This document shows positions 1 to 64,000 of a stretch of 64,000 bases of DNA, piece by piece. Position 1 is the stretch's first letter; each line of letters opens with the position of its first letter. The position numbers were made by a program, and so were the translations under genes. The notes under the pieces are model-generated. The model worked only from the letters and a program-made list of their open reading frames with translations, ran no database searches and was not told the origin of the DNA. This stretch comes from Bacteroidales bacterium. Lineage in GTDB: Bacteria > Bacteroidota > Bacteroidia > Bacteroidales > GCA-2748055. The stretch covers positions 1 to 64,000 of the forward strand of contig JAGLOO010000048.1 in the NCBI GenBank assembly GCA_023138875.1, given 5' to 3'.

Positions 1-50
1 TGGAATTTACTAGAGTATATATGTTAGACAAAATAAATACAAGGAATCAA

Positions 51-575
51 ATGGAAAAAGAAAAAATATTTAAAAGACATGAAAACAGAAAAGATCTTGC
101 GGGAGAATATGTTTTTGGTGATATTGGGCAGGTTATCTTTCTATTAATATTTCTAGTTGTATGGATAACTGATTCCTTTTTTATAAAGTATTCAATTTTG
201 GCTTCTGATTATTTCTCACTTTACATCAGAATTCCTTTAGCGGTCATTGTTTTATCTATTGCCATATATTTAGCAAAACAAGGATTGACCATCGTCTTTG
301 CTGAAGTAAGAGAGGAACCGATGGTTATTCGAAAAGGAGTTTTTAGTATTGTGCGACATCCCATTTATCTTGGCGCAATTCTGTTTTACCCTGCATTGCT
401 AATTTTCTCTTTTTCGCTGGTTGCGGCATTTATCTGGGTAGGTGTCATCTTGTTTTACTTTTATCTTTGCAAACATGAAGAAAAACTACTCATCGAGATA
501 TTTGGAAAAGACTATGAAAAATATAAATCAGAAACACCTATGCTTATACCAAGACTAATAAAACGAAACGAATAA
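51..575 (+). CDS. Isoprenylcysteine carboxyl methyltransferase-like membrane protein (cassette gene A)
   Basis: This is a multi-pass inner-membrane protein of about 174 residues in the ICMT/PEMT-like methyltransferase family. It has the family signature RHPIYLGAIL and the C-terminal EE..L...FG.DYE.Y motif, which form the SAM-binding part. Three to four hydrophobic segments are visible. An upstream ATG at 21 overlaps the cassette core GTTAGAC, so the ATG at 51, preceded by AAGGA, is preferred. The substrate is unknown; bacterial members methylate varied small or lipid-like molecules. A clear paralogue lies at 10531-11043, sharing the GDIGQ and VWITDSF motifs. The gene is the cargo of cassette A, is followed after 1 bp by the attC core, and is more AT-rich than its paralogue. 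Confidence 0.8.
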   Translation: MEKEKIFKRHENRKDLAGEYVFGDIGQVIFLLIFLVVWITDSFFIKYSILASDYFSLYIRIPLAVIVLSIAIYLAKQGLTIVFAEVREEPMVIRKGVFSIVRHPIYLGAILFYPALLIFSFSLVAAFIWVGVILFYFYLCKHEEKLLIEIFGKDYEKYKSETPMLIPRLIKRNE

Positions 576-576
576 T

Positions 577-643
577 GTCTAACAAATTGCTTAACCCGAC
601 ATTACTCGCTGCGCTCGCACTGCGGGTTAGCATAGCGTTCTGC
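577..643 (+). other. attC-like recombination site A
   Basis: The order is R'' GTCTAAC (577-583), a 5-nt spacer, L'' GCTTAACCCG (589-598), a terminal part with a small GC-rich hairpin, L' CGGGTTAGC (623-631), a 5-nt spacer and R' GTTCTGC (637-643). L'' pairs with L' except for one extra T, like the extrahelical base that directs strand choice in attC sites. The R' core departs from GTTRRRY. The core used by the next cassette, GTTAAGC, lies at 692-698, leaving about 50 bp (644-691) that may be the scar of a lost cassette. Confidence 0.6.
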
Positions 644-723
644 GATCATAAAAAAGGGATGGAAATAGTTTAGAGGTGCGTTTGTATAGAAGTTAAGCTG
701 CATATTAAATAGAAACAAAAGAA

Positions 724-2868
724 ATGGAAAAATTAATGATTTCAGTACACAAAAAGCTTAAAGATCCACTTACCTATGTTTCTTTATTTTCATTAATACT
801 TGCAATTCTTGTTGTATTAGAAACAAACAATATTGGACCCATAAAAAAAGCATTAATCATTTTATTAATTTTCATCACTTTTTTTTTAACTCTTTGGAAA
901 ATTTATACATGGTATTCTTCAAAAAGAAAATATGTATTCTATGAAAATTGGAACAATGCACCTAAATATTATCAAGTAGATGAAACGTTAAAATATTTAG
1001 CAGAACAAAAATGTAAACTCGAAATTATCAGCCGAACTAGTATGCAATGGCTTTTAGGTAGAGAGATTGACTGGAATCAAAAGAATGAAAAATACATTAA
1101 TAAAAAAAATGAACTTAAAGATGCAATTAAAGGTGCATTAAAAAGAGGAAGTAGCATACATTTTATTCTACAAAATCCTGATCTAAAAATAGGACAATTT
1201 GGCACAGAAGAACAGACTAGGCTTTATAAACAAACCATTGATGCAATTGAAAGTTTTGAAGATATTTTTAAAGAACTTGATCAAGAGCTTACAGAAAATT
1301 TCACATTGAAAATTTCTAATGAAATCATTGATAATAGCATGCTTCGTTTAGAAAAAAATAATAAAATAATTCGGTTTATTTTCGAAATAAGCATCAGATT
1401 TAAAAACAAACAAGAGAGCAAATTCTCAAAGCCTTTTTTAGCATTTACTGTTGAAACTGAAGAATTAATTGAATTTGAGAAAAAGTTTAATGATATTAGA
1501 ACAAATGCCCAACCTAGAGCAGAATTCTTTAAGAATCTTGCCTACAAAGAAATCGATAAGACCATTTTAAAATTCAATCAATTTTCAAAAATCCGCAATA
1601 ACAATAATAAATATCTGATAAATCCATTTGCCAAACTGTATAAAAATGAATTAATTGAATCAAACCTTTCTATTCCATCTTTAACTTCAATACAATTACT
1701 TATTACTAATAAATGTACAACACATTGCATTATGTGTGATCATTATAAGATTAGCAAAAAAAAGGAAGCAGAGCTGTATTTTACGGAAATTCAATATATA
1801 CTTAAATGCATAAAAGAAATTGGGACTAAATCGATTATCATTTCAGGAGGAGAACCTTTAGCAAGATCCGATTTTTTTGAAATTATTGAACACTCAAGTT
1901 ATCTTGGATTGCACACAGGATTGTTAACAAATGGAATAAAAAATGAAAATGGCATTCACAAGTCTATCTCGAAAATTGATGCAAGGAAAATAGCTGCATA
2001 TATTTCATGGATTCAATTATCTATAGATTCAGTTCAAAACGATACTTACCATGCTATTAGAGGTCGTGATTATCTTGATTTAGTTTTACAAACACTAATC
2101 CAATTAATTCTAGTTAATTATAGAAATATCGAAATCACATATACCATCCAAGAAAGAAATATTAATGAGATAAGTTCATACCGAAAAGATTTCAGGGAAA
2201 AGATTTCTGGTATAATAGATAAACATTTTAAAGATGAAGCAAAAGATTTATTACTTAAACATGTTTTAGAAATACCTGTTCGCTTTAAATTTGCTCATGG
2301 ACCAGTAGATGAAATTAACTATTTATGTAAAGAAGAAAGTCTAAAAAAACTACTTAGATCATTCCCGCACCAAAGTAATTTTAATTATATAAATTCAATG
2401 ATTGATGAAGAATTCTTTAATTATAAAGATCTGGCAAGCGGCAAACCTCTTGCCAGTAGAATGAAATCATATTCAAAGGATAGCAAATGTTTTGCTATGC
2501 GTTTTTCATGTAAAATTGATTCTTATGGGGATATATATCCTTGTTGTTTTTTATTTGATGATAATAATTCAAATTCTGATTTTCGATCACAATATAAAAT
2601 TGGAAGTATGAGATCAAATACAAGTAACATTGCATATGGAAAGAAAAATCATCTTAAAAAGGCTCTTTTAAGTTCACAATACAAGAAACTAATAAATACA
2701 AATCTCCCTATTGATTCTGAAGCTTGTACATATTGTACAAGACATTTTTATCAAAACGAGTTTTTAAATAAAATTTCAGCGATTTTTGATAAAAACAAAG
2801 AAAACAATTTAGTTGAGGACATTATTGAAAATAACAACTATGTATTTGATGAAAATTTATGGATATAA
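724..2868 (+). CDS. Membrane-anchored radical SAM protein with N-terminal PLD-like domain (cassette gene B)
   Basis: The 714-residue protein begins with one or two transmembrane segments (about residues 15-60). A soluble region follows (about 95-270) whose pattern, including IHFILQNPD and a helix-rich stretch, recalls the non-catalytic PLD-like/DUF5919 fold. The radical SAM core has the [4Fe-4S] motif C331-x3-C335-x2-C338 and an ISGGEPL SAM-binding motif. A Cys-rich SPASM/twitch-like tail follows (CFAMRFSC, PCCF near 590-610, CTYC near 675) that could hold auxiliary clusters. The SAM chemistry is secure; the substrate and the role of the N-terminal domain are unknown. It fills cassette B alone and is very large for a cassette gene. 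The start ATG lies 25 bp inside the cassette boundary, without a clear RBS. Confidence 0.8.
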   Translation: MEKLMISVHKKLKDPLTYVSLFSLILAILVVLETNNIGPIKKALIILLIFITFFLTLWKIYTWYSSKRKYVFYENWNNAPKYYQVDETLKYLAEQKCKLEIISRTSMQWLLGREIDWNQKNEKYINKKNELKDAIKGALKRGSSIHFILQNPDLKIGQFGTEEQTRLYKQTIDAIESFEDIFKELDQELTENFTLKISNEIIDNSMLRLEKNNKIIRFIFEISIRFKNKQESKFSKPFLAFTVETEELIEFEKKFNDIRTNAQPRAEFFKNLAYKEIDKTILKFNQFSKIRNNNNKYLINPFAKLYKNELIESNLSIPSLTSIQLLITNKCTTHCIMCDHYKISKKKEAELYFTEIQYILKCIKEIGTKSIIISGGEPLARSDFFEIIEHSSYLGLHTGLLTNGIKNENGIHKSISKIDARKIAAYISWIQLSIDSVQNDTYHAIRGRDYLDLVLQTLIQLILVNYRNIEITYTIQERNINEISSYRKDFREKISGIIDKHFKDEAKDLLLKHVLEIPVRFKFAHGPVDEINYLCKEESLKKLLRSFPHQSNFNYINSMIDEEFFNYKDLASGKPLASRMKSYSKDSKCFAMRFSCKIDSYGDIYPCCFLFDDNNSNSDFRSQYKIGSMRSNTSNIAYGKKNHLKKALLSSQYKKLINTNLPIDSEACTYCTRHFYQNEFLNKISAIFDKNKENNLVEDIIENNNYVFDENLWI

Positions 2869-2876
2869 AATACGCA

Positions 2877-2946
2877 GCTTAACACTTAAGTATCGTTTTA
2901 GGCGGTAGCCGAATATGTACTTTTTGTTGCACTAAACCGGTTATGG
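2877..2946 (+). other. attC-like recombination site B
   Basis: R'' GCTTAAC (2877-2883) is complementary to the start of its own cassette (692-698, extending to 10 bp). L'' CGTTTTAG (2894-2901) pairs with L' CTAAACCG (2932-2939) at 7 of 8 positions, and GTTATGG (2940-2946) follows directly as R'. The spacers are unequal (10 nt against 0), which is unusual for attC. Confidence 0.55.
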
Positions 2947-2962
2947 CAGGCGTGATACCTTA

Positions 2963-4057
2963 TTATATTGTGGAATCGATTATTTCAGGTGAGCCTGGTT
3001 GCAAATTTCGCATTGCATTTTGGTCGGATATTTCGTGAGAAGGAGATCTTTTATCCGGCAAAACACTGTATTGTTTCAAAATCCTACAACATAAATAAGT
3101 AATCCAAGGTGATGGTTCTTTCTTATTTGAAAAATCCCACCCCTTATAATTCATAAATACAGAAGTTGGTTTAAATCTACTATCCAAGGATTGAGAATTA
3201 GTAATCCAGTCAATTAATTCCCTTACAACAGGTTCATCTTTCAAAAAATTAAACATGGTCAATACATCAGCTAAATACAATGCATTATACCAAACAAATG
3301 GATATTTAAAAGTCCAAAATTTCTTTGAACGTCCAAAATAGTAAAGAGTTTTTCCATAATCCTTATGAAATTTTAACGGTTCGAAAGCGAATTTTGAATA
3401 TTCAGATTCTTTTAACTCCGGAACCTTAGAAAAAATATCAAGTGCCATTAATCCCGCTATTGGGCAGCCTATTTGTAGTTTTTTAAACTGACTCTCAACA
3501 AAGAAAAAATGGCAAAACCAACCTCTTTTATCAATCCACTTACTTTTCAACTCTTCGATAGCTTTTTCAACTTGTACATTTCTTACGCCTAATTCATATA
3601 AAGCATATGTTATTATTGGTGAATTACAAGGTGAGACATGCCATACATCTGCTGTTAAGTCAGGCTTCTTAAACTTTTCACCTTTTTTTGGTCGTTCCGG
3701 GATTTGTCCACGAACTGCAAACAGATTATCAATTATATGTTGAGTTGCCTTATTAATTGTATCAGATAAATTAAGGTTAGTATGTTTAATACCGAAATCA
3801 GCTAATATTCGGAGTTTGAAATAACTGATTTTCGGGTCATTGTTTCGTGTAGGAGCAACAGCAATCCAATCTTTTATTTCGTTAGCTAATCCAATAATAT
3901 TTTCATCACTCAGTAAATCTGATTTTGCATTAATTACTTCACCATCTGTTTCTGAAAGATCAAGTAAATCTGTCAAAGTTCGATATTTCGTCCAGGGATT
4001 ACTCTCAAGTAACCAGGGTATCGGATTGTCTTTTAATTCATTTGTCCAATTCATCAT
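2963..4057 (-). CDS. Alpha/alpha-toroid (prenyltransferase/terpene-cyclase fold) protein, antisense in cassette C
   Basis: The protein has 364 residues and no signal peptide or membrane segment. Its N-terminus (PWLLESNPWTKYRTLTDLL) and C-terminus (KKEPSPWITYLCCRILK) match a family of uncharacterised bacterial proteins built from repeated helix pairs, resembling the squalene cyclase/prenyltransferase alpha/alpha toroid. I see no DXDD cyclase motif, so catalysis is unproven. The gene lies antisense to the polarity of the cassette array, with attC-like sites on both sides. An antisense cassette gene normally needs its own promoter. Confidence 0.68.
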   Translation of the reverse strand: MMNWTNELKDNPIPWLLESNPWTKYRTLTDLLDLSETDGEVINAKSDLLSDENIIGLANEIKDWIAVAPTRNNDPKISYFKLRILADFGIKHTNLNLSDTINKATQHIIDNLFAVRGQIPERPKKGEKFKKPDLTADVWHVSPCNSPIITYALYELGVRNVQVEKAIEELKSKWIDKRGWFCHFFFVESQFKKLQIGCPIAGLMALDIFSKVPELKESEYSKFAFEPLKFHKDYGKTLYYFGRSKKFWTFKYPFVWYNALYLADVLTMFNFLKDEPVVRELIDWITNSQSLDSRFKPTSVFMNYKGWDFSNKKEPSPWITYLCCRILKQYSVLPDKRSPSHEISDQNAMRNLQPGSPEIIDSTI

Positions 4058-4079
4058 TACAATGTCCTCTTATAATGTT

Positions 4080-4200
4080 GCCTAACGGGGCGTTAAACGG
4101 ATTGTTCTGGTACGTTCGGTTTGACTTCCAATTAAAGATACGGTTTTGTGACGGACAATTATTCTGCTTCTAAATGCGATTTGGTTTAGCGATGTTAGCG
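4080..4200 (+). other. attC-like recombination site C
   Basis: R'' GCCTAAC (4080-4086), spacer GGGG, L'' CGTTAAAC (4091-4098), a long terminal segment of about 85 nt, L' GTTTAGCG (4184-4191), spacer AT and R' GTTAGCG (4194-4200). L'' and L' pair at 7 of 8 positions. The R'' core conforms to RYYYAAC; R' deviates at one position. The length of 121 bp is within the known attC range. No matching core for a following cassette was found, so this may be the last site of the array. Confidence 0.58.
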
Positions 4201-4250
4201 CCTGGGCATTAAAACATATTGAAGAACGTAACCATCACAATAGGACTTCC

Positions 4251-4463
4251 TTATTTTACTCTCGACAGAACTCCGAATGGGATTTCATCAATCTCATTTC
4301 CATTCTTTTTTAGTTTGATCCTCACTTTATCCTCCTCTACAAGATTAAGATATGTGACATTTTCCTCCCCAGCAATCTTAAATACGGACTGCCATTCCCC
4401 TTTGTTGCAGCATAAACAAGCAATCAAGCAGACCAGATAAAAGGTATTTCTTAGTATTCTCAT
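4251..4463 (-). CDS. Small putative lipoprotein
   Basis: The 70-residue product has a basic N-terminus, a hydrophobic stretch and a lipobox-like LIAC, followed by CLCCNKGEW, typical of a lipoprotein signal peptide processed by signal peptidase II. The remaining 45 residues are charged and have no recognised domain. An overlapping forward ORF (4219-4440) has no such features and is taken as its shadow. The gene lies just right of attC-like site C and may belong to a further cassette or to the chromosome flank. Confidence 0.5.
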   Translation of the reverse strand: MRILRNTFYLVCLIACLCCNKGEWQSVFKIAGEENVTYLNLVEEDKVRIKLKKNGNEIDEIPFGVLSRVK

Positions 4464-4618
4464 TTAACTATGTCTGATGTTACTCTATCTAATCTATTTG
4501 ATTCTCGAGTGAACAGCTACAAAGTCCAAGTCAATGCTGAATGTGCCTGAACGGACAATTTTTATCAGGAGACAAGCTGGTATTTACACAATGGCGACAG
4601 TTATTATTAAATATTCTC

Positions 4619-6319
4619 TCATTTAGAGTATTTTTTTGATTGTAGTATTGTTGGTTGACCTGCTGCATTCTGGCTTGCTGCATCACCATATATATAGTAA
4701 ATATCTGTTCCAAGTGTTTCTATGCCAACTGGTCTCATGCAATTGCTAAAATCACCTGATATTGTATTCCAACCTGTTCCATCAAAAAGATAAAGAGCAG
4801 GATAGTGCGATTCTGCTGATTCAACTTTCTCGGTGGAAATTATTATGTTTCCATCACTGTCTATAGCCATTGCAAAGGAGTCAAAGAACCATTCGGCATC
4901 ATCCGGAATTAGATTTTCGACTGTTGAAGAACTTGTGACTTTATAAACACCCCCATTATAAGTATAAGACCGTGTACCTGAATTGAAATATAGTTCAGAA
5001 CTATTCTTTGCTAATTCAATATTTCCTAACCATTCCTGATACCACTCCAGGTCAGTATCCCAAGTTGTTCCATTAAGATGTTTAATAAAAAACGTATCAT
5101 CTACCCTATAATTTAAATATAGAGTACCATCAATATTTTCAATAGCAGGTTCAAAAATGCTTCCAGCAGCAATTATTCCATTAGCATCTCCACCGATGGT
5201 ATCCCACACAGCACCGTCCCATTTCAAAACCTGTAAGTCATAATCTGGTGCTTGTTTTATTGCCATATACAGATCATTATTAAATACATCTATTGATACT
5301 GACGATGGACTATCATCTTTTCCGAGATTACCGGGTGTAAGATTTGATGACCAGACAGAACCATTCCATTCATACACGCATAACGAATCGCTAAGACCTG
5401 CCATATAAGATTTATCCGAATTCGCAGCAAAGTTTGTTTCATCGAAACTAACATCCGGAATCGATGTCCAAAGTTTTTGCCATGTACTTCCATTGAGTTT
5501 ATATAAAGCTGGTTTACCATAGGCTGTAATAGCTGCATCTTTTATTACACCGAGATAAACAGTATTATCTATTCGTTTAGTTAGAAGATTATATATTGCA
5601 CCCGATACGGATGCTGTTGCTTGTCCTAAATCTGTTATTGTATAATTAATTATAGGGTTTCCACTATTCTGAGGTACAGCACTAATAATTGTTCCTTCTG
5701 AGATTGAATAAAATGGGGAAAACCATGTGTCAATACGATAAAAAAATGATTTTCCTTGTAATTCGGGATTAGAATAAAAATTGTCGTGGTAAGCCCTGTC
5801 GTGATCTACATCTGCAATTTTTTCATACGTACCAAGCGAGTCTTCACTTCTATAGATATCAAAACGAATTTTAACATCATTTAAAAAGCTTTCATTATTG
5901 CCTTCGTTCCATTTTAATGAATTGCTCGTTTCGCCTATTGTTATTTCGATATCTGTAACTGGAAGAATATCATAGGCATATCCTTCTTCAATTTCTGAAT
6001 ATTCAGCATCATCTGGCCAGTCATTACGAATTCGATACTCGAACACTTTACCTGGGGGCATACCTTCATTACCATATCCATGCCTGTCAAAAAACGGGTC
6101 CCCGGTTCCGGTTATAATTTGCCAGTTTTGGGTTCCTTTTTCCCTGCGCTCAACTAAAACACTTCCAACATTAGGATCTTTTTCGAAATCAATGTAGACT
6201 GTCGCAACTGAAAATCCTTTAGATGCAGTAAATCTTTTGGGTTTTGGATTGCCTTCTTCTTTTTCACACGAAATCAGAATCAATAAAACCACTAAGCTGA
6301 GACTAAATATTTTTTTCAT
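4619..6319 (-). CDS. Outer-surface lipoprotein with fibronectin-like and propeller-like repeats
   Basis: The 566-residue protein has a lipoprotein signal (LLILISCEKEE), so it is probably anchored in the outer membrane. Residues about 30-220 look like two fibronectin type III-like beta domains. The rest holds five or six divergent repeats of the form LYxxNGxxW (LYKLNGSTWQ, VYEWNGSVWS, VLKWDGAVWD, IKHLNGTTWD, LYLFDGTGWN), consistent with a kelch-like six-bladed propeller. No catalytic motif is seen, so binding or adhesion is the likeliest role. It is transcribed alone and shares the AT-rich composition of the left flank. Confidence 0.65.
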   Translation of the reverse strand: MKKIFSLSLVVLLILISCEKEEGNPKPKRFTASKGFSVATVYIDFEKDPNVGSVLVERREKGTQNWQIITGTGDPFFDRHGYGNEGMPPGKVFEYRIRNDWPDDAEYSEIEEGYAYDILPVTDIEITIGETSNSLKWNEGNNESFLNDVKIRFDIYRSEDSLGTYEKIADVDHDRAYHDNFYSNPELQGKSFFYRIDTWFSPFYSISEGTIISAVPQNSGNPIINYTITDLGQATASVSGAIYNLLTKRIDNTVYLGVIKDAAITAYGKPALYKLNGSTWQKLWTSIPDVSFDETNFAANSDKSYMAGLSDSLCVYEWNGSVWSSNLTPGNLGKDDSPSSVSIDVFNNDLYMAIKQAPDYDLQVLKWDGAVWDTIGGDANGIIAAGSIFEPAIENIDGTLYLNYRVDDTFFIKHLNGTTWDTDLEWYQEWLGNIELAKNSSELYFNSGTRSYTYNGGVYKVTSSSTVENLIPDDAEWFFDSFAMAIDSDGNIIISTEKVESAESHYPALYLFDGTGWNTISGDFSNCMRPVGIETLGTDIYYIYGDAASQNAAGQPTILQSKKYSK

Positions 6320-6650
6320 ATCTGTTTTTTATTATTAGTTTGCTTGTTAAAATTATCGCCAACGTATGTATAATAATAGCACTGGTGTTTATTTCTACTA
6401 TATGCTAATTCTTTTATATCTCACTAATTGCAATAATTCCAGAATATTTAAACTCTCAATCAAAGCAGAACTTCTTGCAAATTGCATTCCCAATAACCCT
6501 TAGTACGTAAAATGGAGATTTGTGTTTAGTCTTGTAGGAAAATCTCAAAGTATTGTTGAGGTTGATGTCACTTTAAATCTAACGAATATCTACTGGATAT
6601 CAATATCTACTTGCTAACAAGGAAAAGTTACACCTTTTTTACACCCGTCA
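6320..6650. other. AT-rich intergenic stretch
   Basis: About 330 bases hold no ORF with coding character, no repeat and no RNA gene that I can recognise. It probably contains the promoter of the lipoprotein gene ending at 4619. A GCTAAC at 6613-6618 resembles an attC core but has no palindrome around it. Confidence 0.4.
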
Positions 6651-6687
6651 AAAAGAAAAACGCCCTACATGCTTGACATATAGAGCG
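6651..6687 (-). terminator. Rho-independent terminator of tRNA-Arg
   Basis: On the minus strand a stem CGCTCTA/TAGGGCG with an A/T-rich inner part is followed by TTTTTCTTTTT, 18 bp beyond the tRNA 3' end. It is a standard intrinsic terminator. Confidence 0.75.
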
Positions 6688-6704
6688 CTTATATCTAATT
6701 TATG

Positions 6705-6776
6705 TAGCTCCACCAGGACTCGAACCTGGATCTACGGTTTAGGAAACCGCTATTCTATCCCTTGAACTATGGAGCC
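6705..6776 (-). tRNA. tRNA-Arg (anticodon CCT)
   Basis: The 72-nt cloverleaf folds fully: acceptor GGCTCCA/TGGAGCT with a terminal G-T wobble, anticodon stem GCGGT/ACCGT around loop TTCCTAA, and T-arm CCAGG-TTCGAGT-CCTGG. The anticodon CCT reads AGG. CCA is not encoded. It sits between the AT-rich left flank and the housekeeping region, a common place for integration boundaries, but no direct repeat of its 3' end was found. Confidence 0.95.
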
Positions 6777-6789
6777 AGAAATTGCGGGG

Positions 6790-6821
6790 CAAATTTAGGT
6801 TAATTCTGATTTACTGCCAAA
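6790..6821 (-). promoter_or_regulatory. Bacteroidota-type promoter of tRNA-Arg
   Basis: On the minus strand TTTG (6818-6821), a 20-bp spacer and TAAATTTG (6790-6797) match the TTTG-N19/20-TAnnTTTG consensus of the Bacteroidota housekeeping sigma factor. The -7 element ends 13 bp before the tRNA. Confidence 0.65.
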
Positions 6822-7370
6822 TGTGATTCTGAATTTGCAGGGCCAACGCAATTAAATCCTGATGATTTTTAACAGGAACTCGTCATCCCAGTCTGCCACC
6901 AGCCGTTTGTTTTTGAGGCTACCAAGAAAATGTAAGATCATCTCAATCTTTGAAGAACCTGATTAGGGTGTCCCATCGTACAAAGCAGGAAGAAGGAATC
7001 TTCATTTCAGAAGATACAAGTGTAACGCTGTTGTTACATTTATATTTGGCAGGCTTGCTGCCATCCAGATTATATACAGCTGATATTTAAAGAGTTGAGG
7101 GATCACTTATATCCTGCTTCCCAGGTTGAAATGTTACACTGATGTGATATTCAGATCTTGAAAAACGGAGAAGGGAATTTTAGAGAAGGATATCAGCTAC
7201 AACAGCAAGGACAGTGCAATAATAGCTTCCAGGACCCTTTCGGGTGTCATCTGGCAGCCTTATTATCCAGGTCGATTATGAGTTTTGGTTGTATATAAAT
7301 AGGATTTAATTGACTTCTCACCCCTGATTTTGTAACTTGTCAACTATCGGTACTCTTAATCTTTTTGACC
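6822..7370. other. Long intergenic region with a possible decayed gene
   Basis: No intact ORF is present. On the minus strand two open stretches in different frames (about 7086-6945 and 6955-6852) overlap closely and have protein-like composition, for example SCFVRWDTLIRFFKD, and LGSLKNKRLVADWDDEF with LLKII. This would fit a small frameshifted gene remnant. No family is recognised and chance cannot be excluded. Confidence 0.25.
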
Positions 7371-7760
7371 ATGGACAATCAATATTTGTGCCCGCATTGC
7401 AGGGGTCATCTGAGGGTTGGAGACTGTATTGTATTTAAAATTCGCAATACAAAAAGAGAGAAGGGGTTGCTTCTGTTACATCCTGAAGCTGGGAATTATA
7501 CCAGCATTAAACATCCCCAATTCAATTTCCAGGAAGGAGAACGGATCGATTTCTTTTGCCCAATTTGTCTACAAAACCTGGATGCCGCTATCGATGAGAA
7601 CCTGGTTCATGTGATTATGATCGATGAACAACGTAATGAGCATGAGATCTATTTCTCCCGCATCGCCGGAGAGCTGAGAAATTACCAGTTATCTGAGGAG
7701 GGAATTACTAAAACCGGGGAGTACTCCCACATGTACACCCACTTTGAAATGTCGGATTAA
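7371..7760 (+). CDS. Zinc-ribbon-like conserved protein of unknown function
   Basis: The 129-residue cytoplasmic protein has two Cys pairs, CPHC near residue 7 and CPIC near residue 63, which together could bind one zinc ion. The C-terminal half is acidic with no recognised domain. An upstream TTG at 7365 is in frame, but the ATG at 7371 is the better start. It is convergent with the M1 peptidase gene (20 bp between stops). Confidence 0.65.
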   Translation: MDNQYLCPHCRGHLRVGDCIVFKIRNTKREKGLLLLHPEAGNYTSIKHPQFNFQEGERIDFFCPICLQNLDAAIDENLVHVIMIDEQRNEHEIYFSRIAGELRNYQLSEEGITKTGEYSHMYTHFEMSD

Positions 7761-7780
7761 TTCATCCGGCATCCGGGTAA

Positions 7781-9391
7781 TTAGTCGGGAGATTCATAAT
7801 GCTCAAAAAGGAGCCAGGTATCGGGATCGAGAATTATTTCGGTAGGTTTCTTCTTTGTCTTGATGGTGAAAACCTGTACGGAAGCGGTTATATGAAAGGT
7901 TTCTGTGGTTGACTTCCCGTTGCCACAAACAATTTTGATGTCCAGGGGAAATTCAAATACATGCTGTTCCTGATGTTGATTGATGGTAAGCTTAATCTCT
8001 TTCCTATTGTATTCCATGTGTGCTGATAGAACAGGATGGCCTGAATGGTAGAACCATTGCCGGAAAAAGGACTCATAACTTCTTCCGGAGAGCGAATCCA
8101 CAATTTGCCGGAAGTCCTGCGTAAGCGTATTCCCGTACTTGTAATGGTGGTAGAAGGCGCGGACACATTGCTGGAATAATTCATCTCCCAGGTCCCTGCG
8201 CAGCATATGCAACACCCATCCAGCCTTCTCATAGGTGTTTTCATTCAGAAGGCGGACCGAGACCGGAAGGGTGGTATCCACAATGGGAGCCAGCCTTCTT
8301 CTGGCAAATCTCAATACCTGGCCCTTTTCATCGAGCATGGAAGCCACAAATACCTCCCTGCCATGTTCATGCTCCAGGTAGAGGTCGGTCAGGTAGGTGG
8401 CAAAACCTTCGCTGATCCAGACATGGTGCCAGTTAAGTTCTGATACGGCGTCACCAAACCACTGGTGCGCTATTTCATGGGTAAAGAGGGTTTCGTGAGC
8501 CTGGTTGCCCGTAACGGTACTCTCCCTGTAGAAGATGCAGCTGGCATTTTCCATTCCCCCGTAAACAGTTTTGGACTGAACATTGGCCAGCTTGGAGAAT
8601 GGATAGGGGGCTATGTACGATTCGAAGAAGTCCAGCGGACGTGTGGCTATGCTATAATCGTAAAAACCATCCTCCTTGTTCTGTGGATAGACCCAGGTTG
8701 ATACGGGAACCCCGGATGAACTCTGTAAATGCTGAACGGCAAATGGGCTCACTCCGATCACCATCAATTTTGTGGGAAGTGGAACCGGGCTCTTCCACTT
8801 TGAGGTTACCCTATCCTCCTCCCTGACCTCTTCCACCTTGGTTCCATTGGATACCACACCATAATGTCCCGGTGCATGTACAAGGAATTCCACCAGTGCT
8901 TTGTCGGATGGATGATCCACCACCGGCAGCCAGTGATGCGCGCGGTTGGGCCAGTTATCTCCAAAGAATGTACGGTCACCGAATTTGTTCTCTGAAATGA
9001 TCAATCCGTCTGCTGGTATACCGTGATAATTGATCTGATACCGCCTTGTGTCACCTTTTCTGACAGGCGGGATCGAAAGCTCAATGCGGTCATTGTTGTG
9101 TTCAAAATGGACTATCTTCCCGTCTTCCAGCACTTCCTCGATCACCATTCCTGTTCCTTCATCGTTCCTGTTTTTCAGATCAAGGTGAAATTTGTTCTCT
9201 TCAGTTTTAAACAATACTTCCACCATAGCGTTACCCCGGATTACATCGGTGGAATCATTTAGATTAATTTCAAACCTGTATTTCAATACATCGATTGTCC
9301 TGAATCTATCATGATGATCCTGCGCCCTGACCGGTATCAGCAGAAATCCGCCGAGGTAAAACAGTATGATTATCTTTCGAATGAATTTCAT
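7781..9391 (-). CDS. M1 family metallopeptidase (aminopeptidase N-like)
   Basis: The 536-residue secreted zinc peptidase has a signal peptide ending near AQD. It carries the exopeptidase motif GGMENA, the zinc site HEIAHQWFGD and the third ligand in WISEGFATY. It lacks the long C-terminal helical domain of E. coli PepN and ends soon after the helical part, with a short beta tail, as in many Bacteroidota M1 enzymes. It probably trims peptides in the periplasm. The gene stands alone and is divergent from the OleD-like gene. Confidence 0.88.
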   Translation of the reverse strand: MKFIRKIIILFYLGGFLLIPVRAQDHHDRFRTIDVLKYRFEINLNDSTDVIRGNAMVEVLFKTEENKFHLDLKNRNDEGTGMVIEEVLEDGKIVHFEHNNDRIELSIPPVRKGDTRRYQINYHGIPADGLIISENKFGDRTFFGDNWPNRAHHWLPVVDHPSDKALVEFLVHAPGHYGVVSNGTKVEEVREEDRVTSKWKSPVPLPTKLMVIGVSPFAVQHLQSSSGVPVSTWVYPQNKEDGFYDYSIATRPLDFFESYIAPYPFSKLANVQSKTVYGGMENASCIFYRESTVTGNQAHETLFTHEIAHQWFGDAVSELNWHHVWISEGFATYLTDLYLEHEHGREVFVASMLDEKGQVLRFARRRLAPIVDTTLPVSVRLLNENTYEKAGWVLHMLRRDLGDELFQQCVRAFYHHYKYGNTLTQDFRQIVDSLSGRSYESFFRQWFYHSGHPVLSAHMEYNRKEIKLTINQHQEQHVFEFPLDIKIVCGNGKSTTETFHITASVQVFTIKTKKKPTEIILDPDTWLLFEHYESPD

Positions 9392-9533
9392 GGTATCTAA
9401 ACGCTGGACAAAGCTGCAATTTATAAATATCCCAACGGACTAGAGGGATCAATATCAAACTTGCGTAATTTTTTTGTTGCGACTTGGAAGTGTTTGTGGA
9501 GAATGATTATTTTTATAATCCTAAAATGGCACT

Positions 9534-10529
9534 ATGAATGTACTCGTTACAGGTGGAGGTGGTTTTATGGGGATGGCCCTTATTAAGCGGTTGATTGCAG
9601 AAGGCCACAAGGTTACCAGTTTTTCAAGGCGGGAATATCCATTACACTGGGCCCTTGGCATCAGCAGTATTCAGGCCGATATCAGGGATCCTGAAGCCAT
9701 TGAAAAGGCCTGTAAAAAGAGGGATGTGGTGTTTCACCTGGCAGCAAAGGTCGGGATCTGGGGAGCATATGATGATTACTATTCCACCAATGTGACCGGT
9801 ACATTAAATGTAATCAAAGCATGCCGGAAACAGGGAGTATCCCGTTTGGTATTCACAAGTTCCTCCAGCGTGGTGTTTGATGGTTCGGACCTGGATGGGA
9901 TTGATGAGTCCTATCCCTATCCTGAAAAGCATGGCTCGCATTATGCTGCCACCAAGGCCATGGCTGAACGGCTGATTATTGAGGCCAATTCCGATGGTTT
10001 AAAAACCATTGCACTTCGGCCGCACCTGGTATGGGGTCCATACGATGCCCATTTAGTTCCCGGCATCCTGAAGAGGGCAGGTTCTGGCAAGCTGAGGCGC
10101 ATTGGGGACAAGGAGCACTTTATTGATACTACCTATATCGATAATATGACCGATGCCCTGCTTCTGGCAGCAGATGCACTGGAATCAAATCCGGAGGCAT
10201 CCGGCAAGGCCCTGTTCATTACCAATGGAGAGCCTGCCAGGGTATGGGATTTTATAAACTCAATTATTCAGATAGGCGGGCATGAAACGGTGCAGAAAAA
10301 AACCCCGGAAAGAGTTGCAATGGCTGCTGCCGGATTTGCAGAATGGTCTCATAAGTTTTTCAAGATTAAATCAGAACCTTTTATGACCAGGTTCGCTATT
10401 AAAGAAATGTGTACAAACCACTGGTTCGATATCTCCAGGGCAAGGGATATATTGGGTTATTCACCCAGGGTCAGTTATGCAGAGGGATTTAAGCACCTTA
10501 AAGAGTATCTGAAGATAGGCAGAAGATAA
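9534..10529 (+). CDS. NAD(P)-dependent extended SDR, OleD / 3-beta-HSD-like
   Basis: The 331-residue protein is an extended short-chain dehydrogenase: TGGGGFMG nucleotide-binding motif at residues 6-13, HLAAKVG, TSSSSVVFDG and the catalytic YAATK. The order DESYPYP, LRPHLVWGP, DTTYIDN and HWFDIS is very like OleD (2-alkyl-3-oxoalkanoate reductase of olefin/beta-lactone synthesis) and the sterol 3-beta-HSD group. No OleA, OleB or OleC homologue is in the window, so the exact substrate is open. The gene is followed after 1 bp by a methyltransferase-like membrane gene, indicating an operon. Confidence 0.82.
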   Translation: MNVLVTGGGGFMGMALIKRLIAEGHKVTSFSRREYPLHWALGISSIQADIRDPEAIEKACKKRDVVFHLAAKVGIWGAYDDYYSTNVTGTLNVIKACRKQGVSRLVFTSSSSVVFDGSDLDGIDESYPYPEKHGSHYAATKAMAERLIIEANSDGLKTIALRPHLVWGPYDAHLVPGILKRAGSGKLRRIGDKEHFIDTTYIDNMTDALLLAADALESNPEASGKALFITNGEPARVWDFINSIIQIGGHETVQKKTPERVAMAAAGFAEWSHKFFKIKSEPFMTRFAIKEMCTNHWFDISRARDILGYSPRVSYAEGFKHLKEYLKIGRR

Positions 10530-10530
10530 A

Positions 10531-11043
10531 ATGACCACTAAAAAGCACCACAGCCATCCCCATTTAACCGGTGAGCATAAACTGGGGGATATTGGTCAGT
10601 TGATACTTTTCTTCCTATTCCTGGGGGTCTGGATCACCGATTCATTTGTCTTTCATTATTCTACCTTTCTGAGGGATGTTATACCTGACTATGTAAGAAT
10701 TCCTGTGGCGGGGACAGTCCTTATTGCCAGCTGGTACATGGCCAGGAGGGGAATGAAGGAAGTTTTTGGAACCGAAAGGGGTAGACCCGGAGTGATCCGG
10801 ACAGGAGTATTCAGGGTAGTCAGGCATCCAATCTACCTGGGAGCGATCCTGTTTTACCTGGGAGCCATATTCATTACCATGTCAATAGCTTCAGCTGCAT
10901 TCTGGATCATGGTGATCATGTTTTATATCCTCATTGCCAGGTATGAAGAACGCATTCTGACAGAGGAATTTGGTGATGATTACGACAGCTATAAAAAGGA
11001 TGTGGGAATGTTATTCCCAAAACTCAGACGTCTCAAATCCTGA
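10531..11043 (+). CDS. Isoprenylcysteine carboxyl methyltransferase-like membrane protein
   Basis: The 170-residue protein has several transmembrane segments and the ICMT/PEMT signature RHPIYLGAIL, with a C-terminal YEERILTEEFG and DDYDSY motif for SAM binding. It starts 1 bp after the OleD-like reductase stop, so the two are probably co-translated. It is paralogous to the product of 51-575 (GDIGQ, VWITDSF and the whole core are shared), but its composition matches the chromosome. The substrate is not predictable; a lipid or quinone-like product of the neighbouring reductase is a reasonable guess. Confidence 0.8.
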   Translation: MTTKKHHSHPHLTGEHKLGDIGQLILFFLFLGVWITDSFVFHYSTFLRDVIPDYVRIPVAGTVLIASWYMARRGMKEVFGTERGRPGVIRTGVFRVVRHPIYLGAILFYLGAIFITMSIASAAFWIMVIMFYILIARYEERILTEEFGDDYDSYKKDVGMLFPKLRRLKS

Positions 11044-11060
11044 CTTTGAACTTCCAGCTT

Positions 11061-12374
11061 CTAACCTTTGAAGGCGTACTTAAACAGGTTGGCTACAGAT
11101 GGCTTCTGTCCCTGTATCAGAATCGCTGTCCTGAAAATGCGGGCACCCACCCAGACTGTAAATATGGTGAAAAGGATCACTCCCACCAGTCCTACAATGG
11201 GTTGCCAGAGGGGGATCGTCACAGGAGTGGCGAGCCTGATCATTATAATTGATGGTGTGAATGGAGGTATAAACGAAAGGGTTGTTGCCAGGGTTCCCGT
11301 TGGATTCTGGATAACGGGCATGATAAGAAAGAGCGGAAGGATCACTGGTAGTATTGCAGGGAACTGAATGGATTGTGCGTCCTTATTGTCATTGCATGTG
11401 GCGCCCAGTGCAGCCATACCCGATCCAACCATGATGATGAAGAAAATAATGTAGATAAAGAACCAGGGCAGGATATCATAAGGAATGACCGATTCGAATC
11501 CGGTCATTCGTGCGGTAACGATTCCGGCGGTTACATATATGGCTGCCGTTGTGAGTGATATTCCGATCCCGCCGAGCACCTTTCCCATCATGAACTGGAA
11601 CGGGGTGATGGTTCCCAGGAGCACCTCGGCAATCTTTTCTGTCTTTTCCTCCATCACTGCAGTAAGCAGTGGAACTGAACTCATCATTACCAGCATGAAC
11701 ATCATTAGTACGATGATGTATGGAACCATAAAAGATTGCAACTCATTTACCTTTTCAGCTTCCAGTTGTTCGCCCGTTTTCTTGTCGACTGTTACCAGCC
11801 CCATCCCTTCAATATTGATCCACGTAAAAAGATCAGCAGATTGTTTTTTATCCAAATTTAAGTCAGCCACACGAAGCTGTTGCAAATGACCATTAATGGT
11901 GTTTCTGAACCAGTCCCGGGCATTATCCATAAAAGAGTGTTCAGAATAGTATCTAAGGTATCCGCCTTCTTTGCCAGAAGGGTGCAGGACATCCGGACCT
12001 ATCTCAATAAAGGCGTGTAATTCAGCGGTCTTAACACGGTCCGACAACTTCAGCTGCTGGCCCATTATATCATCTGTATCAGGGGCAACGAATTCAACCA
12101 CATATGCCGGTTTGACTTTTTCTCCGGTTTCTGTATGGTAGATCTCCTGCTGGTTCCTGAGATCCAGGGCTTCTTTGAGCCGATCGGCCATCAGTCCGGA
12201 ATGATCGATTACAACAATCCTTTTATCATCAGTATCCTGCTTTTTTTCCATGATGACCATAGCCAGCAGTCCTACTCCAATAAGAAATGGAACCAGTACC
12301 AGGCTAATAATAAAACTTTTCGTCCTTACTGCAGCACGGTATTCCCGCTTGAAAAGGGTTAGTATTTTATTCAT
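11061..12374 (-). CDS. ABC-2 type transporter permease (NatB-like)
   Basis: The 437-residue membrane protein has an N-terminal helix (about 20-42), a large extracytoplasmic domain (about 45-210) and five or six C-terminal helices, the layout of the NatB/YhaP ABC-2 group. The motif SSVPLLTAVMEEKTEKIAEV is typical. It would export sodium or another small solute together with a NatA ATPase. Its start overlaps the end of the ATPase gene by 8 bp, but that ATPase gene is broken, so the transporter may be inactive or may use another ATPase. Confidence 0.85.
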   Translation of the reverse strand: MNKILTLFKREYRAAVRTKSFIISLVLVPFLIGVGLLAMVIMEKKQDTDDKRIVVIDHSGLMADRLKEALDLRNQQEIYHTETGEKVKPAYVVEFVAPDTDDIMGQQLKLSDRVKTAELHAFIEIGPDVLHPSGKEGGYLRYYSEHSFMDNARDWFRNTINGHLQQLRVADLNLDKKQSADLFTWINIEGMGLVTVDKKTGEQLEAEKVNELQSFMVPYIIVLMMFMLVMMSSVPLLTAVMEEKTEKIAEVLLGTITPFQFMMGKVLGGIGISLTTAAIYVTAGIVTARMTGFESVIPYDILPWFFIYIIFFIIMVGSGMAALGATCNDNKDAQSIQFPAILPVILPLFLIMPVIQNPTGTLATTLSFIPPFTPSIIMIRLATPVTIPLWQPIVGLVGVILFTIFTVWVGARIFRTAILIQGQKPSVANLFKYAFKG

Positions 12375-13028
12375 GATGGTCCTCCTGTTTTTCCGGTGAT
12401 GCGATCCTTATGAATATGTCGTTCAAGGAAGGTTTGGTTATTTCAAATCGTGTGATGCGTGTTTTTTTAAGCACTTCGGACAGAATCTTCTGAGGATCGG
12501 TTCCTGAGGCAACCCGGAGTTCCTGCAGTTTTCCAAAGTTGTTGACCTTTTCGATTCCTGCCAGACCTTCGAATGCTTCAACTCCCATTTCAGATTGGAT
12601 CCTGATGGTATCATTGCCATACCCATATCATGGGTGCTGAAGATGATGGTGGAGCCTTCCTTCTGAAGGCCCAGGATCACATCCTTCATGATATCGGCAT
12701 TGACCGGATCCAATCCGCTGAAGGGTTCATCCAGGATGATGATCTCTGGCTTATGAATGATCGTTGCAATGAACTGAAGCTTTTGTTTCATCCCCTTGCT
12801 GAGGGTTTCCACCTTCTTGTCTCTGAATTCTTCCAGATCCAACCGGTTAAGCCAGTAATCAATCCTTTGTTTAAGGTCTTTTCCGTCATTGAGCTCTCCA
12901 TGAAATTGGAGCAGCTCTCCAAGTTTCATCTTTTTATATAAACCTCGTTCTTCAGGCAAATAGCCGATATTTCCCGGACGCAGGCCATTCAACTCTTTAC
13001 CATCGATCAGAAGGAATCCCCCTGAATT
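12367..13028 (-). pseudogene. Broken NatA-like ABC transporter ATPase
   Basis: Coding homology starts abruptly at about 13028 with GGFLLIDGKEL, so the first 50 or so residues including the Walker A motif are missing. It continues through a signature-like LSKGMKQKLQF, Walker B IIILDEPFSGLDP and the switch His in STHDMGMA. There, near 12620, a deletion of roughly 25-30 codons plus a frame change joins it to the C-terminal segment (MGVEAFEGLAG...), which resumes in another frame and ends at 12367. Only TTG starts are available. An ATPase without Walker A cannot bind ATP normally. Assembly error is a less likely alternative, as two separate lesions occur. Confidence 0.82.
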
Positions 13029-13109
13029 TAATCAAATTGTTAACTTTGAATAATTTTGGATTTCAGATGGTCAGGTATTAACTTGTTAAACTGTTTAAAT
13101 TCATATATC

Positions 13110-13595
13110 ATGAGCTCAAAGCTTACACGACGCGATTACCTGAAAAAAACTTCCACCGCATGTATGGGTGGCTGCCTGTTGCTTTCCGGAAATAGATTAT
13201 CAGCGGTTCTGCTCCAGGATGAGAATTCTATTGATCCCGAAAAGCTTTGTTACTGCAGTTATTCATGTCCGGAGGACTGCCATCTTTATGTAGCATCGGT
13301 GAAAAATGATACTGAATTGAAAAAGGAAGCTTTCAAGGAGTGGGGACTGGAAGAGCGATACGGATTGAAATTTGATGCAGAAAGGATTTTCTGTTTCAGA
13401 TGCAAACCCGGAGATAAACCAGAAGGCCCTGTGCTGACCAACTGCACTGTGAGGAGCTGTGTTATAGAGAAAGGGTACCAGGCATGTATTCAGTGTACTG
13501 AACTTAAGTCATGTGACAAGGACCTCTGGAAAAGGTTTCCACAGTTTCATGAGGAAGTATTGAAATTGCAGGAGAAGTACCTGGTTGCCCGGTAG
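13110..13595 (+). CDS. DUF3795-like Cys-rich protein with Tat-type leader
   Basis: The 161-residue protein starts with SKLTRRDYLKK followed by a hydrophobic stretch, a twin-arginine-like leader, so folding with a cofactor before export is plausible. The rest has about 12 cysteines in the DUF3795 arrangement (CSYSC near 50, CFRCKPG, VRSCVIEKG, CIQC). These may bind zinc or iron-sulfur. The ATG at 13110 is chosen over an upstream in-frame start at 13056. Its upstream region begins where the NatA-like gene is truncated, so a deletion may have brought them together. Confidence 0.7.
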   Translation: MSSKLTRRDYLKKTSTACMGGCLLLSGNRLSAVLLQDENSIDPEKLCYCSYSCPEDCHLYVASVKNDTELKKEAFKEWGLEERYGLKFDAERIFCFRCKPGDKPEGPVLTNCTVRSCVIEKGYQACIQCTELKSCDKDLWKRFPQFHEEVLKLQEKYLVAR

Positions 13596-13620
13596 AAAGA
13601 GAAGGGGATTGTTGCAATAT

Positions 13621-14667
13621 CTACTGTTTTGCTTTGCTTTTTCGAAAACCTTCCATCTGCAGTTCAGGGTCGTAGTTGGGATTGTATTCCTGATTATTGG
13701 TGTAAATAACATTCCCAAGATCGTTCACCCACCTGTGGTCCCACTGGTTGGATCCCGTTTCAACCTTCTTGGTATAGGGATTCATATAGTCCTCCTGGCC
13801 GGTAAGGTTGAGGTAAGCCTGGTGATGGATTTTTGCATTGGTTTCTGCATGTCCCTTCTGAATCTCCTCACCGATGCGTGCAATATCATTCATGGTCTTG
13901 ATCATGGTACTGCCTCTCTGCATCTGTCCTTTTAATTCTCCCGCAATCCAGGTGGGACTCAATGTAACAGACTGACCGATTTCATGAAATATGGATTCCC
14001 ATGCGTCAAATGATCCTTCCGGAGTACGGATAATAATTGTACTCCTGTTTTTCCACATACCCGCAGTATAAGGTCCCATATCCTGAAGGATACTAAATGC
14101 TCTTTCTTTGAACCTGATCCCATTTTCGGTATAGGTGTAGTCTACCACTGCTGCAGAATACTGACTCCCCATCTGTTTCATCATGTCCATATCGTAACAT
14201 AACTTTTCAACCTCAGGGAGCTCCCTGGATGTACTGATATTGTAATTATCCAGATCCTGATGACAATACGGTAAAAGGTAATCTTTAATAAATGTTGCGG
14301 CATTCATTTTATGAAGAACCGGCATGCCATTATAGCTGCTGCCCTCAGGAAACATTCCTGCAACATAGGATCCGGCAAGGTCCACAAAATAGATGTCCGG
14401 AAGCCAGTGTATCTGAACGGTACCTGCCTTATCACTTTTTAATGTGAAGTCAATCTTTGCTTCAATGGCATTGGCTGCACCTCCGGAAGTTGTTGGATCC
14501 CATCTTACAATTCCCCCCTCCGTTAACCAGCCTCTTGGCTTCAGGATGGTAAAGGCTTTTTCATTGGGTTCATGGATTATCTCCAGAACCAGTCTTTTCA
14601 TGGGTTGACCCTGGAGTTGGGTTGTTGTCAGGATGAATACAGACAGGTAAAACGAGCGCAGGTTCAT
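13621..14667 (-). CDS. Secreted protein of unknown function
   Basis: The 348-residue protein has a signal peptide (hydrophobic stretch ending at LQGQP) and no further membrane segment. I recognise no domain or catalytic motif; the C-terminal part is rich in Gln, Asn and Tyr. It is the last gene of a run TonB receptor - sensor kinase - LytTR regulator - this gene, all on the minus strand with a 24-bp gap before it. It may be an output or target of that system. Confidence 0.6.
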   Translation of the reverse strand: MNLRSFYLSVFILTTTQLQGQPMKRLVLEIIHEPNEKAFTILKPRGWLTEGGIVRWDPTTSGGAANAIEAKIDFTLKSDKAGTVQIHWLPDIYFVDLAGSYVAGMFPEGSSYNGMPVLHKMNAATFIKDYLLPYCHQDLDNYNISTSRELPEVEKLCYDMDMMKQMGSQYSAAVVDYTYTENGIRFKERAFSILQDMGPYTAGMWKNRSTIIIRTPEGSFDAWESIFHEIGQSVTLSPTWIAGELKGQMQRGSTMIKTMNDIARIGEEIQKGHAETNAKIHHQAYLNLTGQEDYMNPYTKKVETGSNQWDHRWVNDLGNVIYTNNQEYNPNYDPELQMEGFRKSKAKQ

Positions 14668-14691
14668 CCATATAAGTTACGAAAAATTGGC

Positions 14692-15450
14692 TTACCGGTC
14701 CAGCCATAAACGGAATTCGTGGGTTCGTGCAGTACTGATAAGAAGCGGTTCTTTGGTGGGAGGATCGGTGAGAATGGCAATCCGGCTTTTGGAAAGCACA
14801 TTGATTTTTTCAATGGCATGGTAATTCAACGTATACTGCCGGTTGATGCGGAAAAAGTATTGTGGATCAACAAGTTCTTCCAGCTTGTCGAGTGCATAAT
14901 CAACTGGATAATGGCGATCTTCCCTGGTGCAAAGAAATGTGTTTTTATCCATCGAATAGAAATAGGCAATGTTTGCAGTTTCAATGGATTTTATCTTTGT
15001 TCCCACATTCACTGCAAACCGCTGTTTATACTTTTTTCTTCCCCGATCCATTGCTGCAATAACCGCCTGAATATCGATGGAAGGTTTTTCGCCGCGAAGT
15101 CTTACAAATTTTTCTATACTCTTCTTTAATTTATCCCTGTTAATTGGTTTTAACAGGTAATCAATGCTATTCAATTCAAATGCTTTAATGGCATATTCAT
15201 CATAGGCAGTTGTGAAGATCACAAATGAATCGATCCTGACCTGTTTAAAGATGTCGAAACTTAATCCGTCAGCCAGTTGTATGTCGAGCATCAGCAGATC
15301 GGGCTGGGAATGCTGCTTAAGCCATCTGATGGCAGAAGATACACTTTCAATCGTCTCCAGGATCGTTATAGATGGTTCAACCTCCTTTAACAGCTTTTCC
15401 AGGCGTTTTGCTGCGGGTGCTTCATCTTCTATAATAAGTGTCCCGATCAT
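14692..15450 (-). CDS. LytTR-family response regulator
   Basis: The 252-residue protein has an N-terminal receiver domain with acidic residues EDE near 8-10, phospho-acceptor Asp in LLMLDIQ (about 56) and Lys in LLKPINR (about 106), and a C-terminal LytTR DNA-binding domain (about 145-250; FRINRQYTLNYHAI). It is a LytR/AlgR-type transcription regulator. Its start overlaps the stop of the sensor kinase by 4 bp (ATGA), so the two are translationally coupled. Confidence 0.92.
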   Translation of the reverse strand: MIGTLIIEDEAPAAKRLEKLLKEVEPSITILETIESVSSAIRWLKQHSQPDLLMLDIQLADGLSFDIFKQVRIDSFVIFTTAYDEYAIKAFELNSIDYLLKPINRDKLKKSIEKFVRLRGEKPSIDIQAVIAAMDRGRKKYKQRFAVNVGTKIKSIETANIAYFYSMDKNTFLCTREDRHYPVDYALDKLEELVDPQYFFRINRQYTLNYHAIEKINVLSKSRIAILTDPPTKEPLLISTARTHEFRLWLDR

Positions 15451-16466
15451 AGTTCAACGATTAGGAGTGGCATGGAAACAATATATTCATTCTTCGTTTC
15501 TTTGATGGAACTCTCCTTGCGGGTGAAATACCTGTACCTTTCGCTGATATTCCTTAATCCCTGTCCGGTTGAAACCACATCCCGTTTTCGTTGCAGGTTA
15601 TTTTTAACAAAGATAGAATCATTGCTGGCAGAGATCGAAATCTTCAAAGGTTTTTCACTGGAAATGATATTGTGCTTGATGCAGTTCTCCACCAGCATCT
15701 GAAGAACCAGGGGTGGAAGTGTATAGAGATGGTACTTTTCAGGTATATCAAGCGATATAAGAAGGTTATCCTGGAAACGGGATTTTTGAAGCTTATAATA
15801 ATGATTGAGTACCTTCAACTCATCCCGGAGGTATACCAGGTCCTTATCCCGGCTGCCCAGGATGTACCTGAGAAACTCCGAAAGATCCTGGATATAATCG
15901 ACTGCACGCGGATTGTCATCAACAATGCTTGTGAGGCTGTTCAGGCTGTTAAAAAGGAAGTGGGGATTGATCTGGGTTTTAAGGATTTCATATTTGGCTT
16001 CGATGCTGTCCTTTTCCAACCTGACCGACCTTGAGAAATTCATGATCCACTGCCTGTAAAAATAGATCATTTCATGAATACCTGTGATCAGGTAGGTGAT
16101 CAGCAGAGTAACAAGTATTTCCAACCACAAGAGTTCATCCGGGAGAAAAATATTGAGTCGCAACTCTATTGTATACAATGTAAAACCAAATATCATGGTG
16201 AAGGTGGTTATGCCCACAACTTCGAGTACGATATGTTTCACCGGAAACTGCTCCCATGGATAACGCCTCCAGAGAAATTGCACATAGCTTCGACACATCA
16301 TCCATAAGCAACCTGAAATGATAATTGTGTGACCAATAGAACTGATAAAGTCTATTTCCAGGTGTTTACCCAGGGAATACAATACTGACCCGGTTACCAG
16401 AACGCTGATGACCACTATCAGGATACTTTTCAACGGATCTTTTTTTGCAAATGGATCGTGTCTCAT
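15447..16466 (-). CDS. LytS-type membrane sensor histidine kinase
   Basis: Starting from the ATG at 16466 the protein has 339 residues: four transmembrane helices (about 10-140), then a His_kinase domain with the phospho-acceptor in NPHFLFNSLNSL and an HATPase domain with VENCIKHN and GQGLRNISERY. An in-frame extension to 16559 would overlap the receptor gene and has no coding character. It pairs with the LytTR regulator that overlaps its 3' end, and lies 16 bp after a TonB-dependent receptor gene, suggesting that receptor and signalling pair are co-transcribed. Confidence 0.9.
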   Translation of the reverse strand: MRHDPFAKKDPLKSILIVVISVLVTGSVLYSLGKHLEIDFISSIGHTIIISGCLWMMCRSYVQFLWRRYPWEQFPVKHIVLEVVGITTFTMIFGFTLYTIELRLNIFLPDELLWLEILVTLLITYLITGIHEMIYFYRQWIMNFSRSVRLEKDSIEAKYEILKTQINPHFLFNSLNSLTSIVDDNPRAVDYIQDLSEFLRYILGSRDKDLVYLRDELKVLNHYYKLQKSRFQDNLLISLDIPEKYHLYTLPPLVLQMLVENCIKHNIISSEKPLKISISASNDSIFVKNNLQRKRDVVSTGQGLRNISERYRYFTRKESSIKETKNEYIVSMPLLIVEL

Positions 16467-16482
16467 GACCAACCTATCTTCA

Positions 16483-18861
16483 TTAGAACTGAATACGGTA
16501 TAAGAACATCGGATAAAAGCCCTGCTGGTATACCTGGTAGATCTCACCGGTTTCCACATCTATCCCTTCCATAAAGAGACTCTGGTATCCGGTCAGGTTC
16601 TGGAAATCGATGGCCCACTCCTGACTGAACCGTTTGAAGTTCATCTTCAATCCAAGCCTCAGATCTGTCCTGAAATAATCATTGTACCTGTCCTGGTAAG
16701 CCCCGCTCCAATCCTTCACTTCACGGCCCTCCTCTATTGAGGCCTCCACATCGACAGGAACATAGCGCCTGCCCCCGGCAAGAACACCCTTTATATCAAA
16801 TGTAAGATATGTTTTTTTACCAATTCTTTTTTCATAACCTGCCAGGAGATTAAATACATAGTTCCCATTGAAAGCAGTGTTCCTGGGTTTCCCGTCACCT
16901 CCTTTGTATTTGGAATCGAATAGGGAGGTTGTAAAGAGGAAATAGTATCCTTTATTGAGAAATTTTTCTACTGTGAGTTCAATCCCATAATTATACCCTG
17001 TGCCCGTATTCTCGAGACTGTCTACCGTGCCAATGGCGAAAAAGTCACCGGCATTCACCATCGAAAACTCCCCGAATGAATTGCTTACCGGGATGTTGAA
17101 TAAGTACTGGTAATAGGTTTCTGATTTTAAACGGAAGTTATTACTAAACAGATGATCGTATCCCAATACCACATGGTGACTTTTTGTAAATCCCACGTTT
17201 TCATTGGTTCTGAAATATGTATCATTGAACTCATCATAAGTTTGATAAAAGTAAACAGATTTGGGCTGGATCTGACTGTGCAGACCATATCCCAGACTGA
17301 AAGTGTGGTTACCCCGGGGTTGCCAGGTAAGCGCAATCCTGGGCTCATAGGATATCTCCTGATTCAGGTTAAAGTATTGCGCATGAATACCGGCATAGCC
17401 TGTCAGCTGATTATTGAATGCATGCTGCCATTGTGCATAGGCACGTGCAAGTCCCAGTGTTCCGGATACATCAGAGGTTGTGATGAACTTGTTGTAATCG
17501 GGATGATTAATACTGTCTACATAGTCAATATAATAATGGTTCAATACAATTCCGAGACTGTAGTTGTTCTTAGCGTTCACTTTATGCCTGAACTGGGTGG
17601 TAACTGAAAACTTATTTTCAGCCTGGTTTTGTCTTACAAATGGTTCTACGATCCCCGTGTTTTTTTTGGTTGAATCCAGAACCGTTGTGACACTGGTCTT
17701 CTGATAGGATACAGTAGTTTTTAATCTTATCCTGGGGTTGAAAAAATAGGTGTTGGAGAGTCCGATCACACCCAGAGAAGATCCAAAATCTGTAGCTGTT
17801 CCTCGTGGATTATATGAGGTGCCTGTTGTGTCGGCCGGCTCTCTTCCCAGTTCTATAAAGCTTTTACCCCAGAGCCCGAAAACCTTCCAGCGCCCAATCT
17901 TTGTGCCCGGCAGGTCTACCAAAAAGGTAAGATCCTGGTACTGGGGAATGGCAGCACCCGTACCGAAATTGATGCCGATATTATTTAACAGGCCAAGGGT
18001 TGAATAGCGGTAGTTGGCTAGATAAGTAGCTTTCTGTGTTTTACCTACAGTGGCAAACGGACCTTCAATGCCCGCTTCAAAACCATTGAAACCGACCTGT
18101 CCGGTAAACTCATGCTTTCCTGAATTTCCTGAACGCATATTCAGGTCAAAAACACCCGCTGTGGCGTTCCCGAATTCTGCAGGAAATGCACCTGTAAGAA
18201 AATCGGAATTGGAGAGCAGGTTATTATTCACCATGCTGACCGGTCCGCCTGTGGTACCGATGGCTCCAAAATGATTGGGATTGGGAATTTCCACACCCTC
18301 GAGTCTCCACAGCACACCAATGGGTGAATTACCACGGATGATAATATCATTTCTGGAATCATTATGGGTCATCACACCTGCATAGTTGGCCACCATTCTG
18401 GCAGGATCGCCCAGACTTCCGGCAAATCTTTCTGTCTCTTCAACGGAGAATGTCCTGGAGCTAACCATGGCCATTTCGTTTTGTGCCTTATCCTTTCTTT
18501 TGGAATAACGAACGACCACCTCTTCCATATCCAGGACATTTTCATGAAGCAATACTTTTACCTGTGTCTCCTTCCCACTCGAAAGAAAAAAATTTGGAAT
18601 TACCTGGTTCGCATATCCAATATACCTGACTTCAATACTCTGCCGGCCCAGCAGGATATCTTCCAGTACAAATTGCCCATTCATATCTGTGGAAGTTCCG
18701 ATGATCGGATCAGAATCCAACAGGATCACGTTTGCACCAATCAGTGTATATCCTGTTACGGCATCAACCACCGTTCCGCGGATGTTCTGTGTAAATTGAT
18801 CCTGTGCAGTAATTTGAGTTATCAATATTGCGAGCAGGATGGTTAATACTATTTTTTTCAT
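16483..18861 (-). CDS. TonB-dependent outer-membrane receptor
   Basis: The 792-residue protein begins with a signal peptide (MKKIVLTILL to ITAQ), followed by a carboxypeptidase-regulatory-like beta domain (about 25-110; RGTVVDAVTGYTLIGANV), a plug domain (about 125-240; AEFGNATAGVFDL) and a 22-strand-type barrel ending in the aromatic FLYRIQF. It imports an unknown ligand with energy from TonB. There is no SusD neighbour, so a polysaccharide system is unlikely. The ATG at 18861 is preferred over an upstream in-frame start at 18891 because it begins the signal peptide. Confidence 0.92.
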   Translation of the reverse strand: MKKIVLTILLAILITQITAQDQFTQNIRGTVVDAVTGYTLIGANVILLDSDPIIGTSTDMNGQFVLEDILLGRQSIEVRYIGYANQVIPNFFLSSGKETQVKVLLHENVLDMEEVVVRYSKRKDKAQNEMAMVSSRTFSVEETERFAGSLGDPARMVANYAGVMTHNDSRNDIIIRGNSPIGVLWRLEGVEIPNPNHFGAIGTTGGPVSMVNNNLLSNSDFLTGAFPAEFGNATAGVFDLNMRSGNSGKHEFTGQVGFNGFEAGIEGPFATVGKTQKATYLANYRYSTLGLLNNIGINFGTGAAIPQYQDLTFLVDLPGTKIGRWKVFGLWGKSFIELGREPADTTGTSYNPRGTATDFGSSLGVIGLSNTYFFNPRIRLKTTVSYQKTSVTTVLDSTKKNTGIVEPFVRQNQAENKFSVTTQFRHKVNAKNNYSLGIVLNHYYIDYVDSINHPDYNKFITTSDVSGTLGLARAYAQWQHAFNNQLTGYAGIHAQYFNLNQEISYEPRIALTWQPRGNHTFSLGYGLHSQIQPKSVYFYQTYDEFNDTYFRTNENVGFTKSHHVVLGYDHLFSNNFRLKSETYYQYLFNIPVSNSFGEFSMVNAGDFFAIGTVDSLENTGTGYNYGIELTVEKFLNKGYYFLFTTSLFDSKYKGGDGKPRNTAFNGNYVFNLLAGYEKRIGKKTYLTFDIKGVLAGGRRYVPVDVEASIEEGREVKDWSGAYQDRYNDYFRTDLRLGLKMNFKRFSQEWAIDFQNLTGYQSLFMEGIDVETGEIYQVYQQGFYPMFLYRIQF

Positions 18862-18888
18862 GACGGTTTGGATTAAAAAATATATCAG

Positions 18889-18896
18889 CAAATCTA
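18889..18896 (-). promoter_or_regulatory. Possible -7 promoter element of the TonB receptor operon
   Basis: The minus strand reads TAGATTTG, matching TAnnTTTG, 27 bp before the receptor ATG. No clear TTTG lies 19-20 bp upstream, so the assignment is tentative. Confidence 0.35.
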
Positions 18897-18963
18897 GACA
18901 AGAAGTATCCGTTATAAAAAAAATGTTACTGAATGGGGAATTTACCCTGCTGAACGGGAAATT

Positions 18964-19623
18964 TTAAGCTATTACGTACCAGGTTAGCTTGTTTGCAATT
19001 TTGAGAAGTTTTTTATCCGGGGAGACTGCCACAGGATGTCCGACGGCTTTCATCACGTGGACATCAGTGATAGAATCACCATAATAGTATGCGTCCTCCG
19101 GATTATATCCATGGTCCTGGCAATAGGCTAGCATTCTGTGTTTTTTCTCCATGCCATATACCAGCTTTCCATCCGTGGTCCCGGTAAGGACGCTATTGTC
19201 CGTTTTCAGACGGGTGCAGATCACATCATCAAGGTTCAGGTGTTCGGATACAGGTTCACAGATGGGTGAAGAGGCAGATGAGAGCAGCACGTTAGCTGCG
19301 TTATTAGCACTGTGCTGTTCCATAGCCTCGAGGATTTCCTTCCGGATGGTTTCAACCAGGGAATGATTAAATACTTCCCTGCACAATTGCTTAACGGATT
19401 CTTCTGAAAGACCCTTCAGCCAGGAAAGCATGCGGTTGATGATCTTTGCGGGCTCACCAAGACCAAGTTTATAGATGATTGAAAGATATAACGCATGCCT
19501 GTATTGTTTCTCGCTCATGATGCCCCGTCTTCTGGCTTCCTCCACAAGATTTGTGGCGCTGTTGACCACAAAAATTGTATGGTCAAGATCGTAAAAGGCG
19601 ATGTATTTATATCTCTGTTTCAT
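18964..19623 (-). CDS. HAD-IB family phosphatase
   Basis: The 219-residue protein has HAD motif I FYDLDHT (residues 10-16), motif II LSSASSP (about 114), and motif III/IV with K..M and YYGDSITD. This is the phosphoserine-phosphatase-like IB class. It overlaps the diacylglycerol kinase-like gene by 4 bp in an operon with an acyltransferase. A phospholipid-linked phosphatase role such as phosphatidylglycerophosphate or lysophosphatidate phosphatase is therefore plausible but not shown. Confidence 0.82.
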   Translation of the reverse strand: MKQRYKYIAFYDLDHTIFVVNSATNLVEEARRRGIMSEKQYRHALYLSIIYKLGLGEPAKIINRMLSWLKGLSEESVKQLCREVFNHSLVETIRKEILEAMEQHSANNAANVLLSSASSPICEPVSEHLNLDDVICTRLKTDNSVLTGTTDGKLVYGMEKKHRMLAYCQDHGYNPEDAYYYGDSITDVHVMKAVGHPVAVSPDKKLLKIANKLTWYVIA

Positions 19624-20543
19624 TTAAAAAAGTGGTCTCCCGCAGGATTATAGATCATTTTTACGGCAGAAGGCACCACGGTAACGTCAAAGGCAGAATC
19701 AAAATATAGTTCTCCGTCCACATGAAATGGTACTTTTTTCCCAAAATCGATCATGAGTTTGTCGGTCTGGTAATAATCCACTTTTCTATCATCTATATGG
19801 GTGCCCTTTGGTACCATGGTGAGAATCTTCAAGCGTTGCAAAATATTTAGCTTTTTGATCATGCACACATCCAGCAAACCGTCATTGGCTATGGCTTTTG
19901 GGGTAAGGAGAAAGCTTCCGGCAAAGCGCCTCCCAATGGATATGGTATTGATGAAACAATCCGTCTCCCGGCTCTCACCCCTGGAGTTTATCGTTACGCG
20001 ACACTCGCGATATAACAACAGCGTTTTTAATATGTGCCAGATATATTTGCTTTTGCCGTTGCCAGCTGACACTTCACCCGGTTCCACATAATTTTCAGAA
20101 GCCACCTGGGCATCAAATCCCAGTCCCATGCCATTGAGGAAGTGCATCCCGTTCACCAAACCTGCATCCATGGGGGTGGTATTCTGCTTAAAAAAGATTT
20201 CCCAGTGTTCCTCGGTGAAACGGTCAGGAAATCCCAGGATCTGGATAAAATCGTTCCCGGTACCAGCGGGAATGATCCCAAGAGTTACTCCGGGTTTATT
20301 GATAAGGGGTTTTGATACCTCATTCATGGTCCCGTCACCTCCTACGGCTATAAAATGTGTAAAATCGCGTTCAAGGTATCTTTCCGATAACTCCGTGGCG
20401 TGTCCATGTTTCTCCGTAAGTACGATTTCTGCATCAAGTGACTGAGTAGATAAATGCTGTTCAAGTTCGGGAATGATATCCCTGCAATATCCATTCCCGG
20501 CAGTAGGATTCACGATATAGATCCATTTCTCTTTCTTTGCCAT
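19620..20543 (-). CDS. Diacylglycerol kinase family lipid kinase (YegS/DgkB-like)
   Basis: The 307-residue protein has the DAGK catalytic domain: NPTAGNG near residue 11, the signature GGDGTMNEV (about 74) and IIPAGTGNDF (about 93). The C-terminal beta-sandwich contains DGLLDVCMI and FHVDGE. It phosphorylates a lipid alcohol, probably diacylglycerol, at the inner membrane. The gene starts 1 bp after the plsC-like stop and overlaps the downstream HAD gene by 4 bp. Confidence 0.9.
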   Translation of the reverse strand: MAKKEKWIYIVNPTAGNGYCRDIIPELEQHLSTQSLDAEIVLTEKHGHATELSERYLERDFTHFIAVGGDGTMNEVSKPLINKPGVTLGIIPAGTGNDFIQILGFPDRFTEEHWEIFFKQNTTPMDAGLVNGMHFLNGMGLGFDAQVASENYVEPGEVSAGNGKSKYIWHILKTLLLYRECRVTINSRGESRETDCFINTISIGRRFAGSFLLTPKAIANDGLLDVCMIKKLNILQRLKILTMVPKGTHIDDRKVDYYQTDKLMIDFGKKVPFHVDGELYFDSAFDVTVVPSAVKMIYNPAGDHFFK

Positions 20544-20544
20544 A

Positions 20545-21267
20545 TTATTCCTCGTTTATGGATGCAGATTCGATCACATTACTGATCCTGTCGATGATTT
20601 CACTGTCGGAATCAGGGATCAATTCCCTGCAGTCAATCGGCTGATGTATGATAACAACAAGCTTTGATCCGAAATTGATGCGAAACCTGTTTTTTGGTTT
20701 CAACTTATAGAATCCATTCAGGGTAACAGGCAGGATATCATTTTCGGAGGCCCTGAGCAGATGTATAAATCCCCTGTAAAAAGAATTGAGTTTTCCATCA
20801 GGTGTACGGGTTCCTTCCGGAAAGATAGCCACTGTCCGGTATTTTGCCTTCTCCCTGAGATCCACCAGCATTTTTCTCGTATTTGTTATTGTGGTCAATC
20901 TCATAGGAATATAATCGGTCATTAAAAGCATTTGTTTAAATAAAGGAATGCGTAACAATCTTTCATGGCCAAACCATGATACATCGGGATAAAATGCCAT
21001 AATGGCTATGATATCAAACATACTTGCATGGTTGGCAAGGAGTATGTACCGTTCTCCTGTTTCTATATGCTGCTTTCCTTCAATGTGAAGTTTCTTCCCC
21101 ATGATGGGGAAAACAGATTTTGCCCAGAAGCCCATTAAATGCCGGATGCCATTTTTCCATTTTAGAAAAGCCTGTATCAGGATCAGGAAAACAATTACCG
21201 CAGTATAGGAATAAAGAAAAAGAGATACCGGAACAGAAATAATGGTATGAAGTCGGCGCTGAAGCAT
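20545..21267 (-). CDS. plsC: 1-acyl-sn-glycerol-3-phosphate acyltransferase (PlsC-like)
   Basis: The 240-residue protein has one N-terminal transmembrane helix, the acyltransferase motif NHASMFD (NHxxxxD, about residue 78) and the glycerophosphate-binding motif FPEGTRTPDG (about 145). It makes phosphatidic acid. It is first in a tight three-gene lipid operon with the diacylglycerol kinase-like and HAD genes. A related acyl-transfer role on another lipid is possible because Bacteroidota often carry several PlsC paralogues. Confidence 0.88.
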   Translation of the reverse strand: MLQRRLHTIISVPVSLFLYSYTAVIVFLILIQAFLKWKNGIRHLMGFWAKSVFPIMGKKLHIEGKQHIETGERYILLANHASMFDIIAIMAFYPDVSWFGHERLLRIPLFKQMLLMTDYIPMRLTTITNTRKMLVDLREKAKYRTVAIFPEGTRTPDGKLNSFYRGFIHLLRASENDILPVTLNGFYKLKPKNRFRINFGSKLVVIIHQPIDCRELIPDSDSEIIDRISNVIESASINEE

Positions 21268-21364
21268 TCCGGGAGGTTCAGGTTATCAGTTTGGGGCAAT
21301 CAGGCTTGGGTAAGATACGATTTTTTAGGTTTATGAAAACGGATTTTTAATTCCAGTCATTCAA

Positions 21365-21532
21365 TCATTTCTGGTCCGGACCAGTAACCACATAAAGACT
21401 GTCCTTCTCGATCGCCCGGTCCCGTACCTGCTCTTCCGGTTTTTTCCAGGGTTCAACCGTAACCAGAATTGCGGCGATGACAAGCAGGATGAAAGTAATA
21501 AGCCCGAATTGTTGCTTTTTGGATAATTGCAT
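21365..21532 (-). CDS. Small single-pass membrane protein
   Basis: A 55-residue ORF has a basic N-terminus (MQLSKKQQF), one hydrophobic helix (LITFILLVIAAILVTV) and a charged tail. No family is recognised. It is divergent from the phosphatase gene, whose preferred start is 30 bp away, and lies about 98 bp upstream of plsC on the same strand. Confidence 0.5.
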   Translation of the reverse strand: MQLSKKQQFGLITFILLVIAAILVTVEPWKKPEEQVRDRAIEKDSLYVVTGPDQK

Positions 21533-21562
21533 GGGACAAAATTACTTATTTTTATATTTCAT

Positions 21563-22432
21563 ATGAAGAATTACTGGTTCATTGGAGATTTACATGGGGA
21601 GATCAGCCTGCTGGACAGGCTGCTTGAAAATGTGTTGCGTTTTAGTCCTGAAGAGATTGTATTTGTGGGGGACTATATCGATCGGGGGCCTCATGCCAGG
21701 GAGGTGATCGATCGCATCATGGAACTGGAGGTTCCGGTGACCTGCCTTATGGGAAACCATGAAATGATGATGCTCAACGCCATGGAGGATATGGGGTATG
21801 GCCAGGGCTATAGCCCCATTGAGTTATGGTACTACAACGGGGGAGAAGCAACACTCCAGTCTTTCGGATTTACCAGTTTTTTCAATTTCCAATCCGACAT
21901 GGATTCCGTCTACCTGGATTTTTTTCACAACCTTAAGATGAGTCATGTTGTGGAGGTGGGCGACCGGCTGAAGGTACTTGCAACCCATGCGGGTATTTCT
22001 CCTGCAATCCCGCTGGAAGACCAGGTAAGCCTGGAGAATTACAATGCCCTGAACCGCTATCTGATGGAAAAGCACATTGATCCGGGAGATTCCTTTTTAT
22101 GGATCCGGGATACTTTCTTTAACAGCCCATCCAGCCTGTGGGAAGGTTACCTGGTGGTGCATGGACATACTCCAACCATGAAGCTGAAACGCTTTATTTC
22201 CTACAATGGTCAGAATCATTTTCTCTTTGTGGATAACGACCTCTGCATCAGAAAGGATGGGGAGAACGGGAAGATTGTATCCATCGATATTGATTCCGGC
22301 TCGGTGATCAGCGGGAGGTTAACCGGACTGGGATTCTTCATTGAAGACGAAGATGAAACTGTGAGGTTGCGCAGCATCACGGTATCCAGTGAGGAGATTT
22401 TTCCAAGGGACCTGGGGCCTGTTCAATGTTGA
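21563..22432 (+). CDS. PPP-family serine/threonine protein phosphatase-like metallophosphoesterase
   Basis: The 289-residue protein shows the full PPP/calcineurin metal-site series: GDLHGE (residue 7), GDYIDRG (about 38), GNHEM (about 66), THAGIS and VVHGHTP. This layout fits bacterial PrpA/PrpB-type phosphatases, which dephosphorylate proteins or hydrolyse dinucleoside polyphosphates. An upstream in-frame ATG at 21527 would overlap the divergent small gene; the ATG at 21563 starts the conserved part (MKNYWFIGDLHG). Confidence 0.87.
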   Translation: MKNYWFIGDLHGEISLLDRLLENVLRFSPEEIVFVGDYIDRGPHAREVIDRIMELEVPVTCLMGNHEMMMLNAMEDMGYGQGYSPIELWYYNGGEATLQSFGFTSFFNFQSDMDSVYLDFFHNLKMSHVVEVGDRLKVLATHAGISPAIPLEDQVSLENYNALNRYLMEKHIDPGDSFLWIRDTFFNSPSSLWEGYLVVHGHTPTMKLKRFISYNGQNHFLFVDNDLCIRKDGENGKIVSIDIDSGSVISGRLTGLGFFIEDEDETVRLRSITVSSEEIFPRDLGPVQC

Positions 22433-22473
22433 CCCGCTTGATGATGCAATCAGTTTCCGGGGAATGATTATTT

Positions 22474-23166
22474 TTGAACCTTAAATCTTTGATTTTGATA
22501 CCTGAAGGAATAAAAGTAATAGGCTTTGAGGCTGAGGAGAAATTCATTAAGCTTATTTCTGCGTACGGAGTGGAGGATGATATTGCCGGAACCCTGTTCA
22601 AAACAGAGATAGCGAATCTTGATCTGTACGGATATGGCATTAAGGCCTTTATGCTCTCGCTTGTGGAGTGTTCTATAAACATTACCGGCGGGACAGTTCG
22701 TTCAGACACAATCAGGGAGATCATCGGGATCGGGAAAGGAATGTTACAACGGCCCATCGAGTTGCTGGATGATGTGAAGCTGGTGCTGGAAAGGCTGGCT
22801 CCACATTATCGCCTGATTGTGGCTACAAAAGGAGACCTTCTGGATCAGGAAGGGAAGATGAGACGATCCAGTATCTCTTCCTTCTTCCACCACATTGAGG
22901 TGATGAGCGATAAGAAGGAACAACACTACATCCAGCTTCTTCATCACCTGGATATTGAATCCCGTGAGTTCCTGATGATAGGGAATTCTATAAAATCGGA
23001 TATCATCCCCCCGTTAAACCTGGGAGCATATGCCATCCATGTGCCTTACCATACTATCTGGGCACATGAAGAGGTGGATGAAGATCCCGATTCAAAGCAA
23101 TTTATCAGGGTGGAGCGTCTGCATGAAGTGCTGGATTTAATAAGAATTCCCGGGATTAACCATTGA
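22474..23166 (+). CDS. HAD-like hydrolase lacking the catalytic DxD motif
   Basis: About 220 residues match the HAD phosphatase fold: motif II VATKGD, motif III K in DKKEQ and motif IV IGNSIKSD. The N-terminus reads IKVIGFEAEEKFIKL where family members have GFDADDTLW and a further 10-15 residues before the same helix. The nucleophile Asp and general acid Asp are thus absent. No ATG start exists; a stop lies 9 bp upstream of the first TTG. An in-frame deletion of the active-site segment is the simplest reading, so it is inactive as a phosphatase and may be an early pseudogene. Confidence 0.65.
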   Translation: MNLKSLILIPEGIKVIGFEAEEKFIKLISAYGVEDDIAGTLFKTEIANLDLYGYGIKAFMLSLVECSINITGGTVRSDTIREIIGIGKGMLQRPIELLDDVKLVLERLAPHYRLIVATKGDLLDQEGKMRRSSISSFFHHIEVMSDKKEQHYIQLLHHLDIESREFLMIGNSIKSDIIPPLNLGAYAIHVPYHTIWAHEEVDEDPDSKQFIRVERLHEVLDLIRIPGINH

Positions 23167-23821
23167 AATTGCGAACGCGTTCAATGCGCATGGCAAAAGG
23201 TACATTGTCATGTGAGAACTCGTATTCAACGGCATGACTGCTTTCTGACCTGGAGAGGGCCTCAAACGCTGATTTTTTCAGGATGGAATCCAGTTCTGTG
23301 CTGAATTGTCTTTCAATCACCATGCGGATGGTGCCGTAGTAAAGCTCGGTGATCATAAATACCCTTCTGATTTTACCATCATATTCGCTCCAGCGTGTTG
23401 CTTTCATCTGCTCCAGGAACCGGTCGATCTTAATGCGCATCAGATCATCCATTTCGCGAACCTGTATATCTCCAAAGGTGAATTTACTGAGCTTTTCAGA
23501 CTTAAATTCACCGGTAATCATTCCTATTTTGGGGTGCTGAAGCTCATTCACAAATTCTGTATTCACATCCACAGTCCTGGAAGCAAGATGAGCTTTGAAC
23601 AGTGGTGTGTTGTGGGTCTCCTCCCGGAAGAATTCCCATTCGCTTTCATTGATCAAACCTGCATCCAGGAAAGCAGTATAAATGGTATTGGGCATGCCTT
23701 TTCTTGAAAACTCGGGTGCACCGAAGATGGGGTCCCACACAAGGTCGCCGGGGGTAATGCCTTCGTGTGATGCAGGGATGAGTTCAAGGTCATAAGCTGA
23801 TCTGAATTTTCTGATCTCCAT
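23156..23821 (-). CDS. Conserved protein of unknown function
   Basis: The 221-residue, soluble, charged protein has no signal peptide, membrane segment or recognised motif. It resembles cytoplasmic conserved Bacteroidota proteins. It is convergent with the HAD-like gene, overlapping it by 11 bp at the 3' ends, which supports the stop positions of both. Confidence 0.6.
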   Translation of the reverse strand: MEIRKFRSAYDLELIPASHEGITPGDLVWDPIFGAPEFSRKGMPNTIYTAFLDAGLINESEWEFFREETHNTPLFKAHLASRTVDVNTEFVNELQHPKIGMITGEFKSEKLSKFTFGDIQVREMDDLMRIKIDRFLEQMKATRWSEYDGKIRRVFMITELYYGTIRMVIERQFSTELDSILKKSAFEALSRSESSHAVEYEFSHDNVPFAMRIERVRNFNG

Positions 23822-23956
23822 GGCTCTAAGATTACAATTGTGGGTGAATCCTGACGATAATAACTAAAGATCAGGATTTTTTTGGTTCAACACAAGCAAA
23901 AACATTATCGAATTTCCAAAGAATTAGCTTAATTTGTGGCTTTTTATCGGAGCTGA

Positions 23957-24493
23957 ATGAATGTACTTGATATTATATTTCTTGTTCCAATGCTATTTGC
24001 TCTTTACCGGGGATTTAAGAAAGGAATGATTCATATGATTGCATCATTGCTGGCCCTTGTGCTGGGTATTGTGGGGGCCATTAAACTGAGGCCCGTTTTT
24101 GCAGCTTTGCTTGATTCCGTTTTCAATATTGCCCCCGGGCATATCAATATGATTGCATTTGCTGTTGCGTTTGTGGTCATAGTACTGGTTGTTCACATTG
24201 TTGCATTCCTTATGGATAAGCTGGTAAAGGCAGTAGCATTGAATTTTGTAAATCGCCTGCTTGGAATGGCATTTGGTGTGCTGGTAACCGCTTTTGTGAT
24301 CAGTATGATCCTGTGGCCCGTTAATCAGGTCAATGCTGAAAAGCAGATCATCAAACCAGAACATATTGAGGGTTCATTACTATATAAACCACTTTCAGCA
24401 TTCGCGCCGGCAGTATTTCCTTATTTGAAAAAGCAGGATTGGAAACAGTACGTTCCCAGGAAGAAGGACAATGAAGTGCCTGTTACAGCTTAA
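23957..24493 (+). CDS. CvpA family membrane protein
   Basis: The 178-residue protein has four hydrophobic segments in the CvpA layout, beginning with NVLDIIFLVPMLFALYRGF and followed by KKGM. In E. coli CvpA is needed for colicin V export and stress tolerance; the molecular role is unclear. The gene is 19 bp upstream of tyrS and probably co-transcribed with it. Confidence 0.82.
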   Translation: MNVLDIIFLVPMLFALYRGFKKGMIHMIASLLALVLGIVGAIKLRPVFAALLDSVFNIAPGHINMIAFAVAFVVIVLVVHIVAFLMDKLVKAVALNFVNRLLGMAFGVLVTAFVISMILWPVNQVNAEKQIIKPEHIEGSLLYKPLSAFAPAVFPYLKKQDWKQYVPRKKDNEVPVTA

Positions 24494-24512
24494 CATATAA
24501 CAGAAGAATAGA

Positions 24513-25817
24513 GTGGCAGATAAGAATAATTTTGTAGAAGAGCTTCAGTGGAGAGGGATGATCCACGACATCATTCCCGGAACAGAAGAGATGCTTGATA
24601 AGGAGATGGTTACTACCTATGTGGGGATCGATCCTACGGCCGACTCACTGCATATCGGGCACCTGGTAGGGGTGATGATGTTGAAACGTATGCAGCATGC
24701 CGGTCATCGTCCCATTGCCCTGGTCGGGGGTGCTACCGGAATGATCGGTGATCCAAGCGGAAAATCGCAGGAGCGCAACCTGCTGGATGAGAAAACGCTG
24801 AAGCAGAATCAGGAAGGACTGAGAAAGCAGATCTCCCGTTTTCTTGATTTTGAGACAGAAGCTCCCAACAGGGCCATTATGCTGAATAATTATGACTGGA
24901 TGAAGGGCTTTTCATTTCTTGAATTCATCCGGGATATCGGAAAGCACATCACCGTGAACTACATGATGTCCAAGGATTCCGTAAAAATGCGGTTGGGTGC
25001 TGATAGCAAATCGGGCATGTCGTTTACCGAATTTACTTACCAGCTGGTTCAGGGTTATGATTTTCTGGTTCAATACCGCGACTTCAAATGTAAACTTCAG
25101 ATGGGGGGATCCGACCAGTGGGGCAATATTTTAACCGGGACCGAACTGATCAGGCGCATCGACGGGGGAGAAGCCTTCGCACTTACCTGGCCGCTGATCA
25201 CCAAATCCGATGGCGGAAAATTTGGCAAAACTGAGGAGGGTAATGTGTGGCTGGCCCCGGCGCGGACTTCACCATACAAATTTTACCAGTTCTGGCTCAA
25301 TGTGTCGGATGAGGATGCGGAAAAGTACCTCAAAATATTCACCATGCTGGACAGGGATGAGATAGAGATACTGGTTGAGGAACATACAAAGGCACCTCAT
25401 ATGCGTGTCATGCAGAAAAAGCTGGCCGAAGTGGTAACAGTCATGGTACACTCACAGGAGGAATATGACATGGCCGTTGAAGCGTCAGGGATCCTTTTCG
25501 GCAAAGGTACCACAGAATCGTTGAGAAAGATCAGGGAGGATGTTTTCCTTGCTGTTTTTGAAGGTGTACCCCAGTTTGAGGTTCCTTCTGCAGACCTGGA
25601 TATGGATGTGCTTGAGCTTCTTGCAGTTGAGTCCGGTGTTTTTACATCCAAAGGAGAGGCCAGAAGGCTGGTGTCCGGTGGAGGGGTGAGCATCAATAAA
25701 GAGAAGATTACCAGTCCTGACCACAGGATTACAAAGGATGATTTCATAAACAACAAATATTTGCTTGTTCAAAAAGGTAAAAAGAACTATTACCTGATCA
25801 GGGTAAAAGAGTCATAA
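24513..25817 (+). CDS. tyrS: Tyrosine--tRNA ligase
   Basis: The 434-residue class I aminoacyl-tRNA synthetase attaches tyrosine to tRNA-Tyr. Visible motifs are the N-terminal [16 protein letters not shown] (HIGH type), [14 protein letters not shown], the tyrosine pocket [10 protein letters not shown] and KFGKTEEGN as the KMSKS loop. A C-terminal S4 RNA-binding domain spans about 365-430. The start is GTG; the next in-frame ATG would remove conserved residues [10 protein letters not shown]. Confidence 0.96.
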
Positions 25818-25828
25818 CAATCACTGTC

Positions 25829-26806
25829 ATGGAAAAAAAACAACAAACAAGTTATAATTTCAATTCTGTAGATCTGTTGATCTACATCTGGAAGAAGCGG
25901 TTGATTCTGATGGCTATAGGTTTTCTTGCAGCTGCAGCCTCCATCATCATTTCGATGATGATCACCCCCATGTTCAGGGCATCCGTTATTATGTTCCCGG
26001 CATCCAGTGCTTCCATATCAAAGGAGCTCCTTGTGCAGAACTACTCGGGCCGGCAAAATGTCCATGGATTCGGGGAAGAAGAGCAGGCCGAGCAGCTGCT
26101 GCAGGTGTTAAATTCGGAACCCATCCGCACGCGGATCATTAAGAAATACAACCTCATGGAACACTATGAAATCGATCCTGAAGGGAAGTACCCCATGACT
26201 GAACTTAATGAGCAATATAAATCGAACATCAATTTCAGGCTCACTGAGTATATGTCGGTGGAGATTTCTGTGATGGACAAAGATCCGGAGATTTCGGCCA
26301 GTATTGCCAATAAAATTTCCGACCTGGTAGACACGGTGTACAACAGCATGAAAAATGACCGTGCCCAGGAGGCCCTGCGCCTGGTGACAAGGGAGTTTAA
26401 AGAAGCCGAGAAAAATCTTGTGGTCCTGAGGGATTCACTGGATCTTTTAAGCAGTCAGCTTTCAAAAAAGATCAATACCAGCGGCAATGATGATCCGACC
26501 AACAACCTGATCAGAGCCATCACAGAAAATGGGGCCCTCTATATTTCCATGCTGAACATGGTAAGGAATGAAGGACAGATTGTAGCCGGATTGAGTTTGC
26601 GGTATAAAGAAGCCAGGCTGGAAGCTGAGCAGAACCTGCCTTACAAGTTTGTGGTAGAAAGAGCATATCCACCAGAGAAGAAAGCATATCCCAACAAATC
26701 ACTGATAGTCATTGTATCCACATTTGCTACCCTGTTGTTTGCACTGATCATGCTGATCATCATCGATAGTATCAAGGCAAGGGTGGCCATACAGGAAGAA
26801 AAATGA
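25829..26806 (+). CDS. Wzz-type polysaccharide chain-length determinant protein
   Basis: The 325-residue protein has two transmembrane helices (about 28-48 and 285-308) around a periplasmic helical domain, the Wzz/co-polymerase topology. There is no C-terminal kinase domain. It would control the length of an exported polysaccharide. The next gene, an O-antigen ligase/polymerase-like protein, overlaps it by 4 bp, so they form a pair. Confidence 0.82.
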   Translation: MEKKQQTSYNFNSVDLLIYIWKKRLILMAIGFLAAAASIIISMMITPMFRASVIMFPASSASISKELLVQNYSGRQNVHGFGEEEQAEQLLQVLNSEPIRTRIIKKYNLMEHYEIDPEGKYPMTELNEQYKSNINFRLTEYMSVEISVMDKDPEISASIANKISDLVDTVYNSMKNDRAQEALRLVTREFKEAEKNLVVLRDSLDLLSSQLSKKINTSGNDDPTNNLIRAITENGALYISMLNMVRNEGQIVAGLSLRYKEARLEAEQNLPYKFVVERAYPPEKKAYPNKSLIVIVSTFATLLFALIMLIIIDSIKARVAIQEEK

Positions 26807-28266
26807 TTGCCGGAATTCAGGAAAGGTACCCGGGGTTCCTCCTGTGGGGGATCTTGATTTTGTTCGTGGCATTGAATACCATCATGCTCGCGTTCGAGAT
26901 TTACTATGTACCCTTGATTCCCGCTCTCCTTCTTTTTGTAGTGCTTGCCATTGTGACAATCGATAAATACCTGCTGGCCATTGTCTTTTTTGTCCCCTTA
27001 TCCATACCCCTGAGCACACTTAACGAGGGACTGTCCCTCGACATGTACCTTCCTACTGAGCCCCTGCTGGCAGGGTTGCTACTGCTTTACATGCTGAAAT
27101 ACCTCATGGGCGACCGGGTAGATATACGGGTGCTGAGACATCCGGTAACCCTGGCCATCTTTTTCCACCTGGCCTGGTTGTTCATTACCAGCCTTACCAG
27201 TTCTGATCCACTGGTATCATTTAAATACCTGGCTTCAAGGCTCTGGTTCATTGTGGGATTCTACCTGGTGGCTTCCCAGCTTTTCAAAAAGGAAAAGAAC
27301 ATGCATACGTATGCATGGCTCTTTATCATTGCCTTTAGTGGTGTTATAATTTATACACTGATCAATCATGCAGGATACGGTCTCAACAACCAGGTGATGG
27401 CCCATAGCGTATCGAAACCATTTTACAAGGACCATACTTCCTACGGTGCCACGCTGGGATTCATCCTGCCGGTGTTGGTGGGGCTTTTCATCTTTATCAA
27501 GCGGGAGGATACCAACACCCGTTTCTTAATGGTACTGCTATTAATGTTGTTCCTGTTGGCAACGGTAGTTTCTTATACCCGCGCCACCTGGGTAAGCATC
27601 TTTGCATCCCTGGGCATTTGGGCGATCATCAAACTGAAGATCCGTATTGAACTGGTGCTGGTTGGAGTCTTCATACTGGTTGCTTTTTTCCTTTCGATAA
27701 GAACCCAGCTTATGGTGCAATTGGAACAGAACCGGGTAGAGTCCTCAGGCGAGTTTACCGAACATGTTCAGTCCATCTCCAATATCTCAACCGACCAGTC
27801 AAACCTGGAGCGCATCAATCGCTGGAGCTGTGCATACCGCATGTGGAAGGATAAACCGCTGTTTGGATATGGACCCGGGACCTACCAGTTCGAATACGGC
27901 CGCTACCAGCGTTCCTATGAAAAGACCCGTATCAGTACCGATTTCGGAACAATGGGTAGCGCTCACAGCGAGTACCTGGGACCCTTGTCTGAAGCTGGTT
28001 TTTTCGGCTTGATCAGTATATTGATGGTGATAGGAACCTCCATTTACACCGGATTGAGGGTATACTTCACTTCAAAGCGAAGTTCCATCCGGATCTTTTC
28101 CCTGGCCGTCCTTATCGGATTGTTCTCCTATTATTTCCATGGCCTGTTGAATAATTTCCTCGATACGGATAAGATTTCAGTTCTTTTCTGGGGATTTACG
28201 GCCATGCTGGTGGCCATGGATGTTTACCACAGGGATGATCAAAACAAGGAGGAGCAGCCGTCCTAA
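26803..28266 (+). CDS. O-antigen ligase / polymerase family membrane protein
   Basis: The 487-residue protein has about 11-12 transmembrane helices and a large extracytoplasmic loop near residues 310-400 (GYGPGTYQFEYG), as in the Wzy_C/WaaL family. It either polymerises repeat units or ligates the polymer; sequence alone does not distinguish these. Together with the Wzz-like gene it forms a two-gene unit with no glycosyltransferase nearby. The stop codon interlocks with the stop of the convergent phosphatase gene in a 4-bp CTAA overlap. Confidence 0.8.
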   Translation: MIAGIQERYPGFLLWGILILFVALNTIMLAFEIYYVPLIPALLLFVVLAIVTIDKYLLAIVFFVPLSIPLSTLNEGLSLDMYLPTEPLLAGLLLLYMLKYLMGDRVDIRVLRHPVTLAIFFHLAWLFITSLTSSDPLVSFKYLASRLWFIVGFYLVASQLFKKEKNMHTYAWLFIIAFSGVIIYTLINHAGYGLNNQVMAHSVSKPFYKDHTSYGATLGFILPVLVGLFIFIKREDTNTRFLMVLLLMLFLLATVVSYTRATWVSIFASLGIWAIIKLKIRIELVLVGVFILVAFFLSIRTQLMVQLEQNRVESSGEFTEHVQSISNISTDQSNLERINRWSCAYRMWKDKPLFGYGPGTYQFEYGRYQRSYEKTRISTDFGTMGSAHSEYLGPLSEAGFFGLISILMVIGTSIYTGLRVYFTSKRSSIRIFSLAVLIGLFSYYFHGLLNNFLDTDKISVLFWGFTAMLVAMDVYHRDDQNKEEQPS

Positions 28267-29507
28267 CTGAATCCATTTGTTCCGGGGAATTCGGCCCCGA
28301 TGATAGAAATATCATCAAAGACAGCAGCCGATCCTTCGAGGATTTTCTGGTTTTTGATGATGGTTTTGATGTTGTCTTCCAGCGACTTCTGGTTGGAGAT
28401 CTCTTTTTCCAGGTCCTCGGTTCCAAATTCAACACCCGAATCCTGGATCACCTCCACCAGTCCGTCGGTATAACAGAACAGTTTTGCACGCGCATCGAGT
28501 TTGATGGCAGCCTCGTTGATAAAGGGGAGTTCATCAAGCATTCCCATGCCCACGCAACCGCTGGCAAGCTGGGTTAATTTCTTCGATTCCAGTTCAAACA
28601 GGAAGGGTGGATTATGCCCTGCATTTACATAGGTCAGTTCTCTGGTCCTGTAATGGTAGCGGGCAATGAAAAGTGTAATGAATTTTTCCCCTTTAGCGCT
28701 GTTCATCACCCGTTCATTGAGTCTGTTCAGGGTGGTAGTCAGACTTTGATCGGCGGTGTATAGTGCCCTCAGGTTGGCTTGGAAATTGGACATCAGGATG
28801 GCTGCTGAGATCCCCTTACCTGAAACATCGGCAATACAGAAACCCACCTCATCTTTGCTCAACTGGATCACATCATAATAGTCACCACCCACTTCAAAAT
28901 GTGGATGGTAAAAGGCTGTCATCCGGATAAAATCATGGGAGGGCAACTTTTCCCTGGCAGGGATCAGCATTGTCTGCATCCTGCTGGCAAGTTCCATTTC
29001 CCGTTTCATTGCTTCCTGCCGCAGTGACTCCTGGAACAGCCTTTTATTTTCAATGGCAACTGTAATGATGTTGGAAAGGGTCTGGATAAACCTGAGGTGC
29101 TTGATAATGGGACTGACCCCTTCACCCTCTTCTTCAATATCACCGATAAGCACAAAGGCAATGGACTTATCCTTGTGCGAGACCGGGATGATGATATCCA
29201 CCAGTTCAGGGAAGTGCTGGGGCTCCGAAGTGATGAAAGAGATCTCGTCATAGGGCAGCAGGTCCCTGTCCATATCGACTTCATCGAAAAAATTATTTTC
29301 GAATCCTGAATTCAGCAGGCATTCCCACTTATCTGAGAACTTCAATAACATGACTTTACCAATATCCAGGTCATCGGTAAGCATCTTTTCATACCTGCGG
29401 ATAAGCTCACTGGTCGATACATTGTCATTGATGGCCAGGGTAATATCCAGCAGGGCATTCAGTTTGAATGTGGAAAGCTTCAGCCGGTTTTCGGAAAATT
29501 TGCCCAT
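28263..29507 (-). CDS. SpoIIE/RsbU-type PP2C protein phosphatase with GAF-like domain
   Basis: The 414-residue cytoplasmic protein has an N-terminal GAF-like sensor region (about 15-165), a short coiled coil (about 160-185) and a PP2C-like SpoIIE domain. The metal-binding residues appear in VGGDYYDV, IADVSGKG, CYTDGLVE and DDISII. Such enzymes dephosphorylate anti-anti-sigma factors in partner-switching pathways; no such partner lies nearby. It is 2 bp downstream of the efp gene, so co-transcription is likely. Confidence 0.88.
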   Translation of the reverse strand: MGKFSENRLKLSTFKLNALLDITLAINDNVSTSELIRRYEKMLTDDLDIGKVMLLKFSDKWECLLNSGFENNFFDEVDMDRDLLPYDEISFITSEPQHFPELVDIIIPVSHKDKSIAFVLIGDIEEEGEGVSPIIKHLRFIQTLSNIITVAIENKRLFQESLRQEAMKREMELASRMQTMLIPAREKLPSHDFIRMTAFYHPHFEVGGDYYDVIQLSKDEVGFCIADVSGKGISAAILMSNFQANLRALYTADQSLTTTLNRLNERVMNSAKGEKFITLFIARYHYRTRELTYVNAGHNPPFLFELESKKLTQLASGCVGMGMLDELPFINEAAIKLDARAKLFCYTDGLVEVIQDSGVEFGTEDLEKEISNQKSLEDNIKTIIKNQKILEGSAAVFDDISIIGAEFPGTNGFS

Positions 29508-29509
29508 GA

Positions 29510-30079
29510 TTATTTTTTAACCCTTTCAGCATAGGAACGGTTACGGGTATCGACCTTGATCAACTCACCGGTATTTATAAAAAGTGGGACCATGATTTTG
29601 GCACCGGTTTCAAGTTCGGCAGGTTTTTGTGCCGAAGTGGAAGCCGTGTTTCCCTTTTCACCGGGCTCTGTATAGGTGATGGTCAATTCCACGAAAGAGG
29701 GCAGGTCAACTGTAAGGGGAGTTTCAGTATCGGCATGCACAACGATCTCAACGGTTTGTCCCTCTTTCATGAGGTCTGCATTCTCAATCATTTCGGGTTG
29801 GATGGAGATCTGTTCGTAGGTTTCGAGGTGCATAAAAATTAATCCCATATCGTCAGTGTAAAGATACTGGTAAGGTCTCCTTTCCACCCTGGCGGTGTTC
29901 ACCTTGACTCCTGCTGAAAATGTATTCTCGATTACCCTTCCTGTCGTTAGGCTTTTCAGTTTTGTTCTTACGAAGGCCGGGCCTTTTCCGGGCTTGACAT
30001 GTTGAAACTTAACAATGGTGTAAAGGTCGTTATTGTACTCAAGACATAATCCATTCCTGAAATCTGATGTTGTTGCCAT
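29510..30079 (-). CDS. efp: Translation elongation factor P
   Basis: The 189-residue protein has the three-domain EF-P layout, with the loop [10 protein letters not shown] carrying the lysine modified in many bacteria (about residue 34) and a C-terminal GDLI-like segment reading [17 protein letters not shown]. It relieves ribosome stalling at polyproline. It is followed 2 bp later by the SpoIIE-type phosphatase gene. Confidence 0.95.
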
Positions 30080-30138
30080 TTATTGAATTTATAATGTAAA
30101 TATATCAATTTGTTATTAGAGGTGTCCTTGCTTCCCGT

Positions 30139-30858
30139 CTATAACACTTTTTTCCTGGGTTTGGTGGCAACGAAGTCCTTCAGGTAGAAGGGCTCAAAGT
30201 AGGCCACATCTTCAAATTGCTTTTTGTTGAACCGGTCGAGTGCCGGCAGGATCATCTGGTTGGCAGACGGGTCTATCCCCTTTATGAAATGGGCATTTGG
30301 ATGATTCAGTGCAGCCTCACATTTGGTAGCTCCGTTTCCAAAGAAACAGACGTGATGTTTTTCCATGAGATCGCGGTAGCTCTGTTCATCGATAACGTCA
30401 GCAGATACCTCCCTTACCACAGATATTTCGGGGGAATAGAAACCTGCATAGACCTCCATTCGCCGGGCATCAAGCATGGGACAGAGCAGCAGGTTTTTTC
30501 CATATTTTCGGATCAGTTCCTGTACCTCCTGATGGCTCCCTGCCCCGTAAGCCATGTTTTTCAGTGTCCCGGAGGCCACCAATGGCTTTTCAAGTGCGTA
30601 GGCAAGTCCTTTTGCGGTTGAGACGCCGATCCGAAGGCCGGTATATGAACCAGGTCCTTTACTGATGGCGACAGCATCGATCTGTTCCATTTCCCTGGCA
30701 CTTTCTGAGAATGCTTTCCTGATGAATGCACTCAACAGTGTGGCATGGGAGCGCTCTGCCCCGCTCTCAATAAGCGATAGTTGTTGATCCCCTTCTGAAA
30801 GTGCAACAGAGCAGATGTCGGTGGCCGTTTCAATATGTAGGATCAGGGGTCCAGCCAT
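30139..30858 (-). CDS. tsaB: tRNA threonylcarbamoyladenosine biosynthesis protein TsaB
   Basis: The 239-residue protein belongs to the ASKHA fold and has the TsaB hallmarks: ILHIETATDICSVAL at the N-terminus, ISKGPGSYTGLRIGVSTAKG (about 66-85) and DARRMEVYAGFY. It acts with TsaC, TsaD and TsaE to form t6A37 in tRNA. It follows the efflux adaptor gene after 6 bp. Confidence 0.94.
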   Translation of the reverse strand: MAGPLILHIETATDICSVALSEGDQQLSLIESGAERSHATLLSAFIRKAFSESAREMEQIDAVAISKGPGSYTGLRIGVSTAKGLAYALEKPLVASGTLKNMAYGAGSHQEVQELIRKYGKNLLLCPMLDARRMEVYAGFYSPEISVVREVSADVIDEQSYRDLMEKHHVCFFGNGATKCEAALNHPNAHFIKGIDPSANQMILPALDRFNKKQFEDVAYFEPFYLKDFVATKPRKKVL

Positions 30859-30864
30859 GTGGAG

Positions 30865-32220
30865 CTAATCCTTTTTCTTTTTGTCTCCTTTGAAGAGTTC
30901 CTCTTCGGAAACCACCTCAACGTTCATATCGTTCTTCAGCTGTCTGGAGATGGCTGAATAGGGAGCAACCACGACTTCATCTTCTGGATCAAGGCCCTCT
31001 AAAATTTCGATATAGTTGTTATCCTGGATGCCGGTTTTCACCTTTCTCATCCAGGCTTTATCCTCGGAAATTGTGAATACGACCACCACAGGATCATCTC
31101 CTGTTTTTTCATTTGGAATGGTTTCTGTTGAGGAGCTTACAGAACCGTCAGAGTTTACCTGGCCGGATACCTGCTGTTCAGATTCTGCGGCCAGTTCTGT
31201 TCCTGTGGTATCCTTCCGGGTGGTTACAGCCTGGATAGGTACAGAGTAAATTCCGGTCTTGCGGTCGGTTTGTATATCCGCTGTGGCAGACATTCCAGGC
31301 CTCAGGGGATAAGGATTGGTATCTGAGATTTTGTCGGCGTAAGATTCAGGCAAAAGAAAGATCTTGACATTGAAATTGGTCACCTGGTCGGTGGTCATCC
31401 CTGTGGTGTTTGCTGAAATAGGGATTTCAGATACCACCCCTATAAACCGGGTATCGGGATAAGCATCAACCTCTATAAGAGCAGTGTCGCGGTTGGACAC
31501 GCGGACTATATCATTCTCGTTCACTTCCACTTCCACTTCCATCCGGTTCATGTTTGCGATGCGGAGCAGCTCAGTACCTGACATCATGGATGTTCCAACC
31601 ACCCGTTCGCCCAGCTCCACTGCAAGTCTGGAGATGGTTCCGGAAATGGGTGCTACGATGGAGGTTTTTTTCAAACTTTCATCGGCTTCATCGAGGGAGG
31701 CCTGCGCACTTTCCACCGAAAATTCAGAAGCTTCCTTTTCGGCCAGAGAGGTGTTGTATGTTGTAAGGGATTGTTCGAATTCTGCTTCAGAAATGGCCCG
31801 GTCTTCATAAAGCCGGCTGTTCCTTTTATAGTCAAGACTTGCCAGTTCAAGTTGAGCTTCAGCCTGTTTCAGCCTTGCCCTGGCATTGTTCAGGGATGCT
31901 TCTGCCCGGTTCCTGGCCATCTGGTAGGCTTCGGGTTTGATCTTGAGCAGATACTGGCCTTTTACAACTTCGTCACCTTCTTTTACAACAAGATCCACAA
32001 TCTCACCGGGTACATCCGGGGAGATGGCAACCTCGGTTTCTGGCTGAATCTTGCCATTGGCTGTGATGATCTCCAAAATCTCCCTTTCAATTCCTTTCTC
32101 AACTGCCACTTTCAGGTAACCTTCATTACCAAACCAGCCCTGTTTTTTACCAACAACAAGTACGATAATAAGAAGTACAGCAATGATTCCTATGATGAGT
32201 AGTATTTTTTTTGATTTCAT
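30865..32220 (-). CDS. Efflux periplasmic adaptor subunit (HlyD/MacA/RND type)
   Basis: The 451-residue protein has an N-terminal transmembrane anchor (about 5-25), a lipoyl half-motif (GKIQPETEVAISPDVPG), an alpha-helical hairpin (about 95-190), the second lipoyl half (IVAPISGTISRLAVELGERV) and a beta-barrel and membrane-proximal domain. A Ser/Thr/Glu-rich insertion lies near 355-385. It connects an inner-membrane pump to TolC. The TolC-like gene is 10 bp upstream, but no pump gene is adjacent; the next gene is tsaB. Confidence 0.88.
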   Translation of the reverse strand: MKSKKILLIIGIIAVLLIIVLVVGKKQGWFGNEGYLKVAVEKGIEREILEIITANGKIQPETEVAISPDVPGEIVDLVVKEGDEVVKGQYLLKIKPEAYQMARNRAEASLNNARARLKQAEAQLELASLDYKRNSRLYEDRAISEAEFEQSLTTYNTSLAEKEASEFSVESAQASLDEADESLKKTSIVAPISGTISRLAVELGERVVGTSMMSGTELLRIANMNRMEVEVEVNENDIVRVSNRDTALIEVDAYPDTRFIGVVSEIPISANTTGMTTDQVTNFNVKIFLLPESYADKISDTNPYPLRPGMSATADIQTDRKTGIYSVPIQAVTTRKDTTGTELAAESEQQVSGQVNSDGSVSSSTETIPNEKTGDDPVVVVFTISEDKAWMRKVKTGIQDNNYIEILEGLDPEDEVVVAPYSAISRQLKNDMNVEVVSEEELFKGDKKKKD

Positions 32221-32230
32221 TTTTGGGGTA

Positions 32231-33652
32231 TTAAAGTGTGATGGGTTCTCCTTTATAGAAGTTAAGTATTTTGGTTTTGAATATAAAATCGTATTTGGCC
32301 TGGAGCAATTCAGATTGTGTGGCGGTTAGCTGATTTTTAGAAGTGTTGTAATCGACCGTATTCACAAGACCAACTTCAAATTTCTTTTCGGTATACTTGA
32401 ACGATTCTTCCATGGAAATCAGCGCCTGTTCTGTGGCGGTGAACTTTTTTAGTGCTGCCAGGGCGTCAGCATAAGCTTGTTGGATGGTGGCATACAACAT
32501 GAGTTTTTTATTCTGAAGCTCCAGTTCTGCGTTTTCAAGTGTCAGCCGCGCGTTGGCAATGCTGGTATTGATTTGCCATCCGTTAAATATGGGGATGGAT
32601 AAACCCAGTCCCACACCTGCGGATCTATTGTCCCTTACCTGTTCAAAGAATGGATATCTGCCATAAACCGGGATTTCAGTAGGATAGGAAAAAACGGGTT
32701 CACCGCCGGCTGTTTCTCCAATGGGTATCTGTGTTTCATTAACTTCTACCACCTGTTCCCGGATATCTGAATAACCCGAGTTATAATTGGCTGATAGATA
32801 AAGACTCGGGTACCTGCCACCTTCGGCAATCTTGAGCCCTTTCTCGGAACTCTCCATGACAAGCTCTGCGCTCCTGATCTCCGGCATTTCCTGTTCAGCA
32901 ATACGGTATACTTCCGTGGCATCCAGGATAAGCGGGTCGTGGCCCGGATCCTGCAGATCGGGGATGGATATTTCGAAGGAAGTGTCTATGGGAAGGTCCA
33001 GTATCTGCTGAAGATGAAGCAATGATATGACGAGCTGGTTTTCCGCATTCACAAGGTTAAGCTCCTCCGAGGCATACTGAGCCTGGATTTCCAGGATACT
33101 ACCACGGGCCAGTTTCCCCGCATCTACAATTTTCTGGGTTCGTTCGACCTGTTGTCCTGTTATCTCAAGCTGGCTTTCAGTCACAGCCAGAAGCTCTTTG
33201 TTAAACATGATGGAGAGGTAAGCAGCTGCGATGTTCAGGGAGATGTCATTTTTGATCTTCTCCACATCTTCATAACTTGCCATCAGGTTTAGTTCGTTCT
33301 GAAGAATGGTATTTCTTACCCTTAGACCGTTGAAGAGATTAACGGATGAACTGACCCCGAGACTGAGCGAGCCTATCTGCTGGTTTTCCGTGAACTGATA
33401 TGTGGTTTGGTCCAGGGCCCGCCCCCATGAATGGGTATAGTTTGAACTCGCACTCAGGTTGGGGATTTGGCCAAGCTTAGATTGTTTCAGCAGGTTTTCG
33501 TTATATTCGGTGTTCAGAACAGATTGCTTGATCTGGATGTTATTCTCCATGGCATACTGAATGCAGTTTTCCAGGGACCAGGATTGCTGAGCGACGCCTG
33601 TGATGACTGCGCAAAGTAGCAGAATGGAGAGGATGATTGATTTTCGAATCAT
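32231..33652 (-). CDS. TolC family outer-membrane efflux protein
   Basis: The 473-residue protein has a signal peptide (cleaved near GVAQQ) and two repeated outer-membrane-efflux domains with long coiled helices (WSLENCIQYAMENN; IPIFNGWQINTSIANARL). It forms the exit duct of a tripartite pump. It is first in an operon with the adaptor gene and tsaB. Confidence 0.9.
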   Translation of the reverse strand: MIRKSIILSILLLCAVITGVAQQSWSLENCIQYAMENNIQIKQSVLNTEYNENLLKQSKLGQIPNLSASSNYTHSWGRALDQTTYQFTENQQIGSLSLGVSSSVNLFNGLRVRNTILQNELNLMASYEDVEKIKNDISLNIAAAYLSIMFNKELLAVTESQLEITGQQVERTQKIVDAGKLARGSILEIQAQYASEELNLVNAENQLVISLLHLQQILDLPIDTSFEISIPDLQDPGHDPLILDATEVYRIAEQEMPEIRSAELVMESSEKGLKIAEGGRYPSLYLSANYNSGYSDIREQVVEVNETQIPIGETAGGEPVFSYPTEIPVYGRYPFFEQVRDNRSAGVGLGLSIPIFNGWQINTSIANARLTLENAELELQNKKLMLYATIQQAYADALAALKKFTATEQALISMEESFKYTEKKFEVGLVNTVDYNTSKNQLTATQSELLQAKYDFIFKTKILNFYKGEPITL

Positions 33653-33705
33653 TACTTGCTTTTTTTTAATAAGGGCTAAAGTTATGGATAACAGTTTACA
33701 TCTGA

Positions 33706-34374
33706 ATGAATAATACAGAAAATATTATTTATTATCGAGAAATTGGTGATGTGCATTATGTCCATAACAGACGCGCGAAAAATCTGGCCATCAGGATCAA
33801 CCAGAAGGGAGAAGTAAGAGTTACCATTCCCCGTTATGTAAGCCGGAGAAAAGCTGAAGCATTTCTGATGTCGAAAAAGCGCTGGATCGTGACAAAGCTT
33901 TCGGAGATGAATCATGTTTCCCATATGGGGCGGATGTTGAAGGAAGGGGATTTAATTGATGTGTGCGGGAAGGTCATCCCTCTGGTGTTGAAAAAGGATT
34001 CGGCTGATCTGGAAGAGGCCGTCTGGAGGATCCTGCTTCAGGAAGCCCGTGATTATTTACCAGGTAGGGTGGCAGTGCTTGCAGTATTGCACGGATTTAG
34101 TGTTACAGGGGTGAAGGTTAGGAGGATGAAAACCCGCTGGGGCAGTTGTACCGCGAAAAACACCATCAACCTGAACAGCTGGCTTGTGATGTTGCCGGAA
34201 TCCTTGTCGGACTATGTGATCCTTCATGAACTGATGCACACCAGGCATCGCGATCACAGCAAAAGGTTCTGGGAAGCACTTGACCGGATTACGGACGGAT
34301 CTTCAAAGATACTTCGAAAGGAGCTGAGAGGTCAGCGGATCATGTTTTTCCCGGAAAACGATAAGCCTGGTTAG
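33706..34374 (+). CDS. YgjP-like metallohydrolase (DUF45/M48-related)
   Basis: The 222-residue cytoplasmic protein has the YgjP/WLM-type zinc motif HELMHTRHRDHSKRFW (HExxH plus a third His), with RRMKTRWGSCT preceding it as usual. Members include putative peptidases and the YgjP UTP pyrophosphatase. It is convergent with the 34371-34997 gene; the two stops share a 4-bp TTAG overlap. Confidence 0.85.
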   Translation: MNNTENIIYYREIGDVHYVHNRRAKNLAIRINQKGEVRVTIPRYVSRRKAEAFLMSKKRWIVTKLSEMNHVSHMGRMLKEGDLIDVCGKVIPLVLKKDSADLEEAVWRILLQEARDYLPGRVAVLAVLHGFSVTGVKVRRMKTRWGSCTAKNTINLNSWLVMLPESLSDYVILHELMHTRHRDHSKRFWEALDRITDGSSKILRKELRGQRIMFFPENDKPG

Positions 34375-34997
34375 TAGACCCCGAAAAGCAACTCGACAGT
34401 GAGCTTGATCGAATTATAGGGCCGGGCTGCACGGATATCCATATTGAATGATGGGACGATGTTCAAATACATGTGATTGTCGAGCTGCCTCTGGTAACCC
34501 AACCCAAATCCCACATTCGATTTCATTCTGGATTTAATATCATTTCCCTTCAGTATAAGTTCTCCGTATTCTTCCGCGTTCTCCTTCAAATGGGCCACGA
34601 ACATCATTTCGAGCGAACCGGTTATCAACAGCGAATTGGCCCCCGATTCGTAAGGACGGAAATAAATAGTTAGCGGTATACCTACGCACTGCTCGCTAAA
34701 TGTGATGTTGACCTTATCATCCGGGTCAGTAATAGGTACATCATAATCATCGGGGTAGTGCAAACAGGACGATGATTTATAAGTATAATCCAGACCGGCT
34801 TTGATAAACCAGTATTCATATTCCCAGTATACAAAACTAAGGCCTCCTCCGAATCCGGGCTTTAATGCCGGCTCATCCCCCCTTAGCCATGAATAATTAC
34901 CCTGCAGGTTCCCGCCAAGGTAAATATTGATCTGTGCCCCGGCTGTGACTGATAAAAAAAGAAATGCCAGCAGATAAATAGCTCTTTTCATATTCAT
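34371..34997 (-). CDS. Outer-membrane beta-barrel protein (PorT-like)
   Basis: The 208-residue protein has a signal peptide (to AGAQ), alternating beta strands, and a C-terminal strand ending in VELLFGVY, typical of small eight-stranded outer-membrane barrels. Its function is unknown. A second in-frame ATG at 34991 is equally possible as start. Confidence 0.7.
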   Translation of the reverse strand: MNMKRAIYLLAFLFLSVTAGAQINIYLGGNLQGNYSWLRGDEPALKPGFGGGLSFVYWEYEYWFIKAGLDYTYKSSSCLHYPDDYDVPITDPDDKVNITFSEQCVGIPLTIYFRPYESGANSLLITGSLEMMFVAHLKENAEEYGELILKGNDIKSRMKSNVGFGLGYQRQLDNHMYLNIVPSFNMDIRAARPYNSIKLTVELLFGVY

Positions 34998-35101
34998 AAC
35001 AACGCCATTTACACAAAACTAATATAATAATCAGTTGATTGTGCACGAACTTATCAAACCACATGCCCGATTAATGGGATAGGATACCCCGGGTTCATTA
35101 G

Positions 35102-37384
35102 TTAGAATGGGTACCCGATAGAAATATTCCACACTAGATTTTCTTTTCTCCAATGGGTTTCAAACGGGTTGATTTCATGGAATACCCAGCGTTGGTTTTC
35201 AGGCAACCACGGTTTTCTCACCGGAAAAGCCCAGTCAAATCGCAATACAAGAAGGTTTACATCAATCCGAAGCCCAACACCAACCCCAACAGCGAGTTCT
35301 TTGTAAAATGTATTCAAATCAAACTTTCCCCCATGTCGAAGTGAATCTTCACGCACCAGCCAGATATTTCCTACATCTGTGAAAAGTGCTCCTTTCAAAT
35401 ATCCGATGATCGGGAAGCGGTATTCCACATTAGCTTCCATCTTTATTTCACCTGTCTGGTCAATAAGTATATTCTTCAAGCTATCCGGTGGCTGATAAGA
35501 GCCCGGGCCCAGGGATCTGGCACGGAATGCACGGATGCTGTTTGTGCCCCCTGCATAAAACTGTTTAACATATGGAATAACGGTAGAATTTCCATATGGT
35601 AATCCAACACCTCCATACAGTCTGGTGGCAATTGTAGCCTCCTCTCCGGTTTTAATGTAATAACGTGAATCTATCCTAAATCTTAAATATTGAGAAACTG
35701 ACAATCCAAAAAGTTTAGCAGGATCTTCCGGAGAATTTTTCTCGCCGGAAGTTAGTTTATGGATCAATCCAACCATGTTACCGGAAGGATCCGCCCCAAA
35801 AGAAAAATAGTACTGTGCCTTTTTAGGATCATTAAGGTGATTATAAATGAAGTTGTATGAGGTGCCAATGATGAATTGCTCTTCAAAACTTTTACCTAAC
35901 GATGGATTCTGTGATAAAAATTGCTTGAATTCTTCTGAAGCGTCTATAAGATTGGTTAGGCTAATATTTATAGGTTTAAACAACTGGGTCAGGAACCGGT
36001 TTTTTCTCCAGGTATACTCCAGGCCGGTATTATAGGTCTGAAATTTATATAAAGATTGCCTGGAATAAATTCCTGTTCCCGTCGAAATGCTTGTAAACGG
36101 CACATATGGCCTGGATACCTTTTTTATTTTGAATGGAAAATTTCGGGGAATGTCCAGGTTGGCGTCCACACTGACTTCATAGGCCAAATCACCTTCATTT
36201 TCACCAGTGATTTGTTTTTCGAACCGACCGTTGAGGTTTATGGAGAAAACCTCTGCCCCTCGCAAGAAGTTTCGACTTTTGAAGCTGAGTTTCATGCCGG
36301 GCCCTGCAAAGTTGTTGGATTTGCTGACCGCATTGAGCTCTGTACTAACAGACATTTTCTGACTGGGAGTGAGTATTAGCAATGCGTCCAGAGCGTCTTT
36401 TTTGTCCGGCGATTCTGTATATCTTGCATTTACATACTTATAAGCCCCGATACCCATAAGTTGCCTGAGTGTATTGTTATGGTCTGTTTTGGAGTATAAA
36501 CTATCGTTTTGGAGAAATACGGAGTTCAGAAGCACCTCAGGCCTCATATAATTTTCTGCACTAATCATTGTATAATTTCCATAGCTGGATGTATCAGGAA
36601 GATAGTTTTTTAGCCTGAAATCTTCTGCCACATATACCCTGTTAATTTTGAATACCTCAGCTGACTCCTTAGGATTATCATTTTTCAACAGGAGCTTGAG
36701 TTCAACACGGTGATTTCCTTGCATAGAATCTGCCTTAAAAATCAGATAATCAGGAGTGAAATAGTAATATCCCAGATTTTTCAATTCCTGATCAATCCGC
36801 TTACGTTCCTCCTTAAGTGTCTCCAGGCTGTAAGGCATTCCCTTAGTGATGAACGTTTCGGTCCGGGATTGATTGATTGCCTGTGTTATTTGATCAATGG
36901 GTTCTGGAAAGATTACCGTATCAATTTTGTAGACCTTATTGGTTTGTATGAAATATTCGATTTGAAAGGTCTTTTTCTTTTCATGGATTTTGAATGTGGA
37001 GTTGGAATTAAAAAAACCTTTGTGATACAGGCGATTTTCAAAAGTAAGATTCAGTTTACTGCAGATTTCTTCATCAAACAGGACGGGTGGTTGTCCGAGT
37101 TTATATTTCAACCAGTATTTGACTCCTTTTTCCTTTTGAGGTTCTTTTATGGAATTGTGGATAGAAAGTCCTGGCCTCATCCAAAGAAATTTTCCATTTG
37201 GTTTTGGTATTAACTCGTTTTTAAGGTCAGCTTCTATTTTTCCAGGGTTATCCAACTTTTTTTTATCCGTAATGCTTAGTGTATTTTTAGTCACTATTTT
37301 TTGGCCTTTGGGCAGTTTACCAAGTCCGGTGCATGAGCAGATAAATAGCGCTAAAAGAATGATATGTAAATTGTTCTTATTCAA
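35102..37384 (-). CDS. TamA/BamA-like outer-membrane lipoprotein
   Basis: The 760-residue protein has a lipobox (LLALFICSCTG), POTRA-like domains (about 130-400) and a C-terminal Omp85 barrel with the conserved GGTNSIRAF loop motif and terminal aromatic strand (WNISIGYPF). It is the Bacteroidota TamA-like (TamL) type, assembling outer-membrane proteins or lipids with TamB. Only a TTG start is available at 37384, and an in-frame stop at 37394-37396 (that of tamB) precludes a longer product. Confidence 0.88.
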   Translation of the reverse strand: MNKNNLHIILLALFICSCTGLGKLPKGQKIVTKNTLSITDKKKLDNPGKIEADLKNELIPKPNGKFLWMRPGLSIHNSIKEPQKEKGVKYWLKYKLGQPPVLFDEEICSKLNLTFENRLYHKGFFNSNSTFKIHEKKKTFQIEYFIQTNKVYKIDTVIFPEPIDQITQAINQSRTETFITKGMPYSLETLKEERKRIDQELKNLGYYYFTPDYLIFKADSMQGNHRVELKLLLKNDNPKESAEVFKINRVYVAEDFRLKNYLPDTSSYGNYTMISAENYMRPEVLLNSVFLQNDSLYSKTDHNNTLRQLMGIGAYKYVNARYTESPDKKDALDALLILTPSQKMSVSTELNAVSKSNNFAGPGMKLSFKSRNFLRGAEVFSINLNGRFEKQITGENEGDLAYEVSVDANLDIPRNFPFKIKKVSRPYVPFTSISTGTGIYSRQSLYKFQTYNTGLEYTWRKNRFLTQLFKPINISLTNLIDASEEFKQFLSQNPSLGKSFEEQFIIGTSYNFIYNHLNDPKKAQYYFSFGADPSGNMVGLIHKLTSGEKNSPEDPAKLFGLSVSQYLRFRIDSRYYIKTGEEATIATRLYGGVGLPYGNSTVIPYVKQFYAGGTNSIRAFRARSLGPGSYQPPDSLKNILIDQTGEIKMEANVEYRFPIIGYLKGALFTDVGNIWLVREDSLRHGGKFDLNTFYKELAVGVGVGLRIDVNLLVLRFDWAFPVRKPWLPENQRWVFHEINPFETHWRKENLVWNISIGYPF

Positions 37385-37393
37385 TGGTAAAAA

Positions 37394-40300
37394 TCATTCT
37401 TGTTGATGTGGTGAATTATTTTTGAAACTGTCAAATTCCTTTATGAAAATAAATGCGATACCAGCATTTTGAATTTCGCCATCAAATATGTCAAATGCAT
37501 TCTCACGAAAAGCTTTTACATGATAATTTCCTGATTCCGTGATTTGATAGCTTACCGCAAATTCCGCCATACCGGCTGTGCTTTGGGTTCCGGGACTTGT
37601 GTTGACACCTTCGAGGTCGATATGGCTTTCTACCTCGGCCGATACACGATCATTGAACATTTTTTTTGACACTTTAACATCGAGCTGGGTACGGGTTTGA
37701 GCTTTATCGGAGGTATAATCATCATAGGTATTCACGCCCATATCTACATCAATACCCTTAATGAACTGGCCGGTCAAATTATTTAATTGTTGGGTCATGA
37801 TGGCATTCATACTATTTCTTGCTGCAGTAGTGGCGAAATTGTTACTGGAGGTTCCTTCATTCACATCAGGATTATCCGGAATAAATGTGCCCCCTACAAG
37901 AAGAGCAAATACCTGTTTATTACGTTCGGATTCCATGCCTGGTTGATTCAATATATTGAGTTTGGCTGCGATGGTCGGATTGTCGTTTTTATACCGGTCC
38001 GGCAGATCGATGCCAAATGAGATGACAGGATACAGTATTTGATTGTCTATATTGATAATCACTTCGTATGGTAATCGCTGGTTGTACATTGATTTTTCAT
38101 AGCTGCTTATCTCATTTGATACTAATCCTACCGAATTGGTTCTAACCTCATGCCGTGCTGAAAAATTGACTTCACCATCCATCACATTTCCTGACCAGGC
38201 GATGGTACTGCCCGGATCATAAACAAACTTCTTTTTTACTAATCCATAAAACGATAGCTCATAAAAACCTTCTTTTAACTCCAGCAGACCATTCAGATGT
38301 CCTCTTTGCGTATCATTGTACTTGTATTGCAGGTTACCGTTCAATTTAAAAGATGTAATATCCCCGGAATTGGGATCTAAATATATGCTGAACTGAGCTT
38401 GAGGATCTATTTTAAGGTTTACAGTGAGATCAATCCCCTTTATCATTGAGATTAAGGAATCGGCGATAAATTGATTCGGGTCCAGGGTCATAACGGTATC
38501 TGATTTATCTTCGAAATCAGTAAATACTACAACTCCCTCATCAGTAATTAACTCCAGGTCTTTGCCTGGTAACACATACATGATGTCTGTGTTTTTATTG
38601 ATGGTAAATCCTGAATTGACCACCAGGTTAGAAAGTTTTCCTTTAACATCAATATCCATTCCCAACAGAAGTTTTCCAACAACGGATTTGTTTTTTTCTT
38701 CTTTATTGTTGACGGCCACGAAATCCGGTGATGTCAATTCAAGATCGAATTCCGGATCAATAAGCTTCCGGGCGTCAATGCTTCCCTTTACAGAAATATG
38801 ATGATTAAGGCTATCAGAGACATTGAAATTCTTGAATTCAACCTGGTTATCTTTTACAGAGACCGATCCATTCGCAGTCAATAAGGTATTCAATGATCCT
38901 ATGGTCATGGAAAGATCATTGAAATTCATCTGTCCACTCAGCCTTGGATTGGCAATTTCACCAATGATTTCTATCCTGCCATTTACTCCGCCATTCAAGC
39001 CGGTTAGATAATCACCCACCAAATCCGAAAAAACTTCCGCTTGTGTGATATCTGTAACAAGGGCAGCTTCAATGTCACTACTTTCCGAGTTAATTTCAGA
39101 TCTCCCATCCAGCTTTATGGAGTTTATATCATCCGTCAGGCTAAGTGAATAGCTAATGGCTTCCTGTGGCTTAAAATCGATCAGTGCTTTCAGGTTGCCC
39201 AACCCGACCTCCTGAGAACTTAAATCATTAATAATCAGATCGTTTTTAACTGTCAATTCACCAAATAAATCAATAACATCGATTGTTCCATTTAACCTTC
39301 CTTTTAGGATTTGAGGTGCTTTTTCTTTTTCCAGAATACCTGTTATATTCTGGATCTCGAATTGTTTAAAATTCAATTTTAAATGATCATCTGCGGATTC
39401 CAGCCAAATTTTCTGATTGTCATGAGTCAGTAATGCAGATTGGATGCTAATGTCTCTGTTTTTAATGATCACCTTATTATTCTGGTCCACAAACCATTTT
39501 CGGTGATCAATGATAAGTTTTTCAGGATTCAGGCTGATAATATACGAACCGTCCATATTCGCCACATTGGTTTCAATATGATATTTGAGACTGTCCCGGA
39601 TATCATTAATACTCAATAATAGTCTGGCTTTCTGTTCTGCAAATTTTGTTTTGAATGAAATATTCTTTACAAAGGCCGAATCATAGGAGAATTGATCTAA
39701 TTCTATTTTTGTTATGATTGAGTCTTCTTCAGAATTCAAAAGAAAAGACAATCCGTCTAATTCCCAGTTTGCATAACTGAGTTTAGGGACCTTGATATCC
39801 ACTTCAAACAGGTCATTTGCTCCTTCGTAACTTGCATGGCAATGATCAATTGTAAATTCCTGAAGGCCGTCAATCAGGAAATTGGTAAAAAAGTAAGGTT
39901 CATTAAGTGACAGGTCAAAATCAAACCGGTGTTCTTTCTTGCTTAAGAGCGAATCGGGAACAGCAATATAATTATTAATGTGATTGTAAAATGCAGTTTT
40001 TAGTTCTGCAATTTTTGTATTTCCGGTAAGTGATGCATTAATAATATCTGATGTCAGATCAAAATTGGTATATTCTTTCTTAATGTCGGAAATCAGCTTC
40101 ATTTCACTGATCTGGTAGTTGCCAGCAGCATTGGACAGATTGATGTCCGATAAAACGAAAGTTCCGTCAATATTATCTCTGGAAGTAAAATCTGTGTTGA
40201 TATCTATATTTCCTGAAATCACAAAATCTTCATTAAGCAGGTTCATGCCCTTTAAATCAGCATTTTTAACCTTGATATCCAGGTTATAATGATTTGAAGA

Positions 40301-42346
40301 TTCACGGAGCAATGCTTCGCCTGTTGCAATTAGAGATATTACTGTATCATTGATTGAAGAATAGAATGATAACAGGTTATCTTTTCTTTCAACATCCATT
40401 TGCAGGTTATTATAGATGTATCCAAAAAGATCTATTGATTGAATATCGAGTTCTGTTTTAAAAACATTATAGATTCCTTCGGATTGCGTGCCTTTAAATT
40501 GGCCATCCATCATTATTTCTCCATATGTACTATCATTCAATAATTGCCCGATATCAAGGGATTGGATGCGAAAATCTGACGATAGTTCATTGCCTGATAA
40601 TTGCGTCTCTGTCCAAAGATCTCCAATATCGGTCTTTATAATTGCATTGAAATCCATGGAATCCGGAAGGTAATTCAGCGCAACGGTAATACCGATAACT
40701 TCAGGAAGGGTTATCTGTGCGGGAAGCAGGGTGTCTGGTAATATTTTCATTATGTCTCCCGAAGAAGTGAGCAAGGTATCCAGGTCAAGCCTGATGTTGA
40801 GATCTGTTGAGGGCAAACCTTCAATTGATCCATTTGCCCTGAGTAAAGTCGCATTTCCAATACCAGCGCTGCAACTTTCCAGGGTTAGATTATCCAAAGA
40901 ACCATTGATTATTAAATTTTTGACATCAACTTGATCAAGATTTGCAAGTATTGGATATTGATCCAGAACGGAGATAAACGGGGCTATCTCGCTGACATGG
41001 ATGTTTCCATGAAGATCAGATCTTATTTCAAGCTTTTCGATGTATTTACCAAATTCAGACAAGGATGTATAGCCCAGGGAAACAGTTCCTTTCATGGAAC
41101 TCCTGGCTGTGGATATGCCTATATCTGTCGCACGAATAGATTGGTTGTCCATGCTAAACTTTCCTTCTACTTGCGTAAGTTCAGCTCCTGAGATTTCCTT
41201 TACCTGAAGCTGTTTTATTTTCGCCCCTGTGCTGTTTCTATTGAAATAGGCGCTGTCCGCCAAGAAATTAAAATCCCTTAAATTCATGTGCCGGTAATCC
41301 ATTCCTGATGGATCCCGGTCTTCCGGGCCAAGGTCCATTTCATAGGAAGTATTGGTAACTTCAAGCTGATTAACGGAGAAATTCCAGGGGAATTCACCAA
41401 AGGTAAATTTGTTATTTACTCTTTTTTCTTTTGTCCTGGGCATTATTTGCAGGGCTACCTCAATCCCATCTGCTTTGAGATTGTCTAATTCTATACCGGA
41501 TGTTTTTAGGTCGAGTTTCTTTGGCTTTAATTGCGCCTGTTTCAACCCGGCTAAAAGAGCTAAATTTCCATGAACCGAATTGAGATCGAAATGGATATCT
41601 TCCAAATTCACCTTTTTCAGGTCTATATCAAATGGCAATTCGAAAGTCGCACTGGGAGAATTGTCCGTTTCTTCTTGGGTTGTAGTTTGAGCAATTAAAA
41701 TCGACAAAGAGGTCTTTTGAAGATCAATCTTTTTAATGTTGTATTTACCGGAAATAACATCTGTTGAATTGGCTGTAATTAACAAATGGCCCAGATCCAG
41801 CGAAATTCCGCTTGAATCAATCCGGTTATTATATGTTGCCTTTATATTTCTTAATTCGAGTTTATCAAAACCAATTTTCCATGAAGAATCAACAGTTTCC
41901 TTTTTAACTTTTTCCGTATTGGTAAATACATCAATGAAAGGAGAGAAATTGAATGAGCCGTCAGATTGCTTTTTATATATTTTTGCTTTCAACCCATCAA
42001 TAAGGAGATGATCGATATTAACTCTCTGTCTGATTAAAGGAATAAGATCTGCATCAATTTTTATTTGATGGCAATATAATAATGTATCGGCCACAGGATC
42101 TTCTATGAAAACATCTCTGATTTTGATGGCTTTTGGAAAAGCGATATGGATCGAACCTATTTCAACTTTCATATTTACCTTTTCGCTAATGATATTAGTG
42201 GCTCTGGTTGTAACAAACTTTTGAACCGGAGGAATGAGCAGCAATAGGGATAATACAATGAGTAAGGAAATAAAGGACGCAAAACACCATACCAGTATCC
42301 TCAGGATATATCTTATATATGATGGCATTGAAACTTTGCGAATCAT
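37394..42346 (-). CDS. tamB: TamB-like translocation/assembly protein (DUF490)
   Basis: The 1650-residue protein has one N-terminal inner-membrane helix (about 13-35), an AsmA-like start (KVNMKVEIGSIHIAFPKAIKI), a very long region of repeated beta strands that forms the periplasm-spanning groove, and a C-terminal DUF490 domain (about 1230-1630). It spans the periplasm to the TamA-like protein encoded next and is thought to move phospholipids or help assemble outer-membrane proteins. Its stop is 9 bp before the TTG start of that gene and in the same frame. Confidence 0.92.
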   Translation of the reverse strand: MIRKVSMPSYIRYILRILVWCFASFISLLIVLSLLLLIPPVQKFVTTRATNIISEKVNMKVEIGSIHIAFPKAIKIRDVFIEDPVADTLLYCHQIKIDADLIPLIRQRVNIDHLLIDGLKAKIYKKQSDGSFNFSPFIDVFTNTEKVKKETVDSSWKIGFDKLELRNIKATYNNRIDSSGISLDLGHLLITANSTDVISGKYNIKKIDLQKTSLSILIAQTTTQEETDNSPSATFELPFDIDLKKVNLEDIHFDLNSVHGNLALLAGLKQAQLKPKKLDLKTSGIELDNLKADGIEVALQIMPRTKEKRVNNKFTFGEFPWNFSVNQLEVTNTSYEMDLGPEDRDPSGMDYRHMNLRDFNFLADSAYFNRNSTGAKIKQLQVKEISGAELTQVEGKFSMDNQSIRATDIGISTARSSMKGTVSLGYTSLSEFGKYIEKLEIRSDLHGNIHVSEIAPFISVLDQYPILANLDQVDVKNLIINGSLDNLTLESCSAGIGNATLLRANGSIEGLPSTDLNIRLDLDTLLTSSGDIMKILPDTLLPAQITLPEVIGITVALNYLPDSMDFNAIIKTDIGDLWTETQLSGNELSSDFRIQSLDIGQLLNDSTYGEIMMDGQFKGTQSEGIYNVFKTELDIQSIDLFGYIYNNLQMDVERKDNLLSFYSSINDTVISLIATGEALLRESSNHYNLDIKVKNADLKGMNLLNEDFVISGNIDINTDFTSRDNIDGTFVLSDINLSNAAGNYQISEMKLISDIKKEYTNFDLTSDIINASLTGNTKIAELKTAFYNHINNYIAVPDSLLSKKEHRFDFDLSLNEPYFFTNFLIDGLQEFTIDHCHASYEGANDLFEVDIKVPKLSYANWELDGLSFLLNSEEDSIITKIELDQFSYDSAFVKNISFKTKFAEQKARLLLSINDIRDSLKYHIETNVANMDGSYIISLNPEKLIIDHRKWFVDQNNKVIIKNRDISIQSALLTHDNQKIWLESADDHLKLNFKQFEIQNITGILEKEKAPQILKGRLNGTIDVIDLFGELTVKNDLIINDLSSQEVGLGNLKALIDFKPQEAISYSLSLTDDINSIKLDGRSEINSESSDIEAALVTDITQAEVFSDLVGDYLTGLNGGVNGRIEIIGEIANPRLSGQMNFNDLSMTIGSLNTLLTANGSVSVKDNQVEFKNFNVSDSLNHHISVKGSIDARKLIDPEFDLELTSPDFVAVNNKEEKNKSVVGKLLLGMDIDVKGKLSNLVVNSGFTINKNTDIMYVLPGKDLELITDEGVVVFTDFEDKSDTVMTLDPNQFIADSLISMIKGIDLTVNLKIDPQAQFSIYLDPNSGDITSFKLNGNLQYKYNDTQRGHLNGLLELKEGFYELSFYGLVKKKFVYDPGSTIAWSGNVMDGEVNFSARHEVRTNSVGLVSNEISSYEKSMYNQRLPYEVIINIDNQILYPVISFGIDLPDRYKNDNPTIAAKLNILNQPGMESERNKQVFALLVGGTFIPDNPDVNEGTSSNNFATTAARNSMNAIMTQQLNNLTGQFIKGIDVDMGVNTYDDYTSDKAQTRTQLDVKVSKKMFNDRVSAEVESHIDLEGVNTSPGTQSTAGMAEFAVSYQITESGNYHVKAFRENAFDIFDGEIQNAGIAFIFIKEFDSFKNNSPHQQE

Positions 42347-42611
42347 GGCTTTTCAGAATATATGTTTTCTGATACTCTAAAATTATTCAGAAATATGAAT
42401 TATTAAGGGAAAATTGCAGAAATAGTATAGAATTGATATCCTCAATGCCTCTACTAACAGGGACCAGCTTGGTTGTTGGCATTATTCTTGATGTTTATCA
42501 TTAAGTCACAGTATGATGCATTTGGTTAGTATTAACCACTAATTAACCTGATAGGAGTCATATTGATGTCGATCAATTATTAAATTAATTGGACCTTAAA
42601 AACTTACCGCC
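42347..42611. promoter_or_regulatory. Divergent intergenic region between tamB and tonB
   Basis: The 265-bp gap separates two divergent genes and should hold both promoters. A short inverted repeat CAATTA-N6-TAATTG lies near 42575-42592, about 20 bp before the tonB ATG. It could be an operator but is AT-rich and may be chance. Confidence 0.3.
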
Positions 42612-43301
42612 ATGAATCTAAAGAAAACAAAACATGCAAACCTTGAGAAGAAGCGAGGAGTATATTTCATCATCGGATTAATTGTAACACTCTCAATTGT
42701 ATTGATCAGTTTTGAGTGGACAACACCGACCGAAGGAATTGCAGATATAGAAAAAGTGAAGGATATTGACTTTGAAAGCGAGATGATTCAAATTACACGA
42801 CGAGAGGAGCCTAAACCAGAACCTAAGCCTGAATTACCCCCGATAATAGATGCCATATTACCTGTCGATGATGATATAGAGTTAGATGATATCGAATTCA
42901 ATATAGAGGTCACGAAGAAGACCAAATACGATTATCTATATGTTCCACCTGATGTAGGTGAAAAAATCGAAGGGGGAGAAGATTTCTTTTACATTGTTGA
43001 AGATATGCCAACGTTTAATGGTGGAGATCCCAACAAGGAGTTTAGTTGGTATATAGCCCGCAATCTACGATATCCTGAGATAGCTGCTGAAAATGGAGTT
43101 AGCGGACGTGTGATCGTTCAATTTGATATCGACAAAACAGGTTCGTTAGTAGATGCAAAGATTTTTCGGAGCATCGATCCTGCTCTGGATGAAGAAGCAA
43201 TTAGAGTAGTCTTAACTTCCCCAAAATGGACACCTGGAAAGCAACGCAACAAAGCTGTAAAAGTACGATATATCTTTCCTATAAACTTTGTGCTTCAGTA
43301 A
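42612..43301 (+). CDS. tonB: TonB family energy transducer
   Basis: The 229-residue protein has one N-terminal helix (about 18-37), a Pro/Glu/Lys-rich periplasm-spanning linker (EEPKPEPKPELPP) and a C-terminal TonB domain with YPEIAAENGVSGRVIVQF and SPKWTPGKQRNKAV. It would energise TonB-dependent receptors together with ExbB/ExbD, which are not in the window. It is monocistronic. Confidence 0.9.
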   Translation: MNLKKTKHANLEKKRGVYFIIGLIVTLSIVLISFEWTTPTEGIADIEKVKDIDFESEMIQITRREEPKPEPKPELPPIIDAILPVDDDIELDDIEFNIEVTKKTKYDYLYVPPDVGEKIEGGEDFFYIVEDMPTFNGGDPNKEFSWYIARNLRYPEIAAENGVSGRVIVQFDIDKTGSLVDAKIFRSIDPALDEEAIRVVLTSPKWTPGKQRNKAVKVRYIFPINFVLQ

Positions 43302-43387
43302 ATTACCGAATTATTGGGTAAACCTTAATCCCGATTTCCAGCTAACCAGTGAGGTTGGGTTTCTGTTTTACAGAAAGTTTATTATAC

Positions 43388-44059
43388 TTAATTGGCCGGA
43401 AAATAGAGTGGATGTTTCTCGTTGTACCTGTGGATAAATACCAATTTCATCTTTTTCTTTTGTCGTTTCCTGAGGTCATTGTATTCGGCGTAAAGCTCAG
43501 GATCACTCTTGAGCAGTTCTCCTACTGTCTCAGTATTATATTCCCTCACTTCGTTCGACTCAAAATCGTATAGGTATTCCTTATGTTTCGCAGTGATAAT
43601 ATTGTTGGAATGGAAATACTTGGAAAAGTAGTCATATCCGTATGATTCAGGAGTGTAAGTAGTTTCAGATGCTATAAAACGAGAAATACTACCTAAATAA
43701 TATATCCTGTGAAACTTATTCCCCACATTGATATAAAGCTCTCCGATGCGCCCGTATCCCCAGACATCTTTAGTTTTCATCAGTTTTTTCACACCGTTGT
43801 CGTCATAGATTACTATCTCCTTATTCGCGGTGACCTTTTTATAGAAATCCCGGTCGAATATGTCCAGGTCCGTAATGATCCTGGCCGGGGAAATGGGACG
43901 GTTAGCTTTCACCATTTCAAGATTGGCAAATATCCCATTCCTGAATTCAAATTCGTGGGTATACTTAACCATACGGATTCCTTCAACGTCCTGTGCTACC
44001 AGAGCCGGGACAAGCATCAACAGCATCAATAATCCCTTAATTCGCAGAACCAGATACAT
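43388..44059 (-). CDS. Secreted protein of unknown function
   Basis: The 223-residue protein has an N-terminal signal peptide (hydrophobic core LLMLLMLVPALVAQ) and no recognised domain. It is rich in Tyr, Lys and Glu and is likely periplasmic. It is convergent with tonB with an 86-bp gap and no convincing terminator. Confidence 0.6.
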   Translation of the reverse strand: MYLVLRIKGLLMLLMLVPALVAQDVEGIRMVKYTHEFEFRNGIFANLEMVKANRPISPARIITDLDIFDRDFYKKVTANKEIVIYDDNGVKKLMKTKDVWGYGRIGELYINVGNKFHRIYYLGSISRFIASETTYTPESYGYDYFSKYFHSNNIITAKHKEYLYDFESNEVREYNTETVGELLKSDPELYAEYNDLRKRQKKKMKLVFIHRYNEKHPLYFPAN

Positions 44060-44226
44060 ATCACCAACATCTACAAAATTCTAACTAATAAATGTTTATT
44101 GCACAAAAATTGCGCCACTGTTAGTCAGGATTGTACACCTTTTCTCTTACTTTATTCTGAAGCTATTTAAGAATACCCTTGTTTCCTCAATTCATACTAT
44201 GGATCATATACTGCGATATAGTATAT

Positions 44227-44760
44227 TCATTTCTTGATGAAAACCTGGGATATTAAGATCCTACCCGATTCAGATACTTTTACGATGTATATGCCATTAG
44301 TCAATGATTTAATATTAATATTTTCATCAACATTTATGGTCCCGGACAAAATTAGTTTCCCAGATATGTCAAGTATAGTATAATTAGTGATTTTTTGGAG
44401 GTTACTTATTGATAGCTGATGATTCGTTGGATTCGGAAATATCAATATCTCATCATTCTGGCCCTGGCTGTATATATTGGTTATCGTTAATGGAGTTCCC
44501 CATGTTGATGTGCCCTTTTTATAGTAAACAGGTCTTACATATACTTCATTGTAGCATGAAATTCCTCCCGAACAAAAAAAGTAAGGACCACCAAGTCCTT
44601 TAATATATTCATCTCTTGAAATACATCCATCTTCTATAGGCAAATTCCAGCAAGAATCGCCTGAAAAATAAAATCTCTTGCTATTAATAGTTTTAGATAA
44701 ATGCGAACCATTAACCATTCTGTGTACATAAGCTGAATTCCCTTGAATTAGCAGCTCCAA
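44227..44760 (-). pseudogene. 3' fragment of a T9SS cargo protein
   Basis: The 177 residues end in a complete type IX secretion type A sorting domain (about 100-177: IFPNPTNHQLSI, LDISGKLILSG, LTNGIYIVKV, SQVFIKK). The N-terminal part has Cys pairs but no signal peptide, start ATG or catalytic domain, and the reading frame opens with TTG exactly where an oppositely oriented coding remnant begins. It is therefore the tail of a larger secreted protein cut by a rearrangement. Confidence 0.7.
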
Positions 44761-44762
44761 TA

Positions 44763-44906
44763 GGTGATAAGCTTACATTTGATGTTATTGCTGGGTACAA
44801 CTCTTACACTATGAAGTACAGTGAGGATGATGAAGATAATTTGAGAGCAGTATATGGAACTTTTGGTTTACAATTAGGGTTTACAGTTTTACTTGGTTCA
44901 AATTAA
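44763..44906 (+). pseudogene. C-terminal fragment of an outer-membrane beta-barrel protein
   Basis: The forward strand encodes about 47 residues, running from GDKLTFDVIAGYNSYTMKYS to GLQLGFTVLLGSN and then TAA. Alternating hydrophobic strands and the terminal strand are typical of an outer-membrane protein C-terminus. No start, signal peptide or upstream barrel precedes it. It abuts the T9SS fragment head to head. Confidence 0.45.
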
Positions 44907-44913
44907 TGGTAAA

Positions 44914-44937
44914 GAATCGTCCCCTCCACCGTCCCCC
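44914..44937. repeat. REP-like GGGGACGG-type sequence
   Basis: The minus strand carries two copies of GGGGACG(G/A) separated by a few bases (revcomp of ATCGTCCCCTCCACCGTCCC), a motif frequent in repeats linked to REP-associated (IS200-like) transposases. No second copy or transposase gene is in this window, so the assignment rests on motif likeness only. Confidence 0.3.
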
Positions 44938-44979
44938 GAAAAAGAGAAACCCTCCTAACATGTTATGCTAGAAGGGTTT
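44938..44979 (-). terminator. Rho-independent terminator of tRNA-Gln
   Basis: On the minus strand the stem AAACCCTTCTA/TAGGAGGGTTT with one G-T pair is followed by CTCTTTTTC, 15 bp after the tRNA end. Confidence 0.78.
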
Positions 44980-44993
44980 ACATTTAATTTCTG

Positions 44994-45066
44994 TTGACCC
45001 GCCAGGGCTCGAACCTGGACTCTTCTGAACCAAAATCAGATGTGTTGCCAGTTACACCACGGGTCA
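44994..45066 (-). tRNA. tRNA-Gln (anticodon TTG)
   Basis: The 73-nt cloverleaf is complete: acceptor TGACCCG/CGGGTCA, anticodon stem TCTGA/TCAGA around loop TTTTGGT, and T-arm CCAGG-TTCGAGC-CCTGG. The anticodon TTG reads CAA. CCA is not encoded. Confidence 0.95.
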
Positions 45067-45090
45067 ATCGTGGTTGCGAAAACCGGGTTG

Positions 45091-45123
45091 CAAATATACA
45101 AAATAATACAATTATTCTGCAAT
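45091..45123 (-). promoter_or_regulatory. Bacteroidota-type promoter of tRNA-Gln
   Basis: On the minus strand ATTG (45120-45123), a 21-bp spacer and TATATTTG (45091-45098) resemble the TTTG-N19/20-TAnnTTTG consensus. The -33 part lies within the last codons of the PspC gene. Confidence 0.5.
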
Positions 45124-46683
45124 TTTTTCCAACCCTTCCCCAGTCATTTTCCAGGATTTTCCAGCCATATTCCAATCTGAAAGGTGGTTCACATTGCGAA
45201 CATCTTCCAGAAGGTCCCTGGTTTCATGATCGAGCACAACCACTTTTCCTTCGGGAACCCGGATGATTGCTTCCACCCTTGGGAAACGCCATTTGTTTTC
45301 CAGGTCAACTGAAAAATAGGGATCCAGAACCAGCGTATTACCGCGAGTACGGAAATTGTAATCAATATTTGATGCATTTTCCGTCGCATGGTCCCGTGAC
45401 CTGCCTTTGGATTTCTTTTCGATCTCTATCACAAAGTTTTCTCCGTCGGTTCTTTCAATATCGATATCAATCCTTCCGTAAAAGGACTCAGCATCTTCCA
45501 GGAGAAACCATCTGTCGTCCAGGTCGATGAGGGATTCATCATCAAGGTACTCCTCCTGGTCCTTATTCACTTTGATGACAAGGGTATCCGATCCTACAAC
45601 CAGCTCCTGGGACAGGGTATCGCGTCCGAAATCGGAATAGTGGCTGCTTTCAAAAGCAACAATCCCGATGATTAGTAAAAGGCATACGATCCACAGCGTA
45701 AGGGCGCCTAATCCCAGCCCCCGGTTTCTTGATCTCAGGTTAAAGATCAGTTTCACAAGTCCGTATAGCATGGCAGCTATAGGAATAAGAATCAGCAATG
45801 TGACGGCAATAACCAGGAGGGTAACAGAAACGGGATCGGTAAATGGTATTAAAATATCACCCAGGGAAAAATTGTACGATTCGAACGGAAACATATGTAT
45901 TCCAACAAATGGAAGGGTGATTAATCCGATCAGAATCCCGATACCGCCGATCACAAGGCTGGTACCGATGATGATCAATATGACTTTAACGAACAGCAGA
46001 AGAATCTTTCCCAGAACCCCGAAAAAATCCGAGGCGGCCCTTTCTGTCTTTTTATATGTATCCGAATTTTTAGCCTTGGAAACGTTTTCTTTGACATTGT
46101 CTTTTACGTTTTCGTATTCTTCACGAATTTTTTTTTCCAGGTTTGAAACGTTTACCTTCTCGCCACGCATTTCAAGTTTTTGCGCAGCGGTTTCGGCTTT
46201 GGGAAGAACAATCCACAGGATCACATACACCAGGATTGAAGCACCTCCGGCAAAGAAGAAGATGACAAACAGGAGCCTGAAGATTACCGGATCTATACCA
46301 AAATATGCCGCCAGTCCGCCGCAAATACCTCCTACTACAGAATTCTCCGGATTGCGGTAAAGGCGCTTGCTGGTGGAATAGGACTCATGAAAGGTATGTT
46401 TCTCATCAGGTTCTTCACCCGAATCGGCAAAATCTTCAGGATTTCCCATGATATCAATCACCTCGTTCACAATAGCTACGGTAATTACCTGGGTTTCTGC
46501 GGTAATTCTCTCCTGGAAGAGTTCTGCTATCCTGGATTCAATGTCATCAATGATCTCCTTGCTCTCCTGCTTGTTGGAAAAATGCCTGCTGATGTTGTCC
46601 AGGTAGGCTTTCAGTTTTTCATAGGCATCATCATCGATATGAAAGATAATCCCGCTTAGATTTATTTTAATAGCTTTTTTCAT
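45112..46683 (-). CDS. PspC domain membrane protein
   Basis: The 523-residue protein has an N-terminal soluble helical domain (about 1-95), a PspC domain (about 108-168; RLYRNPENSVVGGICGGLAAYF), a coiled stretch (about 175-215), three or four further transmembrane helices (about 220-345) and a C-terminal extracytoplasmic region resembling the DUF2807-type beta-helix. PspC proteins sense envelope stress. It follows a PadR-type repressor gene after 11 bp, a pairing common in Bacteroidota. Confidence 0.87.
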   Translation of the reverse strand: MKKAIKINLSGIIFHIDDDAYEKLKAYLDNISRHFSNKQESKEIIDDIESRIAELFQERITAETQVITVAIVNEVIDIMGNPEDFADSGEEPDEKHTFHESYSTSKRLYRNPENSVVGGICGGLAAYFGIDPVIFRLLFVIFFFAGGASILVYVILWIVLPKAETAAQKLEMRGEKVNVSNLEKKIREEYENVKDNVKENVSKAKNSDTYKKTERAASDFFGVLGKILLLFVKVILIIIGTSLVIGGIGILIGLITLPFVGIHMFPFESYNFSLGDILIPFTDPVSVTLLVIAVTLLILIPIAAMLYGLVKLIFNLRSRNRGLGLGALTLWIVCLLLIIGIVAFESSHYSDFGRDTLSQELVVGSDTLVIKVNKDQEEYLDDESLIDLDDRWFLLEDAESFYGRIDIDIERTDGENFVIEIEKKSKGRSRDHATENASNIDYNFRTRGNTLVLDPYFSVDLENKWRFPRVEAIIRVPEGKVVVLDHETRDLLEDVRNVNHLSDWNMAGKSWKMTGEGLEKIAE

Positions 46684-46694
46684 GGTATATGGCT

Positions 46695-47024
46695 TTATTT
46701 GTAATTTTTTATCGATTTAACTGATGAGATCAATGAACTCCAGGACACATCCAATTCCTTCAGGTAGGCCCTGCCAATTTCCGTTAGGGCGTAATATTTC
46801 CGGGGCGGCCCCTGGGTACTCTCTTCCCACCTGTATTTAAGCAATCCGGCATTTTTCTGCCTGGTCAGCAAGGGGTATAGTGTTCCTTCGACCACAATCA
46901 GGTCGTTCTCCTTTAAAGCATTAATAATGTCAGTAGTATACAGGTCTTTCTTAGTCAGGATGGATAAGATGCAATATTCCAGTATACCTTTCCGCATCTG
47001 TGCTTTTGCGTTCTCGATATTCAT
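46695..47024 (-). CDS. PadR family transcriptional regulator
   Basis: The 109-residue protein is a winged-helix PadR repressor of the short type: RKGILEYCILSIL at the N-terminus, LIVVEGTLYPLLTRQKNAGL as the recognition helix and wing, and STQGPPRKYYALTEIG. It probably represses its own operon with the PspC gene. Its inducer is unknown. Confidence 0.93.
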   Translation of the reverse strand: MNIENAKAQMRKGILEYCILSILTKKDLYTTDIINALKENDLIVVEGTLYPLLTRQKNAGLLKYRWEESTQGPPRKYYALTEIGRAYLKELDVSWSSLISSVKSIKNYK

Positions 47025-47065
47025 GGGTCCTGTTTTTTAATGCGGTTATATGTATGTTTTTCGTT

Positions 47066-47398
47066 CTACTGTATTGAAATACTCCGATATATGAGGATGA
47101 TCCCGGCCTCTGTAACCTGGTTGAGTTTTTTTGAAACCAGCTTGTTCAGGATGGAATCCAGATGCAGCCCGGTCCTTCGGGATTCTTTCATTGGGATCTC
47201 CTTAACGGGTTTTGATTCCTGTTTTGCACCAGGAGTGATCTGTATCAGGGAATCTCTGATGTAACTGGTATCGATCACTGCTTCAGGATGGATGTGCTCA
47301 TGGGATGATGGCAACAGGTCGATGGCAGGTTTCTGTCCTGAGGCCTCCGGGGTATTTATCAGAAACAATGCCAGTGTGTATAATACTATATATTTCAT
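47066..47398 (-). CDS. Secreted or membrane-anchored small protein
   Basis: From the ATG at 47398 the protein has 110 residues with a signal peptide (LYTLALFLINTPEASGQ). The rest is charged with no recognised domain. An in-frame extension to 47461 adds another hydrophobic stretch and is less likely. It lies 41 bp upstream of the PadR gene on the same strand and may be the first gene of that operon. Confidence 0.55.
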   Translation of the reverse strand: MKYIVLYTLALFLINTPEASGQKPAIDLLPSSHEHIHPEAVIDTSYIRDSLIQITPGAKQESKPVKEIPMKESRRTGLHLDSILNKLVSKKLNQVTEAGIILIYRSISIQ

Positions 47399-47612
47399 AA
47401 TAACTGTTAATACAAGCAACATTACAATGCAAAGATATATAAAAAAAGCAATATCATGCAATACATAGTAGTAAATATTTTATGATTCTCTCGGGAAAGC
47501 CGACCTAAACCGCATTTAATATGCATATAACCAGCTACTTGTATAAGTATATTTTTTTTGATTTTATTTAAGGTTTATAGGCAGGACCTGAAGATTTCGT
47601 ATATTGGTGGGC

Positions 47613-48416
47613 ATGGAATACTCCGGAAACACTAAAAAAATGGAATCCACTCATGGGGAAGTGATACAATATCGATTGCCCCTGGGAGAGCACAGGATGG
47701 ATATGAATCAGCTGGTCGGACAGGAGATAAGCATGGAATACCTGGGCCGGATCAATTGCATCAGGTGCGGGAGGGAAACCCGGAGGTCCTTTGCACAGGG
47801 ATATTGTTACCCGTGCTTTAAATCTGCTCCTGAAACCGAAGAGTGTGTGTTAAGACCTGAATTATGCAGGGCACACGAAGGAGTAGCCAGGGATATGGAT
47901 TATGCAAGAGAGCATTGTCTGAACGAACATGTGGTTTACCTGGCTTTCACCAGTGGCTTGAAAGTGGGTGTCACCAGGCTTACACAGGTACCGACACGCT
48001 GGATCGACCAGGGGGCTGTGCGTTCCATTGAACTGGCAAGAACTCCCAACAGGTATACTGCGGGTATGCTCGAGGTGGCCATGAAGGACCATATACAGGA
48101 TAGAACAAACTGGAGAAAAATGCTTTCTGGTTCTGACCCGGGAGATCTGGACCTGGTTAGCGAAAAAGCGAGATTAGCTGAACTGGTCCCGGCCGAACTG
48201 CGGCAATATGTTACAAAGGATCATCAAGTGCTGGAGTTAGTGTACCCGGTGTCGAAATTCCCGGAGAAAATTAAGAGCCTGGATTTTGAAAAAGAGCCTC
48301 TCGTATCAGGGATTCTTATGGGTATCAAGGGACAGTACCTCATGTTTGAGGGAAACAGGGTAATCAATATCAGGAAATACGGGGGATACTATATTCGGTT
48401 GCAGGCCTACGGTTAG
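47613..48416 (+). CDS. DUF2797 domain protein
   Basis: The protein (267 residues from the ATG at 47613) has a zinc-finger-like set of cysteines (CIRCGRETRRSFAQGYCYPC) and the DUF2797 core with HVVYLAFTSGLKVGVTR and PTRWIDQGA. Its function is unknown. A TTG at 47604 and an ATG at 47640 are alternative starts. Its stop interlocks with that of the convergent kinase gene in a 4-bp TTAG overlap. Confidence 0.8.
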   Translation: MEYSGNTKKMESTHGEVIQYRLPLGEHRMDMNQLVGQEISMEYLGRINCIRCGRETRRSFAQGYCYPCFKSAPETEECVLRPELCRAHEGVARDMDYAREHCLNEHVVYLAFTSGLKVGVTRLTQVPTRWIDQGAVRSIELARTPNRYTAGMLEVAMKDHIQDRTNWRKMLSGSDPGDLDLVSEKARLAELVPAELRQYVTKDHQVLELVYPVSKFPEKIKSLDFEKEPLVSGILMGIKGQYLMFEGNRVINIRKYGGYYIRLQAYG

Positions 48417-49393
48417 CCTACCAGGGACTTGAGCTCCCTTCGCAGGTTCTCCCAGTGGGATTCATCCATCTTGGCCCCGATGAGTTCAATAACCTTGCCT
48501 GCCAGAATAGCACCCATTTTGCCGCAGGATTCCGGGTCACAGCCTTTCATGTGTCCATAAATAAATCCCGCTGCATAAAGATCCCCGGCACCTGTTGTAT
48601 CGACCGTATTAGATGGCCTTACACCGATTCTTATCATCTCTTCGCCGGAAATGCAGAAAGAGCCCTCGGCACCCATTTTGATCACAACAAGCTCAACCTG
48701 GTCCTGTATTTCAATGGCACTGTTTTCAGGAGATTTCCCGTTCAATGCTACAATTTCCTCTTCATTGGCAAAGAGGATATCCACATACTGAGAGATGAGG
48801 GTCTTAAAAATTTCTCTGTTATCTTCCACGATATTGTAGCTGGCCAGGTCCAGGCAGATCTTCAGGCCGGCATTGTTGGCCAAACGCATGGCCTTTTCAA
48901 TCATCTCAGGGTTTTGAACCAGGTAACCCTCCACATAGAAATAATCATATCCCTCAAAAATATCGTGGGAGATATCTTCTGTAGTGAGATTAACAGCTGC
49001 ACCAAGGTATGTGGCAAAGGTCCGTTCGGAATCGGAGGAGATCAGGGCCATGGCACGCCCTGTTTCATTCATGGTCCTGAAAAGAATGGGATTGATGTGG
49101 TTTACTTCCATATCCTTTTTAAAGAATTTGCCCATGTCATCATTCCCAACTGAACCCACAAAACCGGTTTCAATGCCAAGGTGAGCAAGGCCATGGATGG
49201 TATTGGCTGCAGATCCTCCGGAAGCTTTGGATTTAGGCAATCCAGCTGTTTCAGCATGGATATAATTGGAGGTATCAAGGTCTACCAGTGTCATGCTTCC
49301 TTTGGGTAATCCAAAACTATCCAGGATTGAATCATCATCAATTCTTGTGATAATGTCCACCAGGGCATTCCCCATTCCCAGCACTTTTGCCAT
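48413..49393 (-). CDS. PfkB family carbohydrate/nucleoside kinase (adenosine kinase-like)
   Basis: The 326-residue protein shows PfkB signatures: GGSAANTIHGLAHLG near residue 60 and the catalytic DTTGAGDLYAAGFIYG near 263-278. The sequence from GNALVDII through LVDLDTSNYIHAE is typical of the bacterial adenosine kinase-like group. It phosphorylates adenosine or a related nucleoside or sugar with ATP. It is monocistronic. Confidence 0.88.
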   Translation of the reverse strand: MAKVLGMGNALVDIITRIDDDSILDSFGLPKGSMTLVDLDTSNYIHAETAGLPKSKASGGSAANTIHGLAHLGIETGFVGSVGNDDMGKFFKKDMEVNHINPILFRTMNETGRAMALISSDSERTFATYLGAAVNLTTEDISHDIFEGYDYFYVEGYLVQNPEMIEKAMRLANNAGLKICLDLASYNIVEDNREIFKTLISQYVDILFANEEEIVALNGKSPENSAIEIQDQVELVVIKMGAEGSFCISGEEMIRIGVRPSNTVDTTGAGDLYAAGFIYGHMKGCDPESCGKMGAILAGKVIELIGAKMDESHWENLRRELKSLVG

Positions 49394-49483
49394 ATTATTT
49401 CAAGTTTATATACAAATATATAATTAATCGTAACGTTTGCTATCCATACGTAAATTCATTCAGAAAGGTTTTTTGTGAAATGT

Positions 49484-49514
49484 ATTGTTTTATTGATGAA
49501 AAGCTCTATTTTTG
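49484..49514 (+). promoter_or_regulatory. Bacteroidota-type promoter of tRNA-Asn
   Basis: ATTG (49484-49487), a 19-bp spacer and TATTTTTG (49507-49514) fit the TTTG-N19/20-TAnnTTTG consensus with one mismatch. Transcription would start about 30 bp before the tRNA. Confidence 0.55.
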
Positions 49515-49551
49515 CGTCGCTCAACAAAGCACAGTTTTAAGACTGGAAAAT

Positions 49552-49625
49552 TCCTCAGTAGCTCAGTTGGTTAGAGCGGCGGACTGTTAATCCGTAGGTC
49601 GTAGGTTCAAGTCCTACCTGGGGAG
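49552..49625 (+). tRNA. tRNA-Asn (anticodon GTT)
   Basis: The 74-nt cloverleaf is complete: acceptor TCCTCAG/CTGGGGA, D-arm GCTC/GAGC, anticodon stem GCGGA/TCCGT around loop CTGTTAA, and T-arm GTAGG-TTCAAGT-CCTAC. The anticodon GTT reads AAC. CCA is not encoded. Confidence 0.96.
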
Positions 49626-49628
49626 CGG

Positions 49629-49663
49629 AAAAAGAGGTTGACTCAATGGGTCAACCTCTTTTT
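49629..49663 (+). terminator. Rho-independent terminator of tRNA-Asn
   Basis: A perfect 14-bp stem AAAAAGAGGTTGAC/GTCAACCTCTTTTT with a 7-nt loop begins 4 bp after the tRNA. The A and T runs on both sides make it bidirectional. Confidence 0.92.
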
Positions 49664-49873
49664 AGTAAAAAGCAGAAAGCTTTTTGATTGTTTAATAGAA
49701 TCTATAAAGTCCAGTTGCTTTTCCCGAAATTGTTGTTCAAGTCTGCACCTCTCATTCCGCAGTGCGATAAGTCCGAATATACTGAGTGTTACAGAAGGGA
49801 GGAAGATGGTTAAGAGAAAGATTATAATTAACCTTTTTTGCCTCCTGATGACTATTTTCAAACTCTGAAACAT
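49643..49873 (-). pseudogene. 5' fragment of a membrane sensor histidine kinase-like gene
   Basis: The 76-residue reading frame starts with an ATG and encodes a basic N-terminus, one strong transmembrane helix (IIIFLLTIFLPSVTLSIFGL) and the beginning of a coiled coil (ALRNERCRLEQQFREKQLDF). This resembles the N-terminus of Bacteroidota periplasmic-sensing histidine kinases. Homology-like sequence ends near 49670, where the frame runs into the tRNA-Asn terminator hairpin and stops. The sensor, HisKA and HATPase domains are absent, so this is a truncated remnant. Confidence 0.55.
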
Positions 49874-50015
49874 TGTAATCAGAATTAGATCTGAAAAATG
49901 TTCTCAAATTGAATTATATAATTTATTAATAAACCTTCTTAAAAACAAGAACTTAAATCTTTTTCATACATTATCGGTAACAAATGAGTATTCACTCATC
50001 CAATACTAAACTGAA

Positions 50016-51494
50016 ATGAAAAGTTTAATACTTCCATTGATCATTCTGATGAACCTGGTACTATCCTGTACCCAACCAACCGGATTAACTCCCATACGGG
50101 CAGTGATAGAACTGGATATTGGTGAATCCGAAGAAATCACACTCAATAATGGTGAAAAGGTCAGGCTGACCCTCATGGAGATAGAGGTGGACCTCGACAG
50201 CCTTCGCAATGCCATACGTTCTGTAAATGTGAAAGTCAGTGTTGATGGTGAAGAGGTTTGCCTGGGCTCAGGCAACTACCATCTGCCGGTGGAGGTTGGA
50301 AATATACAGATTGATTGTCCGGTTGTAAAGAATTACTACACCAATTCCAATTCAGATCGCTGGGGACTGACCAAGGATGCACGTTTCAGGCTATGGCCGA
50401 AAGGATCATCCTACATGGATCCAGGAACATTTGTTTATCCTGTGAAACAAAAATGGTTTGCTTCTATGTCACAGTCGGGAAATGAGCCTCCCTATGTGGA
50501 TTGGGGTGAAGATCCTGCCAGTAAAGAGATCTATTATCATTCGGGACATGATTTTGGCGGAGCAGAAGGGATGGATGAGATCGTATCAGCCACGGACGGA
50601 CTGGTAATCTCGGCTTTAGGGGATACGCTGGAGGGATATGACGATTTTCCCGGCGATATACGTACAGATGTTGTCTGGATACTCACCAATCTGGGATGGT
50701 ACATCAGATACAGTCATCTCGACAGTACTGATGCTGCCATTCGCACAGGTGCAAGTGTCAGGATGGGTCAGAGGATAGGTTTCATGGGGAAACAGGGCGG
50801 TAGCGGAGGCTGGGTGCATCTCCATTTCGAGCTTAAAACCAGGGAAACTGCTTCTGGAAATTGGGGAACCGAAGATGCCTATGCCTATCTCTGGGAATCT
50901 TATGTAAACCAGTACGATCCGACGGTCATTGCCGTAGCACGTCCGCATCATTTATTGTGGACCGGTCAGCAAACCATACTCGATGGCGGCAAATCGAAAA
51001 GTTATGCTGGTGATATTGTTAGCTATGAATGGGCTTTTAGTGATGGCACCAACGCAGAAGGAGCTATACAAGAAAGGTCGTATACAATGCCCGGTGAGTA
51101 TAGCGAGGTCCTGAAAGTAACCGATTCTAAGGGCAACGTTGACTATGATTTTACGGTGGTCCAGGTATATGACCGGGACAACCCCGACCAGACAATCCCG
51201 GTGGTGCAAGCAGCATACCACCCCTCCCTGGATATCAAACCGGATGATCCGGTCACCTTTCTTGTCCGCACATTTAATACTGAGGTCGGCAGTGAGATCT
51301 GGGATTTCGGGGATGGTTCGCCGCAGGTCTCAGTGAGATCCGAGACCCCGGACCGGCAAAACTACACAGAAGGTAAATTTGCAGAAACGGTCCACTCCTT
51401 TGCTGAACCGGGAGACTATATAGTCAAGGTGGAACGATTGGATGAAGCTGGAATCAGAGCCAATGCCCATCTGCATGTGGTGGTTAATGATTAG
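50016..51494 (+). CDS. M23 (LytM-type) peptidase lipoprotein with PKD domains
   Basis: The 492-residue protein has a lipobox (LVLSCTQ), a beta-rich N-terminal region, an M23 domain with HSGHDFGG (HxxxD) near 175-182 and HLHFEL near 267, and two C-terminal PKD-like domains (about 315-395 and 400-490; YEWAFSDG, WDFGDGSP). It may cleave peptidoglycan cross-bridges or act as an activator at the outer membrane; PKD domains suggest contact with the cell surface. It is monocistronic. Confidence 0.82.
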   Translation: MKSLILPLIILMNLVLSCTQPTGLTPIRAVIELDIGESEEITLNNGEKVRLTLMEIEVDLDSLRNAIRSVNVKVSVDGEEVCLGSGNYHLPVEVGNIQIDCPVVKNYYTNSNSDRWGLTKDARFRLWPKGSSYMDPGTFVYPVKQKWFASMSQSGNEPPYVDWGEDPASKEIYYHSGHDFGGAEGMDEIVSATDGLVISALGDTLEGYDDFPGDIRTDVVWILTNLGWYIRYSHLDSTDAAIRTGASVRMGQRIGFMGKQGGSGGWVHLHFELKTRETASGNWGTEDAYAYLWESYVNQYDPTVIAVARPHHLLWTGQQTILDGGKSKSYAGDIVSYEWAFSDGTNAEGAIQERSYTMPGEYSEVLKVTDSKGNVDYDFTVVQVYDRDNPDQTIPVVQAAYHPSLDIKPDDPVTFLVRTFNTEVGSEIWDFGDGSPQVSVRSETPDRQNYTEGKFAETVHSFAEPGDYIVKVERLDEAGIRANAHLHVVVND

Positions 51495-51534
51495 CTATTA
51501 CGCAGTGTTTTCATTGCCTAATCCTTTGATACAT

Positions 51535-52302
51535 TCAGGTAAGCATTTTCAATACCCCCCTTACATAACCGACCGACTCGGCCAGACCCGGCAACGGATC
51601 TTTGCCGTCCTTTTCATATTCAAAGCTGACCACCCCCTGGTAATTTTTCTTGATAAGCATTTTTAAATACCCGGGTATATCAATCACTCCCCGGCCAACT
51701 TCTGTGTTTGCACCCGATTTTTCAGCCTTATCCACATCCTTGATGTGAATATCATGCACACGATCGAAATATTTGGCTGTTTCTGTTGCCGGGTCCAGAC
51801 CGATACGAATGGTATGCCCGATATCTACACATAAGCCCATCCCGGGGGCCATCTCTTTAATCCTCACATAAGCACTCTCGGGACTGGGATACTTTTTGTC
51901 GCCCGGTCCGTGGTTATGAATGGCCAGCTTGATGCCGGTCTCCTTAACCTTTTTATTACAGTACTCCAGAATTTTCATATAAATTACACCTGCTCCGTAA
52001 AGATCGATTCCTGCTTCACGAACTCTGGATGCAATGCTTTGGATCTCTTCAGGTGTGGATTCAAGGGGCATATGCATGCTTTTCAGGGCCAGTTTTTTAA
52101 TATCCAGCCTGTTTGTCATTTTGATGGTTTCCTCAAGATTGAATTCCCTTAAAGTATAGGAAGCAATGCCCAGTGTAAAGGGTATTTTGCCAACGGGGCT
52201 ATTCGGTGTTGAAAATAGGTCTCCGGCCAGAGCGCCAGGTGCCTGGGAAGCTACCAGTCCGGTTCCGGATAATCTCAAAAAATTTCTTCGGGAAAAACGC
52301 AT
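51535..52302 (-). CDS. Sugar phosphate isomerase/epimerase-like TIM barrel (Tat-exported)
   Basis: The 255-residue protein has a twin-arginine leader (RFSRRNFLRLSGTGLVAS) and an AP-endonuclease-2/xylose isomerase-like TIM barrel with candidate metal residues in IHNHGPGD, CVDIGHTIR and DIHIKDVDK, and a distal Glu in VSFEYEKD. Members isomerise or epimerise sugars or inositols in the periplasm. The substrate is unknown. Confidence 0.82.
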   Translation of the reverse strand: MRFSRRNFLRLSGTGLVASQAPGALAGDLFSTPNSPVGKIPFTLGIASYTLREFNLEETIKMTNRLDIKKLALKSMHMPLESTPEEIQSIASRVREAGIDLYGAGVIYMKILEYCNKKVKETGIKLAIHNHGPGDKKYPSPESAYVRIKEMAPGMGLCVDIGHTIRIGLDPATETAKYFDRVHDIHIKDVDKAEKSGANTEVGRGVIDIPGYLKMLIKKNYQGVVSFEYEKDGKDPLPGLAESVGYVRGVLKMLT

Positions 52303-52487
52303 AATGGTTTTTCTTATTTGTGAAGGTTCATTTGATTTTGGTTAAAATATGAAAAATCTGTTTAAGGACATTCGGAAAAGTCAGAAAATCATGATTAATC
52401 CTGCATACAGATTGCTATTTATGTGTATTTTCATGGCTGCTAAATTCGAACGCATTTCAGATATAAAAATCTAAATACTTTATACTT

Positions 52488-55313
52488 ATGACACGCTTAA
52501 AAACGATCATCTCAGTTGTACTGTTCGCAGCAGTATATATGCAATCATTTGCCCAGATGGATCCCATGCAACCGCTTCCCAATGATGAGACGGTGCTTCA
52601 TGGTGTACTGGACAACGGAATAACATACTATATCAAAGCCAACAAGGAACCTAAAGAGAGAGCTTCCTTTTATATTATTCAGAATGTGGGAGCGTTGCTG
52701 GAAGAAGACCATCAGAATGGACTGGCCCATTTCCTGGAGCATATGGCGTTCAATGGTACCAAACACTTCCCGGAGAAAGGGATTATTAATTTCCTGGAAA
52801 AGCACGGTGTGGCTTTTGGAGAGAACATCAATGCCTATACCAGTCAGAACCAGACAGTATATAACCTCAGTGATGTACCGGTGAATAAACCCGGCATCCT
52901 GGATACCTGCCTGCTGATCCTGAATGACTGGTCCAATTACCTGTTGCTTACCGAAGAAGAGATCGATGCTGAACGGGGAGTGATCAAAGAAGAGTGGCGT
53001 ACCAGGAGGACGGCCCAGTTCAGGATGTATTCCGCCTCAATGGAATATCTCTATCCCAATTCGAAATTTGCTGAAAGGGATGTAATCGGTGATCTGGATG
53101 TGATTGAGAATTTCGAGTACGATGCATTAAGGGATTTCTACCATATGTGGTACAGGACCGACCTGCAGGCCATTGCCATGGCAGGGGATTTTGACGCCCT
53201 GGAGATGGAGAAAAAAGTGAAGGAGCTCTTTTCCGACATTCCTCCTGTGGAAAATCCACCCGAACGGCCCTTCTATGAAATACCGGACCATGATGCACCG
53301 GTATTCGGACTGGTTACTGATAAGGAAGCAGATCAGACCGTTATGAGGTACATGATCCGGCACAGGAAGCCTGACAGCGGTCCTGAATCATTGATGGACC
53401 TCAGGGAGGACTACATCCATTCACTCTTTAACAGCATGATGTCGCAACGGATCGATGAATTGCTTCAGAAAGGAGATCCACCCTTTATTATTGGGATTAT
53501 CGATTATGGGGATTTCGAACGGGGCTATGAAGCCCTGAGTGTGATCACACTTCCAAAACCCAATGAGGAAGCAATCGGGCTTACAGCCATCATGACCGAA
53601 CTGGAAAGGGTAAAGAGGTATGGTTTCACTCTTGGTGAACTGGACCGCGCGAAAGCCAATATCCTTACACGCTGGGAAAAGCATTACAAAGAAAGGGATA
53701 AGATCAGCAATGAAGAATATGTGAACGAGTACATAGATCATTTCCTGGAAGGGGATGCATTTCTTTCAGCCGAGAATGGGTATATGCTTGTCCAGGCGCT
53801 TCTGCCCACCATAACACTGGAAGACTTCAATGCAAGTCTTGAACAGTGGGTTACCGACGAAAACCAGGTGCTGGTGATTCAGGGCCCGGAAGGTGAAGAT
53901 ATTCAACATCTAACGGAAGTTGCATCCATGGAGATCTTTCAACAGGTGGCCCTGGCCGAGGTGGAGCCCTATGAGGATGAGGAACTGGCCGAATCGCTGG
54001 TTTCAGAGGAACTGGCACTGGCCGGGATCACAGGTACCAGGGAGCTGTCTGTTTTTGACGCGGTGGAGTGGACACTGGATAATGGTGCACGGGTGGTTTT
54101 CAGACATGCTGATTTTGAAAAGGACCAGGTACAACTTCGGGCATACAGCAAGGGCGGGAGTTCATTGTATGAAGATGACTATGTACCTTCCACCGATATG
54201 CTGACCTCACTCACAGAATTTTATGGTGTGGGGGAATTCGATGCTACCGGTTTAAAGAAGATGCTTACCGGAAAAAATGTTACACTCAAGATAAGCCTGC
54301 AAAACCTGTCTGAGGGGATGAACGGGACAGCCAGTCCTAAAGATATGGAATCTTTGATGCAACTGATCTACCTGCATTTTAACCATCCCAGGTTTGATGT
54401 AGAAGCCCATGAAGCCATCTTGGCCAGGTACCATGCATTTGTTCAGAATATGGGAAACAATCCACAGAAGATTATGGGTGATTCTTTGAGCCTGATCCTT
54501 TCCGATTACCATCCCCGTACCAGGGTGCTGGATACGGAATTTCTTCAGGACGTTCATTTGGAGATGATCAAGGAGGTGTATCGTGACCGCTTCACTGATG
54601 CCAGTGATTTTCTATTCGTCATTGTGGGGAATATGGATAGAGAAGAGATCAAGGTATTGGCCCAGAAATATATTGGAGCCATACCCGACCTGGGCCGGGA
54701 GGAAACATGGATTGACAGGAAGGTACGTGAACCAGAGGGAGAAGTGGAAAAGTTGATACCGCTGGTTCTGGAAACCCCCAAGGCCAATGTGAATATTGTG
54801 ATCAATAACGAAATGAAATATGATCCATACAACAAGATCGTCATGAAGGTGATAGAAGGAATACTGGACCTGCGTTATATGGAATCGATCCGTGAGGAAG
54901 AAGGTGGTACTTATGGTGTGGGGGTACGGACGGGATTGAATCGCTGGCCTGTGGAGAAAGCCAAAATGCAGATCAGGTTCGATTGTGATCCGGAGAGATC
55001 CGCAGACCTGAAGGAAAAGGTGTATGCTGAACTGGTGAAACTGGCCCAGGATGGACCCTCGGAAGTGGATCTGTCCAAGACGGTGGAGAACATACTGAAA
55101 ACCAGGGAACAGAACAAGGAACACAATTCATATTTCCTGAATACCCTGTACGACTATTATGTTCACGGGATTAATTTCGACGATCCTGCAAACTATGAGG
55201 ATATCCTGAAAGATCTTTCTACGAAAGACATTAAGAAGGCCATGAAAGCTTTCTATGATGATCCCAATGTGGTGGATGTGGTTTTTGTTCCCGAAGAGGA
55301 ATCAACACCCTGA
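52488..55313 (+). CDS. M16 family zinc protease (pitrilysin-like)
   Basis: The 941-residue protein has a signal peptide (to SFAQ) and the inverted zinc motif HFLEHMAFNG (HxxEH) near residues 82-86, with the third ligand Glu in EEEIDAERGVIKEEW. Four M16 half-domains follow, the two C-terminal ones inactive as usual, with the R/Y pair near EEEGGTYGVGV. It degrades small proteins or peptides in the periplasm or at the outer membrane. It is monocistronic. Confidence 0.92.
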   Translation: MTRLKTIISVVLFAAVYMQSFAQMDPMQPLPNDETVLHGVLDNGITYYIKANKEPKERASFYIIQNVGALLEEDHQNGLAHFLEHMAFNGTKHFPEKGIINFLEKHGVAFGENINAYTSQNQTVYNLSDVPVNKPGILDTCLLILNDWSNYLLLTEEEIDAERGVIKEEWRTRRTAQFRMYSASMEYLYPNSKFAERDVIGDLDVIENFEYDALRDFYHMWYRTDLQAIAMAGDFDALEMEKKVKELFSDIPPVENPPERPFYEIPDHDAPVFGLVTDKEADQTVMRYMIRHRKPDSGPESLMDLREDYIHSLFNSMMSQRIDELLQKGDPPFIIGIIDYGDFERGYEALSVITLPKPNEEAIGLTAIMTELERVKRYGFTLGELDRAKANILTRWEKHYKERDKISNEEYVNEYIDHFLEGDAFLSAENGYMLVQALLPTITLEDFNASLEQWVTDENQVLVIQGPEGEDIQHLTEVASMEIFQQVALAEVEPYEDEELAESLVSEELALAGITGTRELSVFDAVEWTLDNGARVVFRHADFEKDQVQLRAYSKGGSSLYEDDYVPSTDMLTSLTEFYGVGEFDATGLKKMLTGKNVTLKISLQNLSEGMNGTASPKDMESLMQLIYLHFNHPRFDVEAHEAILARYHAFVQNMGNNPQKIMGDSLSLILSDYHPRTRVLDTEFLQDVHLEMIKEVYRDRFTDASDFLFVIVGNMDREEIKVLAQKYIGAIPDLGREETWIDRKVREPEGEVEKLIPLVLETPKANVNIVINNEMKYDPYNKIVMKVIEGILDLRYMESIREEEGGTYGVGVRTGLNRWPVEKAKMQIRFDCDPERSADLKEKVYAELVKLAQDGPSEVDLSKTVENILKTREQNKEHNSYFLNTLYDYYVHGINFDDPANYEDILKDLSTKDIKKAMKAFYDDPNVVDVVFVPEEESTP

Positions 55314-55338
55314 GTTCTCCAGTACCGTTTTACAATCC

Positions 55339-55361
55339 CTTCAGGAAGAAATACCCTGAAG
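55339..55361. terminator. Possible hairpin terminator between convergent genes
   Basis: The inverted repeat CTTCAGG-N9-CCTGAAG lies between the stops of the M16 protease and the deoxynucleoside kinase genes. It is not followed by a strong T run, so factor-independent termination is uncertain. Confidence 0.35.
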
Positions 55362-55369
55362 CTCGGATT

Positions 55370-55984
55370 TTAGAACAGACCGTGAATTTCAGCGTTGATC
55401 TTGTCGATGACGGTGCTTAGATGTTCGGGTTTATCCCTGAAGTTAAGATTGTCCACATCGATGATCAGTAATTTGCCCAGGCTGTAGGTTTCTGCCCAGG
55501 CCTCGTAACGCTCATTGAGGTGTTTCAGATAGTCGAGCCTGATATTATTTTCATATTTGCGTCCGCGATTCTGGATTTGTTCAACCAGGGTTGGAATGGA
55601 AGCACGCAGGTAGATCAGAAGGTCGGGTGGATCGATCAGCGAACTCATCAGGTTGAACAGGGCAAAGTAATTCTCAAAATCCCTGGTGTCCATCAAACCC
55701 ATGCTGTGCAGGTTGGGGGCAAAGATATAAGCATCCTCGTAGATGGTGCGGTCCTGGATGATCTTCTTCCCGGATTCCCTGATCCTTACGATCTGACTGA
55801 ACCGGCTGTTGAGAAAATAGATCTGCAGGTTAAACGACCAGCGCTGCATATCCTGGTAAAAATCGTTGAGATAGGGATTGTCATCCACATACTCGTACTG
55901 GGCTTCCCAGACATAGTGTTTGGCCAGCAGACTGGTAAGTGTGGTTTTTCCGGACCCGATATTTCCCGCAACAGCTACATGCAT
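55370..55984 (-). CDS. Deoxynucleoside kinase (deoxyguanosine/deoxyadenosine kinase-like)
   Basis: The 204-residue P-loop kinase has GNIGSGKTT at residues 7-15, the substrate-site DRTIYEDAYIF near 98-108 and a lid with RGRKYE near 142. It salvages purine deoxynucleosides with ATP. It precedes the GH3 family gene in reverse gene order, separated from it by 42 bp. Confidence 0.88.
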   Translation of the reverse strand: MHVAVAGNIGSGKTTLTSLLAKHYVWEAQYEYVDDNPYLNDFYQDMQRWSFNLQIYFLNSRFSQIVRIRESGKKIIQDRTIYEDAYIFAPNLHSMGLMDTRDFENYFALFNLMSSLIDPPDLLIYLRASIPTLVEQIQNRGRKYENNIRLDYLKHLNERYEAWAETYSLGKLLIIDVDNLNFRDKPEHLSTVIDKINAEIHGLF

Positions 55985-56026
55985 GCTTTTCGATTTAAAG
56001 AGAGAATTAGACCAAGATAGTAACTT

Positions 56027-57541
56027 TTATTGGGTTAAAATGGCTGTTAGCTCATCTAAATACTTCCTGTCATTGGCAAGTCTGGGTATTTTGTTCTGGC
56101 CACCCAATTTGCCCCTTATTTGCATCCATCTGTAAAAGGTTCCGGGCTCAAGGGAAATAATGCGGGGTTTCATCAGGGTGATGTTCTTGAACCTTTTTGC
56201 CTCATAGTCCGAATTGATTGTACATAGTGAGCTGTCAAGCTCTTCCCCGAAATGATCCAGGTTGTCTGGAGCAGTCTCAAATTCGATCATCCACTCATGG
56301 CCCCCTTTGGAGTCATCACCCATATATAACGGACCCGCTGTATACTCCTTTATTACTGCCCCGGTCTTCTGGCAGGCCGTCATCAAAGCTTTCTCTGCAT
56401 TGTCCTGGATCACCTCTTCTCCGAATGCGTTGATGTAGTACTTGGTCCGTCCCGAGATCTTGAATTTATGCGGGTAGAGGGAAGTGAACACAATGGTGTC
56501 TCCGATCATATATCGCCAGAGTCCGCCGTTGGTGGTAATGATGATGGCATAATTGATCCCCATCTCCACCTCTTTGACGGTATATGCTGGCGGATGGGGA
56601 TCGTCCAGCCGGTTAAGGGGAATGAATTCATAAAATACACCCAGATCCAGCATCAGGAGCATGTCATCACTGTCCAGGTCATCCTGGATACCAAAGAAAC
56701 CCTCCGAGGCATTGTAGGTCTCCATGTAGTTCATCTTTTCAGAAGGGATCAGTTTTTTAAATTGTTCCCGGTAGGGAGTGAAACTGACCCCGCCGTGTGT
56801 GAAGAGCTCCAGGTTAGGCCAAACATCGAGAACATGGTTCTTTCCGGTAAAATCAAGAATAGCTTTGAGGAGAACAAGGTTCCATGAGGGTACCCCGGCA
56901 ATGCTGGTTACATTTTCGTTGACTGTAAGATTTGTGATTTTTTCAAGCTTTTCTTCAAAATCGGGAATCAGGGCAATCTCGGCTGCCGGAGTCCGGATGA
57001 AATGTGCCCAGAACGGAAGGTTCTCAATAATTACGGCCGACAGATCACCATAATAGGATTGGTTGCTGAAATTGTTGACTTCCGCGCTTCCCCCGAGCGT
57101 CAGGGCCTTTCCCTTTAGGATCCCGTTTTCAGGACGCTCCTTTGTATATAACGCGATCACATCTTTTCCTCCCCGAAAATGGCACTCTTCCAATGATTCA
57201 TTGCTTACAGGGATGAACTTGCTTTTATCGGAAGTGGTACCCGAAGATTTGGCAAACCATTTAATTTCCGATGGCCACAATAAGTTCTCTTCACCTTCTC
57301 TTAACCGGTTGATATAAGGTTTAATGTCATCATAGGTACTGATGGGTACCCTTTCCTGGAAATTTTCAATGGAGAAGATGGAATCATAACCATACTGAAC
57401 ACCCCATGTGGTCCTGGTAGCCTGTTCCACCAACTTTGTGAATACCTCCTGCTGTACATCAAAGGGATACTTTTTAAACAGCTCAATCTGGTGAAGCCTC
57501 TTTACATTCACCCAGGAGATAATGGAGTTGAGGAGCGGCAT
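56027..57541 (-). CDS. GH3 family acyl-adenylate/amide synthetase-like protein
   Basis: The 504-residue protein is a GH3-type member of the acyl-adenylate-forming superfamily, with the ATP-binding SSGTTSDKSKFIPVS near 96-110, an adenine-contact YNASEGFFG near 278 and the C-terminal GRTKYYINAFGEE. Plant GH3 enzymes conjugate acids to amino acids; bacterial substrates are unknown. It sits between queA and the deoxynucleoside kinase gene, 10 bp after queA. Confidence 0.87.
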   Translation of the reverse strand: MPLLNSIISWVNVKRLHQIELFKKYPFDVQQEVFTKLVEQATRTTWGVQYGYDSIFSIENFQERVPISTYDDIKPYINRLREGEENLLWPSEIKWFAKSSGTTSDKSKFIPVSNESLEECHFRGGKDVIALYTKERPENGILKGKALTLGGSAEVNNFSNQSYYGDLSAVIIENLPFWAHFIRTPAAEIALIPDFEEKLEKITNLTVNENVTSIAGVPSWNLVLLKAILDFTGKNHVLDVWPNLELFTHGGVSFTPYREQFKKLIPSEKMNYMETYNASEGFFGIQDDLDSDDMLLMLDLGVFYEFIPLNRLDDPHPPAYTVKEVEMGINYAIIITTNGGLWRYMIGDTIVFTSLYPHKFKISGRTKYYINAFGEEVIQDNAEKALMTACQKTGAVIKEYTAGPLYMGDDSKGGHEWMIEFETAPDNLDHFGEELDSSLCTINSDYEAKRFKNITLMKPRIISLEPGTFYRWMQIRGKLGGQNKIPRLANDRKYLDELTAILTQ

Positions 57542-57551
57542 GCGGGATTTG

Positions 57552-58601
57552 TTACAGGATTAGCATGGCATCACCATAGGTCCCGAATTTATAGTTCTCC
57601 TTGATGGCGACCTGGTAAGCATCCATAAGGTAATTGTATCCGGCAAATGCAGAAACCATCATCAACAGGGTAGAATAGGGAAGATGAAAATTTGAAATCA
57701 TCCTGTTAGGTACACTGAATTCATAGGGTGGGAATATGAATTTGTTGGTCCAGCCATCAAACTCCTTGAGGAATCCATCGGTGGAAACAGAGCTTTCAAG
57801 TGTTCGCATCACAGTGGTGCCCACCGCGCAAACATTGCTTTTCCTCCCTTTGGCTTCATTTACAAATTTCACAGCTTCCTCCAAGATCGTGATCCTTTCC
57901 GAATCCATCTTGTGTTTTGTAAGGTCTTCCACATCCACATTACGGAAATTCCCCAAACCCACATGCAGGGTAATGTAGGCAAATTCAACACCTTTGATTT
58001 CCAGGCGCTTCAGCAATTCACGACTGAAATGCATGCCTGCCGTCGGGGCAGCCACCGCTCCTTCATGTTTTGCATAAACGGTCTGATAACGCTCTCTGTC
58101 TTCCGGCTCAACCTTCCGTTCAATAAACTTGGGAAGGGGTGTTTCTCCAAGCTCGAAAAGTGTCTTTTTGAATTCATCATAATCCCCGTCATACAGGAAC
58201 CTGAGTGTCCTTCCGCGGGATGTTGTATTATCGATGACCTCGGCAACAAGGATTTCATCTTCCCCGAAGTAAAGTTTGTTACCGATCCTTATTTTCCTGG
58301 CCGGATCTACCAATACATCCCAGAGTCTCTGTTCACTGTTGAGTTCCCTCAGGAGAAAAACCTCTATTTCGGCGCCGGTCTTCTCTTTGTTCCCGTACAA
58401 ACGGGCCGGGAATACCTTGGTATCGTTAAAAACCAGCACATCCTGGTTATCAAAATAGTTGATGATGTCCTTAAATGTTTTGTGTTCAATCTTTTTTGTA
58501 TCACGATGAAGGACCATCAATCTTGATTCATCGCGATTCTCGGCAGGGAATTTTGCAACTAATTCCGGGGGTAAATTAAATTTATACTGGGATAACTTCA
58601 T
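57552..58601 (-). CDS. queA: tRNA preQ1(34) S-adenosylmethionine ribosyltransferase-isomerase
   Basis: The 349-residue protein contains the QueA hallmarks: [13 protein letters not shown] near 56, APTAGMHF near 186, [10 protein letters not shown], and [19 protein letters not shown] near the C-terminus. It transfers the ribosyl part of SAM to preQ1-modified tRNA in queuosine synthesis. It belongs to the uppP-truB-queA cluster. Confidence 0.95.
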
Positions 58602-58661
58602 GTTAGGAATATGATTATTTGAATGATGCGAGCATCGTTATACGTAAAAAACACAATTTTG

Positions 58662-59363
58662 TTACAAAAGTTCTAGCTTTTCTATAAAGTTTTCAATAGA
58701 AATGGCGTCGGACACGTTATAAGGACCGATCCGTGTCCGCCTGAGGCCTGTCAGATGAGCTCCGGATTTCAAGTCAACTCCGATGTCCCGGGCCAGTGCG
58801 CGAATGTATGTACCCTTGCTGCATTCCACGTGTATCGAGAGGGCAGGTGGTTCAAATGCCAGGACCTCCATTTTGTTGACCGTAATATGCTGGTGCTTTA
58901 GTTCAATCTGCTTCCCCTTTCTGGCCATTTCATAGGCCCGTTTTCCGTCCACGCTTTTGGCAGAGAAGAGAGGGGGGAGCTGTTGTAGCTCGCCGGTGAA
59001 TACTGACAGTGACCGCTCCACCATAGTTCGGGTAATGTGTTCCCAGGGATAGGTTTTATCCACCTCTGTTTCCAGGTCGAAAGAGGGTGTGGTAGCACCC
59101 AGCCTGATCTGAGCATCATAGGCCTTATCCAGATCCTGGTACTGCATAATTGTTTTAGTAGCTTTCCCGGTACAGAGGATCATAAGTCCGGTGGCCAGCG
59201 GGTCCAGTGTACCGGCATGACCTACTTTAATTTTCCGGATCCTCAGGTGATGCCTCAGAGACTTCCGGATCTTATTCACCACATCGAATGAGGTCCAGTT
59301 CAAAGGCTTATCAATGAACAGGACCGTTCCTTCAAGGTATGCTTCGGGGTGACTGTATTCCAT
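58662..59363 (-). CDS. truB: tRNA pseudouridine(55) synthase
   Basis: The protein (233 residues from ATG 59363) has the TruB catalytic motif GHAGTLDPLATGLM with the nucleophile Asp (about residue 51), KPLNWTSFDVVNKIR near the start and CSKGTYIRALARDIG. It makes Psi55 in tRNA. An in-frame TTG at 59375 overlaps the uppP stop, but the ATG leaves a 4-bp gap and is preferred. The length is typical of the short Bacteroidota form without a PUA domain. Confidence 0.94.
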   Translation of the reverse strand: MEYSHPEAYLEGTVLFIDKPLNWTSFDVVNKIRKSLRHHLRIRKIKVGHAGTLDPLATGLMILCTGKATKTIMQYQDLDKAYDAQIRLGATTPSFDLETEVDKTYPWEHITRTMVERSLSVFTGELQQLPPLFSAKSVDGKRAYEMARKGKQIELKHQHITVNKMEVLAFEPPALSIHVECSKGTYIRALARDIGVDLKSGAHLTGLRRTRIGPYNVSDAISIENFIEKLELL

Positions 59364-59367
59364 TATA

Positions 59368-60153
59368 TCAGGCAAAAACGATTGATGCGATTCCTACCAC
59401 AGCACAATAGAGCGCAAACCAGTAAAGGTTTCCTTTTTTTACAAGTCTGATCATCCACCTGCAGGCCAGGAATCCCGATACGTAGGCAGCAAGAAATCCC
59501 GTTACCAGTGCCGCAACAGAGACCCCGGCTTCCCCGGATGAAGATGAAAATGAGAGGATGTCCAGCAGAGCAGCTCCGATAATAGGCAACAGTACCATGA
59601 GAAAAGAAAACCTGGCCACATCGCTTCTACCGTTTTTAAGAAGAAGTCCCGTGGAAATGGTCACGCCCGATCTTGATAATCCCGGGATAACGGCTGCCGC
59701 CTGGGCAATACCCATTAGCAGTGCATCCAGGAATGGGATGTTTTTATTCCCCGCCTTTACCAGCTGTGTAGACATGAGAAGCAGTGCAGTGACAAGCAGC
59801 GCACCACCCACCAGGATCAGGTTACCGGAAAACAGTGATTCAACCTCCTCCCTGAACAGTACGCCTACGATCAGGACCGGTATCATGGAGACAAGGATCT
59901 TTGATACATACCGGGTTTCTTCATTCCACCTGAATGCAATCAATCCGGTGCCCAGCTCTTTGATCTCCTTGAAGAATACAGTAATGGTGCTCAGCACCGT
60001 GGCAAAATGGACCAGCACGGTAAAAGTCAGGTCTTCTTTAACATCCACATTCAGTAATACTTTGCCGATCTCGAGGTGACCACTGCTACTAACGGGCAGA
60101 AATTCTGTGAGTCCCTGGACAATGCCAAGGATCAATGCTTCAATCAAGGTCAT
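59368..60153 (-). CDS. uppP: Undecaprenyl-diphosphatase (BacA type)
   Basis: The 261-residue protein has about eight transmembrane helices and the two conserved signatures GLTEFLPVSSSGHL (residues 15-28) and PGLSRSGVTISTGL (about 160-173). It dephosphorylates undecaprenyl diphosphate for cell-wall synthesis. It lies between the DUF3098 gene and truB. Confidence 0.95.
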   Translation of the reverse strand: MTLIEALILGIVQGLTEFLPVSSSGHLEIGKVLLNVDVKEDLTFTVLVHFATVLSTITVFFKEIKELGTGLIAFRWNEETRYVSKILVSMIPVLIVGVLFREEVESLFSGNLILVGGALLVTALLLMSTQLVKAGNKNIPFLDALLMGIAQAAAVIPGLSRSGVTISTGLLLKNGRSDVARFSFLMVLLPIIGAALLDILSFSSSSGEAGVSVAALVTGFLAAYVSGFLACRWMIRLVKKGNLYWFALYCAVVGIASIVFA

Positions 60154-60170
60154 AAATGGAATATGGATAT

Positions 60171-60428
60171 TTAACTATTGCCGGACGATTTGGGTTTCTT
60201 CATGATGGCCCAGATCTCAAAAATGAAGCCGGCAAGGACAATGATGGGTGCCAGTGTGATCCGGCGAAAACTGAAAATCTCTTCTTCATTGAATATGGAA
60301 GGATCTTCCGATTTACCTCCGGTCATCAGGATAAATCCAAGCACGATGATGGCGAATCCGATCATCAGCAAGATATAATTTTCCTTTCCCAGCGCGAAAT
60401 TTTCCTTGCTAATATTTTTTTTACTCAT
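60171..60428 (-). CDS. DUF3098 small membrane protein
   Basis: The 85-residue protein has two transmembrane helices (about 18-38 and 55-75) separated by a polar loop, the DUF3098 form found next to ftsX and uppP in Bacteroidota. Its function is unknown, though gene context suggests a role in cell division or wall synthesis. Confidence 0.82.
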   Translation of the reverse strand: MSKKNISKENFALGKENYILLMIGFAIIVLGFILMTGGKSEDPSIFNEEEIFSFRRITLAPIIVLAGFIFEIWAIMKKPKSSGNS

Positions 60429-60439
60429 AGCGGGCTATA

Positions 60440-61315
60440 TTAATAAAGCTTATCTGTTTTGATGTTCAAGTATTTATTTACTGCAAAGAAGGTGGATATC
60501 CAGTTGATCACCGTCCCCACAAGGATCACACCCAGCGCCAGGATGGCAAGCAGTTCATAATCCTTCAGCGAGATTACTCCTTCAAATTCTTTTTGGAGCA
60601 GGTACACAAGGCCAAACAACAGGGACAGTGCCACAAGGCTACCTGTAAAACCACTGACAGCACCCCTGAAAAGAAAAGGCCTGCGAATAAAACCCCGGGT
60701 GGCTCCAACCAATTGCATGGTATTGATAATAAATCGTTTCGAATAAATTGAAAGCCTGATGGTGTTGTTGATCAGGGTGACTGAAATGAGCGTTAGAAGA
60801 ATGGAGAAACCAAGGATCACTATAGAGATCTGCCTGATGTTTTCGTTGATGGCATACAACAGGGATTTTTTATAATAGACCTCTTCGATGGAATTATATT
60901 GCAAAAGGTCCTGTTCGATGATCATCACCGAATCCGGATTGGTCCATTGCTGGTGCAACCTGACCCTGATGGAGGGAGGAAGGGGATTGTAACCGAGGAA
61001 ACGGATGAAATCTTCACCCAGCATCTGTTCGGTCTCAAGGGCGGCTTCCTCTTTGGTGATGTACTCGGTTGAAAGAATATATTTCCGGGCATCCAGGATC
61101 TTCTGAAGCTGGTAGATATCTGCTTCTTTCACATTCTCTTTCAGGATGACATTGAAACCAATGCTCTCCATCACCTGTTTTTTAATGTTGCGGCCATTGA
61201 TCAGGAGCAGTCCAACCAATCCAAGCAACAGCAAAACGAGTGAAATACTGATGATTGAGGTGATGTATGAACTGCGAATCCTCCGGGAATATGTCCTGTT
61301 CTCCTTCTTTGACAT
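60440..61315 (-). CDS. ftsX: Cell division protein FtsX-like
   Basis: From ATG 61315 the protein has 291 residues: an N-terminal transmembrane helix, an extracytoplasmic domain (about 50-165) and three C-terminal helices with the FtsX pattern INTMQLVGATRGFIRRPFLF. With FtsE it controls peptidoglycan hydrolases at division; ftsE is not in the window. The in-frame TTG at 61339 is a less likely start. Confidence 0.9.
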   Translation of the reverse strand: MSKKENRTYSRRIRSSYITSIISISLVLLLLGLVGLLLINGRNIKKQVMESIGFNVILKENVKEADIYQLQKILDARKYILSTEYITKEEAALETEQMLGEDFIRFLGYNPLPPSIRVRLHQQWTNPDSVMIIEQDLLQYNSIEEVYYKKSLLYAINENIRQISIVILGFSILLTLISVTLINNTIRLSIYSKRFIINTMQLVGATRGFIRRPFLFRGAVSGFTGSLVALSLLFGLVYLLQKEFEGVISLKDYELLAILALGVILVGTVINWISTFFAVNKYLNIKTDKLY

Positions 61316-61377
61316 TGCCTTTAAAAATGGCTGGGGCAAAGATAGGAATAATTTGGGTTATGCAGGCGGCTTCTGAC

Positions 61378-62394
61378 TTAATCGAGGATTTTGGTCCATC
61401 CGAAAGTATCTTCAATATCACCGTTTTGGATTCCGGTGAGTGTTTCATATAGCTTTAAAATTACAGGACCAGGATTGACCCCGTCACCGTACATATAGGT
61501 GATATCCTTATCTATATCCACCACTTTCCGAAAGGGAGTGATGACAGCGGCAGTTCCACAGGCTCCGGTTTCCTCAAATTCAGCAAGCTCTTCAACCGGT
61601 ACCGGGCGTGTTTCCACCTTCATGCCAAAGGTTTCAGCAAGCATCTGAAGACTACTGTTGGTGATGGATGGCAGAATGGAATCGGACTTTGGTGTGATGT
61701 AGGTATTGTCTTTGATCCCGAAAAAATTGGCTGGTCCACATTCGTCAATATACTTTTTTTCTTTGGCATCCAGGTACATGGCAGTAGCAAAGCCCTTCTG
61801 ATGTGCCTCTGATATTGAGGCCATACTTGCGGCATAATTGCCCCCTACCTTCAGGTGGCCTGTCCCCAGGGGAGCGGCACGGTCATGATCCCTGCAGATC
61901 ATTATGTCCAACGGTTTGAATCCTTCCTTGAAATAGGGTCCCACGGGCATTGCAAATACCAGGAATGTAAACTCTTTTGCCGGCCGGACGCCCACTTCTG
62001 GCCCGGTTCCGATGAGCAATGGACGGATGTAGAGAGAGGCGCCTAGTCCATAGGGGGGGATATATTTTTTATTCAGAAGTACCACTTTCTCCACGGCCTC
62101 CATGAATAATTCTACAGGTACTTCAGCCAGTAAAATGCCTTTTGCAGATCTGATCATTCGCCTGGCATTTTCTTCGTGACGGAAAATCCTGATCCTGCCA
62201 TCAGCCCCGGTAAAGGCTTTCAGCCCTTCGAAAGACTCCTGGCCGTAATGAAGGCATGTGGCACCGATATGGATGGGAAGGTACTGGTCGGAGGATACCT
62301 CAAGTTCGCCCCATTTTCCATCCTGAAACACACACCTGACGTTGTAGTCAGTTTTTATAATATCAAAACCAAGGTTTTTCCAGTCAAGATCCAT
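61378..62394 (-). CDS. ilvE: Branched-chain amino acid aminotransferase
   Basis: The 338-residue PLP enzyme (fold type IV) shows HYGQESFEGLKAF near the start, the PLP lysine in GNYAASMASISEAHQKGF or the nearby DAKEKKYIDECG region, and CGTAAVITPFRKVV near the end. It interconverts branched-chain amino acids and 2-oxo acids. It is monocistronic, with a 38-bp gap between its minus-strand stop and the position of the ftsX TTG. Confidence 0.93.
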   Translation of the reverse strand: MDLDWKNLGFDIIKTDYNVRCVFQDGKWGELEVSSDQYLPIHIGATCLHYGQESFEGLKAFTGADGRIRIFRHEENARRMIRSAKGILLAEVPVELFMEAVEKVVLLNKKYIPPYGLGASLYIRPLLIGTGPEVGVRPAKEFTFLVFAMPVGPYFKEGFKPLDIMICRDHDRAAPLGTGHLKVGGNYAASMASISEAHQKGFATAMYLDAKEKKYIDECGPANFFGIKDNTYITPKSDSILPSITNSSLQMLAETFGMKVETRPVPVEELAEFEETGACGTAAVITPFRKVVDIDKDITYMYGDGVNPGPVILKLYETLTGIQNGDIEDTFGWTKILD

Positions 62395-62484
62395 AACGAT
62401 GATAATTAGTGGGTGAATAAGTCATCAAAAGTAAACAATCCAACCCTGAGCGCCAATAAAGAAATGATGTTTTATAAGGATGTT

Positions 62485-64000
62485 TTATATCCACCTCTCC
62501 TCTTCCAGTATCGCCATCTGATCGGGTCCCGGGACCTCCCGGAGCCGTTGTCCGGTAATGGTGAAAAAGTCAAATCCGAAAAGTAGTTCAAGTTGTTGTT
62601 TCTTGAATTGCTGGCCATTTATTTTTGCTCCGGCCTCTTTCAATTCCTGGAACAGAAGTTTGATCTCAGTGGGGTAGTCGGGACACCCGATGTATTCCAT
62701 CTTTGCATCGATGAGGATCTTTTCCATTTGATTGTGTGGATTGAAAGGCTGTTTGGTGGCCAGGATCAGGTTGCAGATCTGGTCAATCTGTCTTTCAGAG
62801 TATTGGAAATTCGGCAGGATTTCCCGCGCAATAACTGAAGACCGGTTCTCAAAATTGTTAAATGACTGGGTAAGACCGGTAAATAACAGCAGCGCGGCTG
62901 TCCGGATCAGGAGTCTTTCCTCCTGCTCCATCTCTTCGGCACGTGCAAGCAGGAAGGCTTGATTGTATACCTTCCGGGCATACTCCAGTCTGTGAAAATG
63001 GAGTTTAGGAGGTAGCTCCGTCAGAATACCATCCAACACTTTTTCTTCAAGATCGCCAAGCCTGAGAAGTTGCAACTTTATGAAAAACCTTTTATTGGGA
63101 ATGCCTTTCAGGTCCACCGATAATTCAGGGCGCAGTCCATTTACAAAATACATATCGATGTTTCCTTTGTATTTGACGGGAAGTTTGCCCCTGTATTCAC
63201 AGATGAAGTAATCCTTTACCATTCCGTAAGTAATCCCCGAAATATTCACCTTACCGGCTATCCCTGAAGATTCCATCCGGGAAGCTGTGTTCACCGTATC
63301 ACCCCAGATGTCGTAGGAGACCTTTTTATGGCCCACCACCCCGGCAATCACAGGTCCGGTATGGATGCCGATCCTCAGGTCCCAGATATCGGTTTTGGAG
63401 GTCTTCAGGTGCTGCATATAGGATTGCATTTCCAGGGCGGCAAGGACCACTTCAACCGGATTGGTGCTGTTCTTTTTCGGGATGCCTCCGGCAGCCATAT
63501 AGGCATCGCCGATGGTCTTGATCTTTTCGATGTTGTATTTTTCAACCACCGAATCGAAATGAAAAAAGAATTTATCCAGTTCATCGATCAACGCTTCAGG
63601 ATTCATCTCCTCTGCAATCTTTGTGAAGCCCTGGATGTCAGAAAAGAGGACTGTGGTTCTCTCATACTTATCCCATTTGGACTTTCCTTTGGTTTTCAGC
63701 TGTGTAACGGTTCTTTCCGGTAATACTTCGGCCACCAGCTTATCCGATTTTTCCTTTTCGACGGTCAGGTTGTCGAGTTTGATCTGCATGCGCTGAGATC
63801 CCCGGTTCTCGGCCCGCTGATAACTGAGCAATCGCCATTTCTGGAAAAGGAACAATCCCACAAGCAACAGGATACCATAAGAGGTATATGCATACCAGGT
63901 CCTGTAGAATGGAGGTTTGATAGTAAACAACAGTTCTGCAGGTGCCGATACCCTGCCGTACAGGTCTTTTGCCTGGGCCACAAACCTGTACTCTCCATGC
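62485..64000 (-). CDS. Class III adenylate cyclase with Y_Y_Y-like sensor and degenerate HD domain (5' end beyond window)
   Basis: The frame is open to the edge; upstream residues HGEYRFVAQAKD and PPFYRTWYAY are a Y_Y_Y domain end, so a periplasmic two-component-type beta-propeller probably precedes it. A transmembrane helix and a short coiled coil follow, then a class III cyclase domain (about nt 63100-63690) with both metal Asp (FSDIQGF, IGDAYMA), the adenine-specific Lys/Asp pair (KIKTIGD, YDIWGD) and the transition-state N/R in NTASRMES. It should therefore make cAMP. The C-terminal part (about 62500-63090) aligns by pattern to HD hydrolase domains found in related cyclases, but most metal ligands are replaced. 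Confidence 0.85.
   Translation of the reverse strand, partial: HGEYRFVAQAKDLYGRVSAPAELLFTIKPPFYRTWYAYTSYGILLLVGLFLFQKWRLLSYQRAENRGSQRMQIKLDNLTVEKEKSDKLVAEVLPERTVTQLKTKGKSKWDKYERTTVLFSDIQGFTKIAEEMNPEALIDELDKFFFHFDSVVEKYNIEKIKTIGDAYMAAGGIPKKNSTNPVEVVLAALEMQSYMQHLKTSKTDIWDLRIGIHTGPVIAGVVGHKKVSYDIWGDTVNTASRMESSGIAGKVNISGITYGMVKDYFICEYRGKLPVKYKGNIDMYFVNGLRPELSVDLKGIPNKRFFIKLQLLRLGDLEEKVLDGILTELPPKLHFHRLEYARKVYNQAFLLARAEEMEQEERLLIRTAALLLFTGLTQSFNNFENRSSVIAREILPNFQYSERQIDQICNLILATKQPFNPHNQMEKILIDAKMEYIGCPDYPTEIKLLFQELKEAGAKINGQQFKKQQLELLFGFDFFTITGQRLREVPGPDQMAILEEERWI

Follow-up and report, generated by a model that had tools for sequence, protein, structure and literature searches.

The window, the whole stretch of DNA that was analysed, comprises 64,000 nucleotides (64 kb) of a Bacteroidales genome of 4.79 Mb that is divided into 87 contigs and is 99.6% complete. 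It corresponds to contig C43 from base 1 and therefore opens at a contig end. The features identified at this end are given below, where R1 denotes a covariance model of the canonical attC site and R2 a covariance model of the type-2 site, a longer palindrome that is described further on.

1–25, + strand: right-hand part of attI, ending at the recombination point TATATATG^TT; the same 25 bases close contig C50.
21–575, + strand: gene of cassette A, a membrane methyltransferase of the PEMT/ICMT group, 184 aa (Pfam PF04191, 1.2e-8; PF04140, 3.7e-6).
23–30, + strand: 5' core of cassette A, GTTAGACA, with the cut expected at G^TT, complementary to 576–583.
577–643, + strand: attC of cassette A, matched by R1, with R'' GTCTAAC, L'' GCTTAACCCG carrying an extrahelical T, L' CGGGTTAGC and R' GTTCTGC.
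637–692, + strand: conserved 56-nt segment after the attC, GTTCTGCGATCA...TATAGAAG^TT, with copies in related loci.
692–2883, + strand: unit B, with the 5' core GTTAAGCTGC and the 3' core GCAGCTTAAC (10/10 core match), starting at the end of the conserved segment.
724–2868, + strand: gene of unit B, a radical SAM/SPASM protein with an N-terminal hydrophobic segment, 714 aa (PF04055, 3e-16; PF13186, 6e-6).
2884–2946, + strand: stretch after the 3' core of unit B, up to GTTATGG (R1 about 8 bits, R2 6.7 bits).
2940–4087, no strand given: proposed unit C, unsupported as a cassette (cores 3–4/7; no R1 or R2 site at 4080–4200).
2963–4057, − strand: gene within the proposed unit C, 364 aa, with no Pfam or NCBIfam family.

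The original prediction had described this stretch as an integron-type array of three cassettes without an integrase, and had reasoned from the polarity of the units that any integrase would lie to the left. No integrase is present in the 64-kb window, but the genome does contain one. An integron integrase gene, intI, was located at C50:52308–53159 (−), where it scored 367 bits against a cut-off of 265 with the TIGR02249 family model, and it was the one match above this cut-off in the genome. The 3' end of C50, TGGAATTTACTAGAGTATATATGTT, is the same sequence as window 1–25, and a search of the whole genome found this 25-mer only at C43:1–25 and C50:54428–54452; the join rests on these 25 bases in a fragmented assembly. 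The contig overlap and the strands place intI to the left of the array and divergent from it, on the side that the polarity had indicated. The array is thus located on the start side of intI, with its attCs in a single orientation, as is found in integrons.

In the phylogenetic tree the C50 integrase was placed within the IntI clade with 100/100 support, its IntI-specific insert is present, and its neighbour is another Bacteroidales sequence (L012, 89% identical). Comparison with three relatives revealed a 28-nt insertion after DIRTIQE, which puts LLGHKDVRTTMIYTHV out of frame. The LGHKDV...Y region is intact in the relatives L012, L014 and L016, whereas the C50 gene is frame-shifted before the LGH motif and the catalytic tyrosine, and an intact catalytic domain was not found in it. 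From this out-of-frame insertion we expect the C50 copy to be inactive, which lowers the claim of activity for that copy and not the integron status of the locus; the insertion could also be an assembly error.

The attI core GGCAGTAGAATATATG^TT, or a close variant, precedes the first cassette in L012, L014, L016, L020, L021, L023, L026 and L113. In the window genome the attI is split, with its left part GGCAGTAGAA near the far end of C50 and its right part GTATATATG^TT opening the window. Between the two halves lies a C-terminal fragment of an IS110-family transposase (L009:8981–9424; IS110 model, 2e-23), and with this fragment between intI and the array the attI is not intact. An attI with the insertion point G^TT is seen beside intI, its core being kept in the relatives. 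In both L014 and L113, three cassettes with attC-like sites lie between the attI core beside intI and an end segment starting GTTCTGCGATCA. The cassettes differ between these two species while both borders, the attI core and the end segment, are retained. Gain or loss of cassettes at the core sites, which the original prediction had proposed as a check in related genomes, was observed in the form of other cassettes between the same borders, in a comparison of different species and not of strains.

The 8-bp core pair of cassette A (GTTAGACA, 23–30, with TGTCTAAC, 576–583) and the 10-bp pair of unit B are present exactly as had been written in the original prediction. Pairs of 8 bp are as common in the 64 kb (three observed) as in shuffled sequences (3.45 expected), so the core pair of cassette A alone is no evidence. 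This frequency would suit the explanation that there is no integron here and that the array-like signature arose by chance in an AT-rich intergenic region. We find that explanation scarcely credible, as it is contradicted by intI on the adjoining contig, the conserved attI core, the further attCs in the genome and the attC match at the end of cassette A.

That match was obtained in two ways. A scanner for the R''/L''/L'/R' arrangement, applied to both strands of the whole window, ranked 577–643 first with a score of 23.5 (next, 18.5), and this score was reached in none of 400 shuffled 8-kb sequences. The R1 model was built from 12 attC sites, of which five came from Bacteroidota relatives and the other seven from elsewhere, with no window sequence among them; one row, the aadA7 attC, was entered by hand. 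In the training alignment, 27 cells changed on both sides against a shuffled mean of 11.5. Under default filters R1 scored 577–643 at 29.6 bits (E 3e-4), with the runner-up in 64 kb at 14.6 bits, and the value of 29.6 bits was recovered when the whole genome was searched. With the filters off, over 1–8000, the site appeared as 581–639 at 19.5 bits (E 0.008); all of these E-values are rough. The palindrome with an extrahelical base that had been noticed after cassette A is therefore real, being the top-ranked candidate of the scanner as well as an R1 match. A covariance-model match had been anticipated at all three proposed sites and was borne out at the first alone, as 2877–2946 and 4080–4200 scored about 8 bits (<9), like random positions, with the filters off over 1–8000. 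Likewise, paired R and L boxes with an extrahelical base at the 3' end of a cassette were found at 577–643 and failed at the other two sites. When the three candidate sites were folded as single-stranded DNA, their stabilities did not exceed those of shuffles, and minimum-energy folding alone speaks neither for nor against an attC; a gathering-level Rfam scan of the window returned tRNAs only. From the R1 match together with the C50 intI, cassette A (23–636) is a genuine integron cassette. At 10522–11025 (+) the window encodes another methyltransferase, which shares 46% identity with the cassette A protein.

Downstream of this attC, window 637–692 reads GTTCTGCGATCATAAAAAAGGGATGGAAATAGTTTAGAGGTGCGTTTGTATAGAAG and is followed by TT. 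Copies of the 56-nt segment were found at L113:7686 and at L106:8218 and 9736, a diverged copy at L108:1032, and a related end in L014. Beyond the final GTT of these copies, which is the second G^TT point, the sequence is variable. The segment looks like the end of the array, yet it also resembles an insertion point for further units. Unit B begins at this point. Its cores, GTTAAGCTGC at 692–701 and GCAGCTTAAC at 2874–2883, are complementary over 10 bp; one such pair was observed in the 64 kb, where shuffles give an expectation of 0.15, and for the first 4.7 kb the expectation is 0.03. With the start of the unit fixed, the chance of an exact core partner within 200 nt of the stop codon is about 1e-4.

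The same position was occupied in three related loci (L106, L108 and L113) by units closed by a type-2 palindromic site. The cores of these next units are complementary in L108 (GTTATAAACA / AGTTTATAAC) and, as read by eye, in L106 and L113 (GTTACCCAAC / GTTGGGTAATAAC, with an insertion; GTTGGCGTTC / GAAACGCTAAC, with one mismatch). With R1 at about 8 bits and R2 at 6.7 bits, the stretch at 2884–2946 cannot be named a canonical attC or a type-2 site. Judged from its sequence, unit B is probably a cassette, and one with a site type other than the canonical attC, because its cores match at 10/10 positions and it opens where the conserved segment ends, a position set independently by the related loci. 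The earlier reading of unit B as an integron cassette is therefore upheld by the core rule and by the positional rule, and fails the canonical attC test.

It may instead be argued that cassette A is the only integron-derived unit, that B and C are ordinary genes beside the array end and that the 10-bp match of unit B is a coincidence. The blank R1 and R2 results at 2877–2946 and 4080–4200 agree with this, as do the mismatched cores of C, and shuffled sequence of 4.7 kb would hold a 10-bp pair with a probability of about 0.03. However, the place at which B starts is fixed by the related loci, and given this start the exact partner has the far smaller chance of about 1e-4; matching cores are also present in the units that occupy this position in L106, L108 and L113. 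We regard this explanation as unlikely, although it deserves more weight than any other alternative considered here.

The proposed unit C presented a different picture. Its cores match at 3–4 of 7 variable bases; neither R1 nor R2 found a site at 4080–4200, and the claim that it is a third cassette is not sustained. The gene of the unit has distant homologues elsewhere in the genome and in the order, and no type-2 site was found beside these homologues in L117–L119 and L121. The original prediction implied that A, B and C are all cassettes of one decaying array, and the attCs of B and C would then have degenerated beyond recognition. A broken integrase would lead one to expect decay, and the cores of C do match when one indel is allowed. 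Nevertheless, the 56-nt segment that follows the attC of cassette A is the array end in L014 and L113, the sites of B and C have no L''/L' boxes in register, and the gene of C lies on the opposite strand, with its homologues free of an adjacent type-2 site. A single decaying array is therefore improbable in our estimation, and more so than the coincidental match of unit B.

The interpretation that we favour, and hold to be very probable, is that window 1–692 belongs to a sedentary chromosomal integron and forms its attI-proximal end, that A was inserted by IntI and that B was added at the second G^TT. Of the array interpretation that had been put forward, the array itself, its polarity and the integrase on the left are retained; cassette A alone passes the attC test, and C is set aside. 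In this order, intI is transcribed leftwards on C50, the attI is split by the IS110-type fragment, and the window starts with the last bases of attI. Cassette A would have been inserted at G^TT (position 23) through IntI-mediated recombination between attI and the folded single-strand attC (577–643), as in other integrons; the R' of this attC (637) is supplied by the conserved array-end segment 637–692. Unit B would have been added at the end of that segment via recombination at the second G^TT, which we infer from the 10-bp complementary cores and from the type-2-closed units that three related loci have in this place. With the presumed loss of IntI activity, the array would now probably be immobile unless another recombinase serves it. 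The weak points of this interpretation are that a site recognised by R1 was obtained for only one of the cassettes, and that the 3' site of B fits neither R1 nor R2.

The units of L106, L108 and L113 end in the type-2 site, a palindrome of ~130 nt. A DNA search with the L106 copy detected it in 12 of 61 relatives, and an alignment of 17 copies presented 16 outer-arm pairs, 13 of which had changed on both sides (covariation). Most copies are flanked by RYYYAAC and GTTRRRY. Matches to R2 were obtained in 31 of the 61 relatives, in 102 of 296 genomes of the phylum and in 61 of 140 genera. Many of these matches form same-strand arrays with one site per 0.3 to 4 kb, such as L224, where 12 sites were located in 16 kb.

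Were type-2 units cassettes, one would expect complementarity between the GTT core that follows a site and the next AAC core, and this was seen. In the first set, 18 of 24 pairs from adjacent units were complementary at 6–7 of 7 variable positions, compared to 2% of mismatched pairs; a repeat in fresh genomes gave 16 of 24 neighbouring pairs against 3%. This amounts to 34/48 in total, and the observed mean was reached in none of 20,000 permutations in each of the two sets. The rule of GTTRRRY/RYYYAAC complementarity on which the original prediction relied is therefore a real signature in this phylum. Type-2 units resemble those of integrons in being bounded by such complementary cores. They differ from canonical cassettes in their palindrome, which exceeds the attC in length and has covarying arms of its own, without the attC structure; R1 detected no canonical attC in the type-2 arrays L179, L180, L183, L186 and L223–L226. 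These sequence patterns make the cassette nature of the type-2 system well supported.

Two observations were made on the borders of type-2 units. After several type-2 sites (L129, L137, L140 and L184, in G041) the GTT core is replaced by a repeat, CGATGATATAGCATTCGCC...AATGCTATATCATCG, the far end of which runs into the GTT of the next unit. In L179 (G055:C3), a nearly identical sequence of ~125 nt ending TATCACCAATGGTGATATTAAGTAG^TT precedes three cassette units (before 6517, 7552 and 11695), and the second system may thus possess a segment, present in several copies, that is attI-like or acts as a promoter.

Tyrosine recombinases located near type-2 arrays matched the IntI model at positions 1–181 and 239–315 and not in between, 182–238 being the IntI-specific part. 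In the tree they fell outside the IntI clade, with four from array neighbourhoods grouping together at a weak support of 79/41. The recombinase of the second system is accordingly not IntI. Compared with the integron-like tyrosine recombinases as classified in PMC8138268, the array-side recombinases agree in matching the IntI model over its N-terminal and its catalytic part, and differ in having no counterpart of positions 182–238 and in their place outside the IntI clade. Among 48 genomes, 13 recombinases share a contig with a listed type-2 site, and for nine of them a site is 2.4–10.2 kb away; in eight of these nine the listed site is downstream on the same strand, and in one it is divergent. 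As they are based on the type-2 sites among the matches listed, these distances are indicative. Of 28 genomes with a type-2 site, 23 had a strong recombinase match (<1e-55), as did 10 of the 20 without one, a modest association. We infer that the insert-less recombinase moves type-2 units.

Recombinases on C12, C19 and C81 of the window genome, two of which are near type-2 sites, were considered as drivers of these sites and rejected, since they accompany what we take to be an IS91-like transposase, encoded by the gene that follows each of them. The two included in the tree branched separately, together with one from a different genome. They are of the sort that accompanies IS91-like elements and were not counted as cassette recombinases.

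Taken as a whole, these results make it likely that Bacteroidota possess a second widespread integron-like system, composed of G^TT-cut units on the same strand, sites of ~130 nt that are missed by R1, and an insert-less, IntI-related recombinase at the head. In this genus it would share arrays with the integron, with units lying inside the conserved segment of the integron's own cassettes, and unit B would be a member or a close cousin.

Most integron work concerns Proteobacteria and antibiotic resistance. Cassette A and its integron are real and constitute a new lineage of integron. They share with sedentary chromosomal integrons a TIGR02249 IntI with its insert in divergent orientation, an attI core with G^TT, R''/L''/L'/R' attCs with an extrahelical base, single-gene cassettes and complementary cores. 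They differ in the Bacteroidales host, in the frame-shift of intI at this locus and in the conserved 56-nt array end that takes insertions of other units. A short array without an integrase in the window is also what a CALIN would present, as are the attC loci at C24 and C20, which are without IntI as far as they were read. For the window array this classification was rejected, as an integrase gene, though damaged by the frame-shift, adjoins it on C50. Canonical attCs of 41–45 bits were further detected by R1 on C23 (two), C24 (one strong site, besides a weak one) and C20 of the same genome, with C23 also containing a degraded intI and an attI core.

IntI was present in 6 of 18 genomes of the genus and, in a wider set, in 7 of 119 relatives and 2 of 97 genera. 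Among 395 sampled genomes of the phylum, a related IntI was found in 106, all of which, except the window genome and G155, are listed outside the class. For Bacteroidetes proper, IntegronFinder 2.0 reported a single complete integron, that of Salinibacter ruber (PMC9024848), and none of 11 taxon-specific attC models is named for Bacteroidota (PMC8352920), while a passage of the archaeal integron paper lists Bacteroidota among the integron-bearing phyla (PMC9668308). A description of the type-2 system was not found in open-access papers on Bacteroidales integrons or palindromic cassette sites.

With a Bacteroidales genus that has several integron loci, in which an attC type recurs and the array end is conserved, integrons reach into a class where hardly any had been described. 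The second system is the larger point and the most surprising result. If a third of the sampled Bacteroidota genomes hold folded sites of another kind, many of them in arrays, together with an insert-less recombinase, cassette capture exists in more than one form, and finders built on canonical attCs would probably miss type-2 arrays. The IntI-specific insert is held to be essential for IntI function (PMC8138268), and what it is needed for could then be tested in a comparison of the two systems, both recombining at G^TT.

The cargo identified in the window genome includes a TIR-domain protein, the nucleotidyltransferase/HepT pair of C20, the radical SAM protein and a transporter, which suggests defence and metabolism and not drug resistance. 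A second integron locus of this genome (L106, G000:C23:26000–40000; 2243–4561 and 8218–9742) combines a degraded intI, an attI core and canonical attCs with a composite cassette, which has matching outer cores (GTTCTGCGATC / GATCGCAGAAC) and encloses a unit of the phosphate-transporter family that ends in a type-2 site. In L107 (G000:C24:1–9000), at 4540–5351, an attI core without intI is followed by a cassette for the TIR-domain protein and a canonical attC; the best NCBIfam match of this protein is an anti-phage retron TIR protein. Several high-scoring canonical attCs and an integrase fragment were also observed on a cyanobacterial contig (L087, Kaiparowitsia implicata). Truncated yjbQ-like N-terminal fragments recur beside integron loci (L009, 6998–7150; L014, about 3088–3240; L108, 2610–2740 and 3527–3690), all of which stop at about the same point (GATAGIM) and may mark a hot spot for genomic-island insertion.
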